Shown in pieces: positions 1 to 64,000 of a stretch of 64,000 bases of DNA. The translations under genes were made by a program, and so were the position numbers. The stretch comes from Lysobacter sp. S4-A87. GTDB lineage: Bacteria; Pseudomonadota; Gammaproteobacteria; Xanthomonadales; Xanthomonadaceae. Position 1 is the first letter of the stretch. Every line of letters starts with the position of its first letter. Where the stretch lies: positions 186,001-250,000 of the forward strand of contig NZ_CP093341.1 in assembly GCF_022637455.1 (NCBI RefSeq), given 5' to 3'. The notes beneath the pieces were generated by a model. The model was not told where the DNA came from. It saw nothing but the letters and a program-made list of their open reading frames with translations, and did not search any database.

Positions 1-1
1 C

Positions 2-472
2 GAGGACGGTCGCATCCTCACCGAGTCCAACGCGATCCTGTGCTGGCTGGCCGAAGGCACGCCGTTCTGGGCGGGCGATGCCTGGCAGCGTGCGCAGGTG
101 CTGAGCTGGATGTTCTTCGAGCAGTACAGCCATGAACCGTATGTCGCGGTTGCGCGCTTCATCCGTGGCTGGACGACGCTGGACTCGCCGCGCCGGGCCA
201 CGCTGGAGCAGTTGCGCGAGCGCGGTCACCAGGCGCTGGTCGTGATGGAACAGCACCTGGCCGCCCAGCACGAGTGGTTCAGCGGCGAGGCCTATGGCAT
301 CGCCGACATCGCCCTGTTCGCCTACACCGTCGTTGCCGACGAAGGTGGCTTCGACGTCTCGCGCTACCCGCAGATACGCGATTGGCTGGCCCGCGTGATG
401 AAGACGCCGGGCTTTGTCGCCATGGCGGCGCCTCCGGTCGAGGTCGCCTCGCGCCTGGCGCTGCCGGACTGA
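2..472 (+). CDS. Glutathione S-transferase family protein, 3' part
   Basis: The gene enters from the left edge and its start is outside the window; 156 residues are visible. The first visible residues, EDGRILTESNAILCWLAEGT, match the end of the thioredoxin-like GST domain, where the E-S-x-A-I motif contacts the gamma-glutamyl part of glutathione. The rest is the helical C-terminal GST domain, with a typical G-x-x-x-x-I-A-D-I core (EAYGIADIALFAY). GSTs conjugate or isomerise electrophiles with glutathione in the cytoplasm; the substrate cannot be told from sequence. The stop is followed by 78 bases before the next gene, so co-transcription is possible. Confidence 0.88.
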   Translation, partial: EDGRILTESNAILCWLAEGTPFWAGDAWQRAQVLSWMFFEQYSHEPYVAVARFIRGWTTLDSPRRATLEQLRERGHQALVVMEQHLAAQHEWFSGEAYGIADIALFAYTVVADEGGFDVSRYPQIRDWLARVMKTPGFVAMAAPPVEVASRLALPD

Positions 473-550
473 TTTCGTCGCGCCGACTGCTTCACAACCG
501 CCATACCAGCTCCCGCGCCCGGCGCGGGACGACTTCCGAGAACCAGCAAA

Positions 551-2848
551 ATGTCCGTACTGCCCAATCCGATCCCCGCGCGCATGAAAGGCCTCAACCG
601 GGCCGAGATCTGCGACGTCAACTTCAGCGAGTTCGTCAAGGCCTGGAACGGCCACGCCGATGCGCGCCCGGCTGCAGGCGAGGCGATCCTCGAGGGCAGT
701 GCGCTTGATGCGCGCGGATTCCGCGAGCTGTTCGAGTCGCAGCTGGTCAGCCGCCACCTCGACCTGATGGCGCGCGTGCTGCGCGTGCAGAACAAGGTCT
801 TCTACACGATCGGCTCCAGCGGTCACGAAGGCAACGCGATGGTGGCGCGCCTGACCCGCCATACCGATCCGGCATTCCTGCACTACCGCTCCGGCGGCTT
901 CATGGCCGAGCGCTTCCGCAAGTTGCCGGGCGCAGATGGCAAGCCGCGTGACCCGGTGATGGATTCGGCCCTGTCGTTCGCCGCCAGCAAGGACGACCCG
1001 GCCAGCGGTGGCCGCCACAAGGTCTGGGGCAGCAAGCCGTTGTGGGTCCTGCCGCAGACCTCGACCATCGCCTCGCACCTGCCCAAGGCACTGGGCACGG
1101 CGGTCGCCATCGAAGCCGGCAAGCGCCTGGGTCACGCGTTGCCGGTTCCGGACGACAGCATCACGATCTGCTCCTTCGGCGACGCGTCGGCCAACCACGC
1201 CACTGCGCAGACCGCATTCAACGCCGCCGCCTGGACCGCGTACCAGAAGCTGCCGGCGCCGGTCCTGTTCGTCTGCGAGGACAACGGCATCGGCATCTCG
1301 GTGAAGACCCCCGGTGGCTGGATCGGCAACCGCTTCCGCAACATGGACGGCCTGGATTACTTCACTGCCGACGGCCTCGACCTGGCCGCCGGCTACGGCG
1401 ACGTGCAGCGCGCCGTCGAACATTGCCGCAGCACGCGCCGTCCGACCTTCCTGCACCTGAAGACGACCCGCATCATGGGTCACGCCGGCACCGACTTCGA
1501 GATCGAATGGCGTTCGATCGAGGAGCTGTGCGCGGTCGAGGCCACCGACCCGTTGCTGCGCTCTGCCGCGATCGCGCTGGAGTCGGGCCTGATGTCGAAG
1601 GACGAAGTCCTCGACCTGTACGAGCAGACCCGCAAGAGGTGCTTCGCCGCCGCCGACGAGGCCGACCGTCGTCCCAAGCTCGACAATCTGGCCGAAGTGA
1701 TCGCGCCATTGGCGCCGTACACGCCGGCCAAGGTCGCCGCCGAAGCCAGGCGGGCCGATTACGGCCCGCGCCGCCTGGAAGTGTTCGGCAGCGAGGCCAA
1801 GCTGCCGGAGAACCAGCCGCCACGGCATCTGGCGATCCAGATCAACAACGCCCTGCACGACATCTTCGCCAAGTACCCCGAGACGTTGCTGTTCGGCGAG
1901 GACGTGGCGCAGAAGGGTGGCGTCTACACCGTCACCAAGGGCTTGCAGAAGGCCTTCGGCCCGCGCCGCGTGTTCAACACGCTGCTCGACGAGACGATGA
2001 TCCTGGGCATGGCCCAGGGCTTCGCCAACGTCGGCATGCTGCCAATCCCCGAAATCCAGTACCTGGCGTACTTCCACAACGCCTGCGACCAGATCCGCGG
2101 CGAGGCGGCAAGCCTGCAGTTCTTCAGCAACAACCAGTTCGCCAATCCGATGGTCGTGCGCATTGCCGGCCTGGGCTACCAGCGCGGCTTCGGCGGCCAC
2201 TTCCACAACGACAACTCGATCACTGCGCTGCGCGACATCCCGGGCCTGGTGGTGGGTTGCCCGTCGCGCGGTGACGACGCGGCGACGATGCTGCGCACGT
2301 TGACGGCGCTGGCCAAGGTGGACGGACGGGTGAGCGTGTTCCTGGAGCCGATCGCGCTGTACATGACCAAGGACCTGTACGAAGCCGGCGACGGCGCCTG
2401 GCTGACGAGCTATCCCAAGCCCGACGAAGCGATGACGCTGGGCGAGGGTCGCGTCTACGGCGAAGGCAACGACGACCTGGTGATCTTCAGCTACGGCAAC
2501 GGCGTGCCGATGAGCCTGCGCGCGGCGCGGACCATCGAGGCCAAGCATGGCTGGAAGACCCGCGTGGTCGACCTGCGCTGGCTGGTGCCGCTCAACGAGG
2601 ACTACATCCGCGAGCAGGCGCGCAGCGCCAGGCGCCTGCTGATCGTCGACGAAGGCCGCCACAGCGCTGGCGTGGGCGAAGGCGTCCTGACCGCGATCGC
2701 CGAAGGCGGGCTCTTCAAGGGAACGCACGGTGCGCGGCCGTTCCAGCGCGTCGTCGGCGTCGACACCTACACGCCGCTGGCCGGCGCTGCATTCCTGGTG
2801 ATTCCGGGCGAGGACGACATCGTGGCGGCGGCGGATCGGCTGGCCTGA
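551..2848 (+). CDS. Fused alpha/beta E1 of a 2-oxo acid dehydrogenase (thiamine diphosphate dependent)
   Basis: The 765-residue protein joins the two E1 subunits that are normally separate in branched-chain and acetoin-type 2-oxo acid dehydrogenases. Residues about 60-400 are the alpha part: GDASANHATAQTAF near residue 210 and EDNGIGIS near 243 form the thiamine diphosphate/Mg motif (GDG-like start, DN end). From about residue 425 the beta part begins (LLFGEDVAQKGGVYTVTKGL), ending in the transketolase C-terminal domain. It would decarboxylate a 2-oxo acid and pass the acyl group to a lipoyl E2, but no E2 or E3 gene is next to it. Substrate is unknown; branched-chain 2-oxo acids are the family default. 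The start is the ATG at 551. Confidence 0.85.
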   Translation: MSVLPNPIPARMKGLNRAEICDVNFSEFVKAWNGHADARPAAGEAILEGSALDARGFRELFESQLVSRHLDLMARVLRVQNKVFYTIGSSGHEGNAMVARLTRHTDPAFLHYRSGGFMAERFRKLPGADGKPRDPVMDSALSFAASKDDPASGGRHKVWGSKPLWVLPQTSTIASHLPKALGTAVAIEAGKRLGHALPVPDDSITICSFGDASANHATAQTAFNAAAWTAYQKLPAPVLFVCEDNGIGISVKTPGGWIGNRFRNMDGLDYFTADGLDLAAGYGDVQRAVEHCRSTRRPTFLHLKTTRIMGHAGTDFEIEWRSIEELCAVEATDPLLRSAAIALESGLMSKDEVLDLYEQTRKRCFAAADEADRRPKLDNLAEVIAPLAPYTPAKVAAEARRADYGPRRLEVFGSEAKLPENQPPRHLAIQINNALHDIFAKYPETLLFGEDVAQKGGVYTVTKGLQKAFGPRRVFNTLLDETMILGMAQGFANVGMLPIPEIQYLAYFHNACDQIRGEAASLQFFSNNQFANPMVVRIAGLGYQRGFGGHFHNDNSITALRDIPGLVVGCPSRGDDAATMLRTLTALAKVDGRVSVFLEPIALYMTKDLYEAGDGAWLTSYPKPDEAMTLGEGRVYGEGNDDLVIFSYGNGVPMSLRAARTIEAKHGWKTRVVDLRWLVPLNEDYIREQARSARRLLIVDEGRHSAGVGEGVLTAIAEGGLFKGTHGARPFQRVVGVDTYTPLAGAAFLVIPGEDDIVAAADRLA

Positions 2849-2860
2849 GATACCCTTGCC

Positions 2861-2922
2861 GTCATCCGCCGGCACGGTCATCCCTTGCTTCGCTCGGGGT
2901 GACCGCATGTTGCCGGGATGAC
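2861..2922. repeat. Nested inverted repeat after the E1 gene
   Basis: An inner stem pairs CGGTCATCCC (2875-2884) with GGGGTGACCG (2896-2905), and an outer stem pairs GTCATCC...CGGCA (2861-2874) with TGCCGGGATGAC (2911-2922). There is no T-run. It could end transcription of the E1 gene or be an intergenic palindromic repeat; it is unlike the main CCCGGG-type repeat of this window. Confidence 0.6.
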
Positions 2923-2965
2923 ACCATGGGTTTGGCTGTTCCGTTCCCGCTTCTGAGGACTACCG

Positions 2966-4924
2966 ATGTGCGGTCTCGCCGGATTGTTGCGCGCCACCCC
3001 CGACGCCAGTGATGAGCGGCTGACGACGCTCGCTGGCGCGATGGGCGATGCGCTGGTCCATCGGGGCCCGGATGATCGCGGTGTCTGGACGGAAGCGGAG
3101 GCGGGCATCGCGCTCGCCCATCGACGACTTAGCATCCTCGACCTGTCGCCGCTGGGACATCAGCCGATGGCGTCGAGCGACCACCGCTTCGTCATCGCCT
3201 ACAACGGCGAGGTCTACAACTTCGCCGAGCTGCGCGAGGTGCTGGTCGCGCGCGGCCACGCCTTCCGCGGCCACTCCGACACCGAAGTGCTGCTGGCCGC
3301 GGTGGTGGAGTGGGGCGTGGAAGACGCGATCGCCCGCTGCAACGGCATGTTCGCCATCGCACTGTGGGACCGCCAGGAACGCTGCCTTTGGCTGGCCCGC
3401 GACCGCGTCGGCAAGAAGCCGCTGTACTACGGCTGGGCCGGTGAAACCTTCGTGTTCGGCTCCGAGCTCAAGGCGCTGTGGCGGCACCCGGATTTCGACA
3501 ACGGCGTCAGCCGCGATGCGCTCGCGCTGCTGCTGCGACTGGATTACATCCCGGCGCCGCATGCAATCCACGAAGGCACGTTCAAGCTGATGCCAGGCAC
3601 GCTGCTGCGCATCGACGCAGCGGCGGTGGCGGGCGGTGCCGGCGCGCATGATCCGGCACGCGACCAGCGCCGCTACTGGGATCCACGCGAACGCATGGAA
3701 GCGGCGCTGCGGGCGCCCTTCAAGGGCGACGAGCGCGAAGCCGAGAACCGCCTCGACGAACTCCTGCGCGAGGCGGTCGGCCTGCGCATGGTCGCCGACG
3801 TACCGGTCGGCGTGTTCCTGTCGGGCGGCACCGATTCCTCGATCGTCACCGCGCTGATGCAGGCGCAGAGCCGGCATCCGGTGCGCAGCTTCACCATCGG
3901 CTTCGAGCGCTCGCACCATGACGAGGCGCACCTTGCGCGCGAGGTCGCCGATCATCTGCATACCGCGCACACCGAGCTGTACGTCAGCGGCAGCGATGCG
4001 CTTGCGGTGGTGCCGACGCTGCCGGCGATGTTCGACGAACCGTTCGCCGACGCCTCGCAGGTGCCGACCGCGCTGGTGGCGCGCCTGGCGCGCAGTGCGG
4101 TCACCGTGGCCCTGTCGGGTGACGGAGGCGACGAGCTGTTCTTTGGCTACAAGCGTTACGAGCGCGCATTGCGCAACTGGCGCTGGCAGCGTCGCGTGCC
4201 GTCGCCGCTGCGCAAGGCCCTGGCGCGCAGTGCGACCGGCCATGGCGAAGCCTCCCGCACCGGCGGCTTCGCAGCGCTTGCGGCCGAAATGGGTGCCGGC
4301 GGTATTGGCGACGTCTACCGCCAGCGCATCGCGCGCTGGCGCGACCCGGCCTGCGCAGTACCGGGTGCGAAGCTGCCGGCGACGCTCTACGACCAGCCCG
4401 ATCCGTTGCACGGCGCCGGCACGGCCGCCGACGCGATGATGCTGGCCGACTTCAGCGTCTATCTGCCCGAAGACCTGCTGTGCAAGGTTGACCGGACCAG
4501 CATGGCGGTGAGCCTGGAGGCGAGGGCGCCGTTGCTGGACTGGCACGTGGCGGAGTTCGCCTGGTCGCTGCCGCTGGCGTTCAAGCGCCACGCCAAGGGC
4601 AACAAATACCTGCTCAAGCAGGTCCTGCGGCGTTATTTGCCGGACGAGATGGTCGACCGCGGCAAGCGCGGGTTTGGCGCGCCGGTCAGCGACTGGCTGC
4701 GCGGCGACCTGCGCGACTGGGCCTCAGCACTGCTGGACGAGCAGCGCCTGCGCGAAGAAGGCTATTTCGACGCCGCTGCCGTGCACGGCATCTGGCGCAA
4801 GTTCCTCGACGGCGAGCGCAAGTGGCACACGCACCTGTGGAACGTGCTGATGTTCCAGGCGTGGCACGAGCATTGGCGCCAGCAGCGAAACGTAGCCCGG
4901 GTAAGCGAAGCGCACCCGGGTTGA
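2966..4924 (+). CDS. asnB: Asparagine synthase (glutamine-hydrolysing)
   Basis: The 652-residue protein starts MCGLAGLL, so after Met removal Cys2 is the nucleophile of the N-terminal glutaminase (class II amidotransferase) domain. The C-terminal half is the ATP-dependent synthetase domain with the PP-loop SGGTDSS near residue 287 and an ALSGDGGDELFFGYKRY segment. It makes asparagine from aspartate, ATP and glutamine; related AsnB-like enzymes also work in polysaccharide or peptide amidation, so the acceptor is only inferred. The last residues ([10 protein letters not shown]) are encoded by the palindromic repeat at 4892-4965, with the stop TGA just beyond its first arm: the repeat has replaced the original 3' end. 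Stand-alone gene; repeats flank it on both sides. Confidence 0.9.
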   Translation: MCGLAGLLRATPDASDERLTTLAGAMGDALVHRGPDDRGVWTEAEAGIALAHRRLSILDLSPLGHQPMASSDHRFVIAYNGEVYNFAELREVLVARGHAFRGHSDTEVLLAAVVEWGVEDAIARCNGMFAIALWDRQERCLWLARDRVGKKPLYYGWAGETFVFGSELKALWRHPDFDNGVSRDALALLLRLDYIPAPHAIHEGTFKLMPGTLLRIDAAAVAGGAGAHDPARDQRRYWDPRERMEAALRAPFKGDEREAENRLDELLREAVGLRMVADVPVGVFLSGGTDSSIVTALMQAQSRHPVRSFTIGFERSHHDEAHLAREVADHLHTAHTELYVSGSDALAVVPTLPAMFDEPFADASQVPTALVARLARSAVTVALSGDGGDELFFGYKRYERALRNWRWQRRVPSPLRKALARSATGHGEASRTGGFAALAAEMGAGGIGDVYRQRIARWRDPACAVPGAKLPATLYDQPDPLHGAGTAADAMMLADFSVYLPEDLLCKVDRTSMAVSLEARAPLLDWHVAEFAWSLPLAFKRHAKGNKYLLKQVLRRYLPDEMVDRGKRGFGAPVSDWLRGDLRDWASALLDEQRLREEGYFDAAAVHGIWRKFLDGERKWHTHLWNVLMFQAWHEHWRQQRNVARVSEAHPG

Positions 4925-4965
4925 TGCGGCGGCTACCCCGGGTGCGCTTCGCTTACCCGGGCTAC
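4892..4965. repeat. CCCGGG-type palindromic repeat, inverted pair, copy 1
   Basis: Left arm 4892-4920 and right arm 4937-4965 are inverted copies of one 29-base unit whose core is GTAGCCCGGGTAAGCGAAGC, ending GCACCCGGG. A 16-base spacer separates them. The left arm lies inside the asnB reading frame. Such repeats fit the REP class moved by RAYT transposases; no RAYT gene is in the window. Confidence 0.9.
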
Positions 4966-4971
4966 TCGGTG

Positions 4972-5847
4972 TCAGCGTCGCAGTCCGTCGCGCAGCGGCA
5001 ACTCGCGCAAGGCGGCATCGCCCGCGCTCATCGGCTGTGCCTCGCGCTCCAGCGGCAGCACGGCCAGGGCAACATGCCGCCCATCGGCATCGGAACCGGC
5101 CACCAGCTTGCCCAGCGGAACCGCTCCGGCCATCACGTCCGTGCCGGCGGCCAAAGCCGCATCGCTCTCGAGCAACGCCAGGCCCCGTTTGGCCTGGCCG
5201 AGGAAATGCGTGCGCGCGACGATTTCCTGGCCCGGATAGCACCCCTTCTTCACGCTGAAGGCCTGCAGACGATCCAGGGACAGCTGCTGCGGCGTCCAGT
5301 GACCGGCCTGGGAGGCGGGCAGGCGCGGCAGGCCGTGCTCGAGGTCGTAGGCCTGCCAGCGCGCCAGCGCCTGCGCATCGGCTGTGGCGCTGGCGGCAAG
5401 CGCCATGCGCAGGCTGCGCGGCCCGGCGTCGCCGCCCAGGTCCATTTCCACCGTCTCGACCCCGTCATCACCGCCGAGGGCGGAGCCTTGTGCCATCGCC
5501 GGTGCCGCAAAGGAGCCGCTGACGTGCAGATCCTGGCGAACTTCGATCTTGACCTTGCTGCGAAACACGAAGCGCTGCAGGGCGGCTGCCAACTCGACAG
5601 GGTCGGCATCGGGCAGCAGCAGCCAAAGCTGCTCATCGGACAGTTTCAGCAAAGCGAACAGCGCCACGACGCGCCCTTTCGGCGTCAGCCAGCCATTCCA
5701 CTGCCAGCTGCGCGGCTCAAGCAGGCCGACGTCGTTCATGAACTGCGCCTGCGCAAAAGCGACCGCATCACGCCCGCTGAGCGCGATCAGGCGATGGTCG
5801 GGCAGGGCGAAGGCGGGGCCGGCGACGGCCTGCGGGTTGTCATGCAT
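4972..5847 (-). CDS. ygfZ: Folate-binding YgfZ-family protein
   Basis: The 291-residue protein has the family signature KGCYPGQE at residues 201-208, with the conserved cysteine, in a glycine-cleavage T-protein-like fold. YgfZ binds tetrahydrofolate and supports repair or assembly of certain iron-sulfur enzymes, including the tRNA methylthiotransferase MiaB. The start is the ATG at 5847, only 30 bases from the divergent sdhAF4 start, so the promoters must overlap or lie inside the coding regions. That neighbourhood fits a helper for iron-sulfur proteins such as SdhB. The 3' end stops 6 bases from the palindromic repeat. Confidence 0.9.
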   Translation of the reverse strand: MHDNPQAVAGPAFALPDHRLIALSGRDAVAFAQAQFMNDVGLLEPRSWQWNGWLTPKGRVVALFALLKLSDEQLWLLLPDADPVELAAALQRFVFRSKVKIEVRQDLHVSGSFAAPAMAQGSALGGDDGVETVEMDLGGDAGPRSLRMALAASATADAQALARWQAYDLEHGLPRLPASQAGHWTPQQLSLDRLQAFSVKKGCYPGQEIVARTHFLGQAKRGLALLESDAALAAGTDVMAGAVPLGKLVAGSDADGRHVALAVLPLEREAQPMSAGDAALRELPLRDGLRR

Positions 5848-5877
5848 GGGGCGCGGGAATTAACATTCAGCGCCGTG

Positions 5878-6042
5878 ATGATAGGCCAAACCCCACCCGT
5901 TGAAGCGCCCGAGGCAGATTCGACTCCGCAGCCCGCGCCATTGACGGATCCCAACAGGCCAAAGGAGCACGGCGGGCGCGAAGGCCCCGAACCGACCCGC
6001 TACGGCGACTGGGAAAAGAACGGCCGCTGCATCGATTTCTGA
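5878..6042 (+). CDS. sdhAF4: Succinate dehydrogenase assembly factor 4 (DUF1674 family), 54 residues
   Basis: This short gene codes for 54 residues ending GREGPEPTRYGDWEKNGRCI followed by DF, the conserved C-terminal signature of the DUF1674/SDHAF4 family. In mitochondria this factor binds flavinylated SdhA and helps it join SdhB; the same role is inferred here. It lies directly ahead of sdhC (62 bases) on the same strand. The ATG at 5878 is preceded by an in-frame GTG at 5875, so the start could move by one codon. The N-terminal half is proline-rich and likely disordered, as usual for the family. Confidence 0.87.
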   Translation: MIGQTPPVEAPEADSTPQPAPLTDPNRPKEHGGREGPEPTRYGDWEKNGRCIDF

Positions 6043-6104
6043 CGCGTCACCACGCTTCCCCGCCACGCGGCACCTGCCGCCCAGCTCAGAGAACGCCATA
6101 GCCC

Positions 6105-6515
6105 ATGGCTAACGATCCACGCGTCCGCGAACGCCCCCTGTCACCGCACATGCAGATCTACAGCTGGCAGGTGCAGATGGTGACCTCGATCCTGCACCGC
6201 GGCACAGGCATCGTCCTGACCCTGGGCAGCCTGCTCGTTGTGTGGGCGCTGGTGGCACTGGCTGCCGGACCCGAATCCTGGAGCACCTTCACCGCCTGCG
6301 CGCGGTCGCCGCTGGGCTTCCTGGTGCTGTTCGGCTGGAGCTGGTCGCTGTCCTACCACCTGCTCAACGGCATCCGCCACCTGGTGCAGGACGCCGGCTT
6401 CGGCTACCGCATCGAATCGTTCGTGCGCAGCAGCTGGATCTCAGTCTTCGGCAGCCTGGTGCTGACGGTGATCATATGGCTGCTGGCGATGATGGCCCAG
6501 CGGGGTGGCGCATGA
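6105..6515 (+). CDS. sdhC: Succinate dehydrogenase cytochrome b556 subunit
   Basis: The 136-residue membrane subunit shows the SdhC pattern: [13 protein letters not shown] at the N-terminus, SILHRGTGI (residues 28-36) at the quinone site, and [11 protein letters not shown] (83-93) whose His85 is the expected heme ligand. Three hydrophobic helices follow the family layout. With SdhD it anchors SdhAB to the cytoplasmic membrane and passes electrons to ubiquinone. Its stop overlaps the sdhD start by 4 bases (ATGA), indicating translational coupling. Confidence 0.95.
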
Positions 6516-6907
6516 GCATCAACAACAACCGCCTGCGCAACCCGCTCAAGACCGCGCGCGGCCTGGGCTCGGCCAAGGACGGTACCCACCACTTCATCGT
6601 CCAGCGCGTCACCGCGATCGCGCTGGTGTTCCTGTCGATCTATGTCATCGGCCTGATCCTGTCGCTGATCGGCGACGACTACGCCAGCGTGCGCGCCACG
6701 GTCGGCCACCCGTGCAACGCCGTGCTGCTGTCGGCGTTCCTGATCGCCTCGTTCTGGCATGCCAAGCTCGGCATGCAGGTGATCATCGAGGATTACGTCC
6801 ATACCCCGGGGCTGGCGATGGCATCGCAGCTTGCGGTCGTTTTCGTTTGCGTTCTCGCGGCATTGGCCAGCGTGCTCGCCGTCATCCGCATCGCGCTGGG
6901 AGCCTGA
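6512..6907 (+). CDS. sdhD: Succinate dehydrogenase hydrophobic membrane anchor subunit
   Basis: 131 residues from the ATG at 6512, overlapping the sdhC stop by 4 bases. The N-terminus ([20 protein letters not shown]) and the segment [16 protein letters not shown] are characteristic of SdhD, with the latter placing a histidine for heme b. Three membrane helices are evident. It completes the quinone-reducing anchor of complex II. A longer same-frame reading beginning further upstream is not believable because it runs through sdhC. Confidence 0.95.
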
Positions 6908-6910
6908 TCC

Positions 6911-8719
6911 ATGGCCGCCGCCTCCAAGAACCCTGCTTATAAAATCATCGAACACACCTTCGACATGGTCGTCGTCGGCGCCGGTGGCGCCGGTCTGCGC
7001 GCGACCTTCGGCCTGGCCCAGAAGGGCCTGAAGACCGCCTGCATCACCAAGGTGTTCCCGACCCGTTCGCACACCGTGGCCGCGCAGGGCGGCGTCGCCG
7101 CGGCGCTGGCCAACATGGGCGAGGACGACTGGCGCTACCACTTCTTCGATACCGTCAAGGGCTCGGACTGGCTGGGCGACCAGGACGCGATCGAGTACAT
7201 GTGCAAGGAAGCCATCCCGGCGATCATCGAGCTGGAGCACTACGGCGTTCCGTTCTCGCGCACCGACGACGGCAAGATCTACCAGCGCCCGTTCGGCGGC
7301 ATGACCACCCGTTACGGCGAAGGCCCGCCGGCGCAGCGCACCTGCGCCGCCGCCGACCGCACCGGCCACGCCATCCTGCACACGCTGTACCAGCAGTCGC
7401 TGGCGCATGACGCGCAGTTCTTCATCGAGTACTTCGCCCTCGACCTGATCATGGACGCCAACGGCGCCTGCCGCGGCGTGCTTGCGCTGGACATGGCCGA
7501 AGGCACGCTGCACCTGTTCAAGGCGCAGGGCACGGTGCTGGCCACCGGCGGCTACGGCCGCGCCTACTTCTCGGCGACCTCGGCCCATACCTGCACCGGC
7601 GACGGCGGCGGCATGGCGCTGCGCGCGGGCCTGTCGCTGCAGGACATGGAGTTCGTGCAGTTCCACCCGACCGGCATCTACGGCGCCGGCTGCCTGATCA
7701 CCGAGGGTGTCCGCGGCGAAGGCGGCATCCTGCGCAACAGCAACGGCGAGCGCTTCATGGAGCGCTACGCACCGAGCGTGAAGGACCTCGCCCCGCGCGA
7801 CATGGTCAGCCGCGCGATGACGATGGAAATCCGCGAAGGCCGCGGCGTCGGCGAGTTCAAGGACCACATCCTGCTCGACCTGACCCACCTCGGCCCGGAA
7901 GTGATCCACGAAAAGCTGCCCGGCATTGCCGAGTCGGCGCGCATCTTCGCCAACGTCGACGTCGAGAAGCAGCCGATCCCGGTGATTCCGACCGTCCACT
8001 ACAACATGGGCGGCATCCCGACCAACTACCACGGCGAAGTGGTGCAGCTGCGCAACGGCAACCCGGACGAAGTCGTCCCGGGCCTGTACGCGATCGGCGA
8101 AGCGGCCTGCGTGTCGGTGCACGGCGCCAACCGCCTGGGCTCGAACTCGCTGCTCGACCTGGTCGTGTTCGGTCGCGCCGTCGCCAACCGCGCTGCCGAG
8201 ACGGTCAAGGTCGACGGCAAGCAGGCGCGCCTGGCCGGCGATGCCTGCGACTCGGCCCTGGCGCGCCTGGACAAACTGCGCAACGCCAACGGCGGCACGC
8301 CGACCGCGGTCATCCGCGACAAGATGCAGCGCACGATGCAGCTCGACGCCGCGGTGTTCCGCACCGGCGAGACGCTGGCTGACGGCGTGCGCAAGATGCG
8401 CGAGATCCACGCGTCGTTCGGCGACGTCAAGGTTGCCGACCGTTCGCTGATCTGGAACTCGGACCTGATCGAGACCTACGAGCTGTCCAACCTGCTCGAC
8501 CAGGCACTGGTGACGATTGTTTCTGCCGAGAACCGCACCGAATCGCGCGGCGCCCACGCCCGCGAGGACTTCCCGGACCGCGACGACGCCCACTGGCAGA
8601 AGCACACGCTGTGCTCGATCAGCGAGGCTGGCGATACCGCCATCGATTACCGCCCGGTGCACATGTACACGTTGAGCGACGACGTGGCCGTGGTTCCGCC
8701 GAAGAAGCGCGTCTACTGA
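6911..8719 (+). CDS. sdhA: Succinate dehydrogenase flavoprotein subunit
   Basis: The 602-residue subunit oxidises succinate to fumarate in the TCA cycle. It has the dinucleotide-binding GAGGAG (23-28), the [10 protein letters not shown] segment with His54 as the expected covalent FAD site, [13 protein letters not shown], and the C-terminal capping helices. Length is close to the usual 588-600. It begins 3 bases after sdhD and ends 15 bases before sdhB. SdhE, encoded just downstream, is the known factor that promotes the flavin attachment. Confidence 0.97.
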
Positions 8720-8734
8720 TCCGGAGCGAGCAAC

Positions 8735-9517
8735 GTGGCTGAATTCTCACTACCCAAGAACTCGCAGATCCAGAAGGGCCGCCACTGGGCGTCACCGGGC
8801 GCCAAACAGCCCCGCACCTTCAAGGTCTACCGCTGGAACCCCGACGACGGCATGAATCCGCGCGTGGACACCTACGAGGTGGACATGGCGACGTGCGGTC
8901 CGATGGTTCTGGATGCGCTGATCAAGATCAAGAACGAGATCGACCCGACCCTGACCTTCCGCCGTTCCTGCCGCGAGGGCATCTGCGGTTCGTGCGCGAT
9001 GAACATCGACGGCACCAACACGCTGGCGTGCACCAAGGCGATCGACGACTGCGGCAAGGCCGAAGTCCCGATCTACCCATTGCCGCACATGCCGGTGGTG
9101 AAGGATCTGGTCCCGGACCTGACCCACTTCTACGCCCAGTACGCCTCGATCAAGCCGTGGCTGCGCACGCAGAGCCCGGCACCGTCCGACCGCGAGCGCC
9201 TGCAGTCGCCGCAGGACCGCAAGAAGCTCGATGGCCTGTACGAGTGCATCCTGTGCGCGTGCTGCTCGACCAGCTGCCCGAGCTACTGGTGGAACGGCGA
9301 CCGTTACCTGGGTCCGGCGATCCTGCTGCAGGCCTACCGCTGGATCATCGACTCGCGTGACGAGGACACCGGTGCGCGCCTGGACGATCTGGAAGACCCG
9401 TTCAAGCTGTACCGCTGCCATACCATCATGAACTGCGCGCGCACCTGCCCGAAGGGCTTGAACCCGGCGCAGGCGATCGGCGAGATCAAGAAGCTGATGC
9501 TGGCCCGCCGCGCCTGA
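8735..9517 (+). CDS. sdhB: Succinate dehydrogenase iron-sulfur subunit
   Basis: 260 residues, GTG start. [16 protein letters not shown] (78-93) plus Cys99 carry the [2Fe-2S] cluster; [15 protein letters not shown] from residue 171 and the later [17 protein letters not shown] carry the [4Fe-4S] and [3Fe-4S] clusters. It wires electrons from the SdhA flavin to the quinone site of SdhCD. It is slightly longer than the E. coli protein because of an N-terminal stretch of about 20 residues. Three repeat units follow within 13 bases of the stop. Confidence 0.97.
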
Positions 9518-9529
9518 CGGCGCGGCGTC

Positions 9530-9647
9530 GTAGCCCGGGTAATCGCAGCGCACCCGGGACTCGAAAGCGCACAAACCCGTAGCCCGGGTAAGCGAAGCGC
9601 ACCCGGGATCGCGCGGGCACCCGGGTGCGCTTCGCTTACCGGGCTAC
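9530..9647. repeat. CCCGGG-type palindromic repeat, three units, copy 2
   Basis: Two direct units (9530-9558, which reads AATCGCAGCG in place of AAGCGAAGCG, and 9579-9607) are followed by one inverted unit (9620-9647, one C shorter in its CCCGGG). They fill most of the gap between sdhB and sdhE, inside what is otherwise one operon, and could form a strong mRNA hairpin that protects the upstream message or lowers downstream expression. Confidence 0.9.
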
Positions 9648-9675
9648 AGTTCGGTCTGGAGACGGGAGTAGCGGT

Positions 9676-9939
9676 TTGGAAGGCATCGACGAAGCCGACG
9701 AACGCGAGCTGCGCCGCCTGCGCTGGCGCTGCCGGCGTGGCATGCGCGAACTCGATCAGCTGTTCGAGCGTTACCTGGATCGCGCATGGCGACAGGCCGG
9801 CGAGGGCGAGCGCGTGGTTTTCCTACGATTGCTCGAAACCGAGGACGATAAGCTCTGGCACTGGTTCATGGGCCATGACGCGCCGACCGATGCCGACCTC
9901 GCAGCGCTCGTCGCGCGCATCCGCTCCCTGCCTCCTTGA
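9676..9939 (+). CDS. sdhE: FAD assembly factor SdhE
   Basis: 87 residues if the TTG at 9676 is used. That start has GGGAG about 9 bases upstream and gives the normal family length (E. coli 88); earlier in-frame starts would read through the palindromic repeat and are rejected. RRGMRELD (residues 20-27) is the conserved RGxxE motif that contacts SdhA. SdhE binds SdhA and speeds covalent FAD attachment. It is also annotated as the antitoxin CptB. The gene overlaps ygfX by 50 bases. Confidence 0.9.
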
Positions 9940-10339
9940 GTGGCGCCCGTCGCGGCTGCTCGCCGCGGCACTGGCGCTGCTTGGGGTACTGGCCGCGCTG
10001 GCCCTGATCGGCTCTGAACTTCCCCCGCCGTTGTCGCTGCCGCTGGCGCTGCTTGCGGCCGGGGAGGGGCTGCGGCTGGCACGCCGGGAGCGGTTGCGGC
10101 CCACCCGGCTGGTGGTGATCGGGGGCGACGGTACGGCCAAGGTGGACGGGCAGGCGATCACCGCCCTCTGCGTGGAGTGGCGCGGTCCCCTGGCTTTCAT
10201 GCGGTTTCGCGATGTCGATGGCCGTTCGCACCGTCTCGCCTGGTGGCCCGACACCCTGCCGGCCGCCAGGCGCCGTGAACTCAGGCTGGCCGCACCGGTC
10301 AAAGCGGCTGCGCAGAAAGCGTCTTCGATGGCACCATAG
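9890..10339 (+). CDS. ygfX: YgfX/CptA-like small inner-membrane protein
   Basis: About 149 residues from ATG 9890 (ATG 9875 is an alternative). The WRPS motif, then two hydrophobic helices within residues 22-60, then a soluble C-terminal part with many arginines match the YgfX (CptA) family, which is regularly encoded next to sdhE. In E. coli YgfX is an inner-membrane partner of SdhE and was described as a toxin acting on the cytoskeleton, a role that is still debated. The overlap with sdhE supports coupled translation. Assignment is by layout and short motifs, since the family diverges quickly. Confidence 0.72.
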
Positions 10340-10345
10340 TCCGAT

Positions 10346-11590
10346 ATGTTCAAACCCATCCCAGTGGCCATCGGCCTGCGCTACCTCCGGGCCAAGCGCC
10401 GCAACGGCTTCATCTCCTTCATTTCCCTGGCCTCCATCGCCGGCATTGCGCTGGGCGTGACGGCGCTGATCACCACCCTGGCGGTGATGAGCGGCTTCCA
10501 GCGTGAAATCCGCGATCGCATGCTGCAGATGGCGGCGCACGCCACCGTCAGTGCCTATGGCGAACCGCTGACCGACTGGCAGCAGGCCGTCAACAAGGCC
10601 GTGGCCGATGCGCGCGTGGCCGGCGCCGCTCCGTACATCGAGAAGGAGGCGCTGCTGTCGGGATTGCGCAACCAGCCGGCCATGGTCCGCGCCGTGCTGC
10701 CGGACCAGGAGAGCAAGGTCTCGGTGCTGGCCGAAAAGATGGTCCAGGGCAAGCTCGACTCGCTGCAGCGCGGCAGCTTCAACATCGTGCTGGGCAAGGA
10801 ACTGGCCCTGTGGCTCGGCGTCGGCATCGGCGACAGCGTGGTGATGACCACCAGCGATTTCCGCAGCACGCCACTGGGCGCGGTGCCGCAGCTCAAGCGG
10901 TTCACCGTCAGCGGCATCTTCGAAGCCGGCTATAACGAGTTCGACAAGGGCCTGGCCGTCGTCAACATGCACGACATGCAGCGCCTGCTGCGAATGGGCG
11001 ACGGTGTCACCGGCGTGCGCCTGCGCCTGCACGACATGGACAAGGCCTGGGACGTCGCCCGCGACCTCGCAGTAAATCTTGGTGGCCCGTACCGCGTCAG
11101 CGACTGGACCAGCGAGAACGCCAACATGTTCCGGGCGCTGAAGATGGAAAAGACCATCATGGCGATCCTGCTGTCGCTGATCATCGCCATGGGCGCCTTC
11201 AACCTGGTCAGCTCGCAGGTGATGCTGGTGACCGACAAGCAGGCCGACATCGCGATCCTGCGCACGCTCGGCCTGACCCCGCGCGGCGTCATGCAGGTGT
11301 TCGTGGTGCAGGGCACGCTGATCGGCGTGATCGGCACCGTCATCGGCGTGATCGGCGGCATTGTCCTGACGCTCAACCTGGAACACATCCTCAAGGCGAT
11401 CGAGGCCGTGCTCGGCGTGCAGCTGCTGCCGGAGGACGTCTACTACATCACCGGCCTGCCGACCGACCTGCAGACCAGCGACGTGGTGATCATCGCCGCG
11501 GTCGCGCTGGCCATGGCGTTCATCGCCACCATCTATCCCGCCTGGCGCGCAGCGCGCACGGCCCCGGCGGAGGCGCTGCGCTATGAGTAA
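10346..11590 (+). CDS. lolC: Lipoprotein-releasing ABC transporter permease
   Basis: The 414-residue permease begins [20 protein letters not shown], typical of LolC/LolE, with one N-terminal helix, a large periplasmic domain (about residues 45-265) and three C-terminal helices including the FtsX-like [16 protein letters not shown] segment. With LolD it extracts outer-membrane lipoproteins from the inner membrane and hands them to LolA. Only one permease gene precedes lolD, so the complex may use two copies of this protein (LolF type) unless a lolE lies elsewhere. It overlaps lolD by 8 bases. Confidence 0.92.
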
Positions 11591-12305
11591 CGCTATCAAC
11601 GGCCAGAAACACACGGGCGAGTCGGTCCGGGCCGAGGGCCTGGCGATGACCTACGCCGAAGGCAAGATGCGCACGCCGGTGTTCGAGGGCCTGCAGCTGT
11701 CGGTGCAATCGGGCGAGACCGTTGCAATCCTCGGCGCATCCGGCGCCGGCAAGAGCACGCTGCTGCACTTGCTCGGCGGACTGGATACGCCCACCGCCGG
11801 CGAAGTGTTCGTGGCCGGGCAGAAGATGAGCTCGCTGTCGGACGCCGCACGCGGTGCGCTGCGCAATCGCGCGCTTGGCTTCGTCTACCAGTTCCACCAC
11901 CTCCTGCCGGAGTTCACCGCGCTGGAGAACGTCATGCTGCCGGTGCTGCTGGCCGGCGCGCAGGTTGCCGATGCGTCGAAACGGGCGCGGGATCTGCTGG
12001 AGTCGGTGGGCCTCGGCCACCGCCTGGAGCACAAGCCCGGCGAACTCTCCGGCGGCGAGCGCCAGCGCGCAGCCGTGGCACGTGCACTGGTGAATCGTCC
12101 GGCCTGCGTGCTCGGCGACGAGCCCACCGGCAACCTCGACGAAAAGACCGCGCAGACCGTGTTCGAGCTGATGCTCGCGCTCAACCGCGAGCAGCACACC
12201 AGCCTGGTGCTGGTGACCCATGACCGTCGCCTCGCCCGGCGCCTGGATCGCGTGCTGGAACTGCACGAAGGCAAGCTGCGGGAGCTGAGCCCAGCCGAGG
12301 TTTAA
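11583..12305 (+). CDS. lolD: Lipoprotein-releasing ABC transporter ATPase
   Basis: 240 residues. Walker [11 protein letters not shown]-loop [19 protein letters not shown], signature LSGGERQR and Walker [12 protein letters not shown] are all intact. The [14 protein letters not shown] stretch is typical of LolD and related MacB-type ATPases. It powers lipoprotein release by LolC. The first codons overlap the end of lolC by 8 bases, so the two are translated together. Confidence 0.94.
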
Positions 12306-12320
12306 GACAGGGAGAGGTCG

Positions 12321-14687
12321 ATGCACGAAGCGGCAAGGACGCCGCCGTTCGCAACCACCACTGCACTGGCACTGCTGGGCGGCGTTTGCGCCTGCCTGTG
12401 GATGCCGTGGTTGTTGCCGTGGCCGGGCTCGGTCGGGTTGATGCTCATCGGTATCGCCCTGGGGTGGCGCGGGCTACGCCGGCGCCACACTGCGTCGCTG
12501 GTGATCGCCTGGGCGCTGCTCGGATTCGGTCTGGCCGGACTGCATGCAGCCCACGCGCTGGCATTGCAGCTGCCGCCCGGGCTGGAGCAGCGCGACGCGC
12601 GGGTCAGCGGTCGCGTCGTTGATCTGCCCGTGCATGAAGCCGCGCGCACGCGCTTCGCCTTCCGCGTCGATGATGACGCAACCCAGGCTGAGCCGCTGCG
12701 GGGTCGCACGCTGCGTCTGGCGTGGTACGACCGCCATGCGAAAGCGCGCTCCGGCTTGAGGGCGGGGCAGCGCTGGCAGTTCGACGTGCGCCTGCGCGCA
12801 CCGCGTGGGCTGCGCAATCCCGGCGGTTTCGACAGCGAGCGCCATGCGATGGCGCAACGCATCGCAGCCACCGGCTACCTGCGGCAACTCGAGCAGGCGA
12901 GGTTGCTTGCGCCGGCGACGGGACTGGAGGCGTGGCGCGAGGCAATGTCGGAGCGCATCGGCCAGCTGCAGCGGCCGTCAGCGCGATTCGTGCGCGCCCT
13001 GGCGCTGGGCGACACGCGCGCACTCGATGACGACGACTGGCATGTGCTGCGCGCTAACGGCCTGACCCACCTGATCGCAATTTCCGGGTTTCACGTCGGT
13101 CTCGTGGCCGGTTTCCTCGCGCTGCTGGTGCGGGCATTGTGGTGGTTGTGGCCCATGGCGCTGGCTCGACGCATGCCGGCGCAGATCGCAGCGGCTGCAG
13201 GCGGTTTGTGCGGTGCCGTGTTGTACGCCGCCGCGGTCGGATTCGCATTGCCGACCGTGCGCACCGCGTTGATGATTGCCGTCGTAGCGGGTGTGCGCAT
13301 GTTCCGGCGCCCCCTGAAACTGGCCGATTCGCTGGCGCTGGCGGCATTTGCCGTGCTGTTGATTGATCCGCTGGCGGTGCTGGGCGCCGGGTTCTGGCTG
13401 AGCTATGCCGGTGTCGCCTGGTTGTTGTGGTGCCTGCCGCGGGGAAGCAAGCGACCGTTGCATGACTTCCTCTCGGCGCAGGGCGTGGCAACCGTCGGAC
13501 TGCTGCCGCTGAGCGCGGTGCTGTTCGGCCAGGCTTCGCTCGCGGGGCTGCTGGCGAACCTGGTGGCGGTGCCGCTGTGGAGCCTCGTCGTGGTGCCGCT
13601 GTCGCTGCTGGGCCTGGCGCTGGAGATGGCCTCGCCCGGGGCGGGCGCCTGGATGTGGAAGCTGGCGTCGATGGCCTTCGACCTCGCCTGGCCATGGTTC
13701 GAGCGCCTGGCGGCTTCCCCGCTGGCGGTCTGGTGGCTGCCCGAGGCGCGCTGGTTCGCCTTGCCGCTGGCGCTGATCGGGGCGTTCTGGCTGCTGCTTC
13801 CGCGCGACGTGCCGGGCAAGCCGCTGGCGTTGCTGCTGTTGCTGCCGTTGCTTTGGCCGGATCGCGACCTGCCGCGCCATGGCGAGGCTGGGCTGGTCGT
13901 CATCGACGTCGGGCAGGGCCTGTCGGTGCAGGTGCGCACGGCGCGGCACGTCCTCCTCTACGACATGGGTCCCGCGGTCAGAGACGGCTTCGATGCCGGC
14001 GAGCGTGCCGTGGTGCCGGCGCTGCAGGCGCTGGGGGTACGTCGGCTGGACCGGCTGGTGGTCAGCCACGCAGACAACGACCACGCCGGCGGGCTGGACG
14101 CGGTAGGCCGGGCCTTCGGCCTGGACCGGCTGTGGGCACCGGACGGGGCGCCGATGGCCGGGGCGCGACCGTGCGTGGCCGGGCAGGCCTGGGACTGGGA
14201 TGGCGTCCGTTTCCGTTTCCTGCACCCGCCGCCGCACTTCCCCTACCTGGGCAACGAAGCCAGCTGCGTGCTCCGGATCGAGGCCGCCGGTGCCTCGGCG
14301 CTGCTGACCGGCGATATCGGCGAAGTGGTCGAGCGGATCCTGCTGCGGCGGGATCCGCTGGCCGTTCGCGCCGACGTCGTCACGGTCCCCCACCACGGCA
14401 GCGACGGTTCCTCCGACCCGGGTTTCGTCGCAGCCACGGGCGCGGGCCATGCCCTGGTGTCCTCGGGCCATGGCAACCGGTTTGGCCATCCCAGGTCCGC
14501 GATCGTGCGGCGATGGGCCCAGGCGGGGGCGCAGGTCCACGACACCGCCGGCGCCGGCGCCCTGCGTGTGCGGCTTGGCCGAGGCGGGGTGAGCGTCGAA
14601 TCGCGACGGCAGGCACAGCCGCGCCTGTGGGATGCAGCACGGCGCTGGGAGAAGGGCGCGGCTGGGCTATCCTATCAACCTGATTAA
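12321..14687 (+). CDS. comEC: DNA internalisation protein ComEC/Rec2
   Basis: The 788-residue protein has the three-part ComEC layout: an N-terminal membrane and OB-fold region, a central multi-helix competence domain (LTHLIAISGFHVGLVAGFLA near residue 250, then about eight helices) and a C-terminal metallo-beta-lactamase domain with SHADNDHAGGLD near residue 582 and VPHHGSDGS. It forms the inner-membrane channel for single-stranded DNA in natural transformation. It sits between lolD and exbB with short gaps, an arrangement seen in related genomes. Confidence 0.93.
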   Translation: MHEAARTPPFATTTALALLGGVCACLWMPWLLPWPGSVGLMLIGIALGWRGLRRRHTASLVIAWALLGFGLAGLHAAHALALQLPPGLEQRDARVSGRVVDLPVHEAARTRFAFRVDDDATQAEPLRGRTLRLAWYDRHAKARSGLRAGQRWQFDVRLRAPRGLRNPGGFDSERHAMAQRIAATGYLRQLEQARLLAPATGLEAWREAMSERIGQLQRPSARFVRALALGDTRALDDDDWHVLRANGLTHLIAISGFHVGLVAGFLALLVRALWWLWPMALARRMPAQIAAAAGGLCGAVLYAAAVGFALPTVRTALMIAVVAGVRMFRRPLKLADSLALAAFAVLLIDPLAVLGAGFWLSYAGVAWLLWCLPRGSKRPLHDFLSAQGVATVGLLPLSAVLFGQASLAGLLANLVAVPLWSLVVVPLSLLGLALEMASPGAGAWMWKLASMAFDLAWPWFERLAASPLAVWWLPEARWFALPLALIGAFWLLLPRDVPGKPLALLLLLPLLWPDRDLPRHGEAGLVVIDVGQGLSVQVRTARHVLLYDMGPAVRDGFDAGERAVVPALQALGVRRLDRLVVSHADNDHAGGLDAVGRAFGLDRLWAPDGAPMAGARPCVAGQAWDWDGVRFRFLHPPPHFPYLGNEASCVLRIEAAGASALLTGDIGEVVERILLRRDPLAVRADVVTVPHHGSDGSSDPGFVAATGAGHALVSSGHGNRFGHPRSAIVRRWAQAGAQVHDTAGAGALRVRLGRGGVSVESRRQAQPRLWDAARRWEKGAAGLSYQPD

Positions 14688-14711
14688 CTCGGCCGAGGGC
14701 CGGAGGTTGGC

Positions 14712-15347
14712 GTGCTGGAACTGGTCAAGGCCGGCGGTTGGCCGATGATTCCCCTGTTGTTGCTGTCGGTACTGGCCCTGACGCTGATCGTCGAGCGCGC
14801 CTGGTCGCTGCGTCGCAGCGCGGTGCTGCCACCCAACCTGGGCAAGGAAGTGCGGACCTGGGCGGGCAGCGGCAAGCTCGACCCGGCGCACATCGAGTCC
14901 CTGCGCAAGACCTCCCCCCTGGGCGAGCTGCTGGCCGCCGCCCTGGACGTCCGCCTGCGCCCGCGCGACCAGATCCGCGAGCGCATCGAGGATGTCGGCC
15001 GCCATCTGGTCCACAAGATGGAGCGCTACCTCAACACCCTCGGCACCATTGCCGCGGCCGGCCCGCTGCTGGGCCTGTTCGGCACGGTCGTGGGCATGAT
15101 CCAGATGTTCCTGGGCATCCTCGATCACGGCATCGGCGACGTGAACCAGCTGGCCGGCGGCATCGGCAAGGCCCTGGTCTGCACCGCCGCGGGCATGATC
15201 GTGGCGATCCCGGCGCTGATCGCGCACCGCTGGTTCCGCGGTCGCATCGGCGAGTACATCGTCTCGATGGAGCACGAAGCCATCGCCCTGATGGACACGC
15301 TCGAGACGCGCCCGGCCGGCGCCGTGCGCACGCCGCAGGCTGCCTGA
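14712..15347 (+). CDS. exbB: ExbB/TolQ-family proton channel protein
   Basis: 211 residues from a GTG start with GGAGG 7 bases upstream. Three membrane helices are visible: an N-terminal one (WPMIPLLLLSVLALTLIVER) and two C-terminal ones around GTIAAAGPLLGLFGTVVGMI, the conserved MotA/TolQ/ExbB core. With ExbD it uses proton flow to energise outer-membrane transport through TonB or a similar partner. No tonB is adjacent; in this lineage the ExbBD pair ahead of msbA is a common arrangement and its partner is not certain. Confidence 0.88.
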   Translation: MLELVKAGGWPMIPLLLLSVLALTLIVERAWSLRRSAVLPPNLGKEVRTWAGSGKLDPAHIESLRKTSPLGELLAAALDVRLRPRDQIRERIEDVGRHLVHKMERYLNTLGTIAAAGPLLGLFGTVVGMIQMFLGILDHGIGDVNQLAGGIGKALVCTAAGMIVAIPALIAHRWFRGRIGEYIVSMEHEAIALMDTLETRPAGAVRTPQAA

Positions 15348-15360
15348 GGCTCACGTCACG

Positions 15361-15807
15361 ATGCGTATCCGCGACCACCGCGCCTTCGAAGACGGGCTGG
15401 AGATCAACCTGGTCCCGTTGATCGACGTGATCCTGGTGCTGATCATTTTCTTCGTCGTCACCGCGACCTTCGACGCCCGCTCGGTGCTCAAGCTCGAGCT
15501 GCCACGTGCCACCGGCGAGCAGGCCAGCGACCCGTCCAAGTCGCTGATCGTGCTGGTGAATGCCGATGGCCGTTACTTCGTCGATGACCGCGAAGTGCTG
15601 CGCAGCGACGTCGAATCGCTCAAGGCCACGATAGCGGAGGTCGCCGGCAACGATCGCGACCGCCCGGTGATGCTGCGCGCCGACGCGCGTACTCCTTACC
15701 AGGCCGTGGTCACCGTCTACGACGCACTCGGACAGCTCGGCTTCCGCAAGGTCATGAACGCAACCGCGCCGCAGACAAACGAAGGCGCCGCGGGGGCGGG
15801 CAAGTGA
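15361..15807 (+). CDS. exbD: ExbD/TolR-family biopolymer transport protein
   Basis: 148 residues. One N-terminal membrane helix (INLVPLIDVILVLIIFFVVT) carries the proton-path aspartate in PLIDVILVL, followed by a periplasmic domain that ends in a short tail. It works with the ExbB upstream (13-base gap). Its stop overlaps the msbA GTG start by 4 bases, linking the pair to lipid A export genes. Confidence 0.9.
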   Translation: MRIRDHRAFEDGLEINLVPLIDVILVLIIFFVVTATFDARSVLKLELPRATGEQASDPSKSLIVLVNADGRYFVDDREVLRSDVESLKATIAEVAGNDRDRPVMLRADARTPYQAVVTVYDALGQLGFRKVMNATAPQTNEGAAGAGK

Positions 15808-17552
15808 GCGACGCCCCGTCGCCCTGGTCGACTTACCGCCGCCTGCAGGACTTCGTATCGCCGTATCGCGGCGTGCTGCTGATAGCGCTGCTGGGCATGC
15901 TGATCGAAGCCGCCGCCGCCGGCGCCTTCACCTGGCTGATGAAGCCGGTGGTCGACGAGACCTTCATCAACAACAACCGCAAGCTGAGCCTGCTGTTGCC
16001 GCTGGCGATCGTCGGCATCTTCGTCGCCCGTGGCATCGCCGGTTACATCACCGACACCTTCATGGCACGCGCGGGCCGCAGCATCGCCCGCGACCTGCGC
16101 GTGATGGTGCTGGGCAAGTACCTGCGCCTGCCGGGCTTGCGCTTCGATACCGAGCCGGTGGCGTCGATGCTCACGCGCCTGGGCTCGGACAGCGACCAGG
16201 TCGCGCAGGCCGCGATCGACGCCGCCAAGGTGATGCTGCAGCAATCGCTGCAGGTCGTGGCGATGATGGGCGTGATGCTCTATTACAGCTGGCGCGTGAC
16301 CCTCGCCATCCTGCTGCTGGGCCCGCTGCTGGCGTGGACGATGGACACCGTCGGCCGCCGCTACCGCCGCATCGGCCATCGCATCCAGGAGAGCGGCGCA
16401 CAGTTGCTGCAGTCGGCCGACCAGGCGCTGTCGAACCACCAGGAAGTGAAGGTCTACGGCGCCCAGGGTGCCGAGCTGGACCGTTACTCCGGCCAGGCCA
16501 ACCACCATCTCCGCCTCAGCCTCAAGGTCGAATCCACCCGAAGCATCTCTTCGGCGGTGGTGCAGCTGATGGGCGCGGTCGGGCTGGCGCTGCTGCTGTT
16601 CTTCGCCGGCCGCGAGGCTGCCAACGGCCGCCTGAGCGCGGGCGATTTCGTCAGCCTGATGACCTCGATGCTGGCGGTGATCCCGGCGCTGAAGCAGCTG
16701 ACCAACGTGCAGGGCATGTTGCAGCGTGGCGTGGCTTCGGCCGAACGCCTGTTCGACGTGCTCGACACGCCGGACGAGATCGACACCGGCAGGCGTCCGC
16801 TTGAGCGCTCGCAGGGACTGCTCGAGTTCCGCGACGTCACCGCACGTTATCCGGGCCAGGCGCAGCCGGCGCTGTCCGACATCAGCTTCGTTGCACGCCC
16901 CGGCACGGTCACCGCGATCGTCGGCCGCTCCGGCAGCGGCAAGTCGACGCTGATCAAGCTGATCCCGCGCTTCTACGACATCGAAGGCGGACAGATCCTG
17001 CTCGATGGCCATCCGCTGCAGGACTACCGACTGGAGGACCTGCGTCGCCAGATCGCGCTCGTCGGCCAGCAGGTGATGCTGTTCGACGGCACCGTCGCTG
17101 CCAACGTCGCATACGGCGAGCTTCAGAGCGCCGGCGAACCGGCGCTTGAGCAGGCCGTGCGCGGTGCCAACGCGATGGAGTTCGTCGAGCGCCTGCCGCA
17201 GGGGATGCACACCGAGATCGGTGCCAAGGGCGGACGCCTCTCGGGCGGCCAGCGCCAGCGCCTGGCGATCGCCCGCGCGATGCTCAAGGACGCGCCGATC
17301 CTGATCCTCGACGAGGCCACGGCCGCGCTCGACACCGAGTCCGAGCGACTGGTGCAGGACGCGCTCGACCATCTGATGCCCAATCGCACCACGCTGGTGA
17401 TTGCCCACCGCCTGTCGACGATCGAACATGCCGACCAGGTGCTGGTGCTCGACCAGGGGCGTATCGTCGAGCGTGGCACGCACGGCGAACTGCTCGCCCA
17501 CGGCGGCCTCTACGCCCATCTCCACCGCATGCAGTTCCGCGAGGCTGAATGA
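15804..17552 (+). CDS. msbA: Lipid A export ATP-binding/permease protein
   Basis: The 582-residue half-transporter has six N-terminal helices (about residues 20-320) and an ATPase domain with Walker [10 protein letters not shown] near 373, signature LSGGQRQR near 480 and Walker [13 protein letters not shown]. MsbA flips core-lipid A across the inner membrane. Start is a GTG overlapping exbD by 4 bases; its own stop overlaps lpxK by 4 bases. The msbA-lpxK-kdsB order is a classic LPS unit, which makes MsbA rather than a drug exporter the best call. Confidence 0.94.
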
Positions 17553-18604
17553 GCAAACGGTCGTCGCAAACCCCTGCGTTCTGGTACGACGACGTGCGCG
17601 TGCCCTTCGGTGCGCGCCTGCTTTCGGCGGTCTACGGTTCACTGAGCGGGTTGCGTCGCAACCTGTACCTGAAGGGTTGGTTCAAGCGCCAGCATCCGGG
17701 TGTGCCGGTGATCGTGGTCGGCAACATCACCGCCGGTGGTGCCGGCAAGACGCCGCTGACCATCGCCCTGGTCGAGCGCCTGCGCGCCGAGGGCTGGAGC
17801 CCCGGTGTCGCCAGCCGCGGTTATGGTCGCGATGACGCCAGTGCGGCGATGTGGGTGGATTTCCGCAGCCCGGCCGACGCTGCCGGTGACGAGCCCGTCC
17901 TGATCGCACAGCGCACCGGCGTGCGCATCCGTGTCGACCGCGACCGCGCCGCCGCCGCCAAGGCGCTGGCCGAGGCCGGCTGCGACCTGGTGATCTGCGA
18001 CGACGGCCTGCAGCACTACAAGCTCGCGCGCGACATCGAGATCGAAGTGGTCGACGGCCGCCGTCGCTACGGCAACGGCCAGCTGCTGCCGGCCGGACCG
18101 CTGCGCGAACTGCCCGACCGCGGCGCCCGCTGCGACTTCCGCGTGGTCAATGTCGGTGCCGGTGGCAGTGGCAATGGCGACACGGGATTTGGCGAATGGC
18201 CGATGCGCCTGCTCGCCGACCAGGCCCAGCCGATGCTGGGCGGGCGCCCACGCCGCCTGGCGTCGTTCTCCGGCCAGCGCGTGCATGCAGTGGCCGGCAT
18301 CGGCGACCCCGAGCGCTTCTTCTCCATGCTGCGCGGATTCGGCATTGCCGTGGTCCCGCATGCTTTCGCCGATCACCATCGCTATGGCGCCGAGGACTTC
18401 GAGTTCGGCAGTCGCGAACTGCCGGTGCTGATGACCGAGAAGGACGCGGTCAAGTGCACGGCGTTCGCCGATGACCGCCATTTCAGCGTGCCGGTGCGCG
18501 CCGAGTTGCCGGAGGCATTCTGGGTTTCGCTGCTGGACCGGTTGACGAGCAAGGCGCGTCCGTACCGCCAGGGCGCCAGCAGCAACGAAGGAAAGCAACC
18601 ATGA
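17549..18604 (+). CDS. lpxK: Tetraacyldisaccharide 4'-kinase
   Basis: 351 residues, near the family size. It has the P-loop [12 protein letters not shown] (58-69), unusual in lying close to the membrane-binding N-terminus as in other LpxK, and [15 protein letters not shown] in the middle. It phosphorylates the lipid A precursor at the 4' position in the inner leaflet. It overlaps msbA and kdsB by 4 bases each. Confidence 0.95.
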
Positions 18605-19383
18605 GCACGGACACGGCGTCCGATTTCGTCGTCGCCATCCCGGCCCGGTATGCCGCCAGCCGCCTTCCCGGCAAGCCGCTGCGGATGCTTGCCGGCGAGC
18701 CGCTGGTGCTGCACGTGGCGCGTCGCGCATTGCAGGCCGGTGCGCGCGAAGTCTGGGTCGCCGCCGACGACGAGCGCATTGCAGCGGCCATCGCCGATTG
18801 CGGCGTACGCGTGGCGATGACCTCGCAGGACCACGCCTCCGGCACCGACCGTCTCGCCGAGTGCGCCCGCATCGCCGGATGGAGCGACGACACCGTCGTG
18901 GTCAACCTGCAGGGCGATGAGCCCTTCGCGCCGGCCGCAGGCATCCGCGCCGTTGCTGCGCTGATGCTCGACGGCGACATCGAAATGGCGACGCTGGCCG
19001 CACCGGTCACCGACGTCGAAACGCTGCTCGATCCCAACGCCGTCAAGCTGGTGCGTGCCGGCAATGGCAACGCCCTTTACTTCAGCCGCGCGCCGATTCC
19101 GTGGCCGCGCGATGCCTTCGCACGCGACCGCAGCAGCATGCCGGGGCAGGGCGAGTGGCTGCGCCATATCGGCATCTACGGGTACCGCGCCGGTTTCCTT
19201 CAGCGCTTCGCGGCCCTGCCGCCGGGGCGGCTGGAGCAGATCGAATCGCTGGAGCAGCTGCGCGTGCTGGAGGCCGGCTACCGCATCGCTGTCGGCATCA
19301 CGCCCGAGCCGTTCCCGCCCGGCGTCGACACACCCGAAGACCTGGCCCGTGCCGAATCGTGGATCGCCGCCGGTCGTGGCTGA
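18601..19383 (+). CDS. kdsB: 3-deoxy-manno-octulosonate cytidylyltransferase (CMP-Kdo synthetase)
   Basis: 260 residues. [16 protein letters not shown] (11-26) is the nucleotide-binding start, and later [10 protein letters not shown] and [13 protein letters not shown] are diagnostic for KdsB. It activates Kdo with CTP for transfer to lipid A. It overlaps the tyrosine phosphatase gene by 8 bases. Confidence 0.95.
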
Positions 19384-19861
19384 GCCGATCCGCCTGCTCG
19401 TCGTCTGCTTGGGCAACATCTGCCGCTCGCCAGTGGCTGAAGGCGTCCTGCGGGCCCGCATCGCTGCGTCGACGCTTGCCGGCCAGATCGAACTCGATTC
19501 GGCCGGTACCGGCGACTGGCACGTCGGCCAGCCGCCGGACCGCCGTGCGACTGCCAACGCGGCCGAGCACGGCGTCGACATCTCCGGACTGCGCGCGCGC
19601 CAGCTTGCCGCCGATGACTACCGGCGCTTCGACTGGTTGCTGTGCGCCGATCGCGCCAACCTGCGCGACGTCCAGGCGCGTGCACCGCGAGGCTCACGCG
19701 CCCAGACCGCCCTTTTGCTGGATTGGGTAGGAATCGAAGACGACGGCGAAGTGCCGGACCCCTACACCGGAGGCCCGGCGCAGTTCGAGCACGTCTTCCA
19801 GTTGCTGGACCGCACCGCCGATGGCGCCATATCCCGCCTGCGCCGCGAATACCGCTTGTAA
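19376..19861 (+). CDS. Low-molecular-weight protein tyrosine phosphatase
   Basis: 161 residues from GTG 19376; an in-frame upstream extension through kdsB is not credible. The catalytic loop CLGNICRS (Cys11 to Arg17) and the acid VPDPYTGG near residue 128 are complete, and the length is normal. Proteins of this family (Wzb, Etp, Ptp) dephosphorylate tyrosine autokinases that govern polysaccharide export, so the Wzc-like kinase at 30528 is a candidate substrate; the locus itself is with LPS genes. A palindromic repeat begins 4 bases after the stop. Confidence 0.92.
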
Positions 19862-19864
19862 CCC

Positions 19865-19936
19865 GTAGCCCGGGTAAGCGAAGCGCACCCGGGTCAGGCG
19901 CGTCCAACCCGGGTGCGCTTCGCTTACCCGGGCTAT
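19865..19936. repeat. CCCGGG-type palindromic repeat, inverted pair, copy 3
   Basis: Left arm 19865-19893 and right arm 19908-19936 (last base T instead of C) separated by 14 bases. It starts 4 bases after the phosphatase stop and probably forms the 3' end hairpin of the exbB-to-phosphatase transcript. Confidence 0.9.
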
Positions 19937-20081
19937 CAAACCGCGGCAAAGCCTTGTCCTGTCGCATAATTGGCCCAACTCTTGAGCCGATGCTTGTGAT
20001 CGCAACGCCCGCCCTCGACACCCTCCCATCCATGGCTCCCGACGGCTTCGCACAGCCGCAACCGGGCCGGGAAGGCCTGCA

Positions 20082-21956
20082 ATGAGCCGGGCCGAAGCGG
20101 CGACGCCATTCGACGGCAAGGCCTTCGTCAAGAATCTGAGTACCGCGCCGGGCGTGTACCGCATGATCGCGGGCGACGACAGCGTGCTCTACGTCGGCAA
20201 GGCCGGCGTGCTCAAGAACCGCGTTTCCAGCTACTTCAACGCCACCCCCAAGTCGGCGCGGATCATGACCATGCTGGCGCAGACCGCGCGCATGGAAGTC
20301 ACGGTCACGCGCACCGAGACCGAGGCGCTGATCCTCGAGAACGAGCTGATCAAAGCGCTCAAGCCGCGCTACAACGTGCTGCTGCGCGACGACAAGAGCT
20401 ACCCCTACGTGCTGATGACGCAGGAAGCGTGGCCGCGTATTGCCATGCACCGCGGGCCACGCGCCATCCCGGGCCGTTACTTCGGCCCGTATGCCAGCGT
20501 CGGCGCGGTTCGCGATTCGCTCAACCTGATGCACAAGCTGTTCAAGCTGCGCAGTTGCGAGGACAGCGTGTTCCGCAACCGCTCGCGGCCGTGCCTGCAG
20601 CACCAGATCGGCCGTTGCAGCGCGCCGTGCGTCGGCATGGTCCAGGCGCGCGACTACGCCGAGAGCGTGCGTCGTGCCGGCCTGTTCCTGGAAGGGCGCA
20701 GCGACGAACTCAGCGACGACCTGGTCAAGTCGATGGAAGCGGCAAGCGTGCGCCTGGATTTCGAGGAGGCTGCGCGCCTTCGCGATCTGGTCGCCTCGAT
20801 CCGCAGCGTGCAGGCGCGCCAGTACGTGGACGGGCGCGCCGCCGACCTCGACGTGCTGGCCATCGCCATGCAGGGCGTGGCCGCCTGCGTGCTGCTGCTC
20901 GCGTTCCGCGACGGCCGCAACCTCGGCACCCGTGCTTTCTTCCCCAGGACCAACGGCAGCGACAATCCCGAAGAGGTGCTGGCAGCCTTCGTGTCGCAGT
21001 ATTACGGCGAGCAGCAGCCACCGCGCGAGATCGTGCTCGACCGCGATATCCCGGACCGCGAACTGATCGAGCAGGCCCTGTCGAGCGCCGGCGAACGCAA
21101 GGTGCAGATCAGGTGCAATGTGCGCGGCGAGCGCGCCGGTTACCTGGACATGGCCAAGCGCAACGCCGAACTGTCCCTGGCCGGCGAGCGCACCAGCCAC
21201 GCCGCCCAGCGCGCTCGCGCCGAAGCCCTGCGCGACATGCTCGGGATGCATGAACTACCCGGCCGCATCGAGTGCTTCGATATCAGCCACACCATGGGCG
21301 AGGCCACGGTGGCGTCCTGCGTCGTGTTTGATGCCGAAGGGCCCGTGCGCGGCCAGTACCGGCGCTACAACATCAGCGGCATCGAGCCCGGGGATGACTA
21401 CGCGGCGATGCACCAGGCGATCGAGCGCCGCTTCCGCCGCGCGGTGGAAGAGGGCGGGGTGACGCCCGACATCCTGTTGATCGACGGCGGCGCCGGCCAG
21501 GTCGCGCAGGCGCGCGCGGCCTTGAACGAGCTGGGCGTCGAAGGCGTGGCCCTGGTCGGCGTGTCCAAGGGGCCGGCACGGCGCCCGGGCGACGAGGAGC
21601 TGCTGCTGCCCGATGGCCGCAGCGTGCACCCCGGAGCCGAATCCCCGGCGCTGCAGCTGGTCCAGCAGGTCCGCGACGAGGCGCACCGGTTCGCCATCAC
21701 CGGCCACCGCGGGCGCCGGCAGAAGGCGCGCAATACCAGCCGCCTGGAGGACATCGCCGGGATCGGACCGCGCCGACGCGCCAGCCTGTTGCGGCACTTT
21801 GGCGGCCTTGGCGGCCTCAAGGCCGCAGGAGTCGAGGAAATCGCCCGCGTGGATGGCATCAACGATGCCCTTGCCGAGCGTATCTATGCGACCCTGCACG
21901 GGCTGGACACACCCGACATGAACGACGCTAAGAGCGGCGCGCGGAGCGAAGGATGA
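20082..21956 (+). CDS. uvrC: Excinuclease ABC subunit C
   Basis: The 624-residue protein carries a GIY-YIG endonuclease domain (PGVYRMIAGDDSVLYVGKAG, about residues 23-44), a UVR helix pair near 205-240 for UvrB contact, the RNase H-like second nuclease (IECFDISHTMGE near 395, DILLIDGGAGQV near 465) and C-terminal helix-hairpin-helix motifs. It makes both incisions in nucleotide excision repair. ATG 20082 has GGGAAGG about 9 bases upstream. It overlaps pgsA by 4 bases. Confidence 0.96.
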   Translation: MSRAEAATPFDGKAFVKNLSTAPGVYRMIAGDDSVLYVGKAGVLKNRVSSYFNATPKSARIMTMLAQTARMEVTVTRTETEALILENELIKALKPRYNVLLRDDKSYPYVLMTQEAWPRIAMHRGPRAIPGRYFGPYASVGAVRDSLNLMHKLFKLRSCEDSVFRNRSRPCLQHQIGRCSAPCVGMVQARDYAESVRRAGLFLEGRSDELSDDLVKSMEAASVRLDFEEAARLRDLVASIRSVQARQYVDGRAADLDVLAIAMQGVAACVLLLAFRDGRNLGTRAFFPRTNGSDNPEEVLAAFVSQYYGEQQPPREIVLDRDIPDRELIEQALSSAGERKVQIRCNVRGERAGYLDMAKRNAELSLAGERTSHAAQRARAEALRDMLGMHELPGRIECFDISHTMGEATVASCVVFDAEGPVRGQYRRYNISGIEPGDDYAAMHQAIERRFRRAVEEGGVTPDILLIDGGAGQVAQARAALNELGVEGVALVGVSKGPARRPGDEELLLPDGRSVHPGAESPALQLVQQVRDEAHRFAITGHRGRRQKARNTSRLEDIAGIGPRRRASLLRHFGGLGGLKAAGVEEIARVDGINDALAERIYATLHGLDTPDMNDAKSGARSEG

Positions 21957-22519
21957 AGTTGACGGTACCGACCATGCTGACCCTGCTGCGGATCCTGCTG
22001 ATCCCGGTGCTGGTGCTGGTGTTCTATCTGCCCTTCAAGTGGACTAACTTCGCGGCCGCTTTCATCTTCGCCTTCGCCTCGATCACCGACTGGCTCGATG
22101 GCTGGATCGCCCGACGCTACAACCAGTACTCGGCGTTCGGCGCATTCCTCGATCCGGTGGCCGACAAGCTGATGGTGGCGGTGGCGCTGTTGCTCACCGT
22201 TCAGAAGCACCCGACGGTGTGGATGGCGTTGTGGGCGGCGGTGATCATCGGCCGGGAAATCGCCGTTTCCGCGCTGCGCGAGTGGATGGCCGAGCTTGGC
22301 CAGCGCGCCACGGTCAAGGTCGCCGGCATCGGCAAGATCAAGACGATCGTGCAGATGGTGGCGCTGGTGTGCCTGCTGTATCAGGAGCCTTTCGCTGGCA
22401 TCAATGTATTCATGGTCGGCGAATGGCTGCTGGCTGCGGCGGCATTGCTGACCTTGTGGTCGGGACTTTTGTATCTGCGAGCTGCATGGCCGGTCTTGCG
22501 CGAAGACGCGCGTTCATAG
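21953..22519 (+). CDS. pgsA: CDP-diacylglycerol--glycerol-3-phosphate 3-phosphatidyltransferase
   Basis: 188 residues with the CDP-alcohol phosphotransferase signature from residue 44: DWLDGWIARRYNQYSAFGAF followed by LDPVADK. Four to five membrane helices. It makes phosphatidylglycerol phosphate, the first step to phosphatidylglycerol and cardiolipin. It is coupled to uvrC by a 4-base overlap and followed by tRNA genes in the same order (Gly, Cys, Leu) as behind E. coli pgsA. Confidence 0.96.
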   Translation: MKLTVPTMLTLLRILLIPVLVLVFYLPFKWTNFAAAFIFAFASITDWLDGWIARRYNQYSAFGAFLDPVADKLMVAVALLLTVQKHPTVWMALWAAVIIGREIAVSALREWMAELGQRATVKVAGIGKIKTIVQMVALVCLLYQEPFAGINVFMVGEWLLAAAALLTLWSGLLYLRAAWPVLREDARS

Positions 22520-22643
22520 AAAATAGCGTCATCGCGAACGGTGCAGTGTTCGCTGATCGACCGGACAGTGGCAGGTCCGGTTGGGTGTTGAGAGGCAATG
22601 CGGAAGTCCGGCGACAGGGACCTCCGGGGAAGCGAAAAAGTGG

Positions 22644-22671
22644 TTGACAGATTCGCTTCCATGCCTAAAAT
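22644..22671 (+). promoter_or_regulatory. Sigma-70 type promoter of the tRNA cluster
   Basis: A perfect -35 TTGACA (22644-22649) and a good -10 TAAAAT (22666-22671) with a 16-base spacer lie just ahead of tRNA-Gly; transcription would start near 22678. The short GTCGG after the -10 box could not be judged as a stringent-control discriminator. Confidence 0.82.
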
Positions 22672-22683
22672 GTCGGTTCCTCT

Positions 22684-22759
<76 letters not shown>

Positions 22760-22793
22760 AATTCGAGGGTGCAGTTCATCAGCTCCCTCAGCC

Positions 22794-22822
22794 AAGGCCC
22801 CGCAAGCGGGGCCTTGTTGTTT
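22794..22822 (+). terminator. Hairpin with T-rich tail after tRNA-Gly
   Basis: AAGGCCCCG pairs with CGGGGCCTT around a CAAG loop, followed by GTTGTTT. It looks like a rho-independent terminator, but two further tRNAs follow on the same strand, so read-through or partial termination is implied. Confidence 0.65.
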
Positions 22823-22887
22823 CCGGCCCACTTGCGTGAACGGGGCAGGAATATGGAAGAATCCGCACTGCGGATTCGAAAGTCACC

Positions 22888-22961
22888 GGCCTGGTGGCAG
22901 AGTGGTTATGCAGCGGCCTGCAAAGCCGCGTACGCCGGTTCAATTCCGACCCAGGCCTCCA
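22888..22961 (+). tRNA. tRNA-Cys (anticodon GCA)
   Basis: 74 bases with acceptor GGCCTGG/CCAGGCC, anticodon stem GCGGC/GCCGC and loop CTGCAAA, and encoded CCA after discriminator T. A small hairpin (AATCCGC/GCGGATT, 22860-22876) lies just upstream and may mark a processing site. Equivalent in place to E. coli cysT. Confidence 0.96.
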
Positions 22962-22973
22962 AGTTCAAAGCAG

Positions 22974-23000
22974 AAGCCCGATCGAAAGGTCGGGCTTTTT
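22974..23000 (+). terminator. Rho-independent terminator after tRNA-Cys
   Basis: AAGCCCGATC pairs with GGTCGGGCTT around a GAAA tetraloop and is followed directly by TTT, a canonical terminator. tRNA-Leu begins only 38 bases later with no visible promoter, so termination must be incomplete. Confidence 0.8.
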
Positions 23001-23038
23001 GCTGCCATCGCGTAAGCTATCGCGCACCACGCATCCCA

Positions 23039-23125
23039 GCCCGGATGGCGGAACTGGTAGACGCATCGGACTTAAAATCCGCTGGCCGCAAGGCCGTCCC
23101 GGTTCGATTCCGGGTCCGGGCACCA
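23039..23125 (+). tRNA. tRNA-Leu (anticodon TAA)
   Basis: 87 bases, with the long variable arm (CTGGCCGCAAGGCCGT) expected of a leucine tRNA. Acceptor GCCCGGA/TCCGGGC, anticodon stem TCGGA/TCCG(C) with loop CTTAAAA, encoded ACCA end. Equivalent in place to E. coli leuZ. Confidence 0.96.
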
Positions 23126-23188
23126 TGCAGCGCTGTCGCAGCTGCAGTGTTTGCGTGCATTGCGAGCAAGTTCGCTACTGCGCCGTGC

Positions 23189-24073
23189 TCAGGCCTTCTG
23201 CACGCTATCCAGGAATTCCCGCAGCAGTGCACTGCGGTACTTGCGCCGGTGCAGCACCAGGCTCAGTTGCCGCTTGAGGCTCAGGAATGGCGTGCGCAGC
23301 ACGGCCAAACGACCCGCGGCCTGTGCATGCGCCACGGCGACCGCCGGCAGGAGGGCCAGCCCCAACCCCGCGATCACCGCCTGCTTGATCGCTTCGCTCT
23401 GGTCCAGTTCGAGCACCGTTTCCCCAGCCGGTAATGCCGCCAGCGCACGTTCGGCCTGGCCGCGCGTGGCCGATCCGCCTTCGCGCAGGATCCAGCGCGC
23501 ACCTGCGAAATCCTCCGGACGCAGGCGCCGTCGCTTCGCCAGGGGGTGCGTCGTAGGCGCGCACACGCACAGCATGTCGTCGCGCCAGCGCAGCAATTCC
23601 AGATCCGCGTGCGCGGCCGGGCCTTCGATGCAGCCGATATCGAGGCTGTAATCGAGCACGCCGGCGACGATCGCCGCGCTGTTGTCGACATGGAGTTTCA
23701 GGGCGACCTGCGGGTGGCCGGTGACGAAGCCGCCAAGCAGGTCGCCGACCAGGTAGTTGCCGACGGTGTTGCTGGCGCCGATGCGCAGTTCGCCGGAGAG
23801 CAGATCGTCCGCCTTGCCCGCGTGGCGCCCGAGTTCGCGCATGCGCTCAAGCAGTTCCTGCGCCAGCGGCAGCAGATGTCGGCCGCGGGCATTGATGTGC
23901 AGTCGCCGCTGGGTCCGGTCGAAGAGCGGGGCACCGAGGACGCGCTCCAGTTCGGCCAGCGCCATGCTGGCTGCGGGCTGGGTCAGGTGCAGTTGCTCGG
24001 CCGCGGCGCGGACGCTGCCGCCGGTGGCGATGGCCACGAACACTTCCAGCTGGCGGGGGCTGATGCCGATCAT
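23189..24073 (-). CDS. LysR-family transcription regulator (YeiE-like)
   Basis: 294 residues with the LysR N-terminal helix-turn-helix (ISPRQLEVFVAIATGGSVRA, then AAEQLHLTQPAASMALAELE) and a two-lobe effector domain. It is divergent from a YeiH-type membrane protein gene with 62 bases between starts, the layout of the yeiE-yeiH pair, so it most likely controls that gene. The spacer contains short AT-rich inverted half-sites (around 24095-24118) that could be its operator, but I cannot define it. CysB-like sulfur ligands are possible by analogy. Confidence 0.88.
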   Translation of the reverse strand: MIGISPRQLEVFVAIATGGSVRAAAEQLHLTQPAASMALAELERVLGAPLFDRTQRRLHINARGRHLLPLAQELLERMRELGRHAGKADDLLSGELRIGASNTVGNYLVGDLLGGFVTGHPQVALKLHVDNSAAIVAGVLDYSLDIGCIEGPAAHADLELLRWRDDMLCVCAPTTHPLAKRRRLRPEDFAGARWILREGGSATRGQAERALAALPAGETVLELDQSEAIKQAVIAGLGLALLPAVAVAHAQAAGRLAVLRTPFLSLKRQLSLVLHRRKYRSALLREFLDSVQKA

Positions 24074-24135
24074 CAGGGAAGTTTATGCCAAGGCTAAGTA
24101 ATCTCAAATTTACTGAATGATCGGCGGCGGCGACC

Positions 24136-25191
24136 ATGGCGCCCATGGCCTACGTCGCTCCCCAGTCGCAAACCCGGACGCAAGAAGTGTCCCGTTCCTC
24201 CTCCTCCTGGATTCCGGCCTGGGCGCCGGGCCTGGCCATGGCGGTGTCCGTGGGATTGCTGGCCCTGGCGGCCGCGCATCTGCCGCTGCTGCAGCGCTGG
24301 CAGCTCAGTGCCCTGACCGTCGCGATCGTGCTGGGCATGCTGATCGGCAACCTGGCCGGCTCCCGCTTGCCTGCCGGCATCGCGCCTGGCATCGGCCTGG
24401 CCCAGCGCCAGCTGCTGCGCGCCGGTGTCGTGCTCTACGGCTTGCGCCTGAGCTTCCAGGATGTCGCCGCGGTCGGCGTCCACGGCTTGCTGATCGATCT
24501 GATCGTCGTGGTGTCGACACTGGGCCTGGGCACCTGGGTTGGCCGTCGCTGGTTCGGCCTGGATCGCGACACGGCATTGCTCACGGCCGCCGGCAGCGCG
24601 ATCTGCGGTGCCGCCGCGGTACTGGCGGTGGAGCGCGTGATCCGGCCCGATCCGAGCAAGGTGGCCATTGCCGTTGCCAGCGTGGTGCTGTTCGGCACGC
24701 TGAACATCTTCCTGTACCCGCAGCTGTACCCGCACCTGGGCCTGGATGCGGCGGCGTTCGGCCTGTATGCCGGCGCGACCGTGCACGAGGTGGCGCAAGT
24801 GGTGGCCGTGGGCAGTGCGATCAGTCCGGAAACCGCCGATGCCGCGGTTGTCGTCAAGCTGACGCGCGTGCTGATGCTGGTACCGGTGCTGCTGGTACTC
24901 GGTTGGCGCGAGGCACGCAACGGCGGGCAGCGGGCGATGGTGGTGCCGTGGTTCGCGCTTGGCTTCCTCGGCGTGGTGGCCCTGAATTCGGTCGTGACCG
25001 TGCCGGCCGCCATGCGCTCGGCACTGCTCACGCTCGACACGCTGCTGCTCGCCACTGCCATGGCGGCCCTGGGCATCGAGACGCGGGTGTCGAAGCTGCG
25101 CGCACTCGGTCCGCGGCCGCTGCTGCTGGCGGCGGTGCTGTTCGGCTGGCTGTCGATTGGCGGATATGTGCTGGTGCGCTGGCTGGCCTGA
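24136..25191 (+). CDS. yeiH: YeiH/UPF0324 family membrane protein (putative sulfate exporter)
   Basis: 351 residues with about ten membrane helices. The conserved GNLAGSRLPAGIAPGIGLAQ region, AGSAICGAAAV and AGATVHEVAQVVAVG match the UPF0324/PSE family. The founding members are described as putative sulfate exporters, but transport has been shown for few of them. Regulated presumably by the divergent LysR gene. ATG 24136 chosen; no strong ribosome-binding site decides it. Confidence 0.85.
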   Translation: MAPMAYVAPQSQTRTQEVSRSSSSWIPAWAPGLAMAVSVGLLALAAAHLPLLQRWQLSALTVAIVLGMLIGNLAGSRLPAGIAPGIGLAQRQLLRAGVVLYGLRLSFQDVAAVGVHGLLIDLIVVVSTLGLGTWVGRRWFGLDRDTALLTAAGSAICGAAAVLAVERVIRPDPSKVAIAVASVVLFGTLNIFLYPQLYPHLGLDAAAFGLYAGATVHEVAQVVAVGSAISPETADAAVVVKLTRVLMLVPVLLVLGWREARNGGQRAMVVPWFALGFLGVVALNSVVTVPAAMRSALLTLDTLLLATAMAALGIETRVSKLRALGPRPLLLAAVLFGWLSIGGYVLVRWLA

Positions 25192-25273
25192 CGCCTGCTG
25201 GCCCTAGAATGGCCGCTGGTGGCGACCGACTCGGGCGCCGGGTCGTGGGTCAGTACATCGGGCGGGTAGGTGG

Positions 25274-26554
25274 ATGCAGGATATTTCGAAGTCGCGCATC
25301 GCGGTGGTAGGGCTGGGCTATGTTGGCTTGCCACTGGCGGTCGAGTTCGGACGCCAGTACGACACGCTGGGGTTCGACATCGATGCCCGACGGGTCGAGC
25401 AGCTGGGCCGCGGCGAGGATTACAACGGCGAGACCGACCGTGGCGACCTGGCCGATGCGAAACGTCTTGAGCTGACATCCGACCCGCAGCGCCTGCGCGA
25501 CTGCAACGTGTTCGTGGTGACCGTGCCCACGCCGGTCGACGAGCACAAGCGCCCGGACTTCTCGCCGCTGATTGCGGCAAGCGGCACGATCGGCTCGCTG
25601 CTGAAGGCCGGCGACGTGGTGGTGTACGAATCCACGGTGTATCCGGGCGCCACCGAAGAAATCTGCGTGCCCGAACTCGAGCGCGCCTCCGGGCTGCGCT
25701 TCAACCAGGACTTCTTCGTCGGCTACAGCCCCGAGCGCATCAATCCCGGTGATCGCAAGCGACGCCTGGTCGACATCCCCAAGGTGACCTCCGGGTCGAC
25801 ACCCGAGGCCGCCGACTTCGTCGATGCGCTCTACCGCAGCATCATCAAGGCCGGCACGCACAAGACCTCGAGCCTGCGCGTGGCCGAAGCATCCAAGGTG
25901 ATCGAGAACACCCAACGCGATGCCAACATTGCGCTGGTCAACGAGTTCGCGCTGATCTTCCAGCGCCTGGGCATCGACACGACCGAAGTGCTGGAAGCGG
26001 CGGGTACCAAGTGGAACTTCCTGCCGTTCCGCCCGGGCCTGGTCGGCGGACACTGCATCGGCGTGGATCCCTATTACCTGATCCAGAAGGCGCAGCAGGC
26101 CGGCTACTACCCGGACATCCTGCTTGCCTGCCGTCGCATCAACGATGCGATGGGCGAACACGTTGCCGCCGACGTGGTGAAGTTGATGATCCAGCGCGGC
26201 ATCGGTGTCGCCGGCGCGCGCATCCTCATCCTGGGCATCACCTTCAAGGAGAACTGCCCCGACCTGCGCAACACGCGCGTGGTCGAGCTGGCGGAGAAGT
26301 TCGGCGAGTACCGGGCGCAGGTCGATATCTACGACCCCTGGGCCGATGCCGACGAAGCGCGACGCGCGTATGGCGTCGAGCTGCTGACCGACGCTCCGCA
26401 GGCCGGAACCTACGATGCCGTCGTGGTTGCCGTGGCGCACGAGCAGTTCCGCGAGCTGGGTGCCGAGGGCGCACGCGCGTTCGGCTTGCCGCATGCGTTG
26501 CTGTACGACATCAAGAGCCTGTACCCGCGGGACCGGATCGACGCCCGGCTTTGA
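25274..26554 (+). CDS. Nucleotide-sugar dehydrogenase, TviB/WbpO type
   Basis: 426 residues. Rossmann motif VVGLGYVGLP (11-20), central and C-terminal UDP-Glc/GDP-Man dehydrogenase domains, and catalytic Cys261 in VGGHCIGVDPYY. The N-terminal DYNGETDR stretch resembles TviB/WbpO, which oxidise UDP-GlcNAc or UDP-GalNAc to the uronic acid. It would supply an aminouronic acid to a surface polysaccharide; the exopolysaccharide locus starts 2.4 kb downstream. It is one of three such dehydrogenases in this window. Confidence 0.85.
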   Translation: MQDISKSRIAVVGLGYVGLPLAVEFGRQYDTLGFDIDARRVEQLGRGEDYNGETDRGDLADAKRLELTSDPQRLRDCNVFVVTVPTPVDEHKRPDFSPLIAASGTIGSLLKAGDVVVYESTVYPGATEEICVPELERASGLRFNQDFFVGYSPERINPGDRKRRLVDIPKVTSGSTPEAADFVDALYRSIIKAGTHKTSSLRVAEASKVIENTQRDANIALVNEFALIFQRLGIDTTEVLEAAGTKWNFLPFRPGLVGGHCIGVDPYYLIQKAQQAGYYPDILLACRRINDAMGEHVAADVVKLMIQRGIGVAGARILILGITFKENCPDLRNTRVVELAEKFGEYRAQVDIYDPWADADEARRAYGVELLTDAPQAGTYDAVVVAVAHEQFRELGAEGARAFGLPHALLYDIKSLYPRDRIDARL

Positions 26555-26606
26555 TCACGAGCGGCGCGCTATGCTCTGACCATCGCTCTGCGCCGGTTCC
26601 CTGCCC

Positions 26607-28229
26607 ATGCGCTACTCGCTCTATGTCGCCAGCCTGATTGCAACGCTTGCGTCGCTGATCGTCGGGCTGTGGCACCCGGCCTGGTTGTGGGGAGCAGCCG
26701 GATTTGGCGCGTTGGCCGCACTGGGGACCTGGGACCTGCTGCAGACGCGCAGCGTGCTGCGGCGCAACTATCCGTTGCTGGCCCATTTCCGGTACAGCCT
26801 GGAATCGATCGGGCCGGAGATTCGGCAGTACTTCATCGAGTCCGACATCGCCGAGGTTCCCTTCTCGCGCCAGCAGCGCAGCCTGGTCTACCAGCGCGCC
26901 AAGTCGGTCAGCGACGTTCGGCCGTTCGGTTCGCAGCAGGACGTGTACGGCATCGACTACGAGTGGATCAACCATTCCCTGGCGCCCAAACCGCACGGTT
27001 CGCATGACTTCCGCGTGACGGTGGGCGAGGGCAGTGCATCGCAGCCCTATTCGGCCAGTGTGTTCAACATCTCGGCGATGAGTTTTGGTTCGCTGTCGGC
27101 CAATGCCATCCGCGCGCTCAATCGCGGCGCGAAGGTGGGCGGTTTCTATCACGACACCGGCGAGGGCTCGATCTCGTCCTATCACCGCGAGAACGGTGGC
27201 GACCTGGTCTGGGAAATCGGTTCGGGTTACTTCGGCTGCCGCAATGAGGACGGCAGCTTCAGCGCCGAGCGCTTTGCCGCGTGCGCCGCCGACCCGCAGG
27301 TGAAGATGATCGAGATCAAGCTGTCGCAGGGTGCCAAGCCAGGCCACGGCGGCGTGTTGCCCGCGGCCAAGGTCACAGCCGAGATCTCACGCTTCCGCGG
27401 CGTGCCGATGGGCGTGGATTGTGTTTCGCCGGCCGCGCACAGTGCGTTCAATTCGCCCTTGGGATTACTGCAGTTCGTCGCGCGCCTGCGCGAGTTGTCG
27501 GGCGGCAAGCCGGTGGGATTCAAGCTGGCGATCGGGCATCCGTGGGAATGGTTCGGCATCGCCAAGGCCATGGCCGAGAGCGGGTTGCTGCCGGATTTCA
27601 TCGTCGTCGATGGCGCCGAAGGTGGCACTGGCGCAGCACCGGCCGAGTTCATCGACCATGTCGGTGTGCCGATGCACGAGGCGCTGATGCTGGTACACAA
27701 CACCCTGGTGGGACTGAACCTGCGCGGGCGCATCCGCGTCGGCGCGGCCGGGCGCATCACCAGTGCGTTCGACATCGCCCGCACCATGGCGATGGGGGCC
27801 GACTGGTGCAACGCGGCGCGCGGTTTCATGTTCGCGCTGGGTTGCATCCAGTCGCAGAGTTGCCACACCGATCGTTGCCCGACGGGCGTGGCGACGCAGG
27901 ATCCGCGCCGGTGGCGCAACCTCGATGTCCCCGACAAGGCCACCCGCGTGGCCGCCTTCCAGCAGAACACGCTCAAGGCGCTGCGCGACCTGCTGTGCGC
28001 GTCGGGGCTGGAGCATCCGCAGCAACTGGGGCCGGAACACATCCTGCGCCGGGTGTCGCCGATCGAGGTCCGTTCGCTGGCAGCGCTGTATACCTTCCTT
28101 CGGCCGGGCGACCTGGTCGCGCGGATACCGGAGCACGCGGTGTTCCAGTCGTTCTGGGCCAGTGCGCGCAGCGACAGCTTTGCGGCACCTTCGGTGGTCG
28201 AGACGATGTGGGGCAGCAAGTCGCTCTAG
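26607..28229 (+). CDS. FMN-binding glutamate synthase-family protein, membrane-anchored
   Basis: 540 residues. Two hydrophobic helices at the N-terminus (residues 4-45) are followed by a glutamate-synthase (GltB) TIM-barrel domain: SAMSFGSLSANAIRALNRGA, VDGAEGGTGAAPAEF (FMN/glutamate site) and CHTDRCPTGVATQDP (iron-sulfur loop). There is no glutaminase domain and no GltD gene nearby, so ordinary glutamate synthesis from glutamine is unlikely. Homologues are widespread but their reaction is unproven. Confidence 0.85.
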   Translation: MRYSLYVASLIATLASLIVGLWHPAWLWGAAGFGALAALGTWDLLQTRSVLRRNYPLLAHFRYSLESIGPEIRQYFIESDIAEVPFSRQQRSLVYQRAKSVSDVRPFGSQQDVYGIDYEWINHSLAPKPHGSHDFRVTVGEGSASQPYSASVFNISAMSFGSLSANAIRALNRGAKVGGFYHDTGEGSISSYHRENGGDLVWEIGSGYFGCRNEDGSFSAERFAACAADPQVKMIEIKLSQGAKPGHGGVLPAAKVTAEISRFRGVPMGVDCVSPAAHSAFNSPLGLLQFVARLRELSGGKPVGFKLAIGHPWEWFGIAKAMAESGLLPDFIVVDGAEGGTGAAPAEFIDHVGVPMHEALMLVHNTLVGLNLRGRIRVGAAGRITSAFDIARTMAMGADWCNAARGFMFALGCIQSQSCHTDRCPTGVATQDPRRWRNLDVPDKATRVAAFQQNTLKALRDLLCASGLEHPQQLGPEHILRRVSPIEVRSLAALYTFLRPGDLVARIPEHAVFQSFWASARSDSFAAPSVVETMWGSKSL

Positions 28230-28256
28230 TCGTGCCGGTGCGATCCGGCGCGCCGG

Positions 28257-28610
28257 TCAGTCCAGCAGTTCGAGCACGCGTTCCGGCGGCCGACCGATGA
28301 CCGCACGTCCACCGTGGACAAGTATCGGTCGTTCGATCAGGCGCGGATGCGCCACCATCGCATCGATCAGAACCGGGTCGGCGAGCGATTCGTCCGTCAG
28401 GCCGAGCGCGGCGTACTCGTCCTCATCGGTACGGAGCAGGGCGCGCGCAGGCAGGCCCAGCATCTTCAACAGATCGCGCAGTTCCGCCGCCGATGGCGGG
28501 GTTTCCAGATACGGCACCACGACGGGCTCGATGCCGCGCTCGCGCAGCAGTTCCAGTGCGCCACGCGATTTGGAGCAGCGCGGGTTGTGGTAAAGGCGGG
28601 TGTCGTTCAT
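28257..28610 (-). CDS. arsC: ArsC-family glutaredoxin-dependent reductase
   Basis: 117 residues. The HNPRCSKSR motif with Cys12 and the later RPILVHGGRAVIGRPPE fit the ArsC glutathione/glutaredoxin type. It would reduce arsenate to arsenite in the cytoplasm. There is no arsenite pump or ArsR beside it, so it is an isolated house-keeping copy and could instead be a YfgD-like relative of unknown substrate. Confidence 0.82.
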   Translation of the reverse strand: MNDTRLYHNPRCSKSRGALELLRERGIEPVVVPYLETPPSAAELRDLLKMLGLPARALLRTDEDEYAALGLTDESLADPVLIDAMVAHPRLIERPILVHGGRAVIGRPPERVLELLD

Positions 28611-28666
28611 GCGTGCCTCGCTGGACCGGTGCGAATGCGCCCGCTGGCGGCCGGGCGCGGAAAAGC

Positions 28667-28692
28667 AAAAGGCCAGCTTTCGCCGGCCTTTT
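28667..28692 (-). terminator. Terminator of tRNA-Val
   Basis: On the minus strand AAAAGGCCGGC pairs with GCTGGCCTTTT around a short GAAA-containing loop, 9 bases after the tRNA end, with flanking T residues. Being nearly symmetric it could also act on transcription from the other side. Confidence 0.75.
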
Positions 28693-28701
28693 GCCTGGAA
28701 C

Positions 28702-28776
28702 TGGTGGGCGGTACAAGTTTCGAACTTGTGACCCCTGCCGTGTGAAAGCAGTGCTCTACCGCTGAGCTAACCGCCC
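28702..28776 (-). tRNA. tRNA-Val (anticodon CAC)
   Basis: 75 bases on the minus strand: acceptor GGGCGGT/ACCGCCC, D-arm GCTC/GAGC, anticodon stem CTGCT/GGCAG with loop TTCACAC, T-arm ACAAG/CTTGT, discriminator A and encoded CCA. It stands alone, upstream of the exopolysaccharide locus on the other strand. Confidence 0.96.
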
Positions 28777-28910
28777 GAAATGGGCGCGCAGTATACCCCA
28801 AGGCGGCCCTGTGTTGGCAAGGGGCAAGTGACATCGCGTCTGGCACGGCTTGTTCAGGGGAGCAGAACGCTTTGCCGCTACACTCCCGCGCTCTGCTCAG
28901 GGGGAGCAAC

Positions 28911-29744
28911 ATGTTCGACCTACATTGCCATCTGCTACCGGCCATCGACGATGGTGCGGTGGACCTCGACATGGCACTGGAAATGGCGCGCATGGCAGCG
29001 GCCGATGGCATCGTCACCGTTGCCTGCACGCCGCATATCTATCCCGGCGTGTACGAAAACACGGCCGACGGCATCCGTGCCGCGATCGCGGCGTTCCAGG
29101 CGGAGCTCGACGAGCGCGGCATCGCGCTGCGGCTGGTCGAGGGCGCCGACGTCCATTTGGCTCCGGACCTGCTCGAAGGCATCCGCGGCGGTCGCGTGCC
29201 GACCCTGGCCGGGTCGCGCTACCTGCTGCTGGAGCCGCCGCACCACGTCGCGCCGCCGCGCTTCGAGGAGGCCGTCTTCGAGCTGATGGCTGCCGGAATG
29301 GTACCGGTGATTACCCACCCCGAGCGCCTGACCTGGGTGGAAACCCACTATGAGGTGTTCGCGCGCCTGGCCGAGCGTGGCGCCTGGATGCAGATCACGG
29401 CCGGGGCGGTGACCGGGCGGTACGGCCGTCGGGTCAAGTACTGGGGCGAGCGTTTCGTTGGCGAGGGCCTGTGCATGATCCTGGCGACCGACGCCCACCA
29501 CCCGCAGCGGCGCCCGCCGTTGCTGGCCGAGGCCCGGGATGCCGCAGCCGCACTGGTGGGAATGGAAGAAGCGGTGCACATGGTCGATACCCGCACCCGG
29601 GGGATCGTCGACGACATCGCTCCTGAGAATTTGCCGCCGCCGTTGTTCAGGCGGACGGGCTTCAGTTCGCAGTTTCGTGGCCCGGCCGCGTCTGCGGGCG
29701 AGGGCGTTGTCGGGCGTTGGTTGCGCTCGATCCGGGGGAAGTGA
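28911..29744 (+). CDS. CpsB/YwqE-type tyrosine phosphatase (PHP domain)
   Basis: 277 residues from ATG 28911, which has GGGGGAG 5 bases upstream; a longer reading is possible but lacks this site. MFDLHCHLLPAIDDG places the metal-binding His5 and His7 of the PHP fold, and TPHIYPGVYEN, ITHPERL and ATDAHH complete the metal site. In Gram-positive bacteria CpsB/YwqE dephosphorylates the polysaccharide tyrosine kinase. Here it is the first gene of the locus, two genes ahead of a Wzc-like kinase, so the same role is inferred. Confidence 0.88.
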   Translation: MFDLHCHLLPAIDDGAVDLDMALEMARMAAADGIVTVACTPHIYPGVYENTADGIRAAIAAFQAELDERGIALRLVEGADVHLAPDLLEGIRGGRVPTLAGSRYLLLEPPHHVAPPRFEEAVFELMAAGMVPVITHPERLTWVETHYEVFARLAERGAWMQITAGAVTGRYGRRVKYWGERFVGEGLCMILATDAHHPQRRPPLLAEARDAAAALVGMEEAVHMVDTRTRGIVDDIAPENLPPPLFRRTGFSSQFRGPAASAGEGVVGRWLRSIRGK

Positions 29745-29807
29745 GGAAAAGTCTTAGTTCCGCGGGTCCGGCAAAAGTGGGACCTACGGCATAATTGAAG
29801 TGTGCAG

Positions 29808-29825
29808 CCGTACGATTCCGTACGG
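29808..29825 (+). promoter_or_regulatory. Perfect inverted repeat ahead of the Wza-like gene
   Basis: CCGTACG and CGTACGG (7 bp) around a 4-base loop, 12 bases after a possible -10 box CATAAT (29790-29795; no convincing -35). It lies 35 bases before the chosen start and could be an operator or leader hairpin for the export genes. Confidence 0.5.
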
Positions 29826-29859
29826 AAGTTTGCGACAGAATTTCTTTTGGGGATGGCAC

Positions 29860-30546
29860 TTGTTTAGTGTTTTTCGTGTGTGGGCGCTTGCCTGCCTGAT
29901 GCTGCTGTGCGCCTGCTCCAGTACGGGTGCAAACAAGGAAGAAGCAGCGACGCTGCCGGAAGGCGATCCGGTTGCGGCGGCCATGGGTCGTAGCGAATAC
30001 CTGATCGGCCCGAGCGACCTGCTGGCAGTGACGGTGTTCCAGATCGAGGACCTCAATCGCGAGGTCCGGGTCAACAACGCCGGGCAGATTGCCCTTCCGT
30101 TGATCGGCGCCGTTCCCGTCGCCGGTCGCACCGTGGGCGAGATCGAGCAGGACATCGCCGGCCGCTACCAGGCGCGCTACCTGCAGGACCCGCAGGTGAC
30201 CGTGTTCGTGAAGGAATTCTCGAGCCAGCGCGTGACCGTGGGTGGCGCGGTGAAGAAGCCGGGCATCTTCCCGATGACCTCGCGCCTCAGCCTGCTGCAG
30301 AGCCTGGCACTGGCCGAAGGTTTCAGCGACGTCGCCAGCCATCGCAACGTGCTGGTGTTCCGCACCATCGGTGGCGAGCGCAAGTACGCGCGCTTCGACG
30401 TCGCCGCAATCGAGAAGGGTGAGCACCCCGATCCGCAGATCTTTGGCGAGGACGTGATCGTGGTCGACACCTCGATGGGCCGCCAGACGCTGCGGACGAT
30501 GATCCAGCTGGCGCCGTTCATCGCGGTGTGGAGATCCTACAATTGA
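29860..30546 (+). CDS. Polysaccharide export lipoprotein, Wza/GumB family
   Basis: 228 residues from the TTG at 29860, chosen because GGGGAT lies about 7 bases upstream and the product begins directly with a lipoprotein signal (VWALACLMLLCACSS; Cys19, or Cys17, as the lipid site). A GTG at 29800 would add 20 residues. The mature part has a polysaccharide export domain (EYLIGPSDLLAVTVFQIEDL) and a SLBB-like domain (VTVGGAVKKPGIFPM). It should form the outer-membrane outlet for the polymer. It is shorter than Wza and similar to GumB. It overlaps the kinase gene. Confidence 0.88.
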   Translation: MFSVFRVWALACLMLLCACSSTGANKEEAATLPEGDPVAAAMGRSEYLIGPSDLLAVTVFQIEDLNREVRVNNAGQIALPLIGAVPVAGRTVGEIEQDIAGRYQARYLQDPQVTVFVKEFSSQRVTVGGAVKKPGIFPMTSRLSLLQSLALAEGFSDVASHRNVLVFRTIGGERKYARFDVAAIEKGEHPDPQIFGEDVIVVDTSMGRQTLRTMIQLAPFIAVWRSYN

Positions 30547-32696
30547 ACGCCGTAGTTGAACCGATCGAGTTGTTGCGCCAGGACAGCCGCGACGACGATG
30601 AGATCAACCTGCTTGAGTACTGGCGCATCCTGCGCGAACGGCAGTGGTGGGTGGTCGGCACCGCGCTTGCGGTGGTGTTCCTGACGCTGGTCTTCACTCT
30701 GCTGGCGACGCCGGTCTACCGGGCAGGCTCGACCCTGCAGATCGAGCGCGACACGATGAAGATCGTGGCGTTCGAGGGCCTGCAGCCGACCGAGTCGCCG
30801 ATGGACCGCGACTTCTACCAGACCCAGTACGAGCTGCTGAAGAGCCGCTCGCTGGCGCGCCGCGTGGTGCAGGATTTGCGTCTGCCGGCGAACAAGCAGT
30901 ACGAAAAGGACATGGCCAAGGTCGATGAGGCCCTGGCCGAGACGGCCAACGGCCAGGCCGTGGCCGCGTCCACCAGGCAGCAGGCGCGTGAAGCGGCGAT
31001 GATCGAGCTGGTGCTCGAATCGCTGAGCATCGAACCGGTGCGCAACTCGCGCCTGGTCCGCGTCAACTTCGACTCGCCCGACCCGGTGCTGGCGGCGCGC
31101 GTCGCCAATGCCTACGCCGACGGCTTCATCGCCAGCAACCTGGAACGCCGCTTCGACGCGTCGTCGTTCGCCAAGAAGTACCTGGAAGAGCGCCTGGCAC
31201 AGCTCAAGGGCAAGCTCGAGGACTCCGAGAAGGAACTGGTGGCGTTCTCCGAGAGCGAGCGCATCGTTTCCGTAGGAGACGACAAGCCCTCGCTCGACGC
31301 GCAGAACCTGAGCGACCTCAATGCCGCACTCGCTGCGGCCCAGGGCTCGCGCATCAAGGCCGAGGCGATGTGGGCCCAGGCCAGCGTCGGCAACGGCATG
31401 GGCCTGCCGCAGGTCGTGGCCAACCAGCTGATCCAGAAGCTGCGCGAGCAGCGCTCGACGCTGATGGCCGAGTACCAGAACAACCTGGGCACCTACAAGC
31501 CCGACTATCCGAACATGGTGCAGTTGCGCAACCAGATCGACGAGGCAGATCGCCAGATCAACGTCGAGGTCGGCAACATCCGCGACGCCATCCAGTCCGA
31601 GTACCAGGCCGCGCTGGCGCAGGAAACGCTGCTGCGCGAGCGCATCACCGGCCTCAAGGGCGACGTGCTCGATCTGCAGAGCCGCTCGATCCAGTACAAC
31701 ATCCTGCGCCGCGAAGCCGAAACCAATCGCCAGCTCTATGACGCGCTGCTGCAGCGTTACAAGGAGATCGGCGTGGCAGGCGGAGTCGGCGCCAACAACG
31801 TATCGGTCATCGACCGCGCGATCGCCCCCGAGAAGGCCAGCTCGCCGCGCAAGCTGCTGAACCTCGCGGTCGGTCTGTTGCTGGGCGGATTCCTCGGTGT
31901 CCTGCTGGCGTTCGTGCTGCATCACCTCGACAACACGGTGCACGACCCGAAGGCGCTGGAGGCCATCACTGGCCTGCCAGTGCTGGGCGCGATCCCGCGC
32001 CTGGAACCGGGCGTCACGCCCGCCCAGGCGGCCGTCGACCTGCGCTCGGCCTTCGCCGAAGCATATCGGTCGGTGCGCACGGCACTGCAGTTCGCCACGG
32101 TGCACGGCCTGCCGCGCAGCCTGCTGGTCACCAGCGCCAGCCCCGCCGAAGGCAAGAGCACCACGGCACACGAACTGGCGCGCAACATCGCCCAGCTCGG
32201 CAAGCGCGTGGTGCTGGTCGATGCCGATTTGCGCAACCCGTCCGTGCACAAGATCACCGGGCTTTCGTCGGCGCTGGGCCTGTCCAACCTGCTGGCCGGT
32301 GCGCGCGAGCTCGGCGACGTCCTGCAACACCTGCCGAACGAGAACCTGAGCGTGATCACGTCCGGTCCGCTGCCGCCGAATCCGCCGGAGCTGCTGGCCG
32401 GAGATTCCCTGGGGAAGCTGCTTGCGCAGCTGCGTGAGCAGTTCGACATGGTGATCCTCGATGGCCCGCCGGTACTGGGTCTGGCCGACGCGCCGCTGCT
32501 CGCCAACCAGGCGGAGGCGACGATGCTGGTGGCCGCTGCCGAAGACACCCGCAACGACGCCTTGCGTGTTGCACTGGATCGACTGAAGGCGGCGCGTGCG
32601 CGCGTGCTTGGCGCGGTGCTGACCCGCTTCGACCACAAGCGCAAGGGTGAAGGCTACGGCTACACCTACTATGCCTACGGTGGCTCGGCCGACTGA
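30528..32696 (+). CDS. Polysaccharide copolymerase / tyrosine autokinase, Wzc/GumC family
   Basis: 722 residues. An N-terminal Wzz domain sits between two membrane helices (about 42-62 and 445-465) with long coiled coils between, followed by a BY-kinase domain: Walker A SASPAEGKSTTA near 535, Walker A' VVLVDADLRNPS near 562, and Walker B VILDGPP near 640. The C-terminus GEGYGYTYYAYGGSAD is the tyrosine cluster that gets phosphorylated. It sets chain length and opens the export path with the Wza-like protein. The GTG start overlaps that gene by 19 bases; TTG 30543 is an alternative. Confidence 0.92.
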   Translation: MEILQLNAVVEPIELLRQDSRDDDEINLLEYWRILRERQWWVVGTALAVVFLTLVFTLLATPVYRAGSTLQIERDTMKIVAFEGLQPTESPMDRDFYQTQYELLKSRSLARRVVQDLRLPANKQYEKDMAKVDEALAETANGQAVAASTRQQAREAAMIELVLESLSIEPVRNSRLVRVNFDSPDPVLAARVANAYADGFIASNLERRFDASSFAKKYLEERLAQLKGKLEDSEKELVAFSESERIVSVGDDKPSLDAQNLSDLNAALAAAQGSRIKAEAMWAQASVGNGMGLPQVVANQLIQKLREQRSTLMAEYQNNLGTYKPDYPNMVQLRNQIDEADRQINVEVGNIRDAIQSEYQAALAQETLLRERITGLKGDVLDLQSRSIQYNILRREAETNRQLYDALLQRYKEIGVAGGVGANNVSVIDRAIAPEKASSPRKLLNLAVGLLLGGFLGVLLAFVLHHLDNTVHDPKALEAITGLPVLGAIPRLEPGVTPAQAAVDLRSAFAEAYRSVRTALQFATVHGLPRSLLVTSASPAEGKSTTAHELARNIAQLGKRVVLVDADLRNPSVHKITGLSSALGLSNLLAGARELGDVLQHLPNENLSVITSGPLPPNPPELLAGDSLGKLLAQLREQFDMVILDGPPVLGLADAPLLANQAEATMLVAAAEDTRNDALRVALDRLKAARARVLGAVLTRFDHKRKGEGYGYTYYAYGGSAD

Positions 32697-33909
32697 CGGG
32701 CCGCTGGCACGCCGCTTCCGGATGGGAGCAGGCCTGCTGGCGGTCACCGCGATGGCCTCGTTCGCCTGGCAGCAGGTCCAGGTAGACGCGGACGTGGGCG
32801 CAGCCCAAGGGCCCGACCGGCGCGTAGCCAGTGCCCGCGGCCTGGCCAACGATGCGGATGCATTGACGGCTGTCGCCCGAGAAACGCTGCGCGAGCGACC
32901 CATCGATGGCGGCGCTTTCCGCATGCTGGGGCTTGCCGCAGCGCTGGAGTCGAACTCCGGCCGTGCCGGCGCGCTCTACCGCACCGCCGCCCGACTTGCC
33001 CCGCGCGACGACATCGCCCAGGCGATGCTGATCGATGCGTCGTTCGCGAAGGGAAGGGTGGGCGAGGGCGTGACCCACGTCGATGCACTGCTGCGCATCG
33101 CGCCGCACATGCGTGAGTCGCTGTTGGCTTCATTGATTCCATACGTGGGTAATCCGCAGCTGCTCGATGCGCTGGTGCAGGCGCTCGCTGCGGACCCGCC
33201 GTGGCGCGGGGCGCTCGCGCCAGTGCTGCGTCATGCCGATTCGGCCCAGTCGGAAACACTTCTGGCCGCACTGACGCAGGCCGTACCACTGACCCCGGCC
33301 GAACTTGCGGCTCGTGTCGAAGCGCTGACGGCACTCGGCGAACCGGTGCGCGCGCGCGAGATCTGGCTGCAGTCATTGCCGGAGGTAGACCGGGCGCTTG
33401 ATGGCCTGCCATTCGATGGCGGGTTCGAGGGCGTCGACCAGACCGATGGCTTCGGCTGGAAATGGAGCGAGGAACCCGGCGTGACCGTTGCCTTCGATGG
33501 CGTCGATCCGGCGCAGGGGCAGCAGTCCCTGCAGGTGGACTTCAGTGGTCGCGCGGTGCGCTTCGTCGGGCCGCGCCAGCGCCTGGTGCTTGCTCCCGGC
33601 ACCTATGAAATCAGCAGTGCATCGGACGATCGCACCGGCTCGCCGCGTCGTTTCGCATGGTTCGTGCAGTGCACGTCGGGCCCGACGCTGGTCGAGTTGG
33701 ACCTGCCTGCAGGCAGCTCGACGCAGTGGCAAACGGCACGCGCAGAGTTCGATGTGCCGCCTGACTGCCAGGGTCAACAACTGACGCTTCGTCACACCGG
33801 CCGGTCGATGGCCGAGCGACAGATCAGCGGTGTTTTACGGGTCGATGATGTGCAACTGAGAAAACTTCCCAACCGCGTCACATTGCCAAACCCATCACAT
33901 CCCGAATAG
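32671..33909 (+). CDS. Exported or anchored TPR-like protein of the exopolysaccharide locus
   Basis: About 412 residues from ATG 32671 (GTG 32680 is an alternative); the start lies inside the end of the kinase gene. One hydrophobic segment (GAGLLAVTAMASFAW) near the N-terminus suggests a membrane anchor or signal. Residues about 40-240 are alanine-rich helices resembling TPR repeats, and from about 250 a beta-rich domain (FGWKWSEEPGVTVAFDGVDP) resembles a carbohydrate-binding sandwich. No named function known to me. Position after the Wzc-like gene suggests a periplasmic role in polymer assembly or export. Confidence 0.7.
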   Translation: MPTVARPTDGPLARRFRMGAGLLAVTAMASFAWQQVQVDADVGAAQGPDRRVASARGLANDADALTAVARETLRERPIDGGAFRMLGLAAALESNSGRAGALYRTAARLAPRDDIAQAMLIDASFAKGRVGEGVTHVDALLRIAPHMRESLLASLIPYVGNPQLLDALVQALAADPPWRGALAPVLRHADSAQSETLLAALTQAVPLTPAELAARVEALTALGEPVRAREIWLQSLPEVDRALDGLPFDGGFEGVDQTDGFGWKWSEEPGVTVAFDGVDPAQGQQSLQVDFSGRAVRFVGPRQRLVLAPGTYEISSASDDRTGSPRRFAWFVQCTSGPTLVELDLPAGSSTQWQTARAEFDVPPDCQGQQLTLRHTGRSMAERQISGVLRVDDVQLRKLPNRVTLPNPSHPE

Positions 33910-33955
33910 GCTGTTGCAGTGACACATCTCGTGTTGATCAGGGAGTTGTAGCGAC

Positions 33956-34225
33956 ATGAAGCAGATTTTGTTCGGCCTGGTTGCCGTCTTTGCATTTGGC
34001 GCGGCATCCGCGCAGACCGCGCAGCCGGCCGCCGAGGCTCAGCCGCAGGAACAGGCCGCTCCGGCCAAGCCGGCGGCACCGGCGAAGAAGAGCAAGGCCT
34101 CCAGCTCGACTGTCCTGGCCGTTGGCGCTGGCGTGGCCGCTGTTGCCGGCCTGGCTGCTGGCGGTGGTGGCGGTGGTGACGACAAGCCGGCACCGGCGAA
34201 GCCGCCGAAGCCGTCGAGCCCGTAA
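33956..34225 (+). CDS. Small exported protein with Gly-rich helix and PPKPSSP tail (first copy)
   Basis: 89 residues. A signal peptide (MKQILFGLVAVFAFGAASA) is followed by an Ala/Pro/Gln/Lys-rich linker, a hydrophobic helix (STVLAVGAGVAAVAGLAA), six glycines, DD, and the C-terminus AKPPKPSSP. No known family. The tail is shared with the gene at 34512, whose last 28 bases are identical (34198-34225 and 34898-34925). AGGGAG about 8 bases upstream supports the start. It is the last gene before a 286-base spacer. I infer an envelope protein attached to the polysaccharide machinery. Confidence 0.75.
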   Translation: MKQILFGLVAVFAFGAASAQTAQPAAEAQPQEQAAPAKPAAPAKKSKASSSTVLAVGAGVAAVAGLAAGGGGGGDDKPAPAKPPKPSSP

Positions 34226-34235
34226 CGGCATTGAG

Positions 34236-34330
34236 TTGCGCCAGGCGATCGTCTGGCGCAATGGCGGTCGGGTTGCTCAACGCAACCCGCTACCGCTCCG
34301 AAGTACAGGCTAACTTTGACGCTCAGCGTC
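34236..34330 (+). other. Hairpin-dense spacer between the two small exported proteins
   Basis: Three inverted repeats follow one another: TTGCGCCAG/CTGGCGCAA (34236-34261, 9 bp plus a G-T pair), GGGTTGC/GCAACCC (34270-34288) and GACGCT/AGCGTC with a one-base centre (34318-34330). None is followed by a clear T-run. They may slow or stop transcription after the first small gene, stabilise its mRNA, or bind a regulator. Confidence 0.6.
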
Positions 34331-34424
34331 ACTGTTGGTCGTTACTGGCGCAGCGTGGTCTGCGTCATGCAGCAGCCCCCCCAATAAAACCGTCCGCAGC
34401 ACGACGCGATCGGCTTGGGGAGTG

Positions 34425-34478
34425 TTAACGCTCGCACAATTTCACGTAGAATTTACACGTGCGCCAGGGGGTCTGGCG
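34425..34478 (+). promoter_or_regulatory. Likely promoter and leader hairpin of the second small protein gene
   Basis: TTAACG (34425-34430) and TAGAAT (34447-34452) are spaced 16 bases apart. A leader hairpin CGCCAG/CTGGCG (34462-34478) follows, with the same stem core as the hairpin at 34236. This would give the gene at 34512 its own transcription start inside the locus. Confidence 0.55.
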
Positions 34479-34511
34479 TGACCCCAAATAAAGTTGATCT
34501 GGAGCAGTGCA

Positions 34512-34925
34512 ATGAAGTCGCTGATCGTTGGAATGTTTGCGTTGACCCTGGCCGGTGGTGCGCTGGCGCAATCTCCGAAGGTGCTTGTCCGTGCCGATAG
34601 CGGCGACGTGCAGGTTGCTGGCCGCGCAGTCGAGAAGGCCAACAGCTCCGGCGCCGAAGCGGGCGACGTGGTTGTGGTCAATGGCGGCGAAGCCTATGTG
34701 ACCTATTCCAACGGTTGCACCGTCAAGGTGACCGGCAGCTACACCGTGCAGGACGCCGCGCCTGCCAAGTGCCCGAGCCTGGGCAAGGTCGGTTCCGACA
34801 CCAACTACGCAATGGTCGGCACCGGCATCGCCGTTGCGGCTGGCGCGCTGGCCCTGGCCAGCGGTGGTGGTGGTGACGACGCGCCGGCAGAGACGCCGAA
34901 GCCGCCGAAGCCGTCGAGCCCGTAA
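34512..34925 (+). CDS. Small exported protein with FecR-like core and PPKPSSP tail (second copy)
   Basis: 137 residues from ATG 34512, which follows GGAGC at a good distance (an in-frame start 18 bases earlier would spoil the signal peptide). After a signal peptide (MKSLIVGMFALTLAGGALA) comes a beta-rich core (VLVRADSGDVQVAGRAV, then EAGDVVVVNGGEAYVTYSNG) that follows the FecR-domain pattern, with two cysteines that could bridge. A hydrophobic helix, four glycines, DD and the tail PKPPKPSSP end the protein, like the gene at 33956. Function unknown; the C-terminal half is clearly related to its neighbour. Confidence 0.78.
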   Translation: MKSLIVGMFALTLAGGALAQSPKVLVRADSGDVQVAGRAVEKANSSGAEAGDVVVVNGGEAYVTYSNGCTVKVTGSYTVQDAAPAKCPSLGKVGSDTNYAMVGTGIAVAAGALALASGGGGDDAPAETPKPPKPSSP

Positions 34926-35039
34926 TCAAGGCAACGTCGGCTCCGCGCAGACGCAGAGAGCCGGCCCGCCAATCCACTACAAACAGATGGATGGCAACGG
35001 GCCGCCGCGTGCGGCCCGCTTGCTGTCAACGAGGTTGAA

Positions 35040-36377
35040 ATGCGTTTGAAGGGCGCCAAGGGGACGCCTGATACGGCCGCCGAACTCGCAGCAGCGCTGT
35101 GTCTGGCAGCTGCGCTGCTGGCCGGTGGTGGATCGCGTGGGGCAGGTGACCTGGTCGTGCACCTGGCTGCCTTGCCGGCGCTGCTGCTGGCCGTCATGCG
35201 TTGGCGCTGGGCACCTGCTTCGCGGGCGCAACGTGTCGTCGCCGTGGTGTGCGTGAGCGCAATCGCACTCGCCTTGCTGCAGCTGTTGCCGCTACCGCCG
35301 ACGCTGTACACGCTGTTACCCGGCCGCGACACCGTGCTCGCCGATCTGGCACAGGCAGGCCAGCCGCACGGCTGGTTGCCGCTGACGCTGGATCGTTGGG
35401 GGACGGTGCGTGCACTGCTGGCGATGGTGGTGTTTGCCTCGTTCTGGGCGTTGGCTTGCACGCTGACGCATGCGCCGCGGTTGCGCCTGCTCAAGCTCGC
35501 GCTTGTCGTGGCGACGCTGACTGCTTTGCTGGGTTACGCCCAGTCTGCCGCCGGTGCCTACTCGCCGTTGCGGTTCTACGACTTCCACCATCCCATCGGG
35601 GCGATTGGCCTGTTCGCCAACCGCAACCACTTCGCCTGCCTGATGGCGATGCTGCTGCCATTCGCAATCGCGCTGGGCGTTCAGGGGCAGGTCCAGCGAC
35701 GCGTTCCTGCCGCCCTGGCGTGGTACTCGGTGGCAGCGATGCTGTTCCTTGCGGCTGCGCTGAGCTTCTCGCGCACCGGTCTGGCGCTTGCTTGCACGAC
35801 GGCGCTCGCCGGACTGCTGATCCTCACGTCGCGAACCGGGGCTGCTTCAAACCAGGGTCGCATTCGTCGCTGGGCGCCGCTGGCGAGCATGGCAGTAGCC
35901 ATCGCCGGCATCGCCGTGTATGCCGGGGACGGCATCAGTCAGCGCCTGCAGAAGGATCCGTTGGAGGATCTGCGCTGGCAGTACCTGCGCTATGGCTGGG
36001 ACGCTGCACAGGCCTATCTGCCCTGGGGCAGCGGCTGGGGCAGCTTCAAGTCGGTCTATGCCCCGTTTGAACCGATCAACTCGATGCTTGAAGTGTTTGC
36101 GCTCCACGCGCACAACGACATTCTTGAAACGTTGATCGAAGCAGGGTTGCCCGGATTCGTCCTGTTGTTGACGCTTTTGGTCACTGTGATATGCGTCACA
36201 CGAAAAAATCTTATTGATCGCACTTTTCACGGGCCGATACTCGCTGCAGCGGCGATCGCCGCGTTCGTCCCGATGGCGCATTCCCTGGTCGACTACCCCT
36301 TGCGTACCCATGCGGTCGCGGTGGTGTTCGCGCTGGTGCTGTCCTTCCTCCTGACGAGCGCGAGTGACCCGCGATGA
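35040..36377 (+). CDS. O-antigen ligase/polymerase-family membrane protein (Wzy_C)
   Basis: 445 residues with about eleven membrane helices and the Wzy_C signature around ANRNHFACLMAMLLPFA, then LSFSRTGLAL, and a periplasmic loop ending HAHNDILETLIEAGLPG. Such proteins polymerise or transfer polysaccharide units. A second, unrelated-looking polymerase is encoded at 43417, so the two may divide the work (polymerisation versus ligation) or belong to different polymers. GAGG precedes ATG 35040 by 5 bases. Its stop overlaps the first of two possible starts of the next gene. Confidence 0.85.
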   Translation: MRLKGAKGTPDTAAELAAALCLAAALLAGGGSRGAGDLVVHLAALPALLLAVMRWRWAPASRAQRVVAVVCVSAIALALLQLLPLPPTLYTLLPGRDTVLADLAQAGQPHGWLPLTLDRWGTVRALLAMVVFASFWALACTLTHAPRLRLLKLALVVATLTALLGYAQSAAGAYSPLRFYDFHHPIGAIGLFANRNHFACLMAMLLPFAIALGVQGQVQRRVPAALAWYSVAAMLFLAAALSFSRTGLALACTTALAGLLILTSRTGAASNQGRIRRWAPLASMAVAIAGIAVYAGDGISQRLQKDPLEDLRWQYLRYGWDAAQAYLPWGSGWGSFKSVYAPFEPINSMLEVFALHAHNDILETLIEAGLPGFVLLLTLLVTVICVTRKNLIDRTFHGPILAAAAIAAFVPMAHSLVDYPLRTHAVAVVFALVLSFLLTSASDPR

Positions 36378-36391
36378 CAGGAGAATCACGC

Positions 36392-37828
36392 ATGTTGTTC
36401 TCGCCAATCCGGGCAGAGTACGCAGTCGATCGTGCGTCGTTGAACAAGTTCTCGGCCCTGTTCGGGCTGATGCTCCGCATCTTCGACGTAGCGGTTGTCA
36501 TCGTCGTGGGTGTCATGGCGTACTGGTTGCGATTCGATACCGTCGACATGCCGCTGGAGTTCCGCCAGGCGGTAGCCCGCGGCGTGTTGTTCACGCTGAT
36601 GTCGATGGGGACGTTCTCGATGTATCGCAGCTGGCGCGGCATGGGCGTCGTCGGCGAAGCGTTCAAGCTGACCGGGGTGTGGACTACGGTCTTCGTGCTC
36701 GGCGTCCTCTACGTTGCACTGCTGAAAGTGCAGGGCGTGACCTCGCGTCTGTGGTGGGGTTATTGGTTCGTGGGCACGGTGTTTCTATCCGGCGCCGGCA
36801 GGCTTGTCTGCCGCCAGGCGGCTGCCTGGGTCCGTGAGCGTGGCCTGGATGTGCGTACAGCCGTCGTCATCGGTTCCAATGCCGACGCTGCGCATATCGT
36901 GCGTACGCTCGAGCGGCAGCGGTGGGCCGGGATCGAAGTCCGCGGCTGGTTCAGCACGGCCGACGGTCTGCAGCCTGCACTCGCGGGAGTTCCGCACCTT
37001 GGGGATCTGGCCGCGCTCGCGCCGTATATCGAATCGCATCACATCAGCCAGGTGTGGATCGCGCTGCCGGTTAGCGAGCAGGCAGCGATTGATCGCATCG
37101 TCACCGATCTGGACCACTCGACCGCTGACATTAAGTTCGTGCCTGACCTGTTCGGCCTGCAGCTGCTTAACCACTCCGTCGAGCAGATTGCGGGCTTGCC
37201 GGTCATCAATCTCCGTGCTAGCCCACTCGACGGAGAAGCGCGCATGGTGAAGGGCTTGGAGGATCGAGTGCTTGGCGCGCTAATTCTGGTGCTGATTGCG
37301 CCGCTGCTTGCACTGATCGCCATTGGGGTGAAGCTTAGTTCGCCCGGCCCGGTGCTATTCAAGCAGAAGCGACACGGACTGGACGGCAAGACCATCAAGG
37401 TCTGGAAGTTCCGCAGCATGCGCCTGCATGACGAGCATGCCGGGCAGGTGACGCAGGCGACCAAGCGCGATCCGCGCATCACGGCCTTCGGGCGGTTCCT
37501 GCGCCGTACCAGCCTCGATGAGTTGCCGCAGTTCATCAATGTGCTGCAGGGCAAGATGTCGATCGTCGGGCCGCGTCCACATGCGGTTGAGCACAACCAT
37601 CACTACAAAGTGATCGTGCAGAACTACATGCAGCGCCATCGCGTCAAGCCTGGCATCACTGGTTGGGCCCAGGTGAATGGTTTGCGGGGCGAGACCGACA
37701 CCGTCGACAAGATGGCCGCTCGCGTCGAATACGACCTGCATTACATGCAGAACTGGTCCCTTTGGCTCGACCTCCGAATAATTGCGATTACGGTTGTCAA
37801 GGGGTTCATTGGTAAGGCTGCCTATTGA
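36392..37828 (+). CDS. Undecaprenyl-phosphate sugar phosphotransferase, GumD/WcaJ type
   Basis: 478 residues from ATG 36392, preferred over ATG 36374 because AGGAGA stands 8 bases before it. Four N-terminal helices, a CoA-binding-like domain ([18 protein letters not shown]) and a C-terminal bacterial sugar transferase domain with [22 protein letters not shown] and [14 protein letters not shown]. It starts repeat-unit assembly by loading a sugar-1-phosphate (usually glucose or galactose) on undecaprenyl phosphate at the inner membrane. Confidence 0.92.
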
Positions 37829-37829
37829 G

Positions 37830-39056
37830 ATGAAGATGGACGAGCGAACTGTCAGAAACGGCGATCTAGACTCGACAGATCAAGTGATGTCTCCGGACGT
37901 CCGTAGTCGTCTGCGTCTTCGGGCGTTGTGTGTCTTTGGGACCAGGCCTGAGGCTATCAAGATGGCCCCCGTCGCGATGGCCCTCTCAGCAGATCAGCGC
38001 TTCGATGCAAGGGTCTGCGTGACAGGCCAGCATCGGCAGATGCTTGATCAGGTTTTGGATCTGTTCGAGATCCGGCCCGACTATGACCTGAGCGTCATGA
38101 AGCCTGGCCAAGATCTGACCGACGTGACAACGGCGATCCTGCAAGGAATGAAGGGCGTACTGGCAGATTTCAAACCGGACTTCATACTGGTACATGGAGA
38201 TACAGCGACGACTCTCAGCGCGAGCTTGGCTGCCTACTATCAGCAGATTCCTGTGGTTCACGTCGAGGCTGGTTTGCGGACAGGTAATCTCTATTCACCC
38301 TGGCCGGAGGAAGCAAATCGAAAGCTGACCGGAGCACTGGCGAGCATGCATTTCGCGCCGACAGAGGGGGCCCGAAAAAACCTGCTGGCTGAGGGAGTGG
38401 ATCCCACGACAGTTCATGTCACTGGCAACACCGTGATCGACGCGCTCTTGGGGGTTGTGGAGAAGGTACGTGACTCCAAAGTGCTGCGCGATCAGTTTCG
38501 GGAAGAGTTCAAGTTCCTGGATAAGTACTCAAAGATACTGCTTGTTACTGGTCACCGCCGCGAAAGTTTTGGGCTCGGTTTCGAGCGAATCTGTCAGGCG
38601 TTGGCTTCCGTGGCCCGAGAGTTCCCGGGATTGGCGATCGTGTACCCGTTGCATCTCAATCCGAACGTGCGCGAGCCGGCCAACAAGCTGTTAGCGGGGA
38701 TACCGAACATCCATCTGATTGAACCGCTCGACTATCTGCCGTTTGTCTACCTGATGGACCGCGCGACAGTGATTCTCACTGACTCGGGTGGCATCCAGGA
38801 GGAGGCTCCGTCATTGGGTAAGCCCGTTCTGGTCATGCGGGATACGACAGAGCGTCCGGAGGCTGTCGAAGCAGGCACAGTCAAGCTGGTTGGAACGCAG
38901 ATTGACAGCATCACTTGCCACCTTCGCGAACTGCTCGGCGATGTGAGTGCGTCGATTCCCGCGACACAACCCATCAATCCATACGGCGATGGCAATGCCA
39001 GCGCTCGAATCATTGAATCTCTACTGTCGCGCGAATGGGCGCGAGAGTGGGCCTAA
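37830..39056 (+). CDS. wecB: UDP-N-acetylglucosamine 2-epimerase (non-hydrolysing)
   Basis: 408 residues from ATG 37830, one base after the preceding stop; a later ATG at 37887 would also give an intact enzyme, as the core begins at [36 protein letters not shown] and [20 protein letters not shown] are hallmark motifs. It converts UDP-GlcNAc to UDP-ManNAc, the substrate of the WecC encoded next. Base composition is visibly lower in GC than the genes before it. Confidence 0.93.
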
Positions 39057-39072
39057 TAGAACTGATGCCGAC

Positions 39073-40380
39073 ATGTCATTTGAATCTGCAATAAGTACCG
39101 CCGTACGCAAGACGTCGAAAGTTAGCACGACTGCATTCGAGACCATCTCGGTGATCGGTCTGGGTTACATAGGACTTCCAACCGCGGCCGTGTTCGCCGC
39201 GCGAAAGAAGAGAGTGATTGGCGTGGATATCAACCCCGCCGCGGTCGACACGATCAATCGCGGTCAGATTCACATTGTCGAGCCCGACCTCGACATTGTG
39301 GTTCATGCCGCGGTCGCTGAGGGCTATCTGCGCGCAACGACCTCCCCGGAGCCTGCAGATGCTTTCCTCATTGCAGTGCCGACGCCTTTCAAGGCGAACT
39401 ACGAACCAGATCTCTCTTACATCGAAGCTGCGGCGAAGGCGATTGCACCGGTGTTGAAGAGAGGCGACTTGGTCGTGCTGGAGTCGACTTCGCCCGTTGG
39501 AGCAACTGAGCAGATGTCGGAGTGGCTGGCGATTGAGCGCCCTGATCTGACCTTTCCGCAAGTGGCTGGTGAGGCCTCTGACATCCGCGTTGCTCATTGT
39601 CCGGAGCGCGTGTTGCCTGGCCATGTGCTTCGAGAACTGGTCCAGAATGATCGCGTGATTGGTGGAATGACTGAGAAGTGTTCTGAAGCGGCCGTGGCGC
39701 TCTACAGCACATTCGTACAAGGCGAGTGCGTTGTCACAAACGCGCGTACGGCGGAGATGTGCAAACTCACGGAGAACAGCTTCAGGGACGTCAATATTGC
39801 ATTTGCCAACGAGTTGTCCGTGATCTGCGACTCCCTGAGTATCAATGTTTGGGAGCTCATCCGGTTAGCAAATCGCCATCCCCGAGTAAGCATTCTGCAG
39901 CCTGGTCCTGGCGTCGGAGGGCATTGCATAGCTGTCGACCCGTGGTTCATTGTCAGCAAGTCGCCCGACCATGCGCAGCTCATAAGGAGTGCGCGCGAAG
40001 TCAATGATCGCAAGCCGGCGTGGGTGATTGGCAAAGTGCGTGAGGCAGTTCAGGCTCACATCTTGGCCAACCCAGGGGCAACCGCCAAGGATGTTCGCAT
40101 CGCCTGCTATGGTCTCGCGTTCAAAGCCGATATTGATGACCTGCGCGAGAGTCCCGCGGTCCGCATTGTCCGCGCGATAGCCGATGAACACGTTGGTCCT
40201 GTACTTGCGGTCGAGCCGAATATTGAGTCACTGCCTTTCAAGCTCGCAAAGATCGATCTCGTCAGTGCAAGTCAGGCGATCGATTCTGCTGACGTGCATG
40301 TGCTTCTGGTGAACCACCGAGAGTTCCTGTCGCTGAGTCCCGCCAAGGGTGCCGTGATCGACACGAAGGGTGTTTGGTAG
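39073..40380 (+). CDS. wecC: UDP-N-acetyl-D-mannosamine dehydrogenase
   Basis: 435 residues from ATG 39073. Rossmann motif [20 protein letters not shown], and [14 protein letters not shown] with catalytic Cys285. It oxidises UDP-ManNAc to UDP-ManNAcA in two NAD-dependent steps, so the polymer probably contains N-acetylmannosaminuronic acid. It lies 16 bases behind wecB, and its TAG stop shares one base with the ugd GTG start. The whole gene is lower in GC than ugd. Confidence 0.93.
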
Positions 40381-41741
40381 TGCGCGTCACCATCTTCGGC
40401 ACCGGATACGTCGGCCTCGTCACCGGCACTTGCCTGGCCGACGTCGGCCACGACGTGATCTGCGTCGACATCGACCAGGCCAAGGTCGACGGCCTCAACA
40501 ACGGCGTGATCCCGATTTACGAGCCGGGGCTGGAGCCGATGGTCAAGGCCAACCACGCCGCCGGACGCCTGCGTTTCACCACCGATGCCGAAGCGGCTGT
40601 CGGTCATGGTGACGTGGTGTTCATTGCCGTGGGCACGCCCCCGGACGAGGACGGCAGCGCCGATCTCAAGTACGTGCTGGCGGTGGCGCGCACGGTCGGT
40701 CGCCATCTCGAGCGGCAGGTCGTGGTGGTCAACAAATCGACCGTGCCGGTCGGCACCGCCGACAAGGTGCGCGCGACGATCGCGGGTGAATTGGCCACGC
40801 GTGGCGCGGAGTTCGGATTCGAAGTCGCGTCCAATCCGGAATTCCTCAAGGAAGGCGATGCAGTCAACGACTGCATGCGCCCGGACCGGATCGTGATCGG
40901 CGCCAGCAGCGCGGCGGCGGTGGACAAGCTCAAGCGCCTGTACGCACCGTTCAATCGCAACCACGAGCGCATCGTGGTGATGGACGTGCGTTCGGCGGAG
41001 CTGACCAAGTACGCCGCCAATGCGATGCTGGCGACCAAGATCAGCTTCATGAACGAGATCGCCAACATCGCCGAGAAGGTCGGTGCCGACGTGGAGATGG
41101 TGCGCCAGGGCATCGGCTCGGATCCGCGCATTGGCTGGCATTTCATCTATCCGGGCGCCGGCTACGGTGGCTCGTGCTTCCCCAAGGACGTGCAGGCGCT
41201 GGCGAAGACGGCCCAGCAGCACGGCTATGACGCGCAGTTGCTGGGCGCGGTCGAGTCGGTCAACGACCGCCAGAAGGAGCACCTGTTCGAGCTGATCGGC
41301 CGCCATTACGACGGCGCGATCGCCGGCAAGACGTTCGCGGTGTGGGGCCTGGCGTTCAAGCCCAACACCGACGACATGCGCGAGGCCTCGAGCCGGCGCC
41401 TGTTGCAGCTGCTCTGGGACGCCGGTGCGAAGGTTCGCGCGTACGATCCGGAGGCCAGTGAAGAAGCGCAGCGGATCTTCGGCGAGCGCGATGACTTGGT
41501 GCTGTGCGATTCGGAGTCCCGCGCGCTTGAAGGTGTCGATGCACTCGTGGTGGTGACCGAGTGGAAGCAGTTCCGCAGCCCGGATTTCCAGCGCCTGGGC
41601 CAGTCGCTGGCCGACCGCGTGATCTTCGACGGCCGCAATCTCTATCACCCCGACGAAGTCGAAGCGGCGGGGCTGGCGTACTACGGCATCGGGCGTGGTC
41701 GCTCAATTGCGGCTCTGACGGGTCTCGAGATCACCAAATGA
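40380..41741 (+). CDS. ugd: UDP-glucose 6-dehydrogenase
   Basis: 453 residues from GTG 40380 (a TTG two codons earlier is possible). [34 protein letters not shown] and [13 protein letters not shown] with Cys266 identify it. It makes UDP-glucuronic acid. Its base composition returns to the GC-rich level of the chromosome, in contrast to the genes on both sides, which suggests the flanking genes came separately. It overlaps the flippase gene by 4 bases. Confidence 0.95.
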
Positions 41742-42943
41742 TCAGAATGGCGACCAGATTGATTGCTTCGCACAGTTCCCTGCTACTGATGGCAGCTGGA
41801 ACAGGTCTGTTCGCCGTGACGAATCTGATCTTGGGTGCATCAATGGACGCCAAGGATTTTGGCGTCTACGGTCTCGTCGCAACCTTGGTCTCCGTTCAGG
41901 CCACCTTCGGGTTCATGGGGCTGGATCATGCGGCGATGCGATTGGCGGAGAAGGAGGGCGGATCGCACAGCGTAAACGCCAGGATTGTTCACGCATTGCC
42001 GGTGGCCGGGATCGTGTCCGCGGCGGCGCTCGCTGGGTTTGCCTTGTATTCGACTGGTTCTGCCTCCGTGGCAGTCGTAGTCATGATTGCATCACTGGGA
42101 ATCTCGGGGACCGTAGTGGTCGGGCAGGCGTTTCGACTCAAACGCGAGTACTCAAGCGCACAGTTCAGTCTGAACTTTTGGAGATTCCTGTTCTTCGCCG
42201 TTGCAATGCTCAGTGTCCTTCGAAAGGCGGACCTGAACTTCTTGCTCTTCGGGCTTACCGCCAGCATCGCGGTAGCAGGTTCGACTTCGATCTTCGCAGG
42301 ACTGCGATTGAAGGGCCACCTCCACGTCAGACCTGGGTCTGGAAACGCCCTCGGATACTGCAGTTCGTACTTTGCATCGTTACTCTTGGTCACCGCTCTT
42401 TCGACCGCAGATCGATTCATAGTCGCCGATCTCGTTGGGCCAGAAGTGTTTGGTCGATACTTCTTCAACTATAGCTTGGCGGCAGTTCCCTTCAGTCTGC
42501 TTGCCTCCTACTCCGGATTCAGAGAGCTCGGAGAGTTCAAGCTTGATCCGAGTAGATCTCGATACGCAAGGGCCCTTCGGCGAAATGCGCTAGGTGCGGT
42601 GCTATTTGCGTTCGTATTGCTAGGCGGTATCTGGTCGGCCCTATTGCTGGTTCCGTCCTCGCTGGAAGGCAAGATAGACGCAGGTTTGATTGGTCTTTTC
42701 TTGCTGCTGGGCGTATCCAAGGTGATCTATTCCGTTGTTTCTGCTGGGATGGGCGCTGTAGGAAGTAATCGCAGCATCTGGGCGGCAAACGCCTGGAGTG
42801 CCGCTATGCTCGTCTTCGCGGTGGCGTTCGTTTACCTCTTCAATGCCGATATGTACGTCATCGTGATGGCGGTCATGGCGCTGTGGTTGGCGCGTATTGT
42901 TGTTTGCTCGGCATATATCCGAGGGCAGATTCATGATGTTTAA
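41738..42943 (+). CDS. Polysaccharide flippase, Wzx-like
   Basis: 401 residues from ATG 41738, overlapping the ugd stop by 4 bases. Ten to twelve membrane helices and the N-terminal layout ([30 protein letters not shown]) fit the polysaccharide transporter family, which moves lipid-linked repeat units across the inner membrane. It is visibly AT-richer than ugd and starts the low-GC chain of overlapping genes. Confidence 0.82.
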
Positions 42944-43424
42944 GGAGGAGCTCCGCCACTGGCTGTTCTGGATACTGAAGCAGCTGCCTGGGTCCGTGGG
43001 GATCGTCTTGCGGAATGCCGTCCTTCCGTATCGAAACGGTCGGAATGTTCGGGTGTGGGATGGGGTTCAGATCGATTACCCGTCAAGACTCGTGCTTGGT
43101 TCCGATGTTTCGGTGAATCGAGGGTGCATTCTTAACGCAGGAGGCGGGATTGAGATCGGCAGTCGGGTCCTGATTGGGCCAAATGTCACCATCTATAGTC
43201 AGAACCATAGGTTTGGCCCGGGTGTCGAAGTGTTCGAGTCGGGTTATGTGTACAAGAAGGTGGTCATCGGTGACGGTGTCTGGATTGCTGCCGGCGCCTT
43301 CATCCTTCCCGGCGTAACCGTTGGTAGCAGGGCAATCATTGCAGCGGGTTCTGTCGTGACGAAGAATGTCCCCGCGGATGTCGTTGTCGCCGGCAATCCC
43401 GCAAGGATAGTGAAGAATGTTTAG
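42933..43424 (+). CDS. Hexapeptide-repeat acyltransferase
   Basis: 163 residues from ATG 42933 (a second ATG follows at once), overlapping the flippase by 11 bases; TAAGGAGGAG after the start belongs to coding sequence. From residue about 55 the left-handed beta helix repeats are clear (VNRGCILNAGGGIEIGSRVL), with NHRF as the likely catalytic histidine region and VVAGNPARIVKN at the end, as in CysE/WbbJ-type enzymes. It probably acetylates a sugar of the repeat unit. Confidence 0.88.
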   Translation: MMFKEELRHWLFWILKQLPGSVGIVLRNAVLPYRNGRNVRVWDGVQIDYPSRLVLGSDVSVNRGCILNAGGGIEIGSRVLIGPNVTIYSQNHRFGPGVEVFESGYVYKKVVIGDGVWIAAGAFILPGVTVGSRAIIAAGSVVTKNVPADVVVAGNPARIVKNV

Positions 43425-44700
43425 ACCCGCGGCGGCCGTGGGGATCTCGTTCGTCATTGGGCTGGCGTCACTGGCAGTTGACCTGTCGTGGGTGCAGTAC
43501 CTCCTGCTGTTTGTGATTCTCGCGGTACCGCTTCCGTTGCTTGAGCCCAAGGGGCGATTGTTCTTTCTGCTGGTCGGCGTTTACGTGGCTCTTGGCGTGC
43601 TTCCCTTCTCGAATTACCGAGGGACCCTTGCTACGGCCACGATCTCTGAGTACGTGTTGATGTCGTGCGCGGTGCTCTGTTCAATCGGAATTGCGGACTT
43701 CATGTTTGATCGAGGGGGTCGATCAAACATTGAATACTCCGCACTTTCCTGGGGGACAAAGCACGTTTACGTCTTTGCATTCATATGCACGATCTCTTGG
43801 TTGTTTCTGGTAAAGGTTTATGGGCAGCATGGCATCCTGCTGTTCAATCAGTTCGGACGTTTTGACGTTGGCAGCTACGATGCGTACTTGGTTAAAGCTG
43901 CCAGTTACCTGCCTCTGTACTTCGTTGCATCGCGGCGCTTCCGCTACAAGCTCCGAGACTTTCTTCTATACATTCTGATGCCGCTCCTGCCAACGTTGCT
44001 GATAGGTAGTCGAGGCGGCGTGTTGATGGTCCTGCTGGGCGTGTGTTGCGTCGTCTATGTCAGGATCTCTGTGCATGGTCGGCCCGGCGATGCGAGCCGC
44101 TTGAGGCGCGTGCTCGTTGGCTTGATTCCGTTGGGTTATGCGGTGGTTGCCTTGGGGTTCTTTCTAAGGCGCGGGTCCGATGGTGTCTACATGACCCCAA
44201 GCGAACTGCACGCAGCATACTTCAACACGCCGATACTCGTTTCCTACCTTGTGATGCCGATCCACTTGGGTTTGCGCGAAACCGTTGGATTGACCAACTT
44301 CATTCTTGAGCGCGGTGTCGTGAATGATGTGGTCACCTATCCACTCTTTGTTGCTGACTTCTACACGCTCCAGGCAGGCGAGCAAATATCTGCTGGTCGT
44401 GCATTGGCTTCAGTTGTTGGGTCGGTCGCGGACGGTGGGCTCACGCCAGGACTTCTCGGCGCGCTGAGACTCGACTTTGGCTTATCACTTTCGTTGATTG
44501 TGGTGATGCTGCTCTCCTTCTCCGTGGCAGCGACTGCCCGTTTGGCTGAGTCTCGAGGTCTCTGGACGATGCTTTGGGCGCTCACGCTTATACAGTTCGT
44601 CCAGCTATTTCATCGGGGCTTCGCGAAGCCCGAGTACTTGATGGCCTACATGGTTGTCTTGATTGCATGGTTAGTCCCCAGATTGGTGCTGAAAGTATGA
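43417..44700 (+). CDS. Putative oligosaccharide repeat-unit polymerase (Wzy-like)
   Basis: 427 residues, ten or more hydrophobic helices, no sequence motif strong enough to name. The layout with a longer loop around LVKVYGQHGILLFNQFGRFD and GSRGGVLMVLLGV resembles the EpsG/Wzy group. Position between acyltransferase and glycosyltransferase, and the need for a polymerase alongside Wzx, support the call. It overlaps its neighbours by 8 and 4 bases. Confidence 0.7.
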   Translation: MFRPAAAVGISFVIGLASLAVDLSWVQYLLLFVILAVPLPLLEPKGRLFFLLVGVYVALGVLPFSNYRGTLATATISEYVLMSCAVLCSIGIADFMFDRGGRSNIEYSALSWGTKHVYVFAFICTISWLFLVKVYGQHGILLFNQFGRFDVGSYDAYLVKAASYLPLYFVASRRFRYKLRDFLLYILMPLLPTLLIGSRGGVLMVLLGVCCVVYVRISVHGRPGDASRLRRVLVGLIPLGYAVVALGFFLRRGSDGVYMTPSELHAAYFNTPILVSYLVMPIHLGLRETVGLTNFILERGVVNDVVTYPLFVADFYTLQAGEQISAGRALASVVGSVADGGLTPGLLGALRLDFGLSLSLIVVMLLSFSVAATARLAESRGLWTMLWALTLIQFVQLFHRGFAKPEYLMAYMVVLIAWLVPRLVLKV

Positions 44701-45920
44701 GAGTTCTTCACGTTTTCTATCAGTCGCTGCCGGATGCAAAGGGCGCGAGCATAAGAGGGCGCGATATCGTCGAGTCACAACTTGGGGCCGGCCTCAGTCC
44801 CAAGGTTGTGACTTGCCCGTTTCAGGCGCCTTCTGTCGCGGGGAGTGCCGTAGATACCATCGGTGGCGTCGAGTACGTTCGAACCTACAATCAAGACGCG
44901 AGAGCGAAGGTCGGCGAAGAGTCGCGATCGCTGTTCACGCGGGTTCGCAAGTTGATGAGTGTGATCCCGTTCGCCCGGTCCGTGATGCGCGTCGCGCGGG
45001 CGCACCAAGCTGACGTGGTTCACGCCCACTCGATGTTCTACTGCGGGCTGGCGGGTTGGTACGCTGCGCGGCGATCTGGAGTCCCATTTGTTTATGAGGT
45101 TCGTTCGCTCTGGGAGCAGCGCAGTCATATCCGCAACAGTTTTGTGGGCAGGGTTCAGTCCGACGTGGCTCGCTTTGCTGAGACTCTGGTGGCGAGGCTA
45201 AGTGACTCCGTGGTGACAATTAGCGAGGGGCTGGAGGACGACCTCGTGTCCCGTGGGATACCGCGAGACAAGATTGTCGTCGTGCCGAATGCGGTCAACT
45301 TTGGACGCGTTCCCCTTTTGGATCCGTCCAGATACGCACGAACTAGCGATGTGGTTACGTTTGGCTATATCGGAAACTTGAGCGAGATCGAGGGACTGAA
45401 TCTCCTTCTGAATGCTGCTAGCCTGTTGCACGATGAGGGGATGTCGCTTCGGGTCGTGGTTGTTGGAGATGGCCCAGCGAGGAATGACCTAGTTTCTCAG
45501 GCGTCGCGTATGCCGACCGGACTAGTAGAGATCCGCGCGCCAATCTTGCCTGATGAAGTTGGCGCCGCTTACACCGCGCTCGATGTGGTAGTGATTCCGC
45601 GCCTCAGCACCTATCTGACAAACCGCGTAACCCCGCTGAAGCCCCTTGAGGCTGCCGCGTATGGGCGGGCATTGATCTTGAGCAAGCTGGACCCAATGGT
45701 GGAACTGATGGGGGAAGCAGGCGGCTGCTGTCTCTACTTTGAGCCTGGAAATGTAGACGCCCTTGCACAGCAGATGCGGATGGTGATTGCTGGATCACGG
45801 GACCTTGATGAGTTGTCCAGGCGCGCCCATAGTCATGTTCTTAAGTGGAGATCTTGGGAGGCGAATTCCAAGACGTACCGGCAATTGTATGAGTCTCTGC
45901 TTCGGAGGCAGCCGCAATGA
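44697..45920 (+). CDS. Glycosyltransferase family 4
   Basis: 407 residues from ATG 44697. The GT-B fold is visible: N-terminal acceptor domain (MRVLHVFYQSLPDAKGASIR), central IVVVPNAVNFGRVPLLDP and FGYIGNLSEIEGLNLLLNA, and C-terminal VTPLKPLEAAAYGRALILS, the nucleotide-sugar E-x7-E region. It adds one sugar to the lipid-linked unit in the cytoplasm. It overlaps genes on both sides by 4 bases. Confidence 0.9.
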   Translation: MRVLHVFYQSLPDAKGASIRGRDIVESQLGAGLSPKVVTCPFQAPSVAGSAVDTIGGVEYVRTYNQDARAKVGEESRSLFTRVRKLMSVIPFARSVMRVARAHQADVVHAHSMFYCGLAGWYAARRSGVPFVYEVRSLWEQRSHIRNSFVGRVQSDVARFAETLVARLSDSVVTISEGLEDDLVSRGIPRDKIVVVPNAVNFGRVPLLDPSRYARTSDVVTFGYIGNLSEIEGLNLLLNAASLLHDEGMSLRVVVVGDGPARNDLVSQASRMPTGLVEIRAPILPDEVGAAYTALDVVVIPRLSTYLTNRVTPLKPLEAAAYGRALILSKLDPMVELMGEAGGCCLYFEPGNVDALAQQMRMVIAGSRDLDELSRRAHSHVLKWRSWEANSKTYRQLYESLLRRQPQ

Positions 45921-46372
45921 GTTGTGATGTGCTCGCCGTCGCCTCGGGTGGTGGACACTGGGTGCAGTTAATAAGATGTATGGAGGCAGTTCGTAGCGAG
46001 GACGCAAAGGTCGTCTATGCGACTACCGATCCCGGCGTGGACGTTCCGATCCAGGGTGTGCGCCTGCTTCAGCTCCCGGATGCGAACAAGCAGACGCCAT
46101 TCAGAATGATTGCGCTGGTCATTCGTGTCGCCTGGACATTGGTGAGACTGAGACCAAAGGCAATCGTCTCGACTGGGGCTGCACCTGGTGCCGTAGCCAT
46201 TGTGATAGGTAGGGTGTTTGGCGTAAAAACTCTCTGGATTGATAGCGTGGCAAATACCGAGCAATTGTCACTCTCTGGGCGAATTGTTCGCCGGTGGGCC
46301 CACGTCTGCTTAAGTCAGTGGCCGGATGTTGCCGAGCGATTCGGTTGTCAGTACCGGGGTTGCGTTCTGTGA
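45917..46372 (+). CDS. Alg14/PssD-like subunit of a split glycosyltransferase
   Basis: 151 residues. AVASGGGHWVQLIRCMEA is the conserved N-terminal GGH motif of Alg14/PssD proteins, and STGAAPGAVAIVIGRVFGVK continues the pattern. This subunit anchors the partner at the membrane and binds the acceptor. The partner gene follows with a 4-base overlap. Confidence 0.87.
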   Translation: MSCDVLAVASGGGHWVQLIRCMEAVRSEDAKVVYATTDPGVDVPIQGVRLLQLPDANKQTPFRMIALVIRVAWTLVRLRPKAIVSTGAAPGAVAIVIGRVFGVKTLWIDSVANTEQLSLSGRIVRRWAHVCLSQWPDVAERFGCQYRGCVL

Positions 46373-46851
46373 TCTTCACTACGGTTGGGACACAGGGTGG
46401 GTTCGATCGATTAGTCCGTGCAGTCGATCGCGCTGTCGCCGATCTTGGCCTCGACGGTTTCTACCAGATTGGGCCTGGCGACTATGCTCCAGATTCCGGA
46501 CTATCAGTAAGAAAGATGGACATGCAAGCGTTTAACGACAAGGTGCGGAGCGCAGACCTCGTAGTTGCGCATGCCGGCATGGGTTCTATCCTGACAGCAT
46601 TAGAGTTTGCAAAGCCGATTATCGTTTTTCCTCGTCTCGCTAGCCTTGGTGAGCATCGAAATGAGCACCAGACGGATACTGCGAGGAAGCTTGAGGGCTT
46701 AGGGATGGTCAGCGTCTGTTGGGACGAACGTGACTTGAAGGGGAAGATCCAAGAGGCGTTGGCGATCAGCATCCCGAGTGCCCCGTACTCCACTCGAAAG
46801 GTTGGTGGCCTGTCGGAGTTTGTGAGGGGTTTTGTTATCGGCGGTCTATGA
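46369..46851 (+). CDS. Alg13/PssE-like catalytic subunit of a split glycosyltransferase
   Basis: 160 residues from GTG 46369 overlapping the previous stop by 4 bases. IFTTVGTQGGFDRLVRAVD and VVAHAGMGSILTALEFAKPI form the GT28 C-terminal domain that binds the UDP-sugar. Together with the Alg14-like protein it makes one transferase, as PssD/PssE or Cps14F/G do. It is the last gene of the locus; the next gene is convergent, 42 bases away. Confidence 0.88.
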   Translation: MIFTTVGTQGGFDRLVRAVDRAVADLGLDGFYQIGPGDYAPDSGLSVRKMDMQAFNDKVRSADLVVAHAGMGSILTALEFAKPIIVFPRLASLGEHRNEHQTDTARKLEGLGMVSVCWDERDLKGKIQEALAISIPSAPYSTRKVGGLSEFVRGFVIGGL

Positions 46852-46892
46852 TTTATGGAGCGCGTTTTGGCATCCGAAACTAAGGAGCGCGC

Positions 46893-48641
46893 TCACTCAA
46901 ACTCCGCAAACGGCTGTCGGATCAACGCATGCACGCGCAAGCCCGGATGCATATCCGCCAACTTCAACGATCCGCTCAACGCCACCACGCGGTCAAAGAT
47001 ATTGGTCAGGCCATTATTGGCCCGCATGCCGTCAACACCGCCGATGCCGTCATCACTGACATGGATGAACAACCAGATCGCGTCATTGCGCAGGTTGATG
47101 CGCAGGCGCACTTCGCAGCGGCTGGCGCGGGCGTGGCGGACGACGTTGGTCACGGCTTCCTGCACCACGCGGTAGGCGGCATGGCGGTGCACCGGGGCCA
47201 GCATCGACAGCAGGCGTGCGTCGCCTTCCAGGTGGGCGTCGAACTCGAGGCCGGCTTCCTCGACCAGTCGCCGGATCTGGCCGCGCTCGATCGATGCGTA
47301 CAGGCCCAGCTCGTCCAGCGCCGCAGGACGCAGTGATTCCAGTACCGCGCCGATGTTGCGGCGCATGTTGCGGGTCAGTTCGAGCAGGTTGTCGACCACC
47401 GCGGTCCGGCCACTGGCGACGAAGTCACGCTGGGCCAGCTTGAGGTGCGTCTGCAGTGCGGTGAGGTTCTGTCCGAACTCGTCGTGCAGGTCGGCGGCCA
47501 ACCGCCTGCGCTCACGTTCCTCTGCCTGCAGGTTGCGCAGTGCGGATGCGTGCAGTTTTGCCGTCAGCGCCGCGGCTTCCGCATTGGCCTGACGGAGCAG
47601 GGCGCTGCTCCGGCGCATGTCGTCGACAGTGACGCCGAACAGCAGCGCCATCGCACCGGTGATGGCGATGAACATCTGCAAGCGCATCGGTGTGTAGACG
47701 GGCAGGCCGACATGCTCCTCCACCGCGATCGCGATGCTGGCCACCAGCACCGAGACCGCCGCGCCACGCCAGCCGTGGCGCATGGCGAACACGACCACCG
47801 CGACCATCAGCAGCAGTCGCAACAGTTCGCCCAGGTTGCTGCCGGGCCGGCTGAGGCTCAGCACCAGGTACAGCGCCATGGTTGGCAGCAGGTAGCGGAT
47901 GGCGCTGGTGATGATCGGCTTGGACGGCGAATAGTGCGCGGGCTCGGAGATCCATGCGCCCAGCGGCACGATCAGGATGCAGCCGATGAAGTTGCCGAGG
48001 AAGTTCTTCAGCATGAACGCCGCGAGCATCGCTCCCAGGCTCGGCCCGACCAGGGGCTCCATGTCGACGATGCGGTCCAGTCGCATGTCGCCGATGCGGC
48101 CATCCACCAGCACGTAAGCCAGGTCCTTGCTGACCACCGCCATCGCGGACAGGGCGGTTGCGATATGGATCCGGGCCATGGAATCCAGGCTCATCGGGTC
48201 CTTGGGGGAAACCCGCCATTGCTGCAGCAGGAGCACGCCGGTTGCGAGCAGGAACGGTTCCAGGATATTGCCGAGAACGAACTGCATCGGCCCGGACCAG
48301 TAGTACAGGAAGGTGCCGGGGTCCCCGGACGTGGTGCTGATGAATGCGGAGTTGATCGTGCGCGCGAGGATCGCGCCCGCGAACAGCCAGGGCCACATGC
48401 GCCGTGGCATGCACCACAGGGCCGTGAACAGGACGCCGTTGGTGACCGTCCAGTGGAAGAATCCGCCCAGGCCCAGGGGCACGTACACCGCCACCACCGC
48501 GGCCATTACCAGCACGCCGAGACCGAACTCGCGCATTGCGCTGTTCAAACGGGCCGGAGCGGGTGGCGACGCGGGCAGGCGTGGCAGTTCGGACGGGCGC
48601 AATTTCTGATCCATCGGCAGGCAGGGTACCCGGGTCCCCAT
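46893..48641 (-). CDS. MASE1-domain sensor histidine kinase
   Basis: 582 residues; a start at ATG 48614 would remove 9. Residues about 40-340 hold eight or so helices of a MASE1 membrane sensor domain. A HisKA_3 domain follows with RRRLAADLHDEFGQNLTALQ (His386), then a GHKL ATPase with NVVRHARAS and SDDGIGG. This is the UhpB/NarX-type kinase that pairs with LuxR-type regulators, and such a regulator is encoded divergently 58 bases away. The ligand is unknown. Base composition is GC-rich again. It may control the adjacent exopolysaccharide locus; that is inference. Confidence 0.9.
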   Translation of the reverse strand: MGTRVPCLPMDQKLRPSELPRLPASPPAPARLNSAMREFGLGVLVMAAVVAVYVPLGLGGFFHWTVTNGVLFTALWCMPRRMWPWLFAGAILARTINSAFISTTSGDPGTFLYYWSGPMQFVLGNILEPFLLATGVLLLQQWRVSPKDPMSLDSMARIHIATALSAMAVVSKDLAYVLVDGRIGDMRLDRIVDMEPLVGPSLGAMLAAFMLKNFLGNFIGCILIVPLGAWISEPAHYSPSKPIITSAIRYLLPTMALYLVLSLSRPGSNLGELLRLLLMVAVVVFAMRHGWRGAAVSVLVASIAIAVEEHVGLPVYTPMRLQMFIAITGAMALLFGVTVDDMRRSSALLRQANAEAAALTAKLHASALRNLQAEERERRRLAADLHDEFGQNLTALQTHLKLAQRDFVASGRTAVVDNLLELTRNMRRNIGAVLESLRPAALDELGLYASIERGQIRRLVEEAGLEFDAHLEGDARLLSMLAPVHRHAAYRVVQEAVTNVVRHARASRCEVRLRINLRNDAIWLFIHVSDDGIGGVDGMRANNGLTNIFDRVVALSGSLKLADMHPGLRVHALIRQPFAEFE

Positions 48642-48699
48642 ACGCCAGGACGGAGACTTTTTCTAACCCGCGGGGCGCGAGGACTGTCAGACTAGTGGC

Positions 48700-49323
48700 A
48701 TGGTCAGGGTATTGCTAGTCGACGATCACGCGATCGTCCGAGAGGGCTTCAAGCGCCTCTTCGAAAACACCGAAGGTTACGAGGTCCTCGCGGAGGCTTC
48801 GACCGTGGCCGATGCGGTTGCGGCCGCGCGGGCCCATTCTCCCGACATCGCCGTCCTGGATCTGAGCCTGAGCGCCGGCAACAGTGGCCTGACCCTGCTC
48901 GGGCAGCTGGCCGCGGTGGTGCCGGACGTGCGGCGGGTCGTGCTGAGCATGCATGACGACCCCGGCCTGGTGCTGCGGGCACTGGACCTGGGCGCCCACG
49001 GTTACGTGACCAAGGCCGCCGCCGTCGATGAGCTGGTCGGCGTGCTCGACCGGGTCATGCAGGGTGAAGTCGTGCTCAGCAGTGACCTTAGCGCGACCGT
49101 CCATCGCCCGGTCGCCTCGCGGCTGACGCCGCGCGAGGCAGAAACGCTTCGCGGGCTGCTGTCGGACCTGCCGCCCAAGGCAATTGCCAGTGAGCTGGGC
49201 ATCAGCGTGAAGACGCTCTACCGGCACCGCGCCAACCTGATGGAGAAGCTCGGCGCGCGCACCGTCGGCGAGCTGGCGCGGATCGCGCGCGAGCGCGGGT
49301 TGCTGGCGATGTGGGGTCACTGA
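48700..49323 (+). CDS. LuxR-type response regulator (NarL/FixJ family)
   Basis: 207 residues. Receiver domain with acidic pocket LLVDD, phosphorylation site Asp54 (VLDLSL) and Lys105 (YVTKA); the C-terminal helix-turn-helix begins LTPREAETLRGLLSDLPPKA and reads IASELGISVKTLYRHRANLM. It should be phosphorylated by the divergent MASE1 kinase. The perfect palindrome behind it likely ends transcription. Confidence 0.94.
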   Translation: MVRVLLVDDHAIVREGFKRLFENTEGYEVLAEASTVADAVAAARAHSPDIAVLDLSLSAGNSGLTLLGQLAAVVPDVRRVVLSMHDDPGLVLRALDLGAHGYVTKAAAVDELVGVLDRVMQGEVVLSSDLSATVHRPVASRLTPREAETLRGLLSDLPPKAIASELGISVKTLYRHRANLMEKLGARTVGELARIARERGLLAMWGH

Positions 49324-49330
49324 AATTGCT

Positions 49331-49354
49331 CCCTCTCCCGCGAGCGGGAGAGGG
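49331..49354. terminator. Perfect 10-bp hairpin between convergent genes
   Basis: CCCTCTCCCG and CGGGAGAGGG pair around CGAG, between the regulator gene and the convergent gene at 49363, so it can serve both. A closely similar hairpin is at 53967-53990, making this a second small repeat type. Confidence 0.7.
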
Positions 49355-49362
49355 GGGCATGA

Positions 49363-50217
49363 CTACTCCAGCTCCGACGCGGCGTACGCCGCATCCAGTG
49401 CTTCCATCGCATCGACCGGTTTGAGCTTGGCGGCTTTCTCGTAAGCCGCGGCTGCCGCGTCTTCCTGCTTGTCGCCGTGCAGCAGCATCAGCACGTTGCC
49501 GTGCTCGATATGGGCGATGGGCGAGTCGGGCGTGAGCTTGAGCGCGGTCTTGATGTGCTTGTCGGCCTCGGCAGACTTGGCACCGTAAGTCAGGCCACCA
49601 ATCATGCTGCCGACCTTGCCGATGATCTCGGCGTGGTACAGCGCCATCGCCGTGTGCGCCTCTGCGTGCTTGGGCGACAACTCCAGCGTCTTGTCGAGCG
49701 CGCCGCGAACCTTGCCGGCGATGCCGGCCTTGAGTGCCTTGGCAATGCTCAACCCCTGGCTGTAGCGACCCAGCGCGAAGGCGTGGCGATAGTGGCTGTT
49801 GGCTTCATCAGGCAGCGCCTTTACCGCGCTCTCCGCTATCTTCGCCGCCTGCTCGAAACGCTTGAGCTTTTCCGCGTCGTCATCTACCAGGTAGGTCGCA
49901 TGGATGCCGATCGCTTTCACCGCGACCGATGCGCCTACCGCGCCAAGTGCTTGACCCGCATCGAAGGCCGCCTTGAAGTCGCCGTGGTGGAATTTGCGCC
50001 AGGCGTCCTGCAGGGCGTCGGCGAGCGCATCGGCGTCGAGTCCCTTGGGCGCGGCCTTGCCGGCGGCGGCGATCAGGGCCGCGGCACGCTTGTTGTCCGG
50101 GTAGGGCTCGGTGTCGCCGGCATGCAGCTTCGGCCAGGCCTTCTTGAGCGCATCGCCGGCATAGGCGAAGCCCTTGGCATCATGCGGAAACGCTGCCCAG
50201 CTGGATTTGGCGGCCAT
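49363..50217 (-). CDS. Tetratricopeptide-like protein of unknown function
   Basis: 284 residues from ATG 50217. An upstream in-frame extension to 50490 is rejected: it crosses the divergent promoter region and has no family-like start. The protein is almost entirely alpha helical, Lys/Ala-rich, with TPR-like segments (AEADKHIKTALKLTPDSPIA and the following HIEHGNVLML). No signal peptide, so probably cytoplasmic. TPR proteins mediate contacts between proteins; no partner can be named. It is divergent from the phasin-like gene at 50369. Confidence 0.75.
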   Translation of the reverse strand: MAAKSSWAAFPHDAKGFAYAGDALKKAWPKLHAGDTEPYPDNKRAAALIAAAGKAAPKGLDADALADALQDAWRKFHHGDFKAAFDAGQALGAVGASVAVKAIGIHATYLVDDDAEKLKRFEQAAKIAESAVKALPDEANSHYRHAFALGRYSQGLSIAKALKAGIAGKVRGALDKTLELSPKHAEAHTAMALYHAEIIGKVGSMIGGLTYGAKSAEADKHIKTALKLTPDSPIAHIEHGNVLMLLHGDKQEDAAAAAYEKAAKLKPVDAMEALDAAYAASELE

Positions 50218-50368
50218 CTGCGGTCCTTGTCGGCGGGTCGGGACGGGCAGCATCTCGCCTGGGGCGGGAGCATGGCAAGTGGGGCAGAGGCTTAGTGTGT
50301 TTGCTCGATCGCTGGCCACGACAGTGGGCGCGTAAGCCGGACCTCCGTCCGGATGTGGAGTCCCCCTG

Positions 50369-50731
50369 ATGGCAGCTGTGAAGCGCAAATCCGGCGCAGC
50401 GAGCAAGACCACGCTGCGCCACGTCTGGCTGGCCGGCCTCGGCCTGGTTGCAGTCTCCCGGCGCGAGGCGCTGGCGGCACCGGCGCGCATCGATGCCTTG
50501 CAGCGTCGCGTGCAGGCGTTGGCCGGTAGTGCCGGGGCGCGCGTGCGTCAGGTCGAGCCGTGCATGGTGCAGTTCAGCAGCGACGTCGAGGCACGACTGG
50601 CGCCGGTGCTCGACAAGCTGGGTCTCAAGCAGAAGGCCAAGCGCCCGGCCCGGAAGGCGCGCAAGGTTGCCGGGCAGGCGCAGACCCGTCGCGGCGCGCG
50701 CAAGCCGGCGAAGCGGGCGGCGCGCGCGTAA
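50369..50731 (+). CDS. Phasin-family (PHA granule-associated) protein, short
   Basis: 120 residues. TTLRHVWLAGLGLVAVSRRE resembles the family core of the phasin at 55222 (QQIWLAGVGAFSRAQAEG), followed by a helical middle and a histone H1-like tail rich in Lys, Ala and Arg (RKPAKRAARA). PhaF-type phasins use such tails to bind DNA and spread granules between daughter cells. A hairpin CCGGAC/GTCCGG (50337-50352) lies in the leader just before the ribosome-binding site GGAG. A palindromic repeat follows. Confidence 0.75.
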   Translation: MAAVKRKSGAASKTTLRHVWLAGLGLVAVSRREALAAPARIDALQRRVQALAGSAGARVRQVEPCMVQFSSDVEARLAPVLDKLGLKQKAKRPARKARKVAGQAQTRRGARKPAKRAARA

Positions 50732-50760
50732 CGGGCGTTGTCGGCGGATTTGTTGCAAGT

Positions 50761-50835
50761 CCCGGGTGCGCTGCGCTTACCCGGGCTACGCAGACGGGTG
50801 TGGGTCGTAGCCCGGGTAAGCGCAGCGCACCCGGG
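50761..50835. repeat. CCCGGG-type palindromic repeat, inverted pair, copy 4
   Basis: Arms 50761-50789 and 50807-50835 with an 18-base spacer. This copy has GCGCAGCGC in both arms where most others have GCGAAGCGC; the matched change keeps the stem perfect. It lies between the convergent phasin-like and TetR genes. Confidence 0.9.
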
Positions 50836-50849
50836 ACACACGCACCCAA

Positions 50850-51479
50850 TCAGTCCAGATACGCCCGCGTCAACGTATTGAGATGCACCCGCTCCGCGTC
50901 GCGCAGGAATGGCGCCAGCAGCATCATCACCTGGACGATGCCGTCGCGGATCGCCGCGTGTTCGTCCTTGTCGCCGCGCGCAGCGGCGTAGTTCAGCCAG
51001 AACGTGGCGATCACCAGCACATTGGTTGCGGTGGCCGCCACTTCGTCTTTCGAAGCACGCATGATGCCGGCCTGCACCAGGCCGCGCATCACCGTGTGCG
51101 CCTGTTCGTCGGCACGCCGCAGGATGCGGGCGAAGCGCAGGCGCAGGCGACGGTTGCGGCTGAGGATCTCGACCAGGTCGCGATGCAGGAAGCGGTAATC
51201 CCAGATGCACTCGAACACCAGGTGCAGCTGTAACCAGATGTCCTCCAGGCCCGGCAGTCGTCCCTGCGGCGCGGCGAGCGCGCCGTCCATGCGCTCCTCG
51301 AAGCGCGCGAACAACTGCTCGATGATGTCGTCCTTGTTGCGGAAGTGGTAGTACAGATTGCCCGGGCTGATCTCGAGCTCGTCGGCGATATGGTTGGTGG
51401 TAACATTGGGCTCGCCCAGCGCGTTGAACATGGTCAACGCGCTCTCGAGGATGCGCTGGCGGGTCTGCTTCGCCATCAA
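50850..51479 (-). CDS. TetR-family transcription regulator
   Basis: 209 residues. The N-terminal helix-turn-helix is typical (RILESALTMFNALGEPNVTT, then NHIADELEISPGNLYYHFRN), and the C-terminal helical domain should bind a small ligand. It sits between phasin-like, acyl-CoA-binding and fatty-acyl reductase-like genes, so an acyl-CoA or fatty acid ligand is a reasonable guess. Confidence 0.9.
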   Translation of the reverse strand: MMAKQTRQRILESALTMFNALGEPNVTTNHIADELEISPGNLYYHFRNKDDIIEQLFARFEERMDGALAAPQGRLPGLEDIWLQLHLVFECIWDYRFLHRDLVEILSRNRRLRLRFARILRRADEQAHTVMRGLVQAGIMRASKDEVAATATNVLVIATFWLNYAAARGDKDEHAAIRDGIVQVMMLLAPFLRDAERVHLNTLTRAYLD

Positions 51480-51548
51480 CTGGTCGCCATCAGTTCGCTC
51501 GTGGGGCGGAGGGGACGCGGCAGGCCGCGTGTGAGTGCCGGGTGAAAA

Positions 51549-51806
51549 TCAGGCGCGCAGCCTTTTCACCAGGTCGACGTACTTCTTCCTGGCGTCGTCG
51601 CTGGACGTGCCCTTGAGCTTGGCCCAGGCCTCGTACTTGGCCGTGCCGACGAAGTCGAAGAAGCCCGGCTTGGGGCCGCTGACGTCCCCCTCCGAGCCCT
51701 GCTTGTAAAGCGCGTACAGGCGCAGCAGCGTCTCGTTGTCGGGGCGTTCGGACAGCGTCTTCACATCCTTGGCGGCTTGCTCGAAATCAGTCTGAAGATC
51801 GGACAT
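51549..51806 (-). CDS. Acyl-CoA-binding protein
   Basis: 85 residues covering the whole ACBP four-helix bundle: FEQAAKDVKTL, LRLYALYKQGSEGDVSG, KPGFFDFVGTAKYEAWAKLK. The Tyr, Lys and Tyr-Glu-Ala-Trp residues that hold CoA are present. It binds long-chain acyl-CoA in the cytoplasm. ACBP is much commoner in eukaryotes than in bacteria; here it is divergent from a fatty-acyl reductase-like gene. Confidence 0.93.
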   Translation of the reverse strand: MSDLQTDFEQAAKDVKTLSERPDNETLLRLYALYKQGSEGDVSGPKPGFFDFVGTAKYEAWAKLKGTSSDDARKKYVDLVKRLRA

Positions 51807-51960
51807 GGGTCGCCCCTCCTGGCGGCCAAGGTGGTGGCGGCATTACCGCATGCACCGCAGGGGTGGTCAATACGCCCGGGAATTGTCGCGCGCCACCGGC
51901 TCTGGCAACGTAGGCCCATTACGCCGCCGCAGCGGCATGCTCAAGGTCAGGGAGAGGGAC

Positions 51961-53952
51961 ATGAGTTATTTCGTCACGGGCGCGACGGGCTTCATCGGAC
52001 GCTTCCTCGTCAGCAAGCTGCTCAAGCGCAAGGGCACGGTGTACGTGCTGGTGCGCAAGGACTCGCACAAGAAGCTCGAGGCCATCGCCAAGAAGATGGG
52101 TTGGGACAGCAAGCGGGTCGTCCTCGTCGATGGCGACATGACGCAGCCCAAGTGCGGTGTCAGCGCCGCGCAGATCCGGGCGCTCAGTGGCAAGGTCAAG
52201 CACTTCTTCCATCTGGCGGCGATCTACGACCTCACTGCCAATGCAGAGTCGCAGCGCGCGGCCAACATCGACGGCACCCAGAACGCGCTCGACCTGTCGG
52301 TGGCGATCAAGGCCGAAGTGTTCCACCACACCAGTTCAATAGCGGCTGCCGGCCTGTACCAGGGCGTGTTCCGCGAGGACATGTTCGACGAGGCCGAGGG
52401 CCTGGACGATCCCTACCTTCGCACCAAGCACGATTCGGAAGGGCTGGTGCGCCGGGAGACCCGGATCAAGTGGCGCATCTACCGCCCGGGCATGGTCGTG
52501 GGCCACTCGCAGACCGGCGAGATGGACAAGATCGACGGGCCTTACTACTTCTTCACCTTCCTCAAGAAGCTGCGCGAGTTGCTGCCGCCGTGGATGCCGA
52601 TGCTCGGCCTGGAAGGCGGGCGCATCAACGTGGTGCCGGTGGACTTCGTCGTCGATGCGATGGACCACATCGCCCACAAGCCGCGCCTGGACGGCCACTG
52701 CTTCCACCTGACCGACCCTGAGCCGATGCGCGTGGGCGAGGTGCTCAACACCTTCGCCCGCGCCGGCCATTCGCCGGAGATGACGATGCGCATCGACGCG
52801 CGCATGTTCGCCTTCATCCCCGGCAGCGTGCGCGGGATGGTCGGCAACCTGCCGCCGGTGCGGCGCTTCGTCGGCATGCTGCTGCGCGACTTCAAGATCC
52901 CCAAGGCGACGCTGAAGTTCCTGACCTATCCGACCCGCTTCGACAACCGCGAGGCCGAGCGTGCGCTCAAGGGCAGTGGCATCCACGTGCCGCCGCTGGA
53001 AGGCTACGCCTGGCGCCTGTGGGATTACTGGGAGCGCCACCTCGATCCGGACCTGTTCGTGGACCGTTCGCTCAAGGGCAAGGTGCGCAACAAGGTCGTC
53101 GTCATTACCGGTGGCTCGTCGGGCATTGGCCTGGCGACGGCGCAGCGCGTGGCCGAGGCCGGCGCGATCACGGTGATCGTGGCGCGCGGCGAGGACGAGT
53201 TGTTCAAGGCACGCGACGAGATGAAGGCCAACGGCGGCAAGGTCTTCGCCTACAAGGCGGACCTGGCCGACATGGACGACTGCGACCGGCTGGTGAAGAC
53301 CGTGCTCGAGGAGCACGGCCGCGTCGATGTGCTGATCAACAATGCCGGCCGTTCGATCCGCCGCTCGATCGAGCTCAGTTACGACCGTTTCCATGACTTC
53401 GAACGGACCATGCAGCTGAACTACTTCGGCAGCCTGCGCCTGATCATGGGTGTCATGCCGGGCATGGTCCAGCGGCGCAAGGGCCACATCATCAACATCA
53501 GTTCGATCGGCGTGCTGGCCAATTCGCCGAGGTTCTCGGCCTACGTCGCCTCGAAGGCGGCGCTGGATGCGTGGAGCCGTTGTGCCCAGGGCGAGCTGTC
53601 GGGCAAGGGCATCAGCTTCACCACCATCAACATGCCGCTGGTGAAGACGCCGATGATCGCGCCGACCAAGATGTACGACTCGGTGCCGACGCTGACCCCG
53701 GACGAGGCCGCCGACCTGGTGGTGAAGGGAATTATCGAACGCCCCAGCCGGATCGCCACGCGCCTGGGCATCACGGCGTCCGTGCTCAATGCGCTGGCGC
53801 CGAAGGCTTACGAGGTGATCATGAGCACCGCGTTCGAGCTGTTCCCGGATTCGGCAGCGGCGCGCGGCGACAAGCAGGCGCTGAGGGGCGAGGTGAAGCC
53901 GAGCAACGAGCAGATCGCGTTTGCTTCGTTGATGCGCGGGGTGCACTGGTAG
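51961..53952 (+). CDS. Two-domain SDR protein, fatty acyl-CoA/aldehyde reductase-like
   Basis: 663 residues from ATG 51961, with GGGAGAGG upstream; a longer in-frame reading lacks any ribosome site. The N-terminal half is an extended SDR/male-sterility domain (GATGFIG at 7-13, Tyr152 and Lys156 in YLRTK). The C-terminal half is a classical SDR (VVITGGSSGIGLATAQ near 381; Ser, then Tyr528/Lys532 in YVASK). The same order and length occur in mycobacterial Acr1-type proteins and a Marinobacter fatty aldehyde/acyl-CoA reductase that makes fatty alcohols for wax esters. Both active sites look intact. Substrate is inferred. Confidence 0.8.
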   Translation: MSYFVTGATGFIGRFLVSKLLKRKGTVYVLVRKDSHKKLEAIAKKMGWDSKRVVLVDGDMTQPKCGVSAAQIRALSGKVKHFFHLAAIYDLTANAESQRAANIDGTQNALDLSVAIKAEVFHHTSSIAAAGLYQGVFREDMFDEAEGLDDPYLRTKHDSEGLVRRETRIKWRIYRPGMVVGHSQTGEMDKIDGPYYFFTFLKKLRELLPPWMPMLGLEGGRINVVPVDFVVDAMDHIAHKPRLDGHCFHLTDPEPMRVGEVLNTFARAGHSPEMTMRIDARMFAFIPGSVRGMVGNLPPVRRFVGMLLRDFKIPKATLKFLTYPTRFDNREAERALKGSGIHVPPLEGYAWRLWDYWERHLDPDLFVDRSLKGKVRNKVVVITGGSSGIGLATAQRVAEAGAITVIVARGEDELFKARDEMKANGGKVFAYKADLADMDDCDRLVKTVLEEHGRVDVLINNAGRSIRRSIELSYDRFHDFERTMQLNYFGSLRLIMGVMPGMVQRRKGHIINISSIGVLANSPRFSAYVASKAALDAWSRCAQGELSGKGISFTTINMPLVKTPMIAPTKMYDSVPTLTPDEAADLVVKGIIERPSRIATRLGITASVLNALAPKAYEVIMSTAFELFPDSAAARGDKQALRGEVKPSNEQIAFASLMRGVHW

Positions 53953-53966
53953 CGGCTGCGCCCAAC

Positions 53967-53990
53967 CCTTCTCCCGCTAGCGGGAGAAGG
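53967..53990. repeat. Hairpin repeat of the CTCCCGC type
   Basis: CCTTCTCCCG and CGGGAGAAGG pair around CTAG between two convergent genes, 15 bases after the reductase stop. It is nearly the same as the hairpin at 49331 and may be a small repeat family acting as a terminator. Confidence 0.7.
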
Positions 53991-54017
53991 TGCCCGCAAG
54001 GGGGATGAGGGCAGCCC

Positions 54018-54986
54018 TCAATAGCTCCGGCACTGCAGGAACCGCACCGTCCGCTCGCTTCCGGCCGGCGGTTGCAGCTGCAGCCGCGAGGCACGCAGGA
54101 AATCGTAGCGGTTGAGCACGGCGCAGACTTCCTGCACGTGCATCTGGCTGACGTCTTCGCGTTGCTGGATGACCAGCGTCGATGCGGTCGACCACATCAC
54201 CCGCTCGACCCACGGCAGGGCGGAGACGGCCCGGATGACTTCACCGCGTTCGAACTGCTCGCGGTTGGGATCGGCCGGCGCTGCCGAGGTCAGGGCCGGG
54301 TCGGCCACCGGGGCCGCCGGGGAGGACGCGGGAGCGGCGGGTGCCGAAGCGGGCGCGGAGTCGACGGCGGCTTCGGTGCCGGGCTCGCGCTGCATCAAGC
54401 CGGGGACGAACCCGGCGATCAGGCCAAGCAGCAGGGCGCCGCCCCAGGCAATGGCGATCTCGCGGACGCTGCGCTTGCGGGCGTTCGCGGTCAGGTCCTC
54501 GCGCAGGGAGGAAGGCAGCATCTGGCTGACCAGCGCCCATAGCGCGGTGCCGTCGTACAGGTCCAGCTCGCCGGCCAGCTTGCGTGCGTCGGCTTCGATC
54601 CGGGCCGGTGTGGCGAGGATGCCGCCAGCGGCGCCGTTGAAGCGCACCGCTTCAATCAGCTCGCGCACGCTTGCCGCGCCCAGGCGCGAGCGCGCCCCGG
54701 CCTGCTTGCAGGCGAGCAGCCAGGTACGCCCTTCGCGCACGAGGCGGATCTCGGCTTGCGGCCCGTGTTCCAGGGTCTGCTCGACCGATTCGGCGACGAA
54801 ACCGCGGGCGTGCAGGGCTTCGATCACCAGTCGAGAGAACTCGCGCCAGCGCATGGCGGCCAGCGCCTCGATGCCGGCTGTCGTTTCTGCCTGGCGCTGA
54901 CGTACCAGCCACAGGTATGCCGTCGCCAGGGCGCCGGAGAGGACAACGACGACGGTCGCAATCAACGGTGAAAAGCCGGCCAGCAT
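54018..54986 (-). CDS. Membrane protein with restriction endonuclease-like (Mrr_cat) domain
   Basis: 322 residues from ATG 54986. One N-terminal helix (SPLIATVVVVLSGALATAYL), then a domain beginning MRWREFSRLVIEALHARGFV with GRTWLLACKQAG, the D/E-x-K-like core of Mrr-type nucleases, a second helix near 180-200, a Pro/Ala-rich linker and a C-terminal beta-alpha domain with Cys residues. Membrane-bound Mrr-like proteins exist but have no agreed role; loss of the catalytic acid cannot be excluded by eye. Confidence 0.6.
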   Translation of the reverse strand: MLAGFSPLIATVVVVLSGALATAYLWLVRQRQAETTAGIEALAAMRWREFSRLVIEALHARGFVAESVEQTLEHGPQAEIRLVREGRTWLLACKQAGARSRLGAASVRELIEAVRFNGAAGGILATPARIEADARKLAGELDLYDGTALWALVSQMLPSSLREDLTANARKRSVREIAIAWGGALLLGLIAGFVPGLMQREPGTEAAVDSAPASAPAAPASSPAAPVADPALTSAAPADPNREQFERGEVIRAVSALPWVERVMWSTASTLVIQQREDVSQMHVQEVCAVLNRYDFLRASRLQLQPPAGSERTVRFLQCRSY

Positions 54987-55098
54987 GCGCAACTCTGTTG
55001 GGTCAGGGCCCGCGAATATACGCCAGCTTCACGCCAACTCGTGTGGCGACGATCACGCGGCCTGGGTCGCCGGCCTGGCCCAGGTGCCTGCCAAGAGA

Positions 55099-55190
55099 AA
55101 GCCCGCCAGTCCGAAACCGTAAGGGGAGGGGAGCATACGGAAGCGCGGACTGGCGGGCTTAGGTTGTCCGCACGGCGGTCGGCCGCGCGG
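55099..55190 (-). ncRNA. Candidate structured RNA in the phasin 3' region
   Basis: On the minus strand, downstream of the phasin stop, come two strong stem-loops. The first pairs CCGCGCGG with CCGTGCGG (55190-55168). The second is a perfect 15-bp stem (55160-55146 with 55113-55099), enclosing an inner CCGTA/TACGG stem whose loop is C-rich (TGCTCCCCTCCCCT), and is followed by TTTCTCTT. It may be just an elaborate terminator; a C-rich exposed loop is also a feature of trans-acting small RNAs such as Xanthomonas sX13. Confidence 0.45.
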
Positions 55191-55221
55191 TAAAGCTATG
55201 AGGCTTGGATAGCGTGCAGGA

Positions 55222-55761
55222 TCAGGTCGCGGCGGACTTGCGCGGCTTGCGCGCGGCCGGCGCCTTCTTCGCGGCTTTTTTCGCTGCCGGTGCCTTGCGC
55301 GCGGCGGCCGGCTTGCCGCCCTGGCGGCGCAGCTCGGCGGTGAGCGCATCGACCTTGCGACTGAGTTCGGTCAGGTCGTCACGGCCCGGGACGCCGAGCT
55401 TGATCAGGGCGCGGTTGACGCGCTCCTCGAAGACCTTTTCCAGCCGGTCCCAGGTGTCGGCGGCGCGATCGCGGGCCTGGCCAACCTTGGACTCGACGGC
55501 GTCGCGGACGACATCGGCCTGGCCGCCGGCGAACTTGCGCGCGGTCTGCTCCAGGGTCATGCCTTCCTTGATCAGCGCATCGAACAGCTTGGTGCCTTCT
55601 GCCTGTGCGCGCGAGAAAGCGCCGACACCGGCCAGCCAGATCTGTTGCGCCGATTCGCTGAGGCTGCGCGACAGCTGCTCGGCCTGCTTCTGTGCGTCGG
55701 CCTTGCTGGCCTTGCTGCGACCGGTGCTGGCCTTCTTGGCCGCCTTCTTGAACTTCGCCAT
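55222..55761 (-). CDS. Phasin (polyhydroxyalkanoate granule-associated protein)
   Basis: 179 residues. The phasin core (QIWLAGVGAFSRAQAEGTKL, then FDALIKEGMTLEQTARKFA) and long amphipathic helices are followed by a Lys/Ala/Pro-rich tail (AAARKAPAAKKAAKKAPAAR) like PhaF/PhaI tails. It coats storage granules and may tether them to the nucleoid. No PHA synthase is in the window. A structured element follows its stop codon. Confidence 0.9.
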   Translation of the reverse strand: MAKFKKAAKKASTGRSKASKADAQKQAEQLSRSLSESAQQIWLAGVGAFSRAQAEGTKLFDALIKEGMTLEQTARKFAGGQADVVRDAVESKVGQARDRAADTWDRLEKVFEERVNRALIKLGVPGRDDLTELSRKVDALTAELRRQGGKPAAARKAPAAKKAAKKAPAARKPRKSAAT

Positions 55762-55867
55762 GCGGGTTCCCTCGGTGGGAGTGGCTGATGTACCGCCACC
55801 TTCACCCCGCGCTCTAGAGCTTTCACACCAGCCCGGGCTTCACGACAGCCGGCGCTGCGCGGCCGGC

Positions 55868-57109
55868 TCAGCGCCGACGGCGCGTCGCGACCAGGCGGCC
55901 GACGTCGTCCAGGGCGCGCTCCAGCCTGGCGGTGGTTTCGGTATGCCGGGTCGCTGTATCCAGGCCGTCGAGGATCGAGCGCCCGCTGTCGGCAACCAGC
56001 TCGGTGCGCAGGCGGATGCCGTGTGCGGCCAGCTGCGGGCCGAGGGTGTCGGCGCGGCGGTGCAGGTCGGCCATGGTGTTGCGGTAGGCGATCTCGCAGA
56101 TGCGCCGGCGCGCCGAGAAACTGAAGGCATTGGTGAAGAACAGCTCGCCGTCTTCGGCGTTGGGCTCGAAGATCAGCTGGTCGATGTCCGGATACTGCTG
56201 GGCATAGCGCGCCAGGCCGACCTGCATGCGCGACTGCAGCAACGTGCGGAAGGTCTGCGACAGGACCGCCGGCAAGCCGCCAGCGGCGAGGCTGCGTTCA
56301 CGGCTGACGGCAACACCGGCATCGCCCTGGTTGAACGGCACGAGCGGGTTGATGCCGATGAGCAGGTCGATGCCGCGCTCGAGCAGCACCGAGGCGTTCA
56401 TGGTCCGGCGCAGGGCACCATCGACGAAGTGGCGGCCGCGAAGCTCGACCGGCGGGTACAGGCCGGGCAGGGCGGCGCTGGCCTGGACCGCGGTGGAAAT
56501 CGGCACGTCCTTCCAGCCGTCGCCGCCGAAGCGCACGACTTCGCCGCTGTCGAGGTCGACCGAGATCACGTAGAGGGCGGCGTCGAGGTCGCGGAAGTCG
56601 TTGCTGCGCCCGCGCCGGGTGAAGACATCGCGCAGGAATTCCTCGACGCGGGCATTGTCGAACAAGCCGGTAGGCACCAGGCCGCCGAAGCGCATCAGCA
56701 GGTCGGACCAGCGCGCCTCCTTGCGCGAGAAGAGCAAGTCCTGGCTCCACTGCGCGGCCAGGCGCGGCAGGCCGGCGGCGCGGCGCAGGTATTCGAAGAT
56801 TGCCGGGCGCAGGAAGGTCTCGGGGCGGAACTGGACGTCGTCGCTGTCGCCGGTGATGAAGATCCGGCACATCTGCGCCGTATCCATGCGGTTGGCCAGG
56901 CCGGCCGCGAGGAACGCGCCGCTGCTGACCCCGACATAGCTGTCGAGGCGGGTCAGGTCGAGGCCTTCGAGCGCTTCGTCGAGCGCACGTAACGCGCCCA
57001 GCTCGTACATGCCGCCGATCGGGCCGCCGCCGGCGACCGCCAGGCCTATGCGGCTCGGGCGGTCGGAGTGGTTGCGCGGCCGGTGCCGGGCGGAATGGAC
57101 TGACAGCAT
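55868..57109 (-). CDS. Patatin-like phospholipase
   Basis: 413 residues. Oxyanion-hole motif GGGPIGGMYELG (27-38), nucleophile elbow GVSSG with Ser62, and the catalytic Asp in FVDGALRR near residue 230: the full Ser-Asp dyad of patatins. Members hydrolyse acyl chains from phospholipids or neutral lipids. Without a signal peptide it is likely cytoplasmic, and its place next to phasin genes suggests granule or membrane lipid turnover (inference). Confidence 0.9.
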   Translation of the reverse strand: MLSVHSARHRPRNHSDRPSRIGLAVAGGGPIGGMYELGALRALDEALEGLDLTRLDSYVGVSSGAFLAAGLANRMDTAQMCRIFITGDSDDVQFRPETFLRPAIFEYLRRAAGLPRLAAQWSQDLLFSRKEARWSDLLMRFGGLVPTGLFDNARVEEFLRDVFTRRGRSNDFRDLDAALYVISVDLDSGEVVRFGGDGWKDVPISTAVQASAALPGLYPPVELRGRHFVDGALRRTMNASVLLERGIDLLIGINPLVPFNQGDAGVAVSRERSLAAGGLPAVLSQTFRTLLQSRMQVGLARYAQQYPDIDQLIFEPNAEDGELFFTNAFSFSARRRICEIAYRNTMADLHRRADTLGPQLAAHGIRLRTELVADSGRSILDGLDTATRHTETTARLERALDDVGRLVATRRRR

Positions 57110-57154
57110 GGAGGCACGCGTCGCGGGAGTGACCCGAGTGTAGCCTCACCGCGC

Positions 57155-57225
57155 CCCGGGTGCGCTTCGCTTGCCCGGGCTACCGCCTCACCGTAGCCCG
57201 GGTAAGGCCAAAGGCCGCACCCGGG
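57155..57225. repeat. CCCGGG-type palindromic repeat, inverted pair, copy 5 (variant)
   Basis: Arms 57155-57183 and 57193-57225. The second arm carries a different centre, GGCCAAAGGCC, instead of GCGAAGC, and is longer (33 bases), so the two arms pair only at their ends. It fills the divergent space between the patatin gene and the gene at 57302. Confidence 0.85.
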
Positions 57226-57301
57226 AACCCGGCCACGTCCATTTCGCGGACCGCCGCCACATCGCCCGCGAACGGTCGGGGCCGCGGGTATCATCGCCCC
57301 G

Positions 57302-58051
57302 ATGTCCCTGCACACGCCCCGAGGCAGCCACCGTCGCCGTCCACTGGCGCAACGGCTGCAATGGCTGCTGCACGAGCACCATGCGCTGCACGACCCGGCG
57401 CAGGAGCCACGCAACAAGCTGCGCTGGCTGCCGGAAGTGCGGCGTTGGCAGGCGCTACGGCTGGAGGCAAGTTTCGACCGCTTCCTCAGCGATCCCAGGC
57501 GCCGTCCTGCAGCGCAGTTCTTCCTCAGCGACGTCTACAACGACCACGACTTCAGCCGCCGCGATGCCGACATCGCCAAGGTGTTGCCGATGATGCAGCG
57601 GCTGCTGCCGACCAGCCTGCTGGAGACCGTGGCCGATGCGATCGAACTGGGCTTGCTGACCCATGCCTTCGACCTGCGCATGGCCCAGGCCTTGCAGGAG
57701 ATCGGCGGGCAGCGACGCAAGCTCAATGCCGAGCTTTATGCGCGGGCCTACCGCGAGGCGGGACTGCCGCGGCTGCGCTCCCACCAGATCGACCTGATCG
57801 CCCGCGTCGGCCTGGGCCTGGGCAATGCGCTGCGCCTGCCGGGTGTTTCGATGCTGCTCAAGCTCTCCCACGGGCCGGCCAGGGCGGCCGGCGTGTCCGA
57901 GCTGCAGGGCTTCCTGGAACGGGGTTTCGAAGCTTTCTCCAAGCTGGGCGACGTGCGCAGCTTCATTGCCGAGATCGAGGCCGATGAGCGCGATGTCTCG
58001 CGGCGGCTATTTGCCGGCGATCCGGATCCGTTCCGCGGCCAGATCGAGTAG
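57302..58051 (+). CDS. Conserved-looking protein of unknown function, helical
   Basis: 249 residues, no signal peptide or membrane helix. The segment FFLSDVYNDHDFSRRDADIA looks like a family signature that I have not been able to name. Otherwise it is alpha-helical and rich in Arg, Leu and Ala. It is convergent with the PHA-system gene (18 bases) and divergent from the patatin gene; a granule-linked role is only suggested by the neighbours. Confidence 0.7.
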   Translation: MSLHTPRGSHRRRPLAQRLQWLLHEHHALHDPAQEPRNKLRWLPEVRRWQALRLEASFDRFLSDPRRRPAAQFFLSDVYNDHDFSRRDADIAKVLPMMQRLLPTSLLETVADAIELGLLTHAFDLRMAQALQEIGGQRRKLNAELYARAYREAGLPRLRSHQIDLIARVGLGLGNALRLPGVSMLLKLSHGPARAAGVSELQGFLERGFEAFSKLGDVRSFIAEIEADERDVSRRLFAGDPDPFRGQIE

Positions 58052-58069
58052 TCCCCTCAGGTAGTCCCC

Positions 58070-58345
58070 TCAGGCGAAGCGCTCGTCGAGCACGCGCTTG
58101 ATCTCGGCCTCGATCGGGCCCTTCATCGTGCTCAGCAGGAAGCCCAGCTTCGCCGTCACGTGCAGCTGCTCCGGTTCCAGTTCGATATGGCCGTCGACGC
58201 CGCTGCGGTTGAACTTGAGGACGTCGCCGTCCCAGGCGTAATCCATGCCGAAGCGCTCGGACAGTTTCTCGGCCACTTCCTGCACGGCCTGGCGGGCCTG
58301 GTCGGGCGAGAGCGAATGGGCGTGGTGGATATCGATGTTCGACAT
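58070..58345 (-). CDS. Polyhydroxyalkanoic acid system family protein
   Basis: 91 residues from ATG 58345 (an in-frame extension to 58501 has no ribosome-binding site; GGAGGACC stands just before 58345). The N-terminus SNIDIHHAHSLSPDQARQAV and KGPIEAEIKRVLDERFA match the small PHA-system family (PF09650 type) found beside PHA or phasin genes. Exact role unproven. Its presence supports the granule theme of this region. Confidence 0.83.
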   Translation of the reverse strand: MSNIDIHHAHSLSPDQARQAVQEVAEKLSERFGMDYAWDGDVLKFNRSGVDGHIELEPEQLHVTAKLGFLLSTMKGPIEAEIKRVLDERFA

Positions 58346-58427
58346 GTATGGGTCCTCCGGAGTGCCGGTATTGTGCGGGCACCACCCCCTGCATCCAAGT
58401 GTGTGACGCATGCTAGATTGCGCGGGC

Positions 58428-59225
58428 GTGAATTCCCTAAGACTGCGATTCCAGAACCGAGAACATGCCGACCTGGCGCTGAGCCCGGGCGTGCATGCCA
58501 TTGGCTACGACAGCCAGGGCGCGCTGCGTCCGGGTTCGATCGATGCTGCCCTGGTGCAGTTCTGCGTGGACCGCCGCGGCGTCTGGCTGCAGGTGCGCGA
58601 AGGCGCCCGCGGGCTCCACGTCAACGGGCGTCCGGTGCGGCGGATGGCGATGCTGCGGGTTGGCGACGCCATCTTCGTCGACGGCATCGAGCTGCTGCTG
58701 CTGGCCGCCGATCCGCTGCCGGCACCGGTCGACTACGGATTCTCCGGCGGCGCCGACACGCGCATGCTGCTGCGCGGTGTCGGCGGCCCGCATCATGGCC
58801 GCAGCTTCACCCTCGATCGGCCGCGCACGGTAGGCCGCGCCGGCGAGTGCGACATCCGCATCAACGAGGCCTCGTTCGCCGATCGCCACGCCCGGCTGGA
58901 GGCCCACGCCGACGGCGTCGTGCTGCGCGACCTGGGCTCGGTCGAGGGCAGCATCGTCAACGGACGGCCAGTGCGCCATGCGCTGCTGCAGCCCGGTGAC
59001 CAGGTCGTGTTTGGCAACCAGCACCGCTTTGTCGTCGAGGCCCCGGTGCAACGCATCGCCGGTGTCGAGGCCAGCGCGCCGGCGCCGATGCGGGCGCTGC
59101 CCGTGGAAGAACCGCGCGCGCCCTCGACCTTGCCACGGTCGGTCCGGCGCATGCCGTGGCTGCTGTTGGCGGCGCTGCTGATCGCCGCCGCGCTCAGCCT
59201 GCTGTTGCTGTACGGCGCGCGTTGA
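58428..59225 (+). CDS. FHA-domain protein with C-terminal membrane anchor
   Basis: 265 residues from GTG 58428. Residues about 105-200 form an FHA domain (TVGRAGECDIRINEASFADR with conserved Gly-Arg, Ser and His, and later VNGRPV) that binds phosphothreonine. A first, degenerate FHA-like half precedes it (VNGRPVRRMAMLRVGDAIFV), and a single helix (WLLLAALLIAAALSLLLLYG) ends the protein. No Ser/Thr kinase is nearby. Its end overlaps the convergent msrQ by 32 bases. Confidence 0.87.
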   Translation: MNSLRLRFQNREHADLALSPGVHAIGYDSQGALRPGSIDAALVQFCVDRRGVWLQVREGARGLHVNGRPVRRMAMLRVGDAIFVDGIELLLLAADPLPAPVDYGFSGGADTRMLLRGVGGPHHGRSFTLDRPRTVGRAGECDIRINEASFADRHARLEAHADGVVLRDLGSVEGSIVNGRPVRHALLQPGDQVVFGNQHRFVVEAPVQRIAGVEASAPAPMRALPVEEPRAPSTLPRSVRRMPWLLLAALLIAAALSLLLLYGAR

Positions 59226-59850
59226 TCGCCCGCAGCTTCTTCCACGCACGCCAGCCCAGCAGCACCGCCAGGATGCCGGCGTACAGCGCCGGTTCGCGGA
59301 TGTCGGACTTCACCAGCCACCAGAAGTGCAGCACCGCCAGCACGGCGATGACATAGACCAGCTGGTGCAGGCGGGCCCAGTTGCGGCCGAGCCGGCGGAT
59401 CGCGGCCTGGGTCGAGGTGACGGCCAGAGGCAACAACAACAGCCAAGCGACGAAGCCGACCGTGATGTAGGGGCGTTTGACGATTTCCTCGAAGATCTGC
59501 GTCCAGTAACCGCGCAGGTCGAGCACCAGGTAGGCGCTCAGGTGCAGCGTCGCGTAGGCGAAGGCGTACAGACCCAGCATGCGGCGGAAGCGCAGCAGCG
59601 CTGGCTGGTTGGTGAGTTGCCGCAGCGGCGTGATCGCCAGCGTGATCATCAAAAATCGCAATGCCCACAGGCCGAGCCGATGCTCGATCGCCGCCACCGG
59701 GTCGGCGCCGAGTCCGCCGCTGCCGGTCAGGAACTCCGCGCGGATCTGCCACGCCAGGATCGCCGCGGGCGTCAGCGCGAGCAGGTGCACCAGTGCCTTG
59801 CTGGCGAACAGGGCACGCGGGCCGGGTCGCCACACTTTCAGGCCGGCCAC
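59194..59850 (-). CDS. msrQ: Heme-binding subunit of the periplasmic methionine sulfoxide reductase
   Basis: 218 residues with six membrane helices; histidines in LYAFAYATLHLSAYLVLD and LHQLVYVIAVLAVLHFWWLV are the expected heme ligands. MsrQ takes electrons from quinol and feeds MsrP. It starts 4 bases after the msrP stop. Confidence 0.92.
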   Translation of the reverse strand: MAGLKVWRPGPRALFASKALVHLLALTPAAILAWQIRAEFLTGSGGLGADPVAAIEHRLGLWALRFLMITLAITPLRQLTNQPALLRFRRMLGLYAFAYATLHLSAYLVLDLRGYWTQIFEEIVKRPYITVGFVAWLLLLPLAVTSTQAAIRRLGRNWARLHQLVYVIAVLAVLHFWWLVKSDIREPALYAGILAVLLGWRAWKKLRAINARRTATAG

Positions 59851-59854
59851 GCCG

Positions 59855-60823
<969 letters not shown>

Positions 60824-60991
60824 GTCCAGCTCCGGATCGGTACGGCGGTGCGCGGGGGGAGTGCACCGTTCGTTGACTATAGAGGGCGCGATCGGGAGAA
60901 AAGTTGCGCGGGTAACCATGAATCCGTTACCTGTTGCAGTGCGGCATACTTGGCCGCCCAGCCCCACCGCCCTTTCCTGACTGGAGCGTTC

Positions 60992-62077
60992 ATGTCCCGA
61001 GCCTTCAACTTTGCCGCCGGCCCCGCGACTCTTCCCGAGCCGGTGCTGCGACAGGCCCAGGAGGAACTGCTCGACTGGCATGGCGTGGGCGCTTCGATCG
61101 TCGAACTGAGCCATCGCGGCCCAGAGTTCATGAAGGTCGCGGCCGAGGCCGAGGCCGATCTGCGCACCCTGGTGGCGATTCCGGATGACTACGCGGTGCT
61201 GTTCCTGGCCGGTGGGGCGACAACGCAGCAGGCGCTGATGGCGCTCAACTTCACCTCGCCAGGCCAACGCGTCGACTACGTGGTCACTGGCCATTGGGGC
61301 AAGACGGCGATCCGGCAGGTGCGGCCGTACTGCGATGTCAACGTGGCCGCCGACGGCGAGCCCGGCGGATTCCGCGACATCCCGGCACGCGAGACCTGGA
61401 AGCTCTCGCCCGACGCCGCCTATGTCCACTACACCGCCAATGAAACCATCCATGGCGTCGAGTTCCGGGATGTTCCCGACGTCGGCGAGGTCCCGCTGTT
61501 TGCCGATTTCAGTTCTTCGATCGCATCCGAGCCGCTGGATATCTCCCGCTTCGGTCTGATCTACGGTGGCGCGCAGAAGAACCTTGGCCCGGTCGGGGTC
61601 TCGGTGGTGATCGTGCGTCGCGACCTGCTTGAACGCACCGGCCAGCCGCGCGCCGACATCCTCGATTACCGCGCCCACCTCAAGGGCGAATCGATGCTCA
61701 ACACGCCGCCGACCTGGAACTGGTACCTGGCCGGGCTGGTGTTCAAGTGGATGCTGGCCGAAGGCGGCGTTGAAGAGTTCGCCCGGCGCAATGCACGCAA
61801 GGCCGGACTGCTCTATGACGTGATCGACCACTCCGGTGGCTTCTATCGCAATGAAGTGGCGCTGGCGGCGCGTTCGCGCATGAACATTCCGTTCTTCATC
61901 CACGACCCTTCGCTCGATGCCGCGTTCCTCGAGCAGGCCGCGCAGAACGGCCTGATTTCCCTCAAGGGCCATCGCGTGCTCGGTGGCATGCGCGCATCGA
62001 TCTACAACGCGATGCCGGAAGAGGGCGTGCAGGCGCTGGCCGCGTTCATGCGCGACTTCCAGCAACGCAACGGCTAG
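60992..62077 (+). CDS. serC: Phosphoserine aminotransferase
   Basis: 361 residues from ATG 60992 with GGAG 6 bases upstream. [29 protein letters not shown] and [13 protein letters not shown] with PLP-binding Lys196 identify it. It makes phosphoserine from 3-phosphohydroxypyruvate, and also acts in pyridoxal phosphate synthesis. It heads the serC-pheA-hisC cluster. Confidence 0.96.
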
Positions 62078-62143
62078 CGCGAGAAGGCCCTTATCCCGAC
62101 ACCGGGGCAGGGATATGAGACAGAATCAAGGCGACACATCGAC

Positions 62144-63355
62144 ATGAGCAGCAACAAGAAGACGCCGGCAAAGCCGGCAGCCAAGAAGGCGCCGGCCAAG
62201 GTGACCAAGGTGACCAAGGTGACCAGGCCCGCCAAGCCCGCCAAGGCGGCAGAGACGTCCGGCCAGGCCACGCCGATACCGCCCGACCTGCTGGCCCTGC
62301 GCGAGCGAATCGACGGCATCGACCGCCATATCCAGCAGCTGATCGCCGAGCGCGCGCAGTTCGCCAACCAGGTGGGCAAGGCCAAGGGCAAGCTTGCCGC
62401 GGCCGTCGACTACTACCGCCCGGAGCGCGAGGCGCAGGTCCTGCGCCGCGTGGTCGACCGAAACGACGGCCCGCTCAACGACGAAGTGCTGGTGCGCCTG
62501 TTCCGCGAAATCATGTCGGCCTGCCTGGCCCAGCAGGAGCCGCTGAAGATCGGCTACCTGGGTCCTGAAGGCACGCACTCGCAACAGGCGGTGTACAAGC
62601 ACTTCGGTCACTCCATCCATGGCCTGCCGCTGAGCAGCATCGAGGAGGTCTTCCAGGAAGTGGAAGCCGGCCATGCCGACTTCGGCGTCGTGCCGGTGGA
62701 GAACTCCACCCAGGGCACGATCCAGTCGACGCTGGACATGTTCCTGACCTCGAAGCTGAAGATCTGCGGTGAAGTCGAGTTGCGCGTGCACCAGCACCTG
62801 CTTTCGCGCAGTGGTCGCATCGAGGACATCGAGCGGGTCTACTCGCACGCGCAGTCGTTCGCCCAGTGCAAGGCCTGGCTGCGCCAGTACCTGCCCAAGG
62901 CGGAGAAGATCGCGGTGGGCAGCAACGCCGAGGCGGCGCGCCGTGCGCGCAGCGCCGATGATGCTGCCGCCATCGCCGGCATCAGTGCCGCCAGCGTCTA
63001 CGGCCTGAAATCCATTGCCGGACCGATCGAGGACCGGCCCGACAACACCACCCGCTTCCTCGTGCTCGGCCGCGAACTGTTCCCGACCTCGGGCAACGAC
63101 CGCACCTCGCTGCTGGTGTTCATCAAGGACCAGCCCGGTGCCCTGCATCACGTACTGGCGCCGTTCGCCAGGCACGGGTTGAGCATGAACCGCATCGAGT
63201 CGCGTCCGGGCCACACCGGGCTCTGGCAGTACGCGTTCTTCATCGATGTCGGCGGCCACATCCACGACGAGGCGATGCGCCGCGCGCTGGATGAGCTGGA
63301 CGAGTACGCGCAGGAAGTGAAGGTGCTCGGCTCCTACCCGGTGGCGATCGCATGA
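62144..63355 (+). CDS. pheA: Bifunctional chorismate mutase / prephenate dehydratase (P-protein)
   Basis: 403 residues. After a Lys/Ala/Pro-rich extension of about 45 residues come a chorismate mutase domain (LLALRERIDGIDRHIQQLIA), a prephenate dehydratase domain from about 130 (IGYLGPEGTHSQQA, VENSTQGTI) and a C-terminal ACT domain (SLLVFIKDQPGALHHVLAPF, ESRPGHTGLWQY) for phenylalanine feedback. It is the branch to phenylalanine. The extension contains three exact copies of a 9-base unit AAGGTGACC (62198-62224). It overlaps hisC by 4 bases. Confidence 0.95.
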   Translation: MSSNKKTPAKPAAKKAPAKVTKVTKVTRPAKPAKAAETSGQATPIPPDLLALRERIDGIDRHIQQLIAERAQFANQVGKAKGKLAAAVDYYRPEREAQVLRRVVDRNDGPLNDEVLVRLFREIMSACLAQQEPLKIGYLGPEGTHSQQAVYKHFGHSIHGLPLSSIEEVFQEVEAGHADFGVVPVENSTQGTIQSTLDMFLTSKLKICGEVELRVHQHLLSRSGRIEDIERVYSHAQSFAQCKAWLRQYLPKAEKIAVGSNAEAARRARSADDAAAIAGISAASVYGLKSIAGPIEDRPDNTTRFLVLGRELFPTSGNDRTSLLVFIKDQPGALHHVLAPFARHGLSMNRIESRPGHTGLWQYAFFIDVGGHIHDEAMRRALDELDEYAQEVKVLGSYPVAIA

Positions 63356-64000
63356 GCCTGGCGACTGGCCACAACGGGGCGGGGCACGCGCGTCCGGCAT
63401 TCGACGAGGCCTGGTTCGCCTCCCGCGCGAGCGCCGGCGTGCAGCGCCTGCGCGCATACGATCCCGGTCACGACCTGGTCGCCATGCGCAAGCGCTTTGG
63501 CGAAGCCAACCTGGTCGAGCTGGGCTCCAACGAGAACCCCTATGGCCCGTCGCAGGCCGCCCGCGCCGCCATCCTCGACCAGCTCGATGCGCTGCACCGC
63601 TATCCCGATCCGCTCGGCGCCGATCTCAAGCGCGCGCTGGCCGCCAAGCATGGCGTCGACACCGCGCAGATCCTGCTGGGCAACGGCTCGCACGAACTGC
63701 TGATGCAGCTGGGCCAGGTGTTCGCCGGTGCGGGCGATGAAGTGGTCTGCTCGCGCTTTGGATTCGCCGTGTTCGCGCTGGCCACCCAGGCGGCCGGCGC
63801 CACGTTGCGCATGGTCGATGCACGTCCACGCGACGATGCAACGATGCCGCTGGGCCATGACCTCGAAGCGATCACCCGGGCCATCTCGGCGACGACCCGG
63901 CTGGTCTACCTGGCCAACCCCAACAATCCGACCGGCACCTGGTTCGGCCGGCAGGCATTTGCCGCGTTCATGGCGCAGGTGCCCGCCGAGGTCATCGTGG
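63352..64000 (+). CDS. hisC: Histidinol-phosphate aminotransferase, 5' part
   Basis: The gene runs off the right edge; 216 residues are visible. ATG 63352 overlaps the pheA stop by 4 bases. LGSNENPYGPS, HRYPDPLGADLKRALAAKHG, LLGNGSHELLMQL and YLANPNNPTGTW are the HisC pattern of PLP-dependent aminotransferases. In a serC-pheA-hisC context this copy usually also serves aromatic amino acid synthesis (HisC2/HisHb type), so phenylalanine or tyrosine transamination is likely alongside or instead of histidine; an aroA gene would be expected next. Confidence 0.9.
   Translation, partial: MSLATGHNGAGHARPAFDEAWFASRASAGVQRLRAYDPGHDLVAMRKRFGEANLVELGSNENPYGPSQAARAAILDQLDALHRYPDPLGADLKRALAAKHGVDTAQILLGNGSHELLMQLGQVFAGAGDEVVCSRFGFAVFALATQAAGATLRMVDARPRDDATMPLGHDLEAITRAISATTRLVYLANPNNPTGTWFGRQAFAAFMAQVPAEVIV

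Follow-up and report, generated by a model that had tools for sequence, protein, structure and literature searches.

A conserved serine-bearing C-terminal tail links small exported proteins to a Wzy_C-family enzyme in exopolysaccharide export clusters

Two small exported proteins in an exopolysaccharide export cluster

The 64,000-nucleotide stretch of Lysobacter sp. S4-A87 DNA analyzed here (the window) carries an exopolysaccharide export cluster that includes two small genes, termed S89 and S137 (Table 1). A preliminary description of the sequence had reported both genes, their coordinates, and a common ending in which a helix and a run of glycines are followed by DD, a linker, and PPKPSSP, and the list of open reading frames bears this out. 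The two genes had also been placed between a Wzc-like kinase and a sugar transferase. This placement is broadly correct, but the gene directly downstream of S137 encodes a Wzy_C-family protein (WzyC), and the transferase gene comes after it. By hydropathy, both small proteins have the signal-peptide-like start that had been claimed for them, and each also has a further hydrophobic segment some 20 residues before the C-terminus. Signal peptides and helices were assigned throughout by our own hydropathy rules.

Table 1. Genes and sequence features of the export cluster, in window coordinates
Feature	Position	Strand	Description
PHP-family (Cps4B-like) protein	28872-29744	+	NF041488 E 4.6e-28, below curated cut-off; synteny
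Wza-like export protein	29800-30546	+	PF02563; synteny
Wzc-like autokinase/co-polymerase	30528-32696	+	TIGR01007 above cut-off, TIGR01005 below; synteny
TPRx	32647-33909	+	Weakly matches TPR models; C-terminal half unassigned; conserved neighbor upstream of the tail gene
S89 gene	33956-34225	+	89 aa, exported-looking; Pro/Ala-rich middle, C-terminal helix, Gly-DD-PPKPSSP tail
S89 tail	34160-34222	+	GGGGGGDDKPAPAKPPKPSSP
Identical 29-base 3′ end, copy 1	34197-34225	+	In S89
S137 gene	34512-34925	+	137 aa, exported-looking; small beta domain, C-terminal helix, Gly-DD-PPKPSSP tail
S137 beta domain, about residues 24-86	34581-34769	+	Strands in the predicted model; relatives weakly match the LapA retention module
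S137 tail	34863-34922	+	GGGGDDAPAETPKPPKPSSP; Ser136 invariant in 48 homologues
Identical 29-base 3′ end, copy 2	34897-34925	+	In S137
WzyC	35040-36377	+	Wzy_C/O-antigen-ligase family membrane protein, proposed tail reader; PF04932 E 1.8e-18
Initiating undecaprenyl-phosphate glucose phosphotransferase (WcaJ type)	36374-37828	+	TIGR03023 E 7.5e-162
Candidate Wzy polymerase, separate from WzyC	43417-44700	+	TIGR04370 E 4.4e-5, below curated cut-off; no Pfam match

The last 28 bases of the two genes had been described as identical. The identity is real, but its length is 29 bases when the stop codon is included; the last 28 bases of this common 3′ end have no further copy in the window. When a profile of the helix and tail was searched against the 3.89 Mb genome, the two strong matches fell at the places of S89 and S137 (E 7.8e-17 and 1.1e-12), and the next match had an E value of 0.066. 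The coding pattern P-K-P-[S/T-like]-[S/T-like]-P-stop has three matches in the genome, the third of which (at 752610) ends no open reading frame and was rejected as a chance occurrence.

The predicted structure of S137 contains strands between residues 24 and 78, with pLDDT values below 50 at residues 94 to 122 and of about 61 to 68 over the last 20 residues. A Foldseek search with this model returned nothing below 0.001, and a Pfam search with the S137-type ectodomain returned only aRib, below its cut-off. The 286-base gap between the two tail genes (34226-34511) includes one sigma-70-like site (34425-34452; one found, 0.2 expected), which may provide S137 and WzyC with a promoter of their own.

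The tail is conserved independently of the ectodomain

The PPKPSSP ending given in the preliminary description proved to be a local form of a more general arrangement, wherein a helix is followed by a Gly/Asp-rich segment and then by x-Ser-Pro or Ser-Arg. All 62 distinct tails from the family carry a serine within the last 11 residues, and in 43 of them this serine is penultimate. The last residue is most often proline (35 tails), followed by arginine (16) and phenylalanine (7). The frequency of proline would fit a translation signal, wherein proline before the stop codon slows termination to time membrane insertion. We find this scarcely credible, given the tails that end in arginine or phenylalanine and the serine that is kept further in.

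Conservation of the serine extends to 48 diverged homologues of the beta type, with identities to S137 down to 20%, among which Gly51 and Ser136 are the only two invariant columns. The profile used to find beta-type proteins was derived from an alignment (A5) whose rows were chosen by eye. Homologues that retain the protein and lack the tail had been named as evidence against a functional tail. Ser136 is kept in all 48 of these proteins, but distant beta-domain proteins in four genomes (G431, G307, G497, and G370) lack the tail or end differently. In the related genomes G497 and G370, the beta-domain protein (L297:6257-6967 and L298 6505-7149, oriented) ends in helix-GGSSASDH or helix-GGGGSSTTNH and is encoded upstream of Wza/Wzc, in a stretch without a WzyC match. 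This ending is a GfcA-like form of the tail layout.

The tail is found on proteins with very different middles. The 90 tail proteins, drawn from 75 sources, divide into 72 that match the beta-ectodomain profile and 18 that do not, the latter being Pro/Ala-rich, His/Lys-rich, Ala-rich, or otherwise different when inspected by eye. The helix belongs to the shared module together with the tail, in the order helix, Gly/Asp, Ser tail. Judged from these sequences, the tail is a module grafted on unrelated ectodomains.

Tails within one genome also resemble each other more closely than expected. Fourteen genomes have at least two tail proteins, giving 16 pairs, and the two members of a pair agree on average at 3.5 of their last four residues, versus 2.47 for reshuffled partners (0 of 10000 reshuffles reach 3.5). 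Where the ectodomains of a same-genome pair have no detectable similarity, the last four residues are identical in six of six cases (duplicate L186 removed).

A recent local duplication or gene conversion, acting without selection on the amino acids, could produce such endings. This possibility is consistent with the 29 identical bases in the window genome and with the lack of any codon difference behind the shared suffix there (0 of 8 codons), in G022, and at L242. In 11 of 14 same-genome pairs (one duplicate removed), however, synonymous codons differ behind the shared suffix. An S89/S137-like pair in one genome of the same genus has 7 C-terminal residues in common with 2 codons differing, and a pair in Lysobacter prati has 9 in common with 1 codon differing. 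Together with the serine kept in the 48 diverged homologues, the tail proteins with unrelated ectodomains, and the recurrence of the same gene pairing in other classes, these differences leave duplication with next to no probability as a full explanation, and we rejected it as such. Because 0 of 8 codons differ in the window genome, the two endings in that one genome may still owe their identity to local conversion.

Proteolytic or transpeptidase sorting signals also characteristically combine one constant C-terminal module with varied ectodomains, and the tail might represent a new class of these. Known sorting tails of the PEP-CTERM-like type consist of a motif, then a helix, then a basic end. 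The order found here is the reverse, and the mean net charge of the 90 tails is -0.89 (43 negative, 20 positive, and 27 neutral). Moreover, no exosortase- or rhombosortase-like match was found among the export-module proteins scanned, and the invariant position is the serine, not the helix border. Thus, we consider a sorting signal of this kind very unlikely.

The tail is linked to WzyC

With S137 as bait, matches were found in 2 of 12 genomes of the same genus and in 15 of 297 genomes of the family. WzyC adjoins the match in 14 of these 15 family genomes, and in the remaining one (G203) the match lies at a contig end. With WzyC as bait, matches were found in 53 of the 297 family genomes. The loci considered are the window and 53 fetched loci, two of which come from a single genome (G257). 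At 51 of these 54 WzyC loci, an adjacent gene encodes an exported-looking protein with a C-terminal helix and Ser tail; this count comprises 49 of 53 loci by a screen wherein tails were read by eye, one locus of G257 (L029) recognized by eye, and the window. The exceptions are G004, wherein part of the locus is deleted and WzyC is reduced to a fragment, G090, wherein the frame of the tail gene is broken, and G149, wherein the space between TPRx and WzyC is too small for a tail gene. Only the last is a clean exception. A further genome, G291, which is 57% complete, has a WzyC match, and no tail ORF was found in it. WzyC was the bait for most of these loci, where its presence is a matter of construction, and the S137, TPRx, and tail profiles served as the other baits. 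At one locus (L098, in G247), an ORF recognized by eye as transposase-like lies between the tail gene and WzyC (6225-7759 of the oriented locus).

The same association is evident within the genus. The helix-plus-tail profile gives two matches each in G000 (the window genome) and G001 and one each in G002 and G003, with E values from 6e-17 to 1e-9, and the best match in the other eight genomes has an E value of 9e-4. These four are the only genomes of the genus in which most of WzyC is matched, in G003 as two pieces. G009 has lost the region that follows an incomplete Wzc. The preliminary description had called for a check of whether the tail co-occurs with one particular enzyme, and the 51 of 54 loci, the 14 of 15 in the reverse direction, and the pattern in the genus tie the tail to WzyC. 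Its suggestion of a sorting or docking signal thus stands as far as a signal tied to one enzyme is concerned, but the order of the module is the reverse of that in known sorting tails.

Other proteins of the cluster might instead be the readers of the tail. If Wzc, Wza, or TPRx recognized it, the adjacency of WzyC would reflect a shared operon only. TPRx is found in 55 and WzyC in 53 of the 297 family genomes, with 50 common to both, as such a reading would have it. The five TPRx genomes outside the WzyC list include G134 and G203, wherein the sequence stops at contig ends, and G118, wherein a tail-like protein ending in NPISQ precedes the contig end. The last two are G291, with the WzyC match described above, and G010, which keeps PHP, Wza, Wzc, and TPRx yet lacks WzyC and the tail gene together. 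Among distant loci longer than 10 kb (six duplicates removed), Wzc is present at 25 of 26 with a tail but also at 44 of 52 without one nearby, and TPRx is present at 22 of 26 with a tail versus 24 of 52 without. TPRx therefore goes with the tail, which suggests that the whole module travels together. The related helix proteins of G497 and G370, near Wza/Wzc in a stretch without a WzyC match, would suit a reader other than WzyC, whereas locus L212 has a tail gene and WzyC but yields no match to Wza, Wzc, or TPRx. On this evidence, we judge a reader other than WzyC to be improbable.

The pairing of WzyC with a tail protein recurs in other gamma-, alpha-, and betaproteobacteria. Across 146 loci (duplicates removed), candidate proteins encoded near the start of WzyC (a 1.65 kb zone reaching from 1500 bases before it to 150 bases after it) end in a tail in 64 of 98 cases, versus 16 of 381 elsewhere on both strands, where a tail was defined as an S-P or S-R ending, optionally plus E or Q. 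Outside the family sample, the corresponding values are 31 of 44 and 9 of 233. Several of the tail-ending outliers beyond this zone prove to be additional tail proteins encoded in the same cluster. At L204, L213, L228, and L259, the tail gene (endings TPASP, SSASP, NSVSR, and NGVSR) is not beside WzyC but several kilobases off or on the opposite strand, and at L088 a further tail gene, ending in VPVSR, lies 7 kb upstream.

In the class sample, the WzyC profile matched 69 of 369 genomes. A tail protein is present at 9 of the 29 class loci prepared in addition to the window, and all nine are among the 12 best WzyC matches (E 6e-63 or better). Their endings are KPASP, PVSAQ, PPASPQALSN, SVSPE, AISPQ, PMSAE, AISPE (twice), and PPVSR. 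The other three of the 12 best matches (G310, G598, and G369) have no tail gene within a larger stretch, and the second WzyC match of G473 has no tail. From the opposite direction, the profile for beta-type tail proteins matched 34 of the 369 genomes, and 10 of the 14 best matches adjoin WzyC. The other four are those of G497, G370, G307 (on a short contig), and G431; among weaker matches, G324 and G550 were inspected.

In a collection of named genomes, a strict tail was detected by screen at 29 of 80 loci, or 23 of 74 after removal of six duplicates (L185-L188, L210, and L220). These are the same genomes as six of the family loci, including Lysobacter profundi, antarcticus, daejeonensis, and bugurensis, and the counts were corrected for them. 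Tail-bearing named loci include Lysobacter, Stenotrophomonas, Hyphomicrobium, Methylocystis, Aquabacter, Ancylobacter, Novosphingobium, and Caenimonas, and no tail was found at loci titled Sphingomonas. In this collection, the named genome closest to the window is that of Lysobacter prati (83% in WzyC).

A tree was prepared from 155 of 164 WzyC rows, after dropping three proteins under 280 aa (L069, L258, and L260) and the six duplicates. A tail gene was assigned to 83 of the 149 labelled rows, and the remaining 66, distant relatives of WzyC, have none nearby. Five rows without upstream sequence and L252, a likely false positive, were not counted. By hand, L076 (frame broken) was labelled as having a tail, L029, L084, and L098 were given tails by eye, and L170 and L235, whose serine is further in, were labelled as tail-less. 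The label requires 15 changes on this tree, versus about 49 when labels are shuffled (0 of 500 shuffles as low); when duplicates are kept, the values are 16 and 50.4. On this tree, the tail is a heritable trait that was gained or lost repeatedly.

The Lysobacter sp. S4-A87 genome has five Wzy_C matches, the fifth of them below the family cut-off. Three proteins other than WzyC match above it, and inspection by eye revealed no adjoining tail gene for any of them. Their upstream neighbors are apparent glycosyltransferases or aroA. One (L134:5898-7424; C1:251897-253423), about 1.9 kb past the window end, is located between apparent aroA and serS genes, without a tail gene. Another (L132:5127-6785; C1 near 963155) has apparent glycosyltransferases nearby; its matches to the exosortase-associated O-glycosylation ligase model TIGR03097 (E 7e-15) and to TfpM (E 1e-6) do not reach the cut-offs.

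Possible role of WzyC and comparison with known systems

Wzy_C is the only Pfam domain above cut-off in WzyC. The predicted structure of the protein (pLDDT 90) has as its nearest solved fold the O-antigen ligase WaaL (7tpg; Foldseek E 4e-6, TM 0.49), and thus WzyC has both the domain and the WaaL-type fold expected of an O-linking oligosaccharyltransferase. A profile of WzyC from 14 rows (A2) also matches the oligosaccharyltransferase 9rmk (E 2e-6). This structure was not recovered in PDB searches with WzyC profiles of 51 rows (A3, which omits L069, L029, and L100 of the 53 fetched family loci) or 10 rows (A4). Because the match depends on the alignment, a kinship of WzyC to PglL rather than WaaL is at best tentative. 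An H-x3-D/E motif near the end of WzyC is also present in relatives without a nearby tail gene. Its H-x3-DYP form was rejected as a marker of tail-bearing WzyC proteins, since tailed DF..PAN types exist, as do DYP types without a nearby tail.

At these loci, a Wzy_C enzyme adjoins a protein with a conserved serine near its C-terminus, and the pairing points to a conserved enzyme-partner pair that is no artefact of duplication. We propose, with a probability of roughly 0.45, that S89 and S137 are dedicated acceptors of WzyC, which would be an O-linking ligase of the WaaL/PglL/TfpO kind. From this arrangement we infer the topology of the tail, covalent transfer, the acceptor site, and a tethering role as follows. 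Sec would export both S proteins. Their last residues would then be held out to the active face of WzyC in the periplasm by the Gly-DD linker and the helix, which is weakly hydrophobic and rich in Gly and Ala. WzyC would transfer polymer, or single repeat units, from its carrier undecaprenyl diphosphate onto the serine just before the C-terminal proline or arginine. The S protein might then tether or prime the exopolysaccharide as it passes through Wzc/Wza.

Several observations count against such a ligase. By the usual rule, a protein with a cleaved signal peptide and one helix has a cytoplasmic C-terminal tail, which would hold the tail away from the active site. The tails are on average acidic, which argues against a cytoplasmic location without settling the matter. 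WaaL as the nearest fold and the absence of the Pfam domains of PglL also weigh against the proposal, as do the recovery of 9rmk with just one of three alignments, the tail-less distant relatives of WzyC, the WzyC match in G291, and the association of TPRx with the tail.

The main rival is that WzyC is a polymerase, or a second one, and that the tail protein is a non-covalent partner whose helix and tail dock on it in the membrane. The ectodomain would then regulate polymerization or hand the chain to Wzc/Wza. The co-occurrence data fit this docking as they fit a ligase, and the inclusion of the helix in the shared module is compatible with membrane docking. In addition, a Sphingomonas Wzy of the O-antigen-ligase family, a possible relative of WzyC, is essential for exopolysaccharide according to the available text of PMC11340318, which also counts against a ligase. 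However, docking by itself leaves unexplained an invariant serine near the C-terminus amid a variable linker and last residue. The cluster also includes a separate Wzy candidate, albeit one below cut-off (Table 1), and thus WzyC need not be the polymerase. Although it is the principal competitor, we regard docking as unlikely on balance.

If the ligase proposal is extended to all three classes, a polysaccharide-protein linkage of alpha-, beta-, and gammaproteobacteria can be envisaged, wherein each exopolysaccharide module includes a dedicated O-ligase together with between one and three interchangeable acceptors that have only a helix and an x-Ser-Pro/Arg ending in common. The polymer on the tail would exit via Wza, the ectodomain, resembling a retention module, would serve as a periplasmic plug, and the polymer would be covalently anchored to the cell. 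We offer this extension as speculation that is rather doubtful as a whole, although a folded ectodomain that acts as a periplasmic plug while the polymer leaves is an attractive idea. In our judgement, little is settled about how Gram-negative cells retain or release Wzx/Wzy-type exopolysaccharides. The tail, which accompanies one ligase-like enzyme in three classes, suggests a testable answer, namely that the polymer may be coupled to protein. If true, this would be a widespread and undescribed kind of polysaccharide-protein linkage, and it would supply a short glycosylation tag for C-termini along with an enzyme that might accept a range of polymers. We recognized no description of such a pairing in a search of the literature covering neither preprints nor most subscription papers.

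Each known system shares some features with this pair. Half of the S137-type proteins (24 of 48) give a match to the LapA retention module (NF033682) with an E value no higher than 0.1, the best being 2e-6. In contrast to LapA, S137 has just 137 residues and a membrane helix, and the window protein is not among the matches. WaaL belongs to the same family as WzyC (PF04932) and transfers to the LPS core (PMC3643930, in the part available), whereas the gene for WzyC sits in an exopolysaccharide export module beside that of a tail protein.

For PglL of Neisseria meningitidis, the accessible part of PMC3643930 lists R224, H349, and P313 as residues in common with WaaL, and G316, G318, H400, E404, and P406 as particular to PglL. 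In the 14-row alignment, the first group aligns with R245, H358, and P328 of WzyC, and the second with G330, G332, H414, D418, and P420. PglL R298 is one column off WzyC R312, and Q178 and N180 fall outside the alignment. The differences from PglL are the alignment dependence of the match, the adjacency of the presumed substrate gene to WzyC, and the absence of PglL_A (PF15864) and Wzy_C_2 from the window WzyC and 10 members scanned at E 1.

The closest functional parallel to the proposed ligase is with TfpO/PilO and TfpM, Wzy_C-family O-ligases that, as far as PMC12645811 was available, modify a C-terminal serine (TfpO) or serine or threonine (TfpM) of pilins and, like PglS, are often encoded close to their substrates. 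We propose the same logic of a ligase gene beside its acceptor gene for WzyC, with acceptors that are not pilins. The TfpM model NF058641 scores 10.1 bits on WzyC (E 0.29), versus a curated cut-off of 600. Unlike pilins, the putative acceptors have a C-terminal helix and no pilin match above cut-off (the weak ones are archaeal Pilin_N for S89, E 0.09, and FimA for one relative, E 0.0076); their genes lie in an exopolysaccharide export module, and the serine is penultimate or further in instead of last.

Finally, GfcA and YjbE of Escherichia coli are likewise small exported proteins of capsule or exopolysaccharide export loci, with a hydrophobic C-terminal stretch, a Gly/Asp turn, and a Ser/Thr tail. 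They differ in that their tails end in TTR and STQ and no Wzy_C protein is annotated in the 10 kb inspected. There is no detectable sequence relation between S89 and YjbE (BLASTP E 88), the YjbE/GfcA family model PF11106 scores 10.1 bits on S89 (E 1) versus a gathering score of 27.9, and this model matched 0 of 56 class genomes, with a positive E. coli control. In the portion of PMC8592465 available (Larson 2021), gfcABCD are described as genes without a known function, and modification of the Ser/Thr-rich GfcA by O-antigen is suggested. According to the accessible text of PMC3853201, enteropathogenic E. coli loses its group 4 capsule when gfcA is deleted, and the deletion can be complemented, which indicates that a small protein of this kind can matter.
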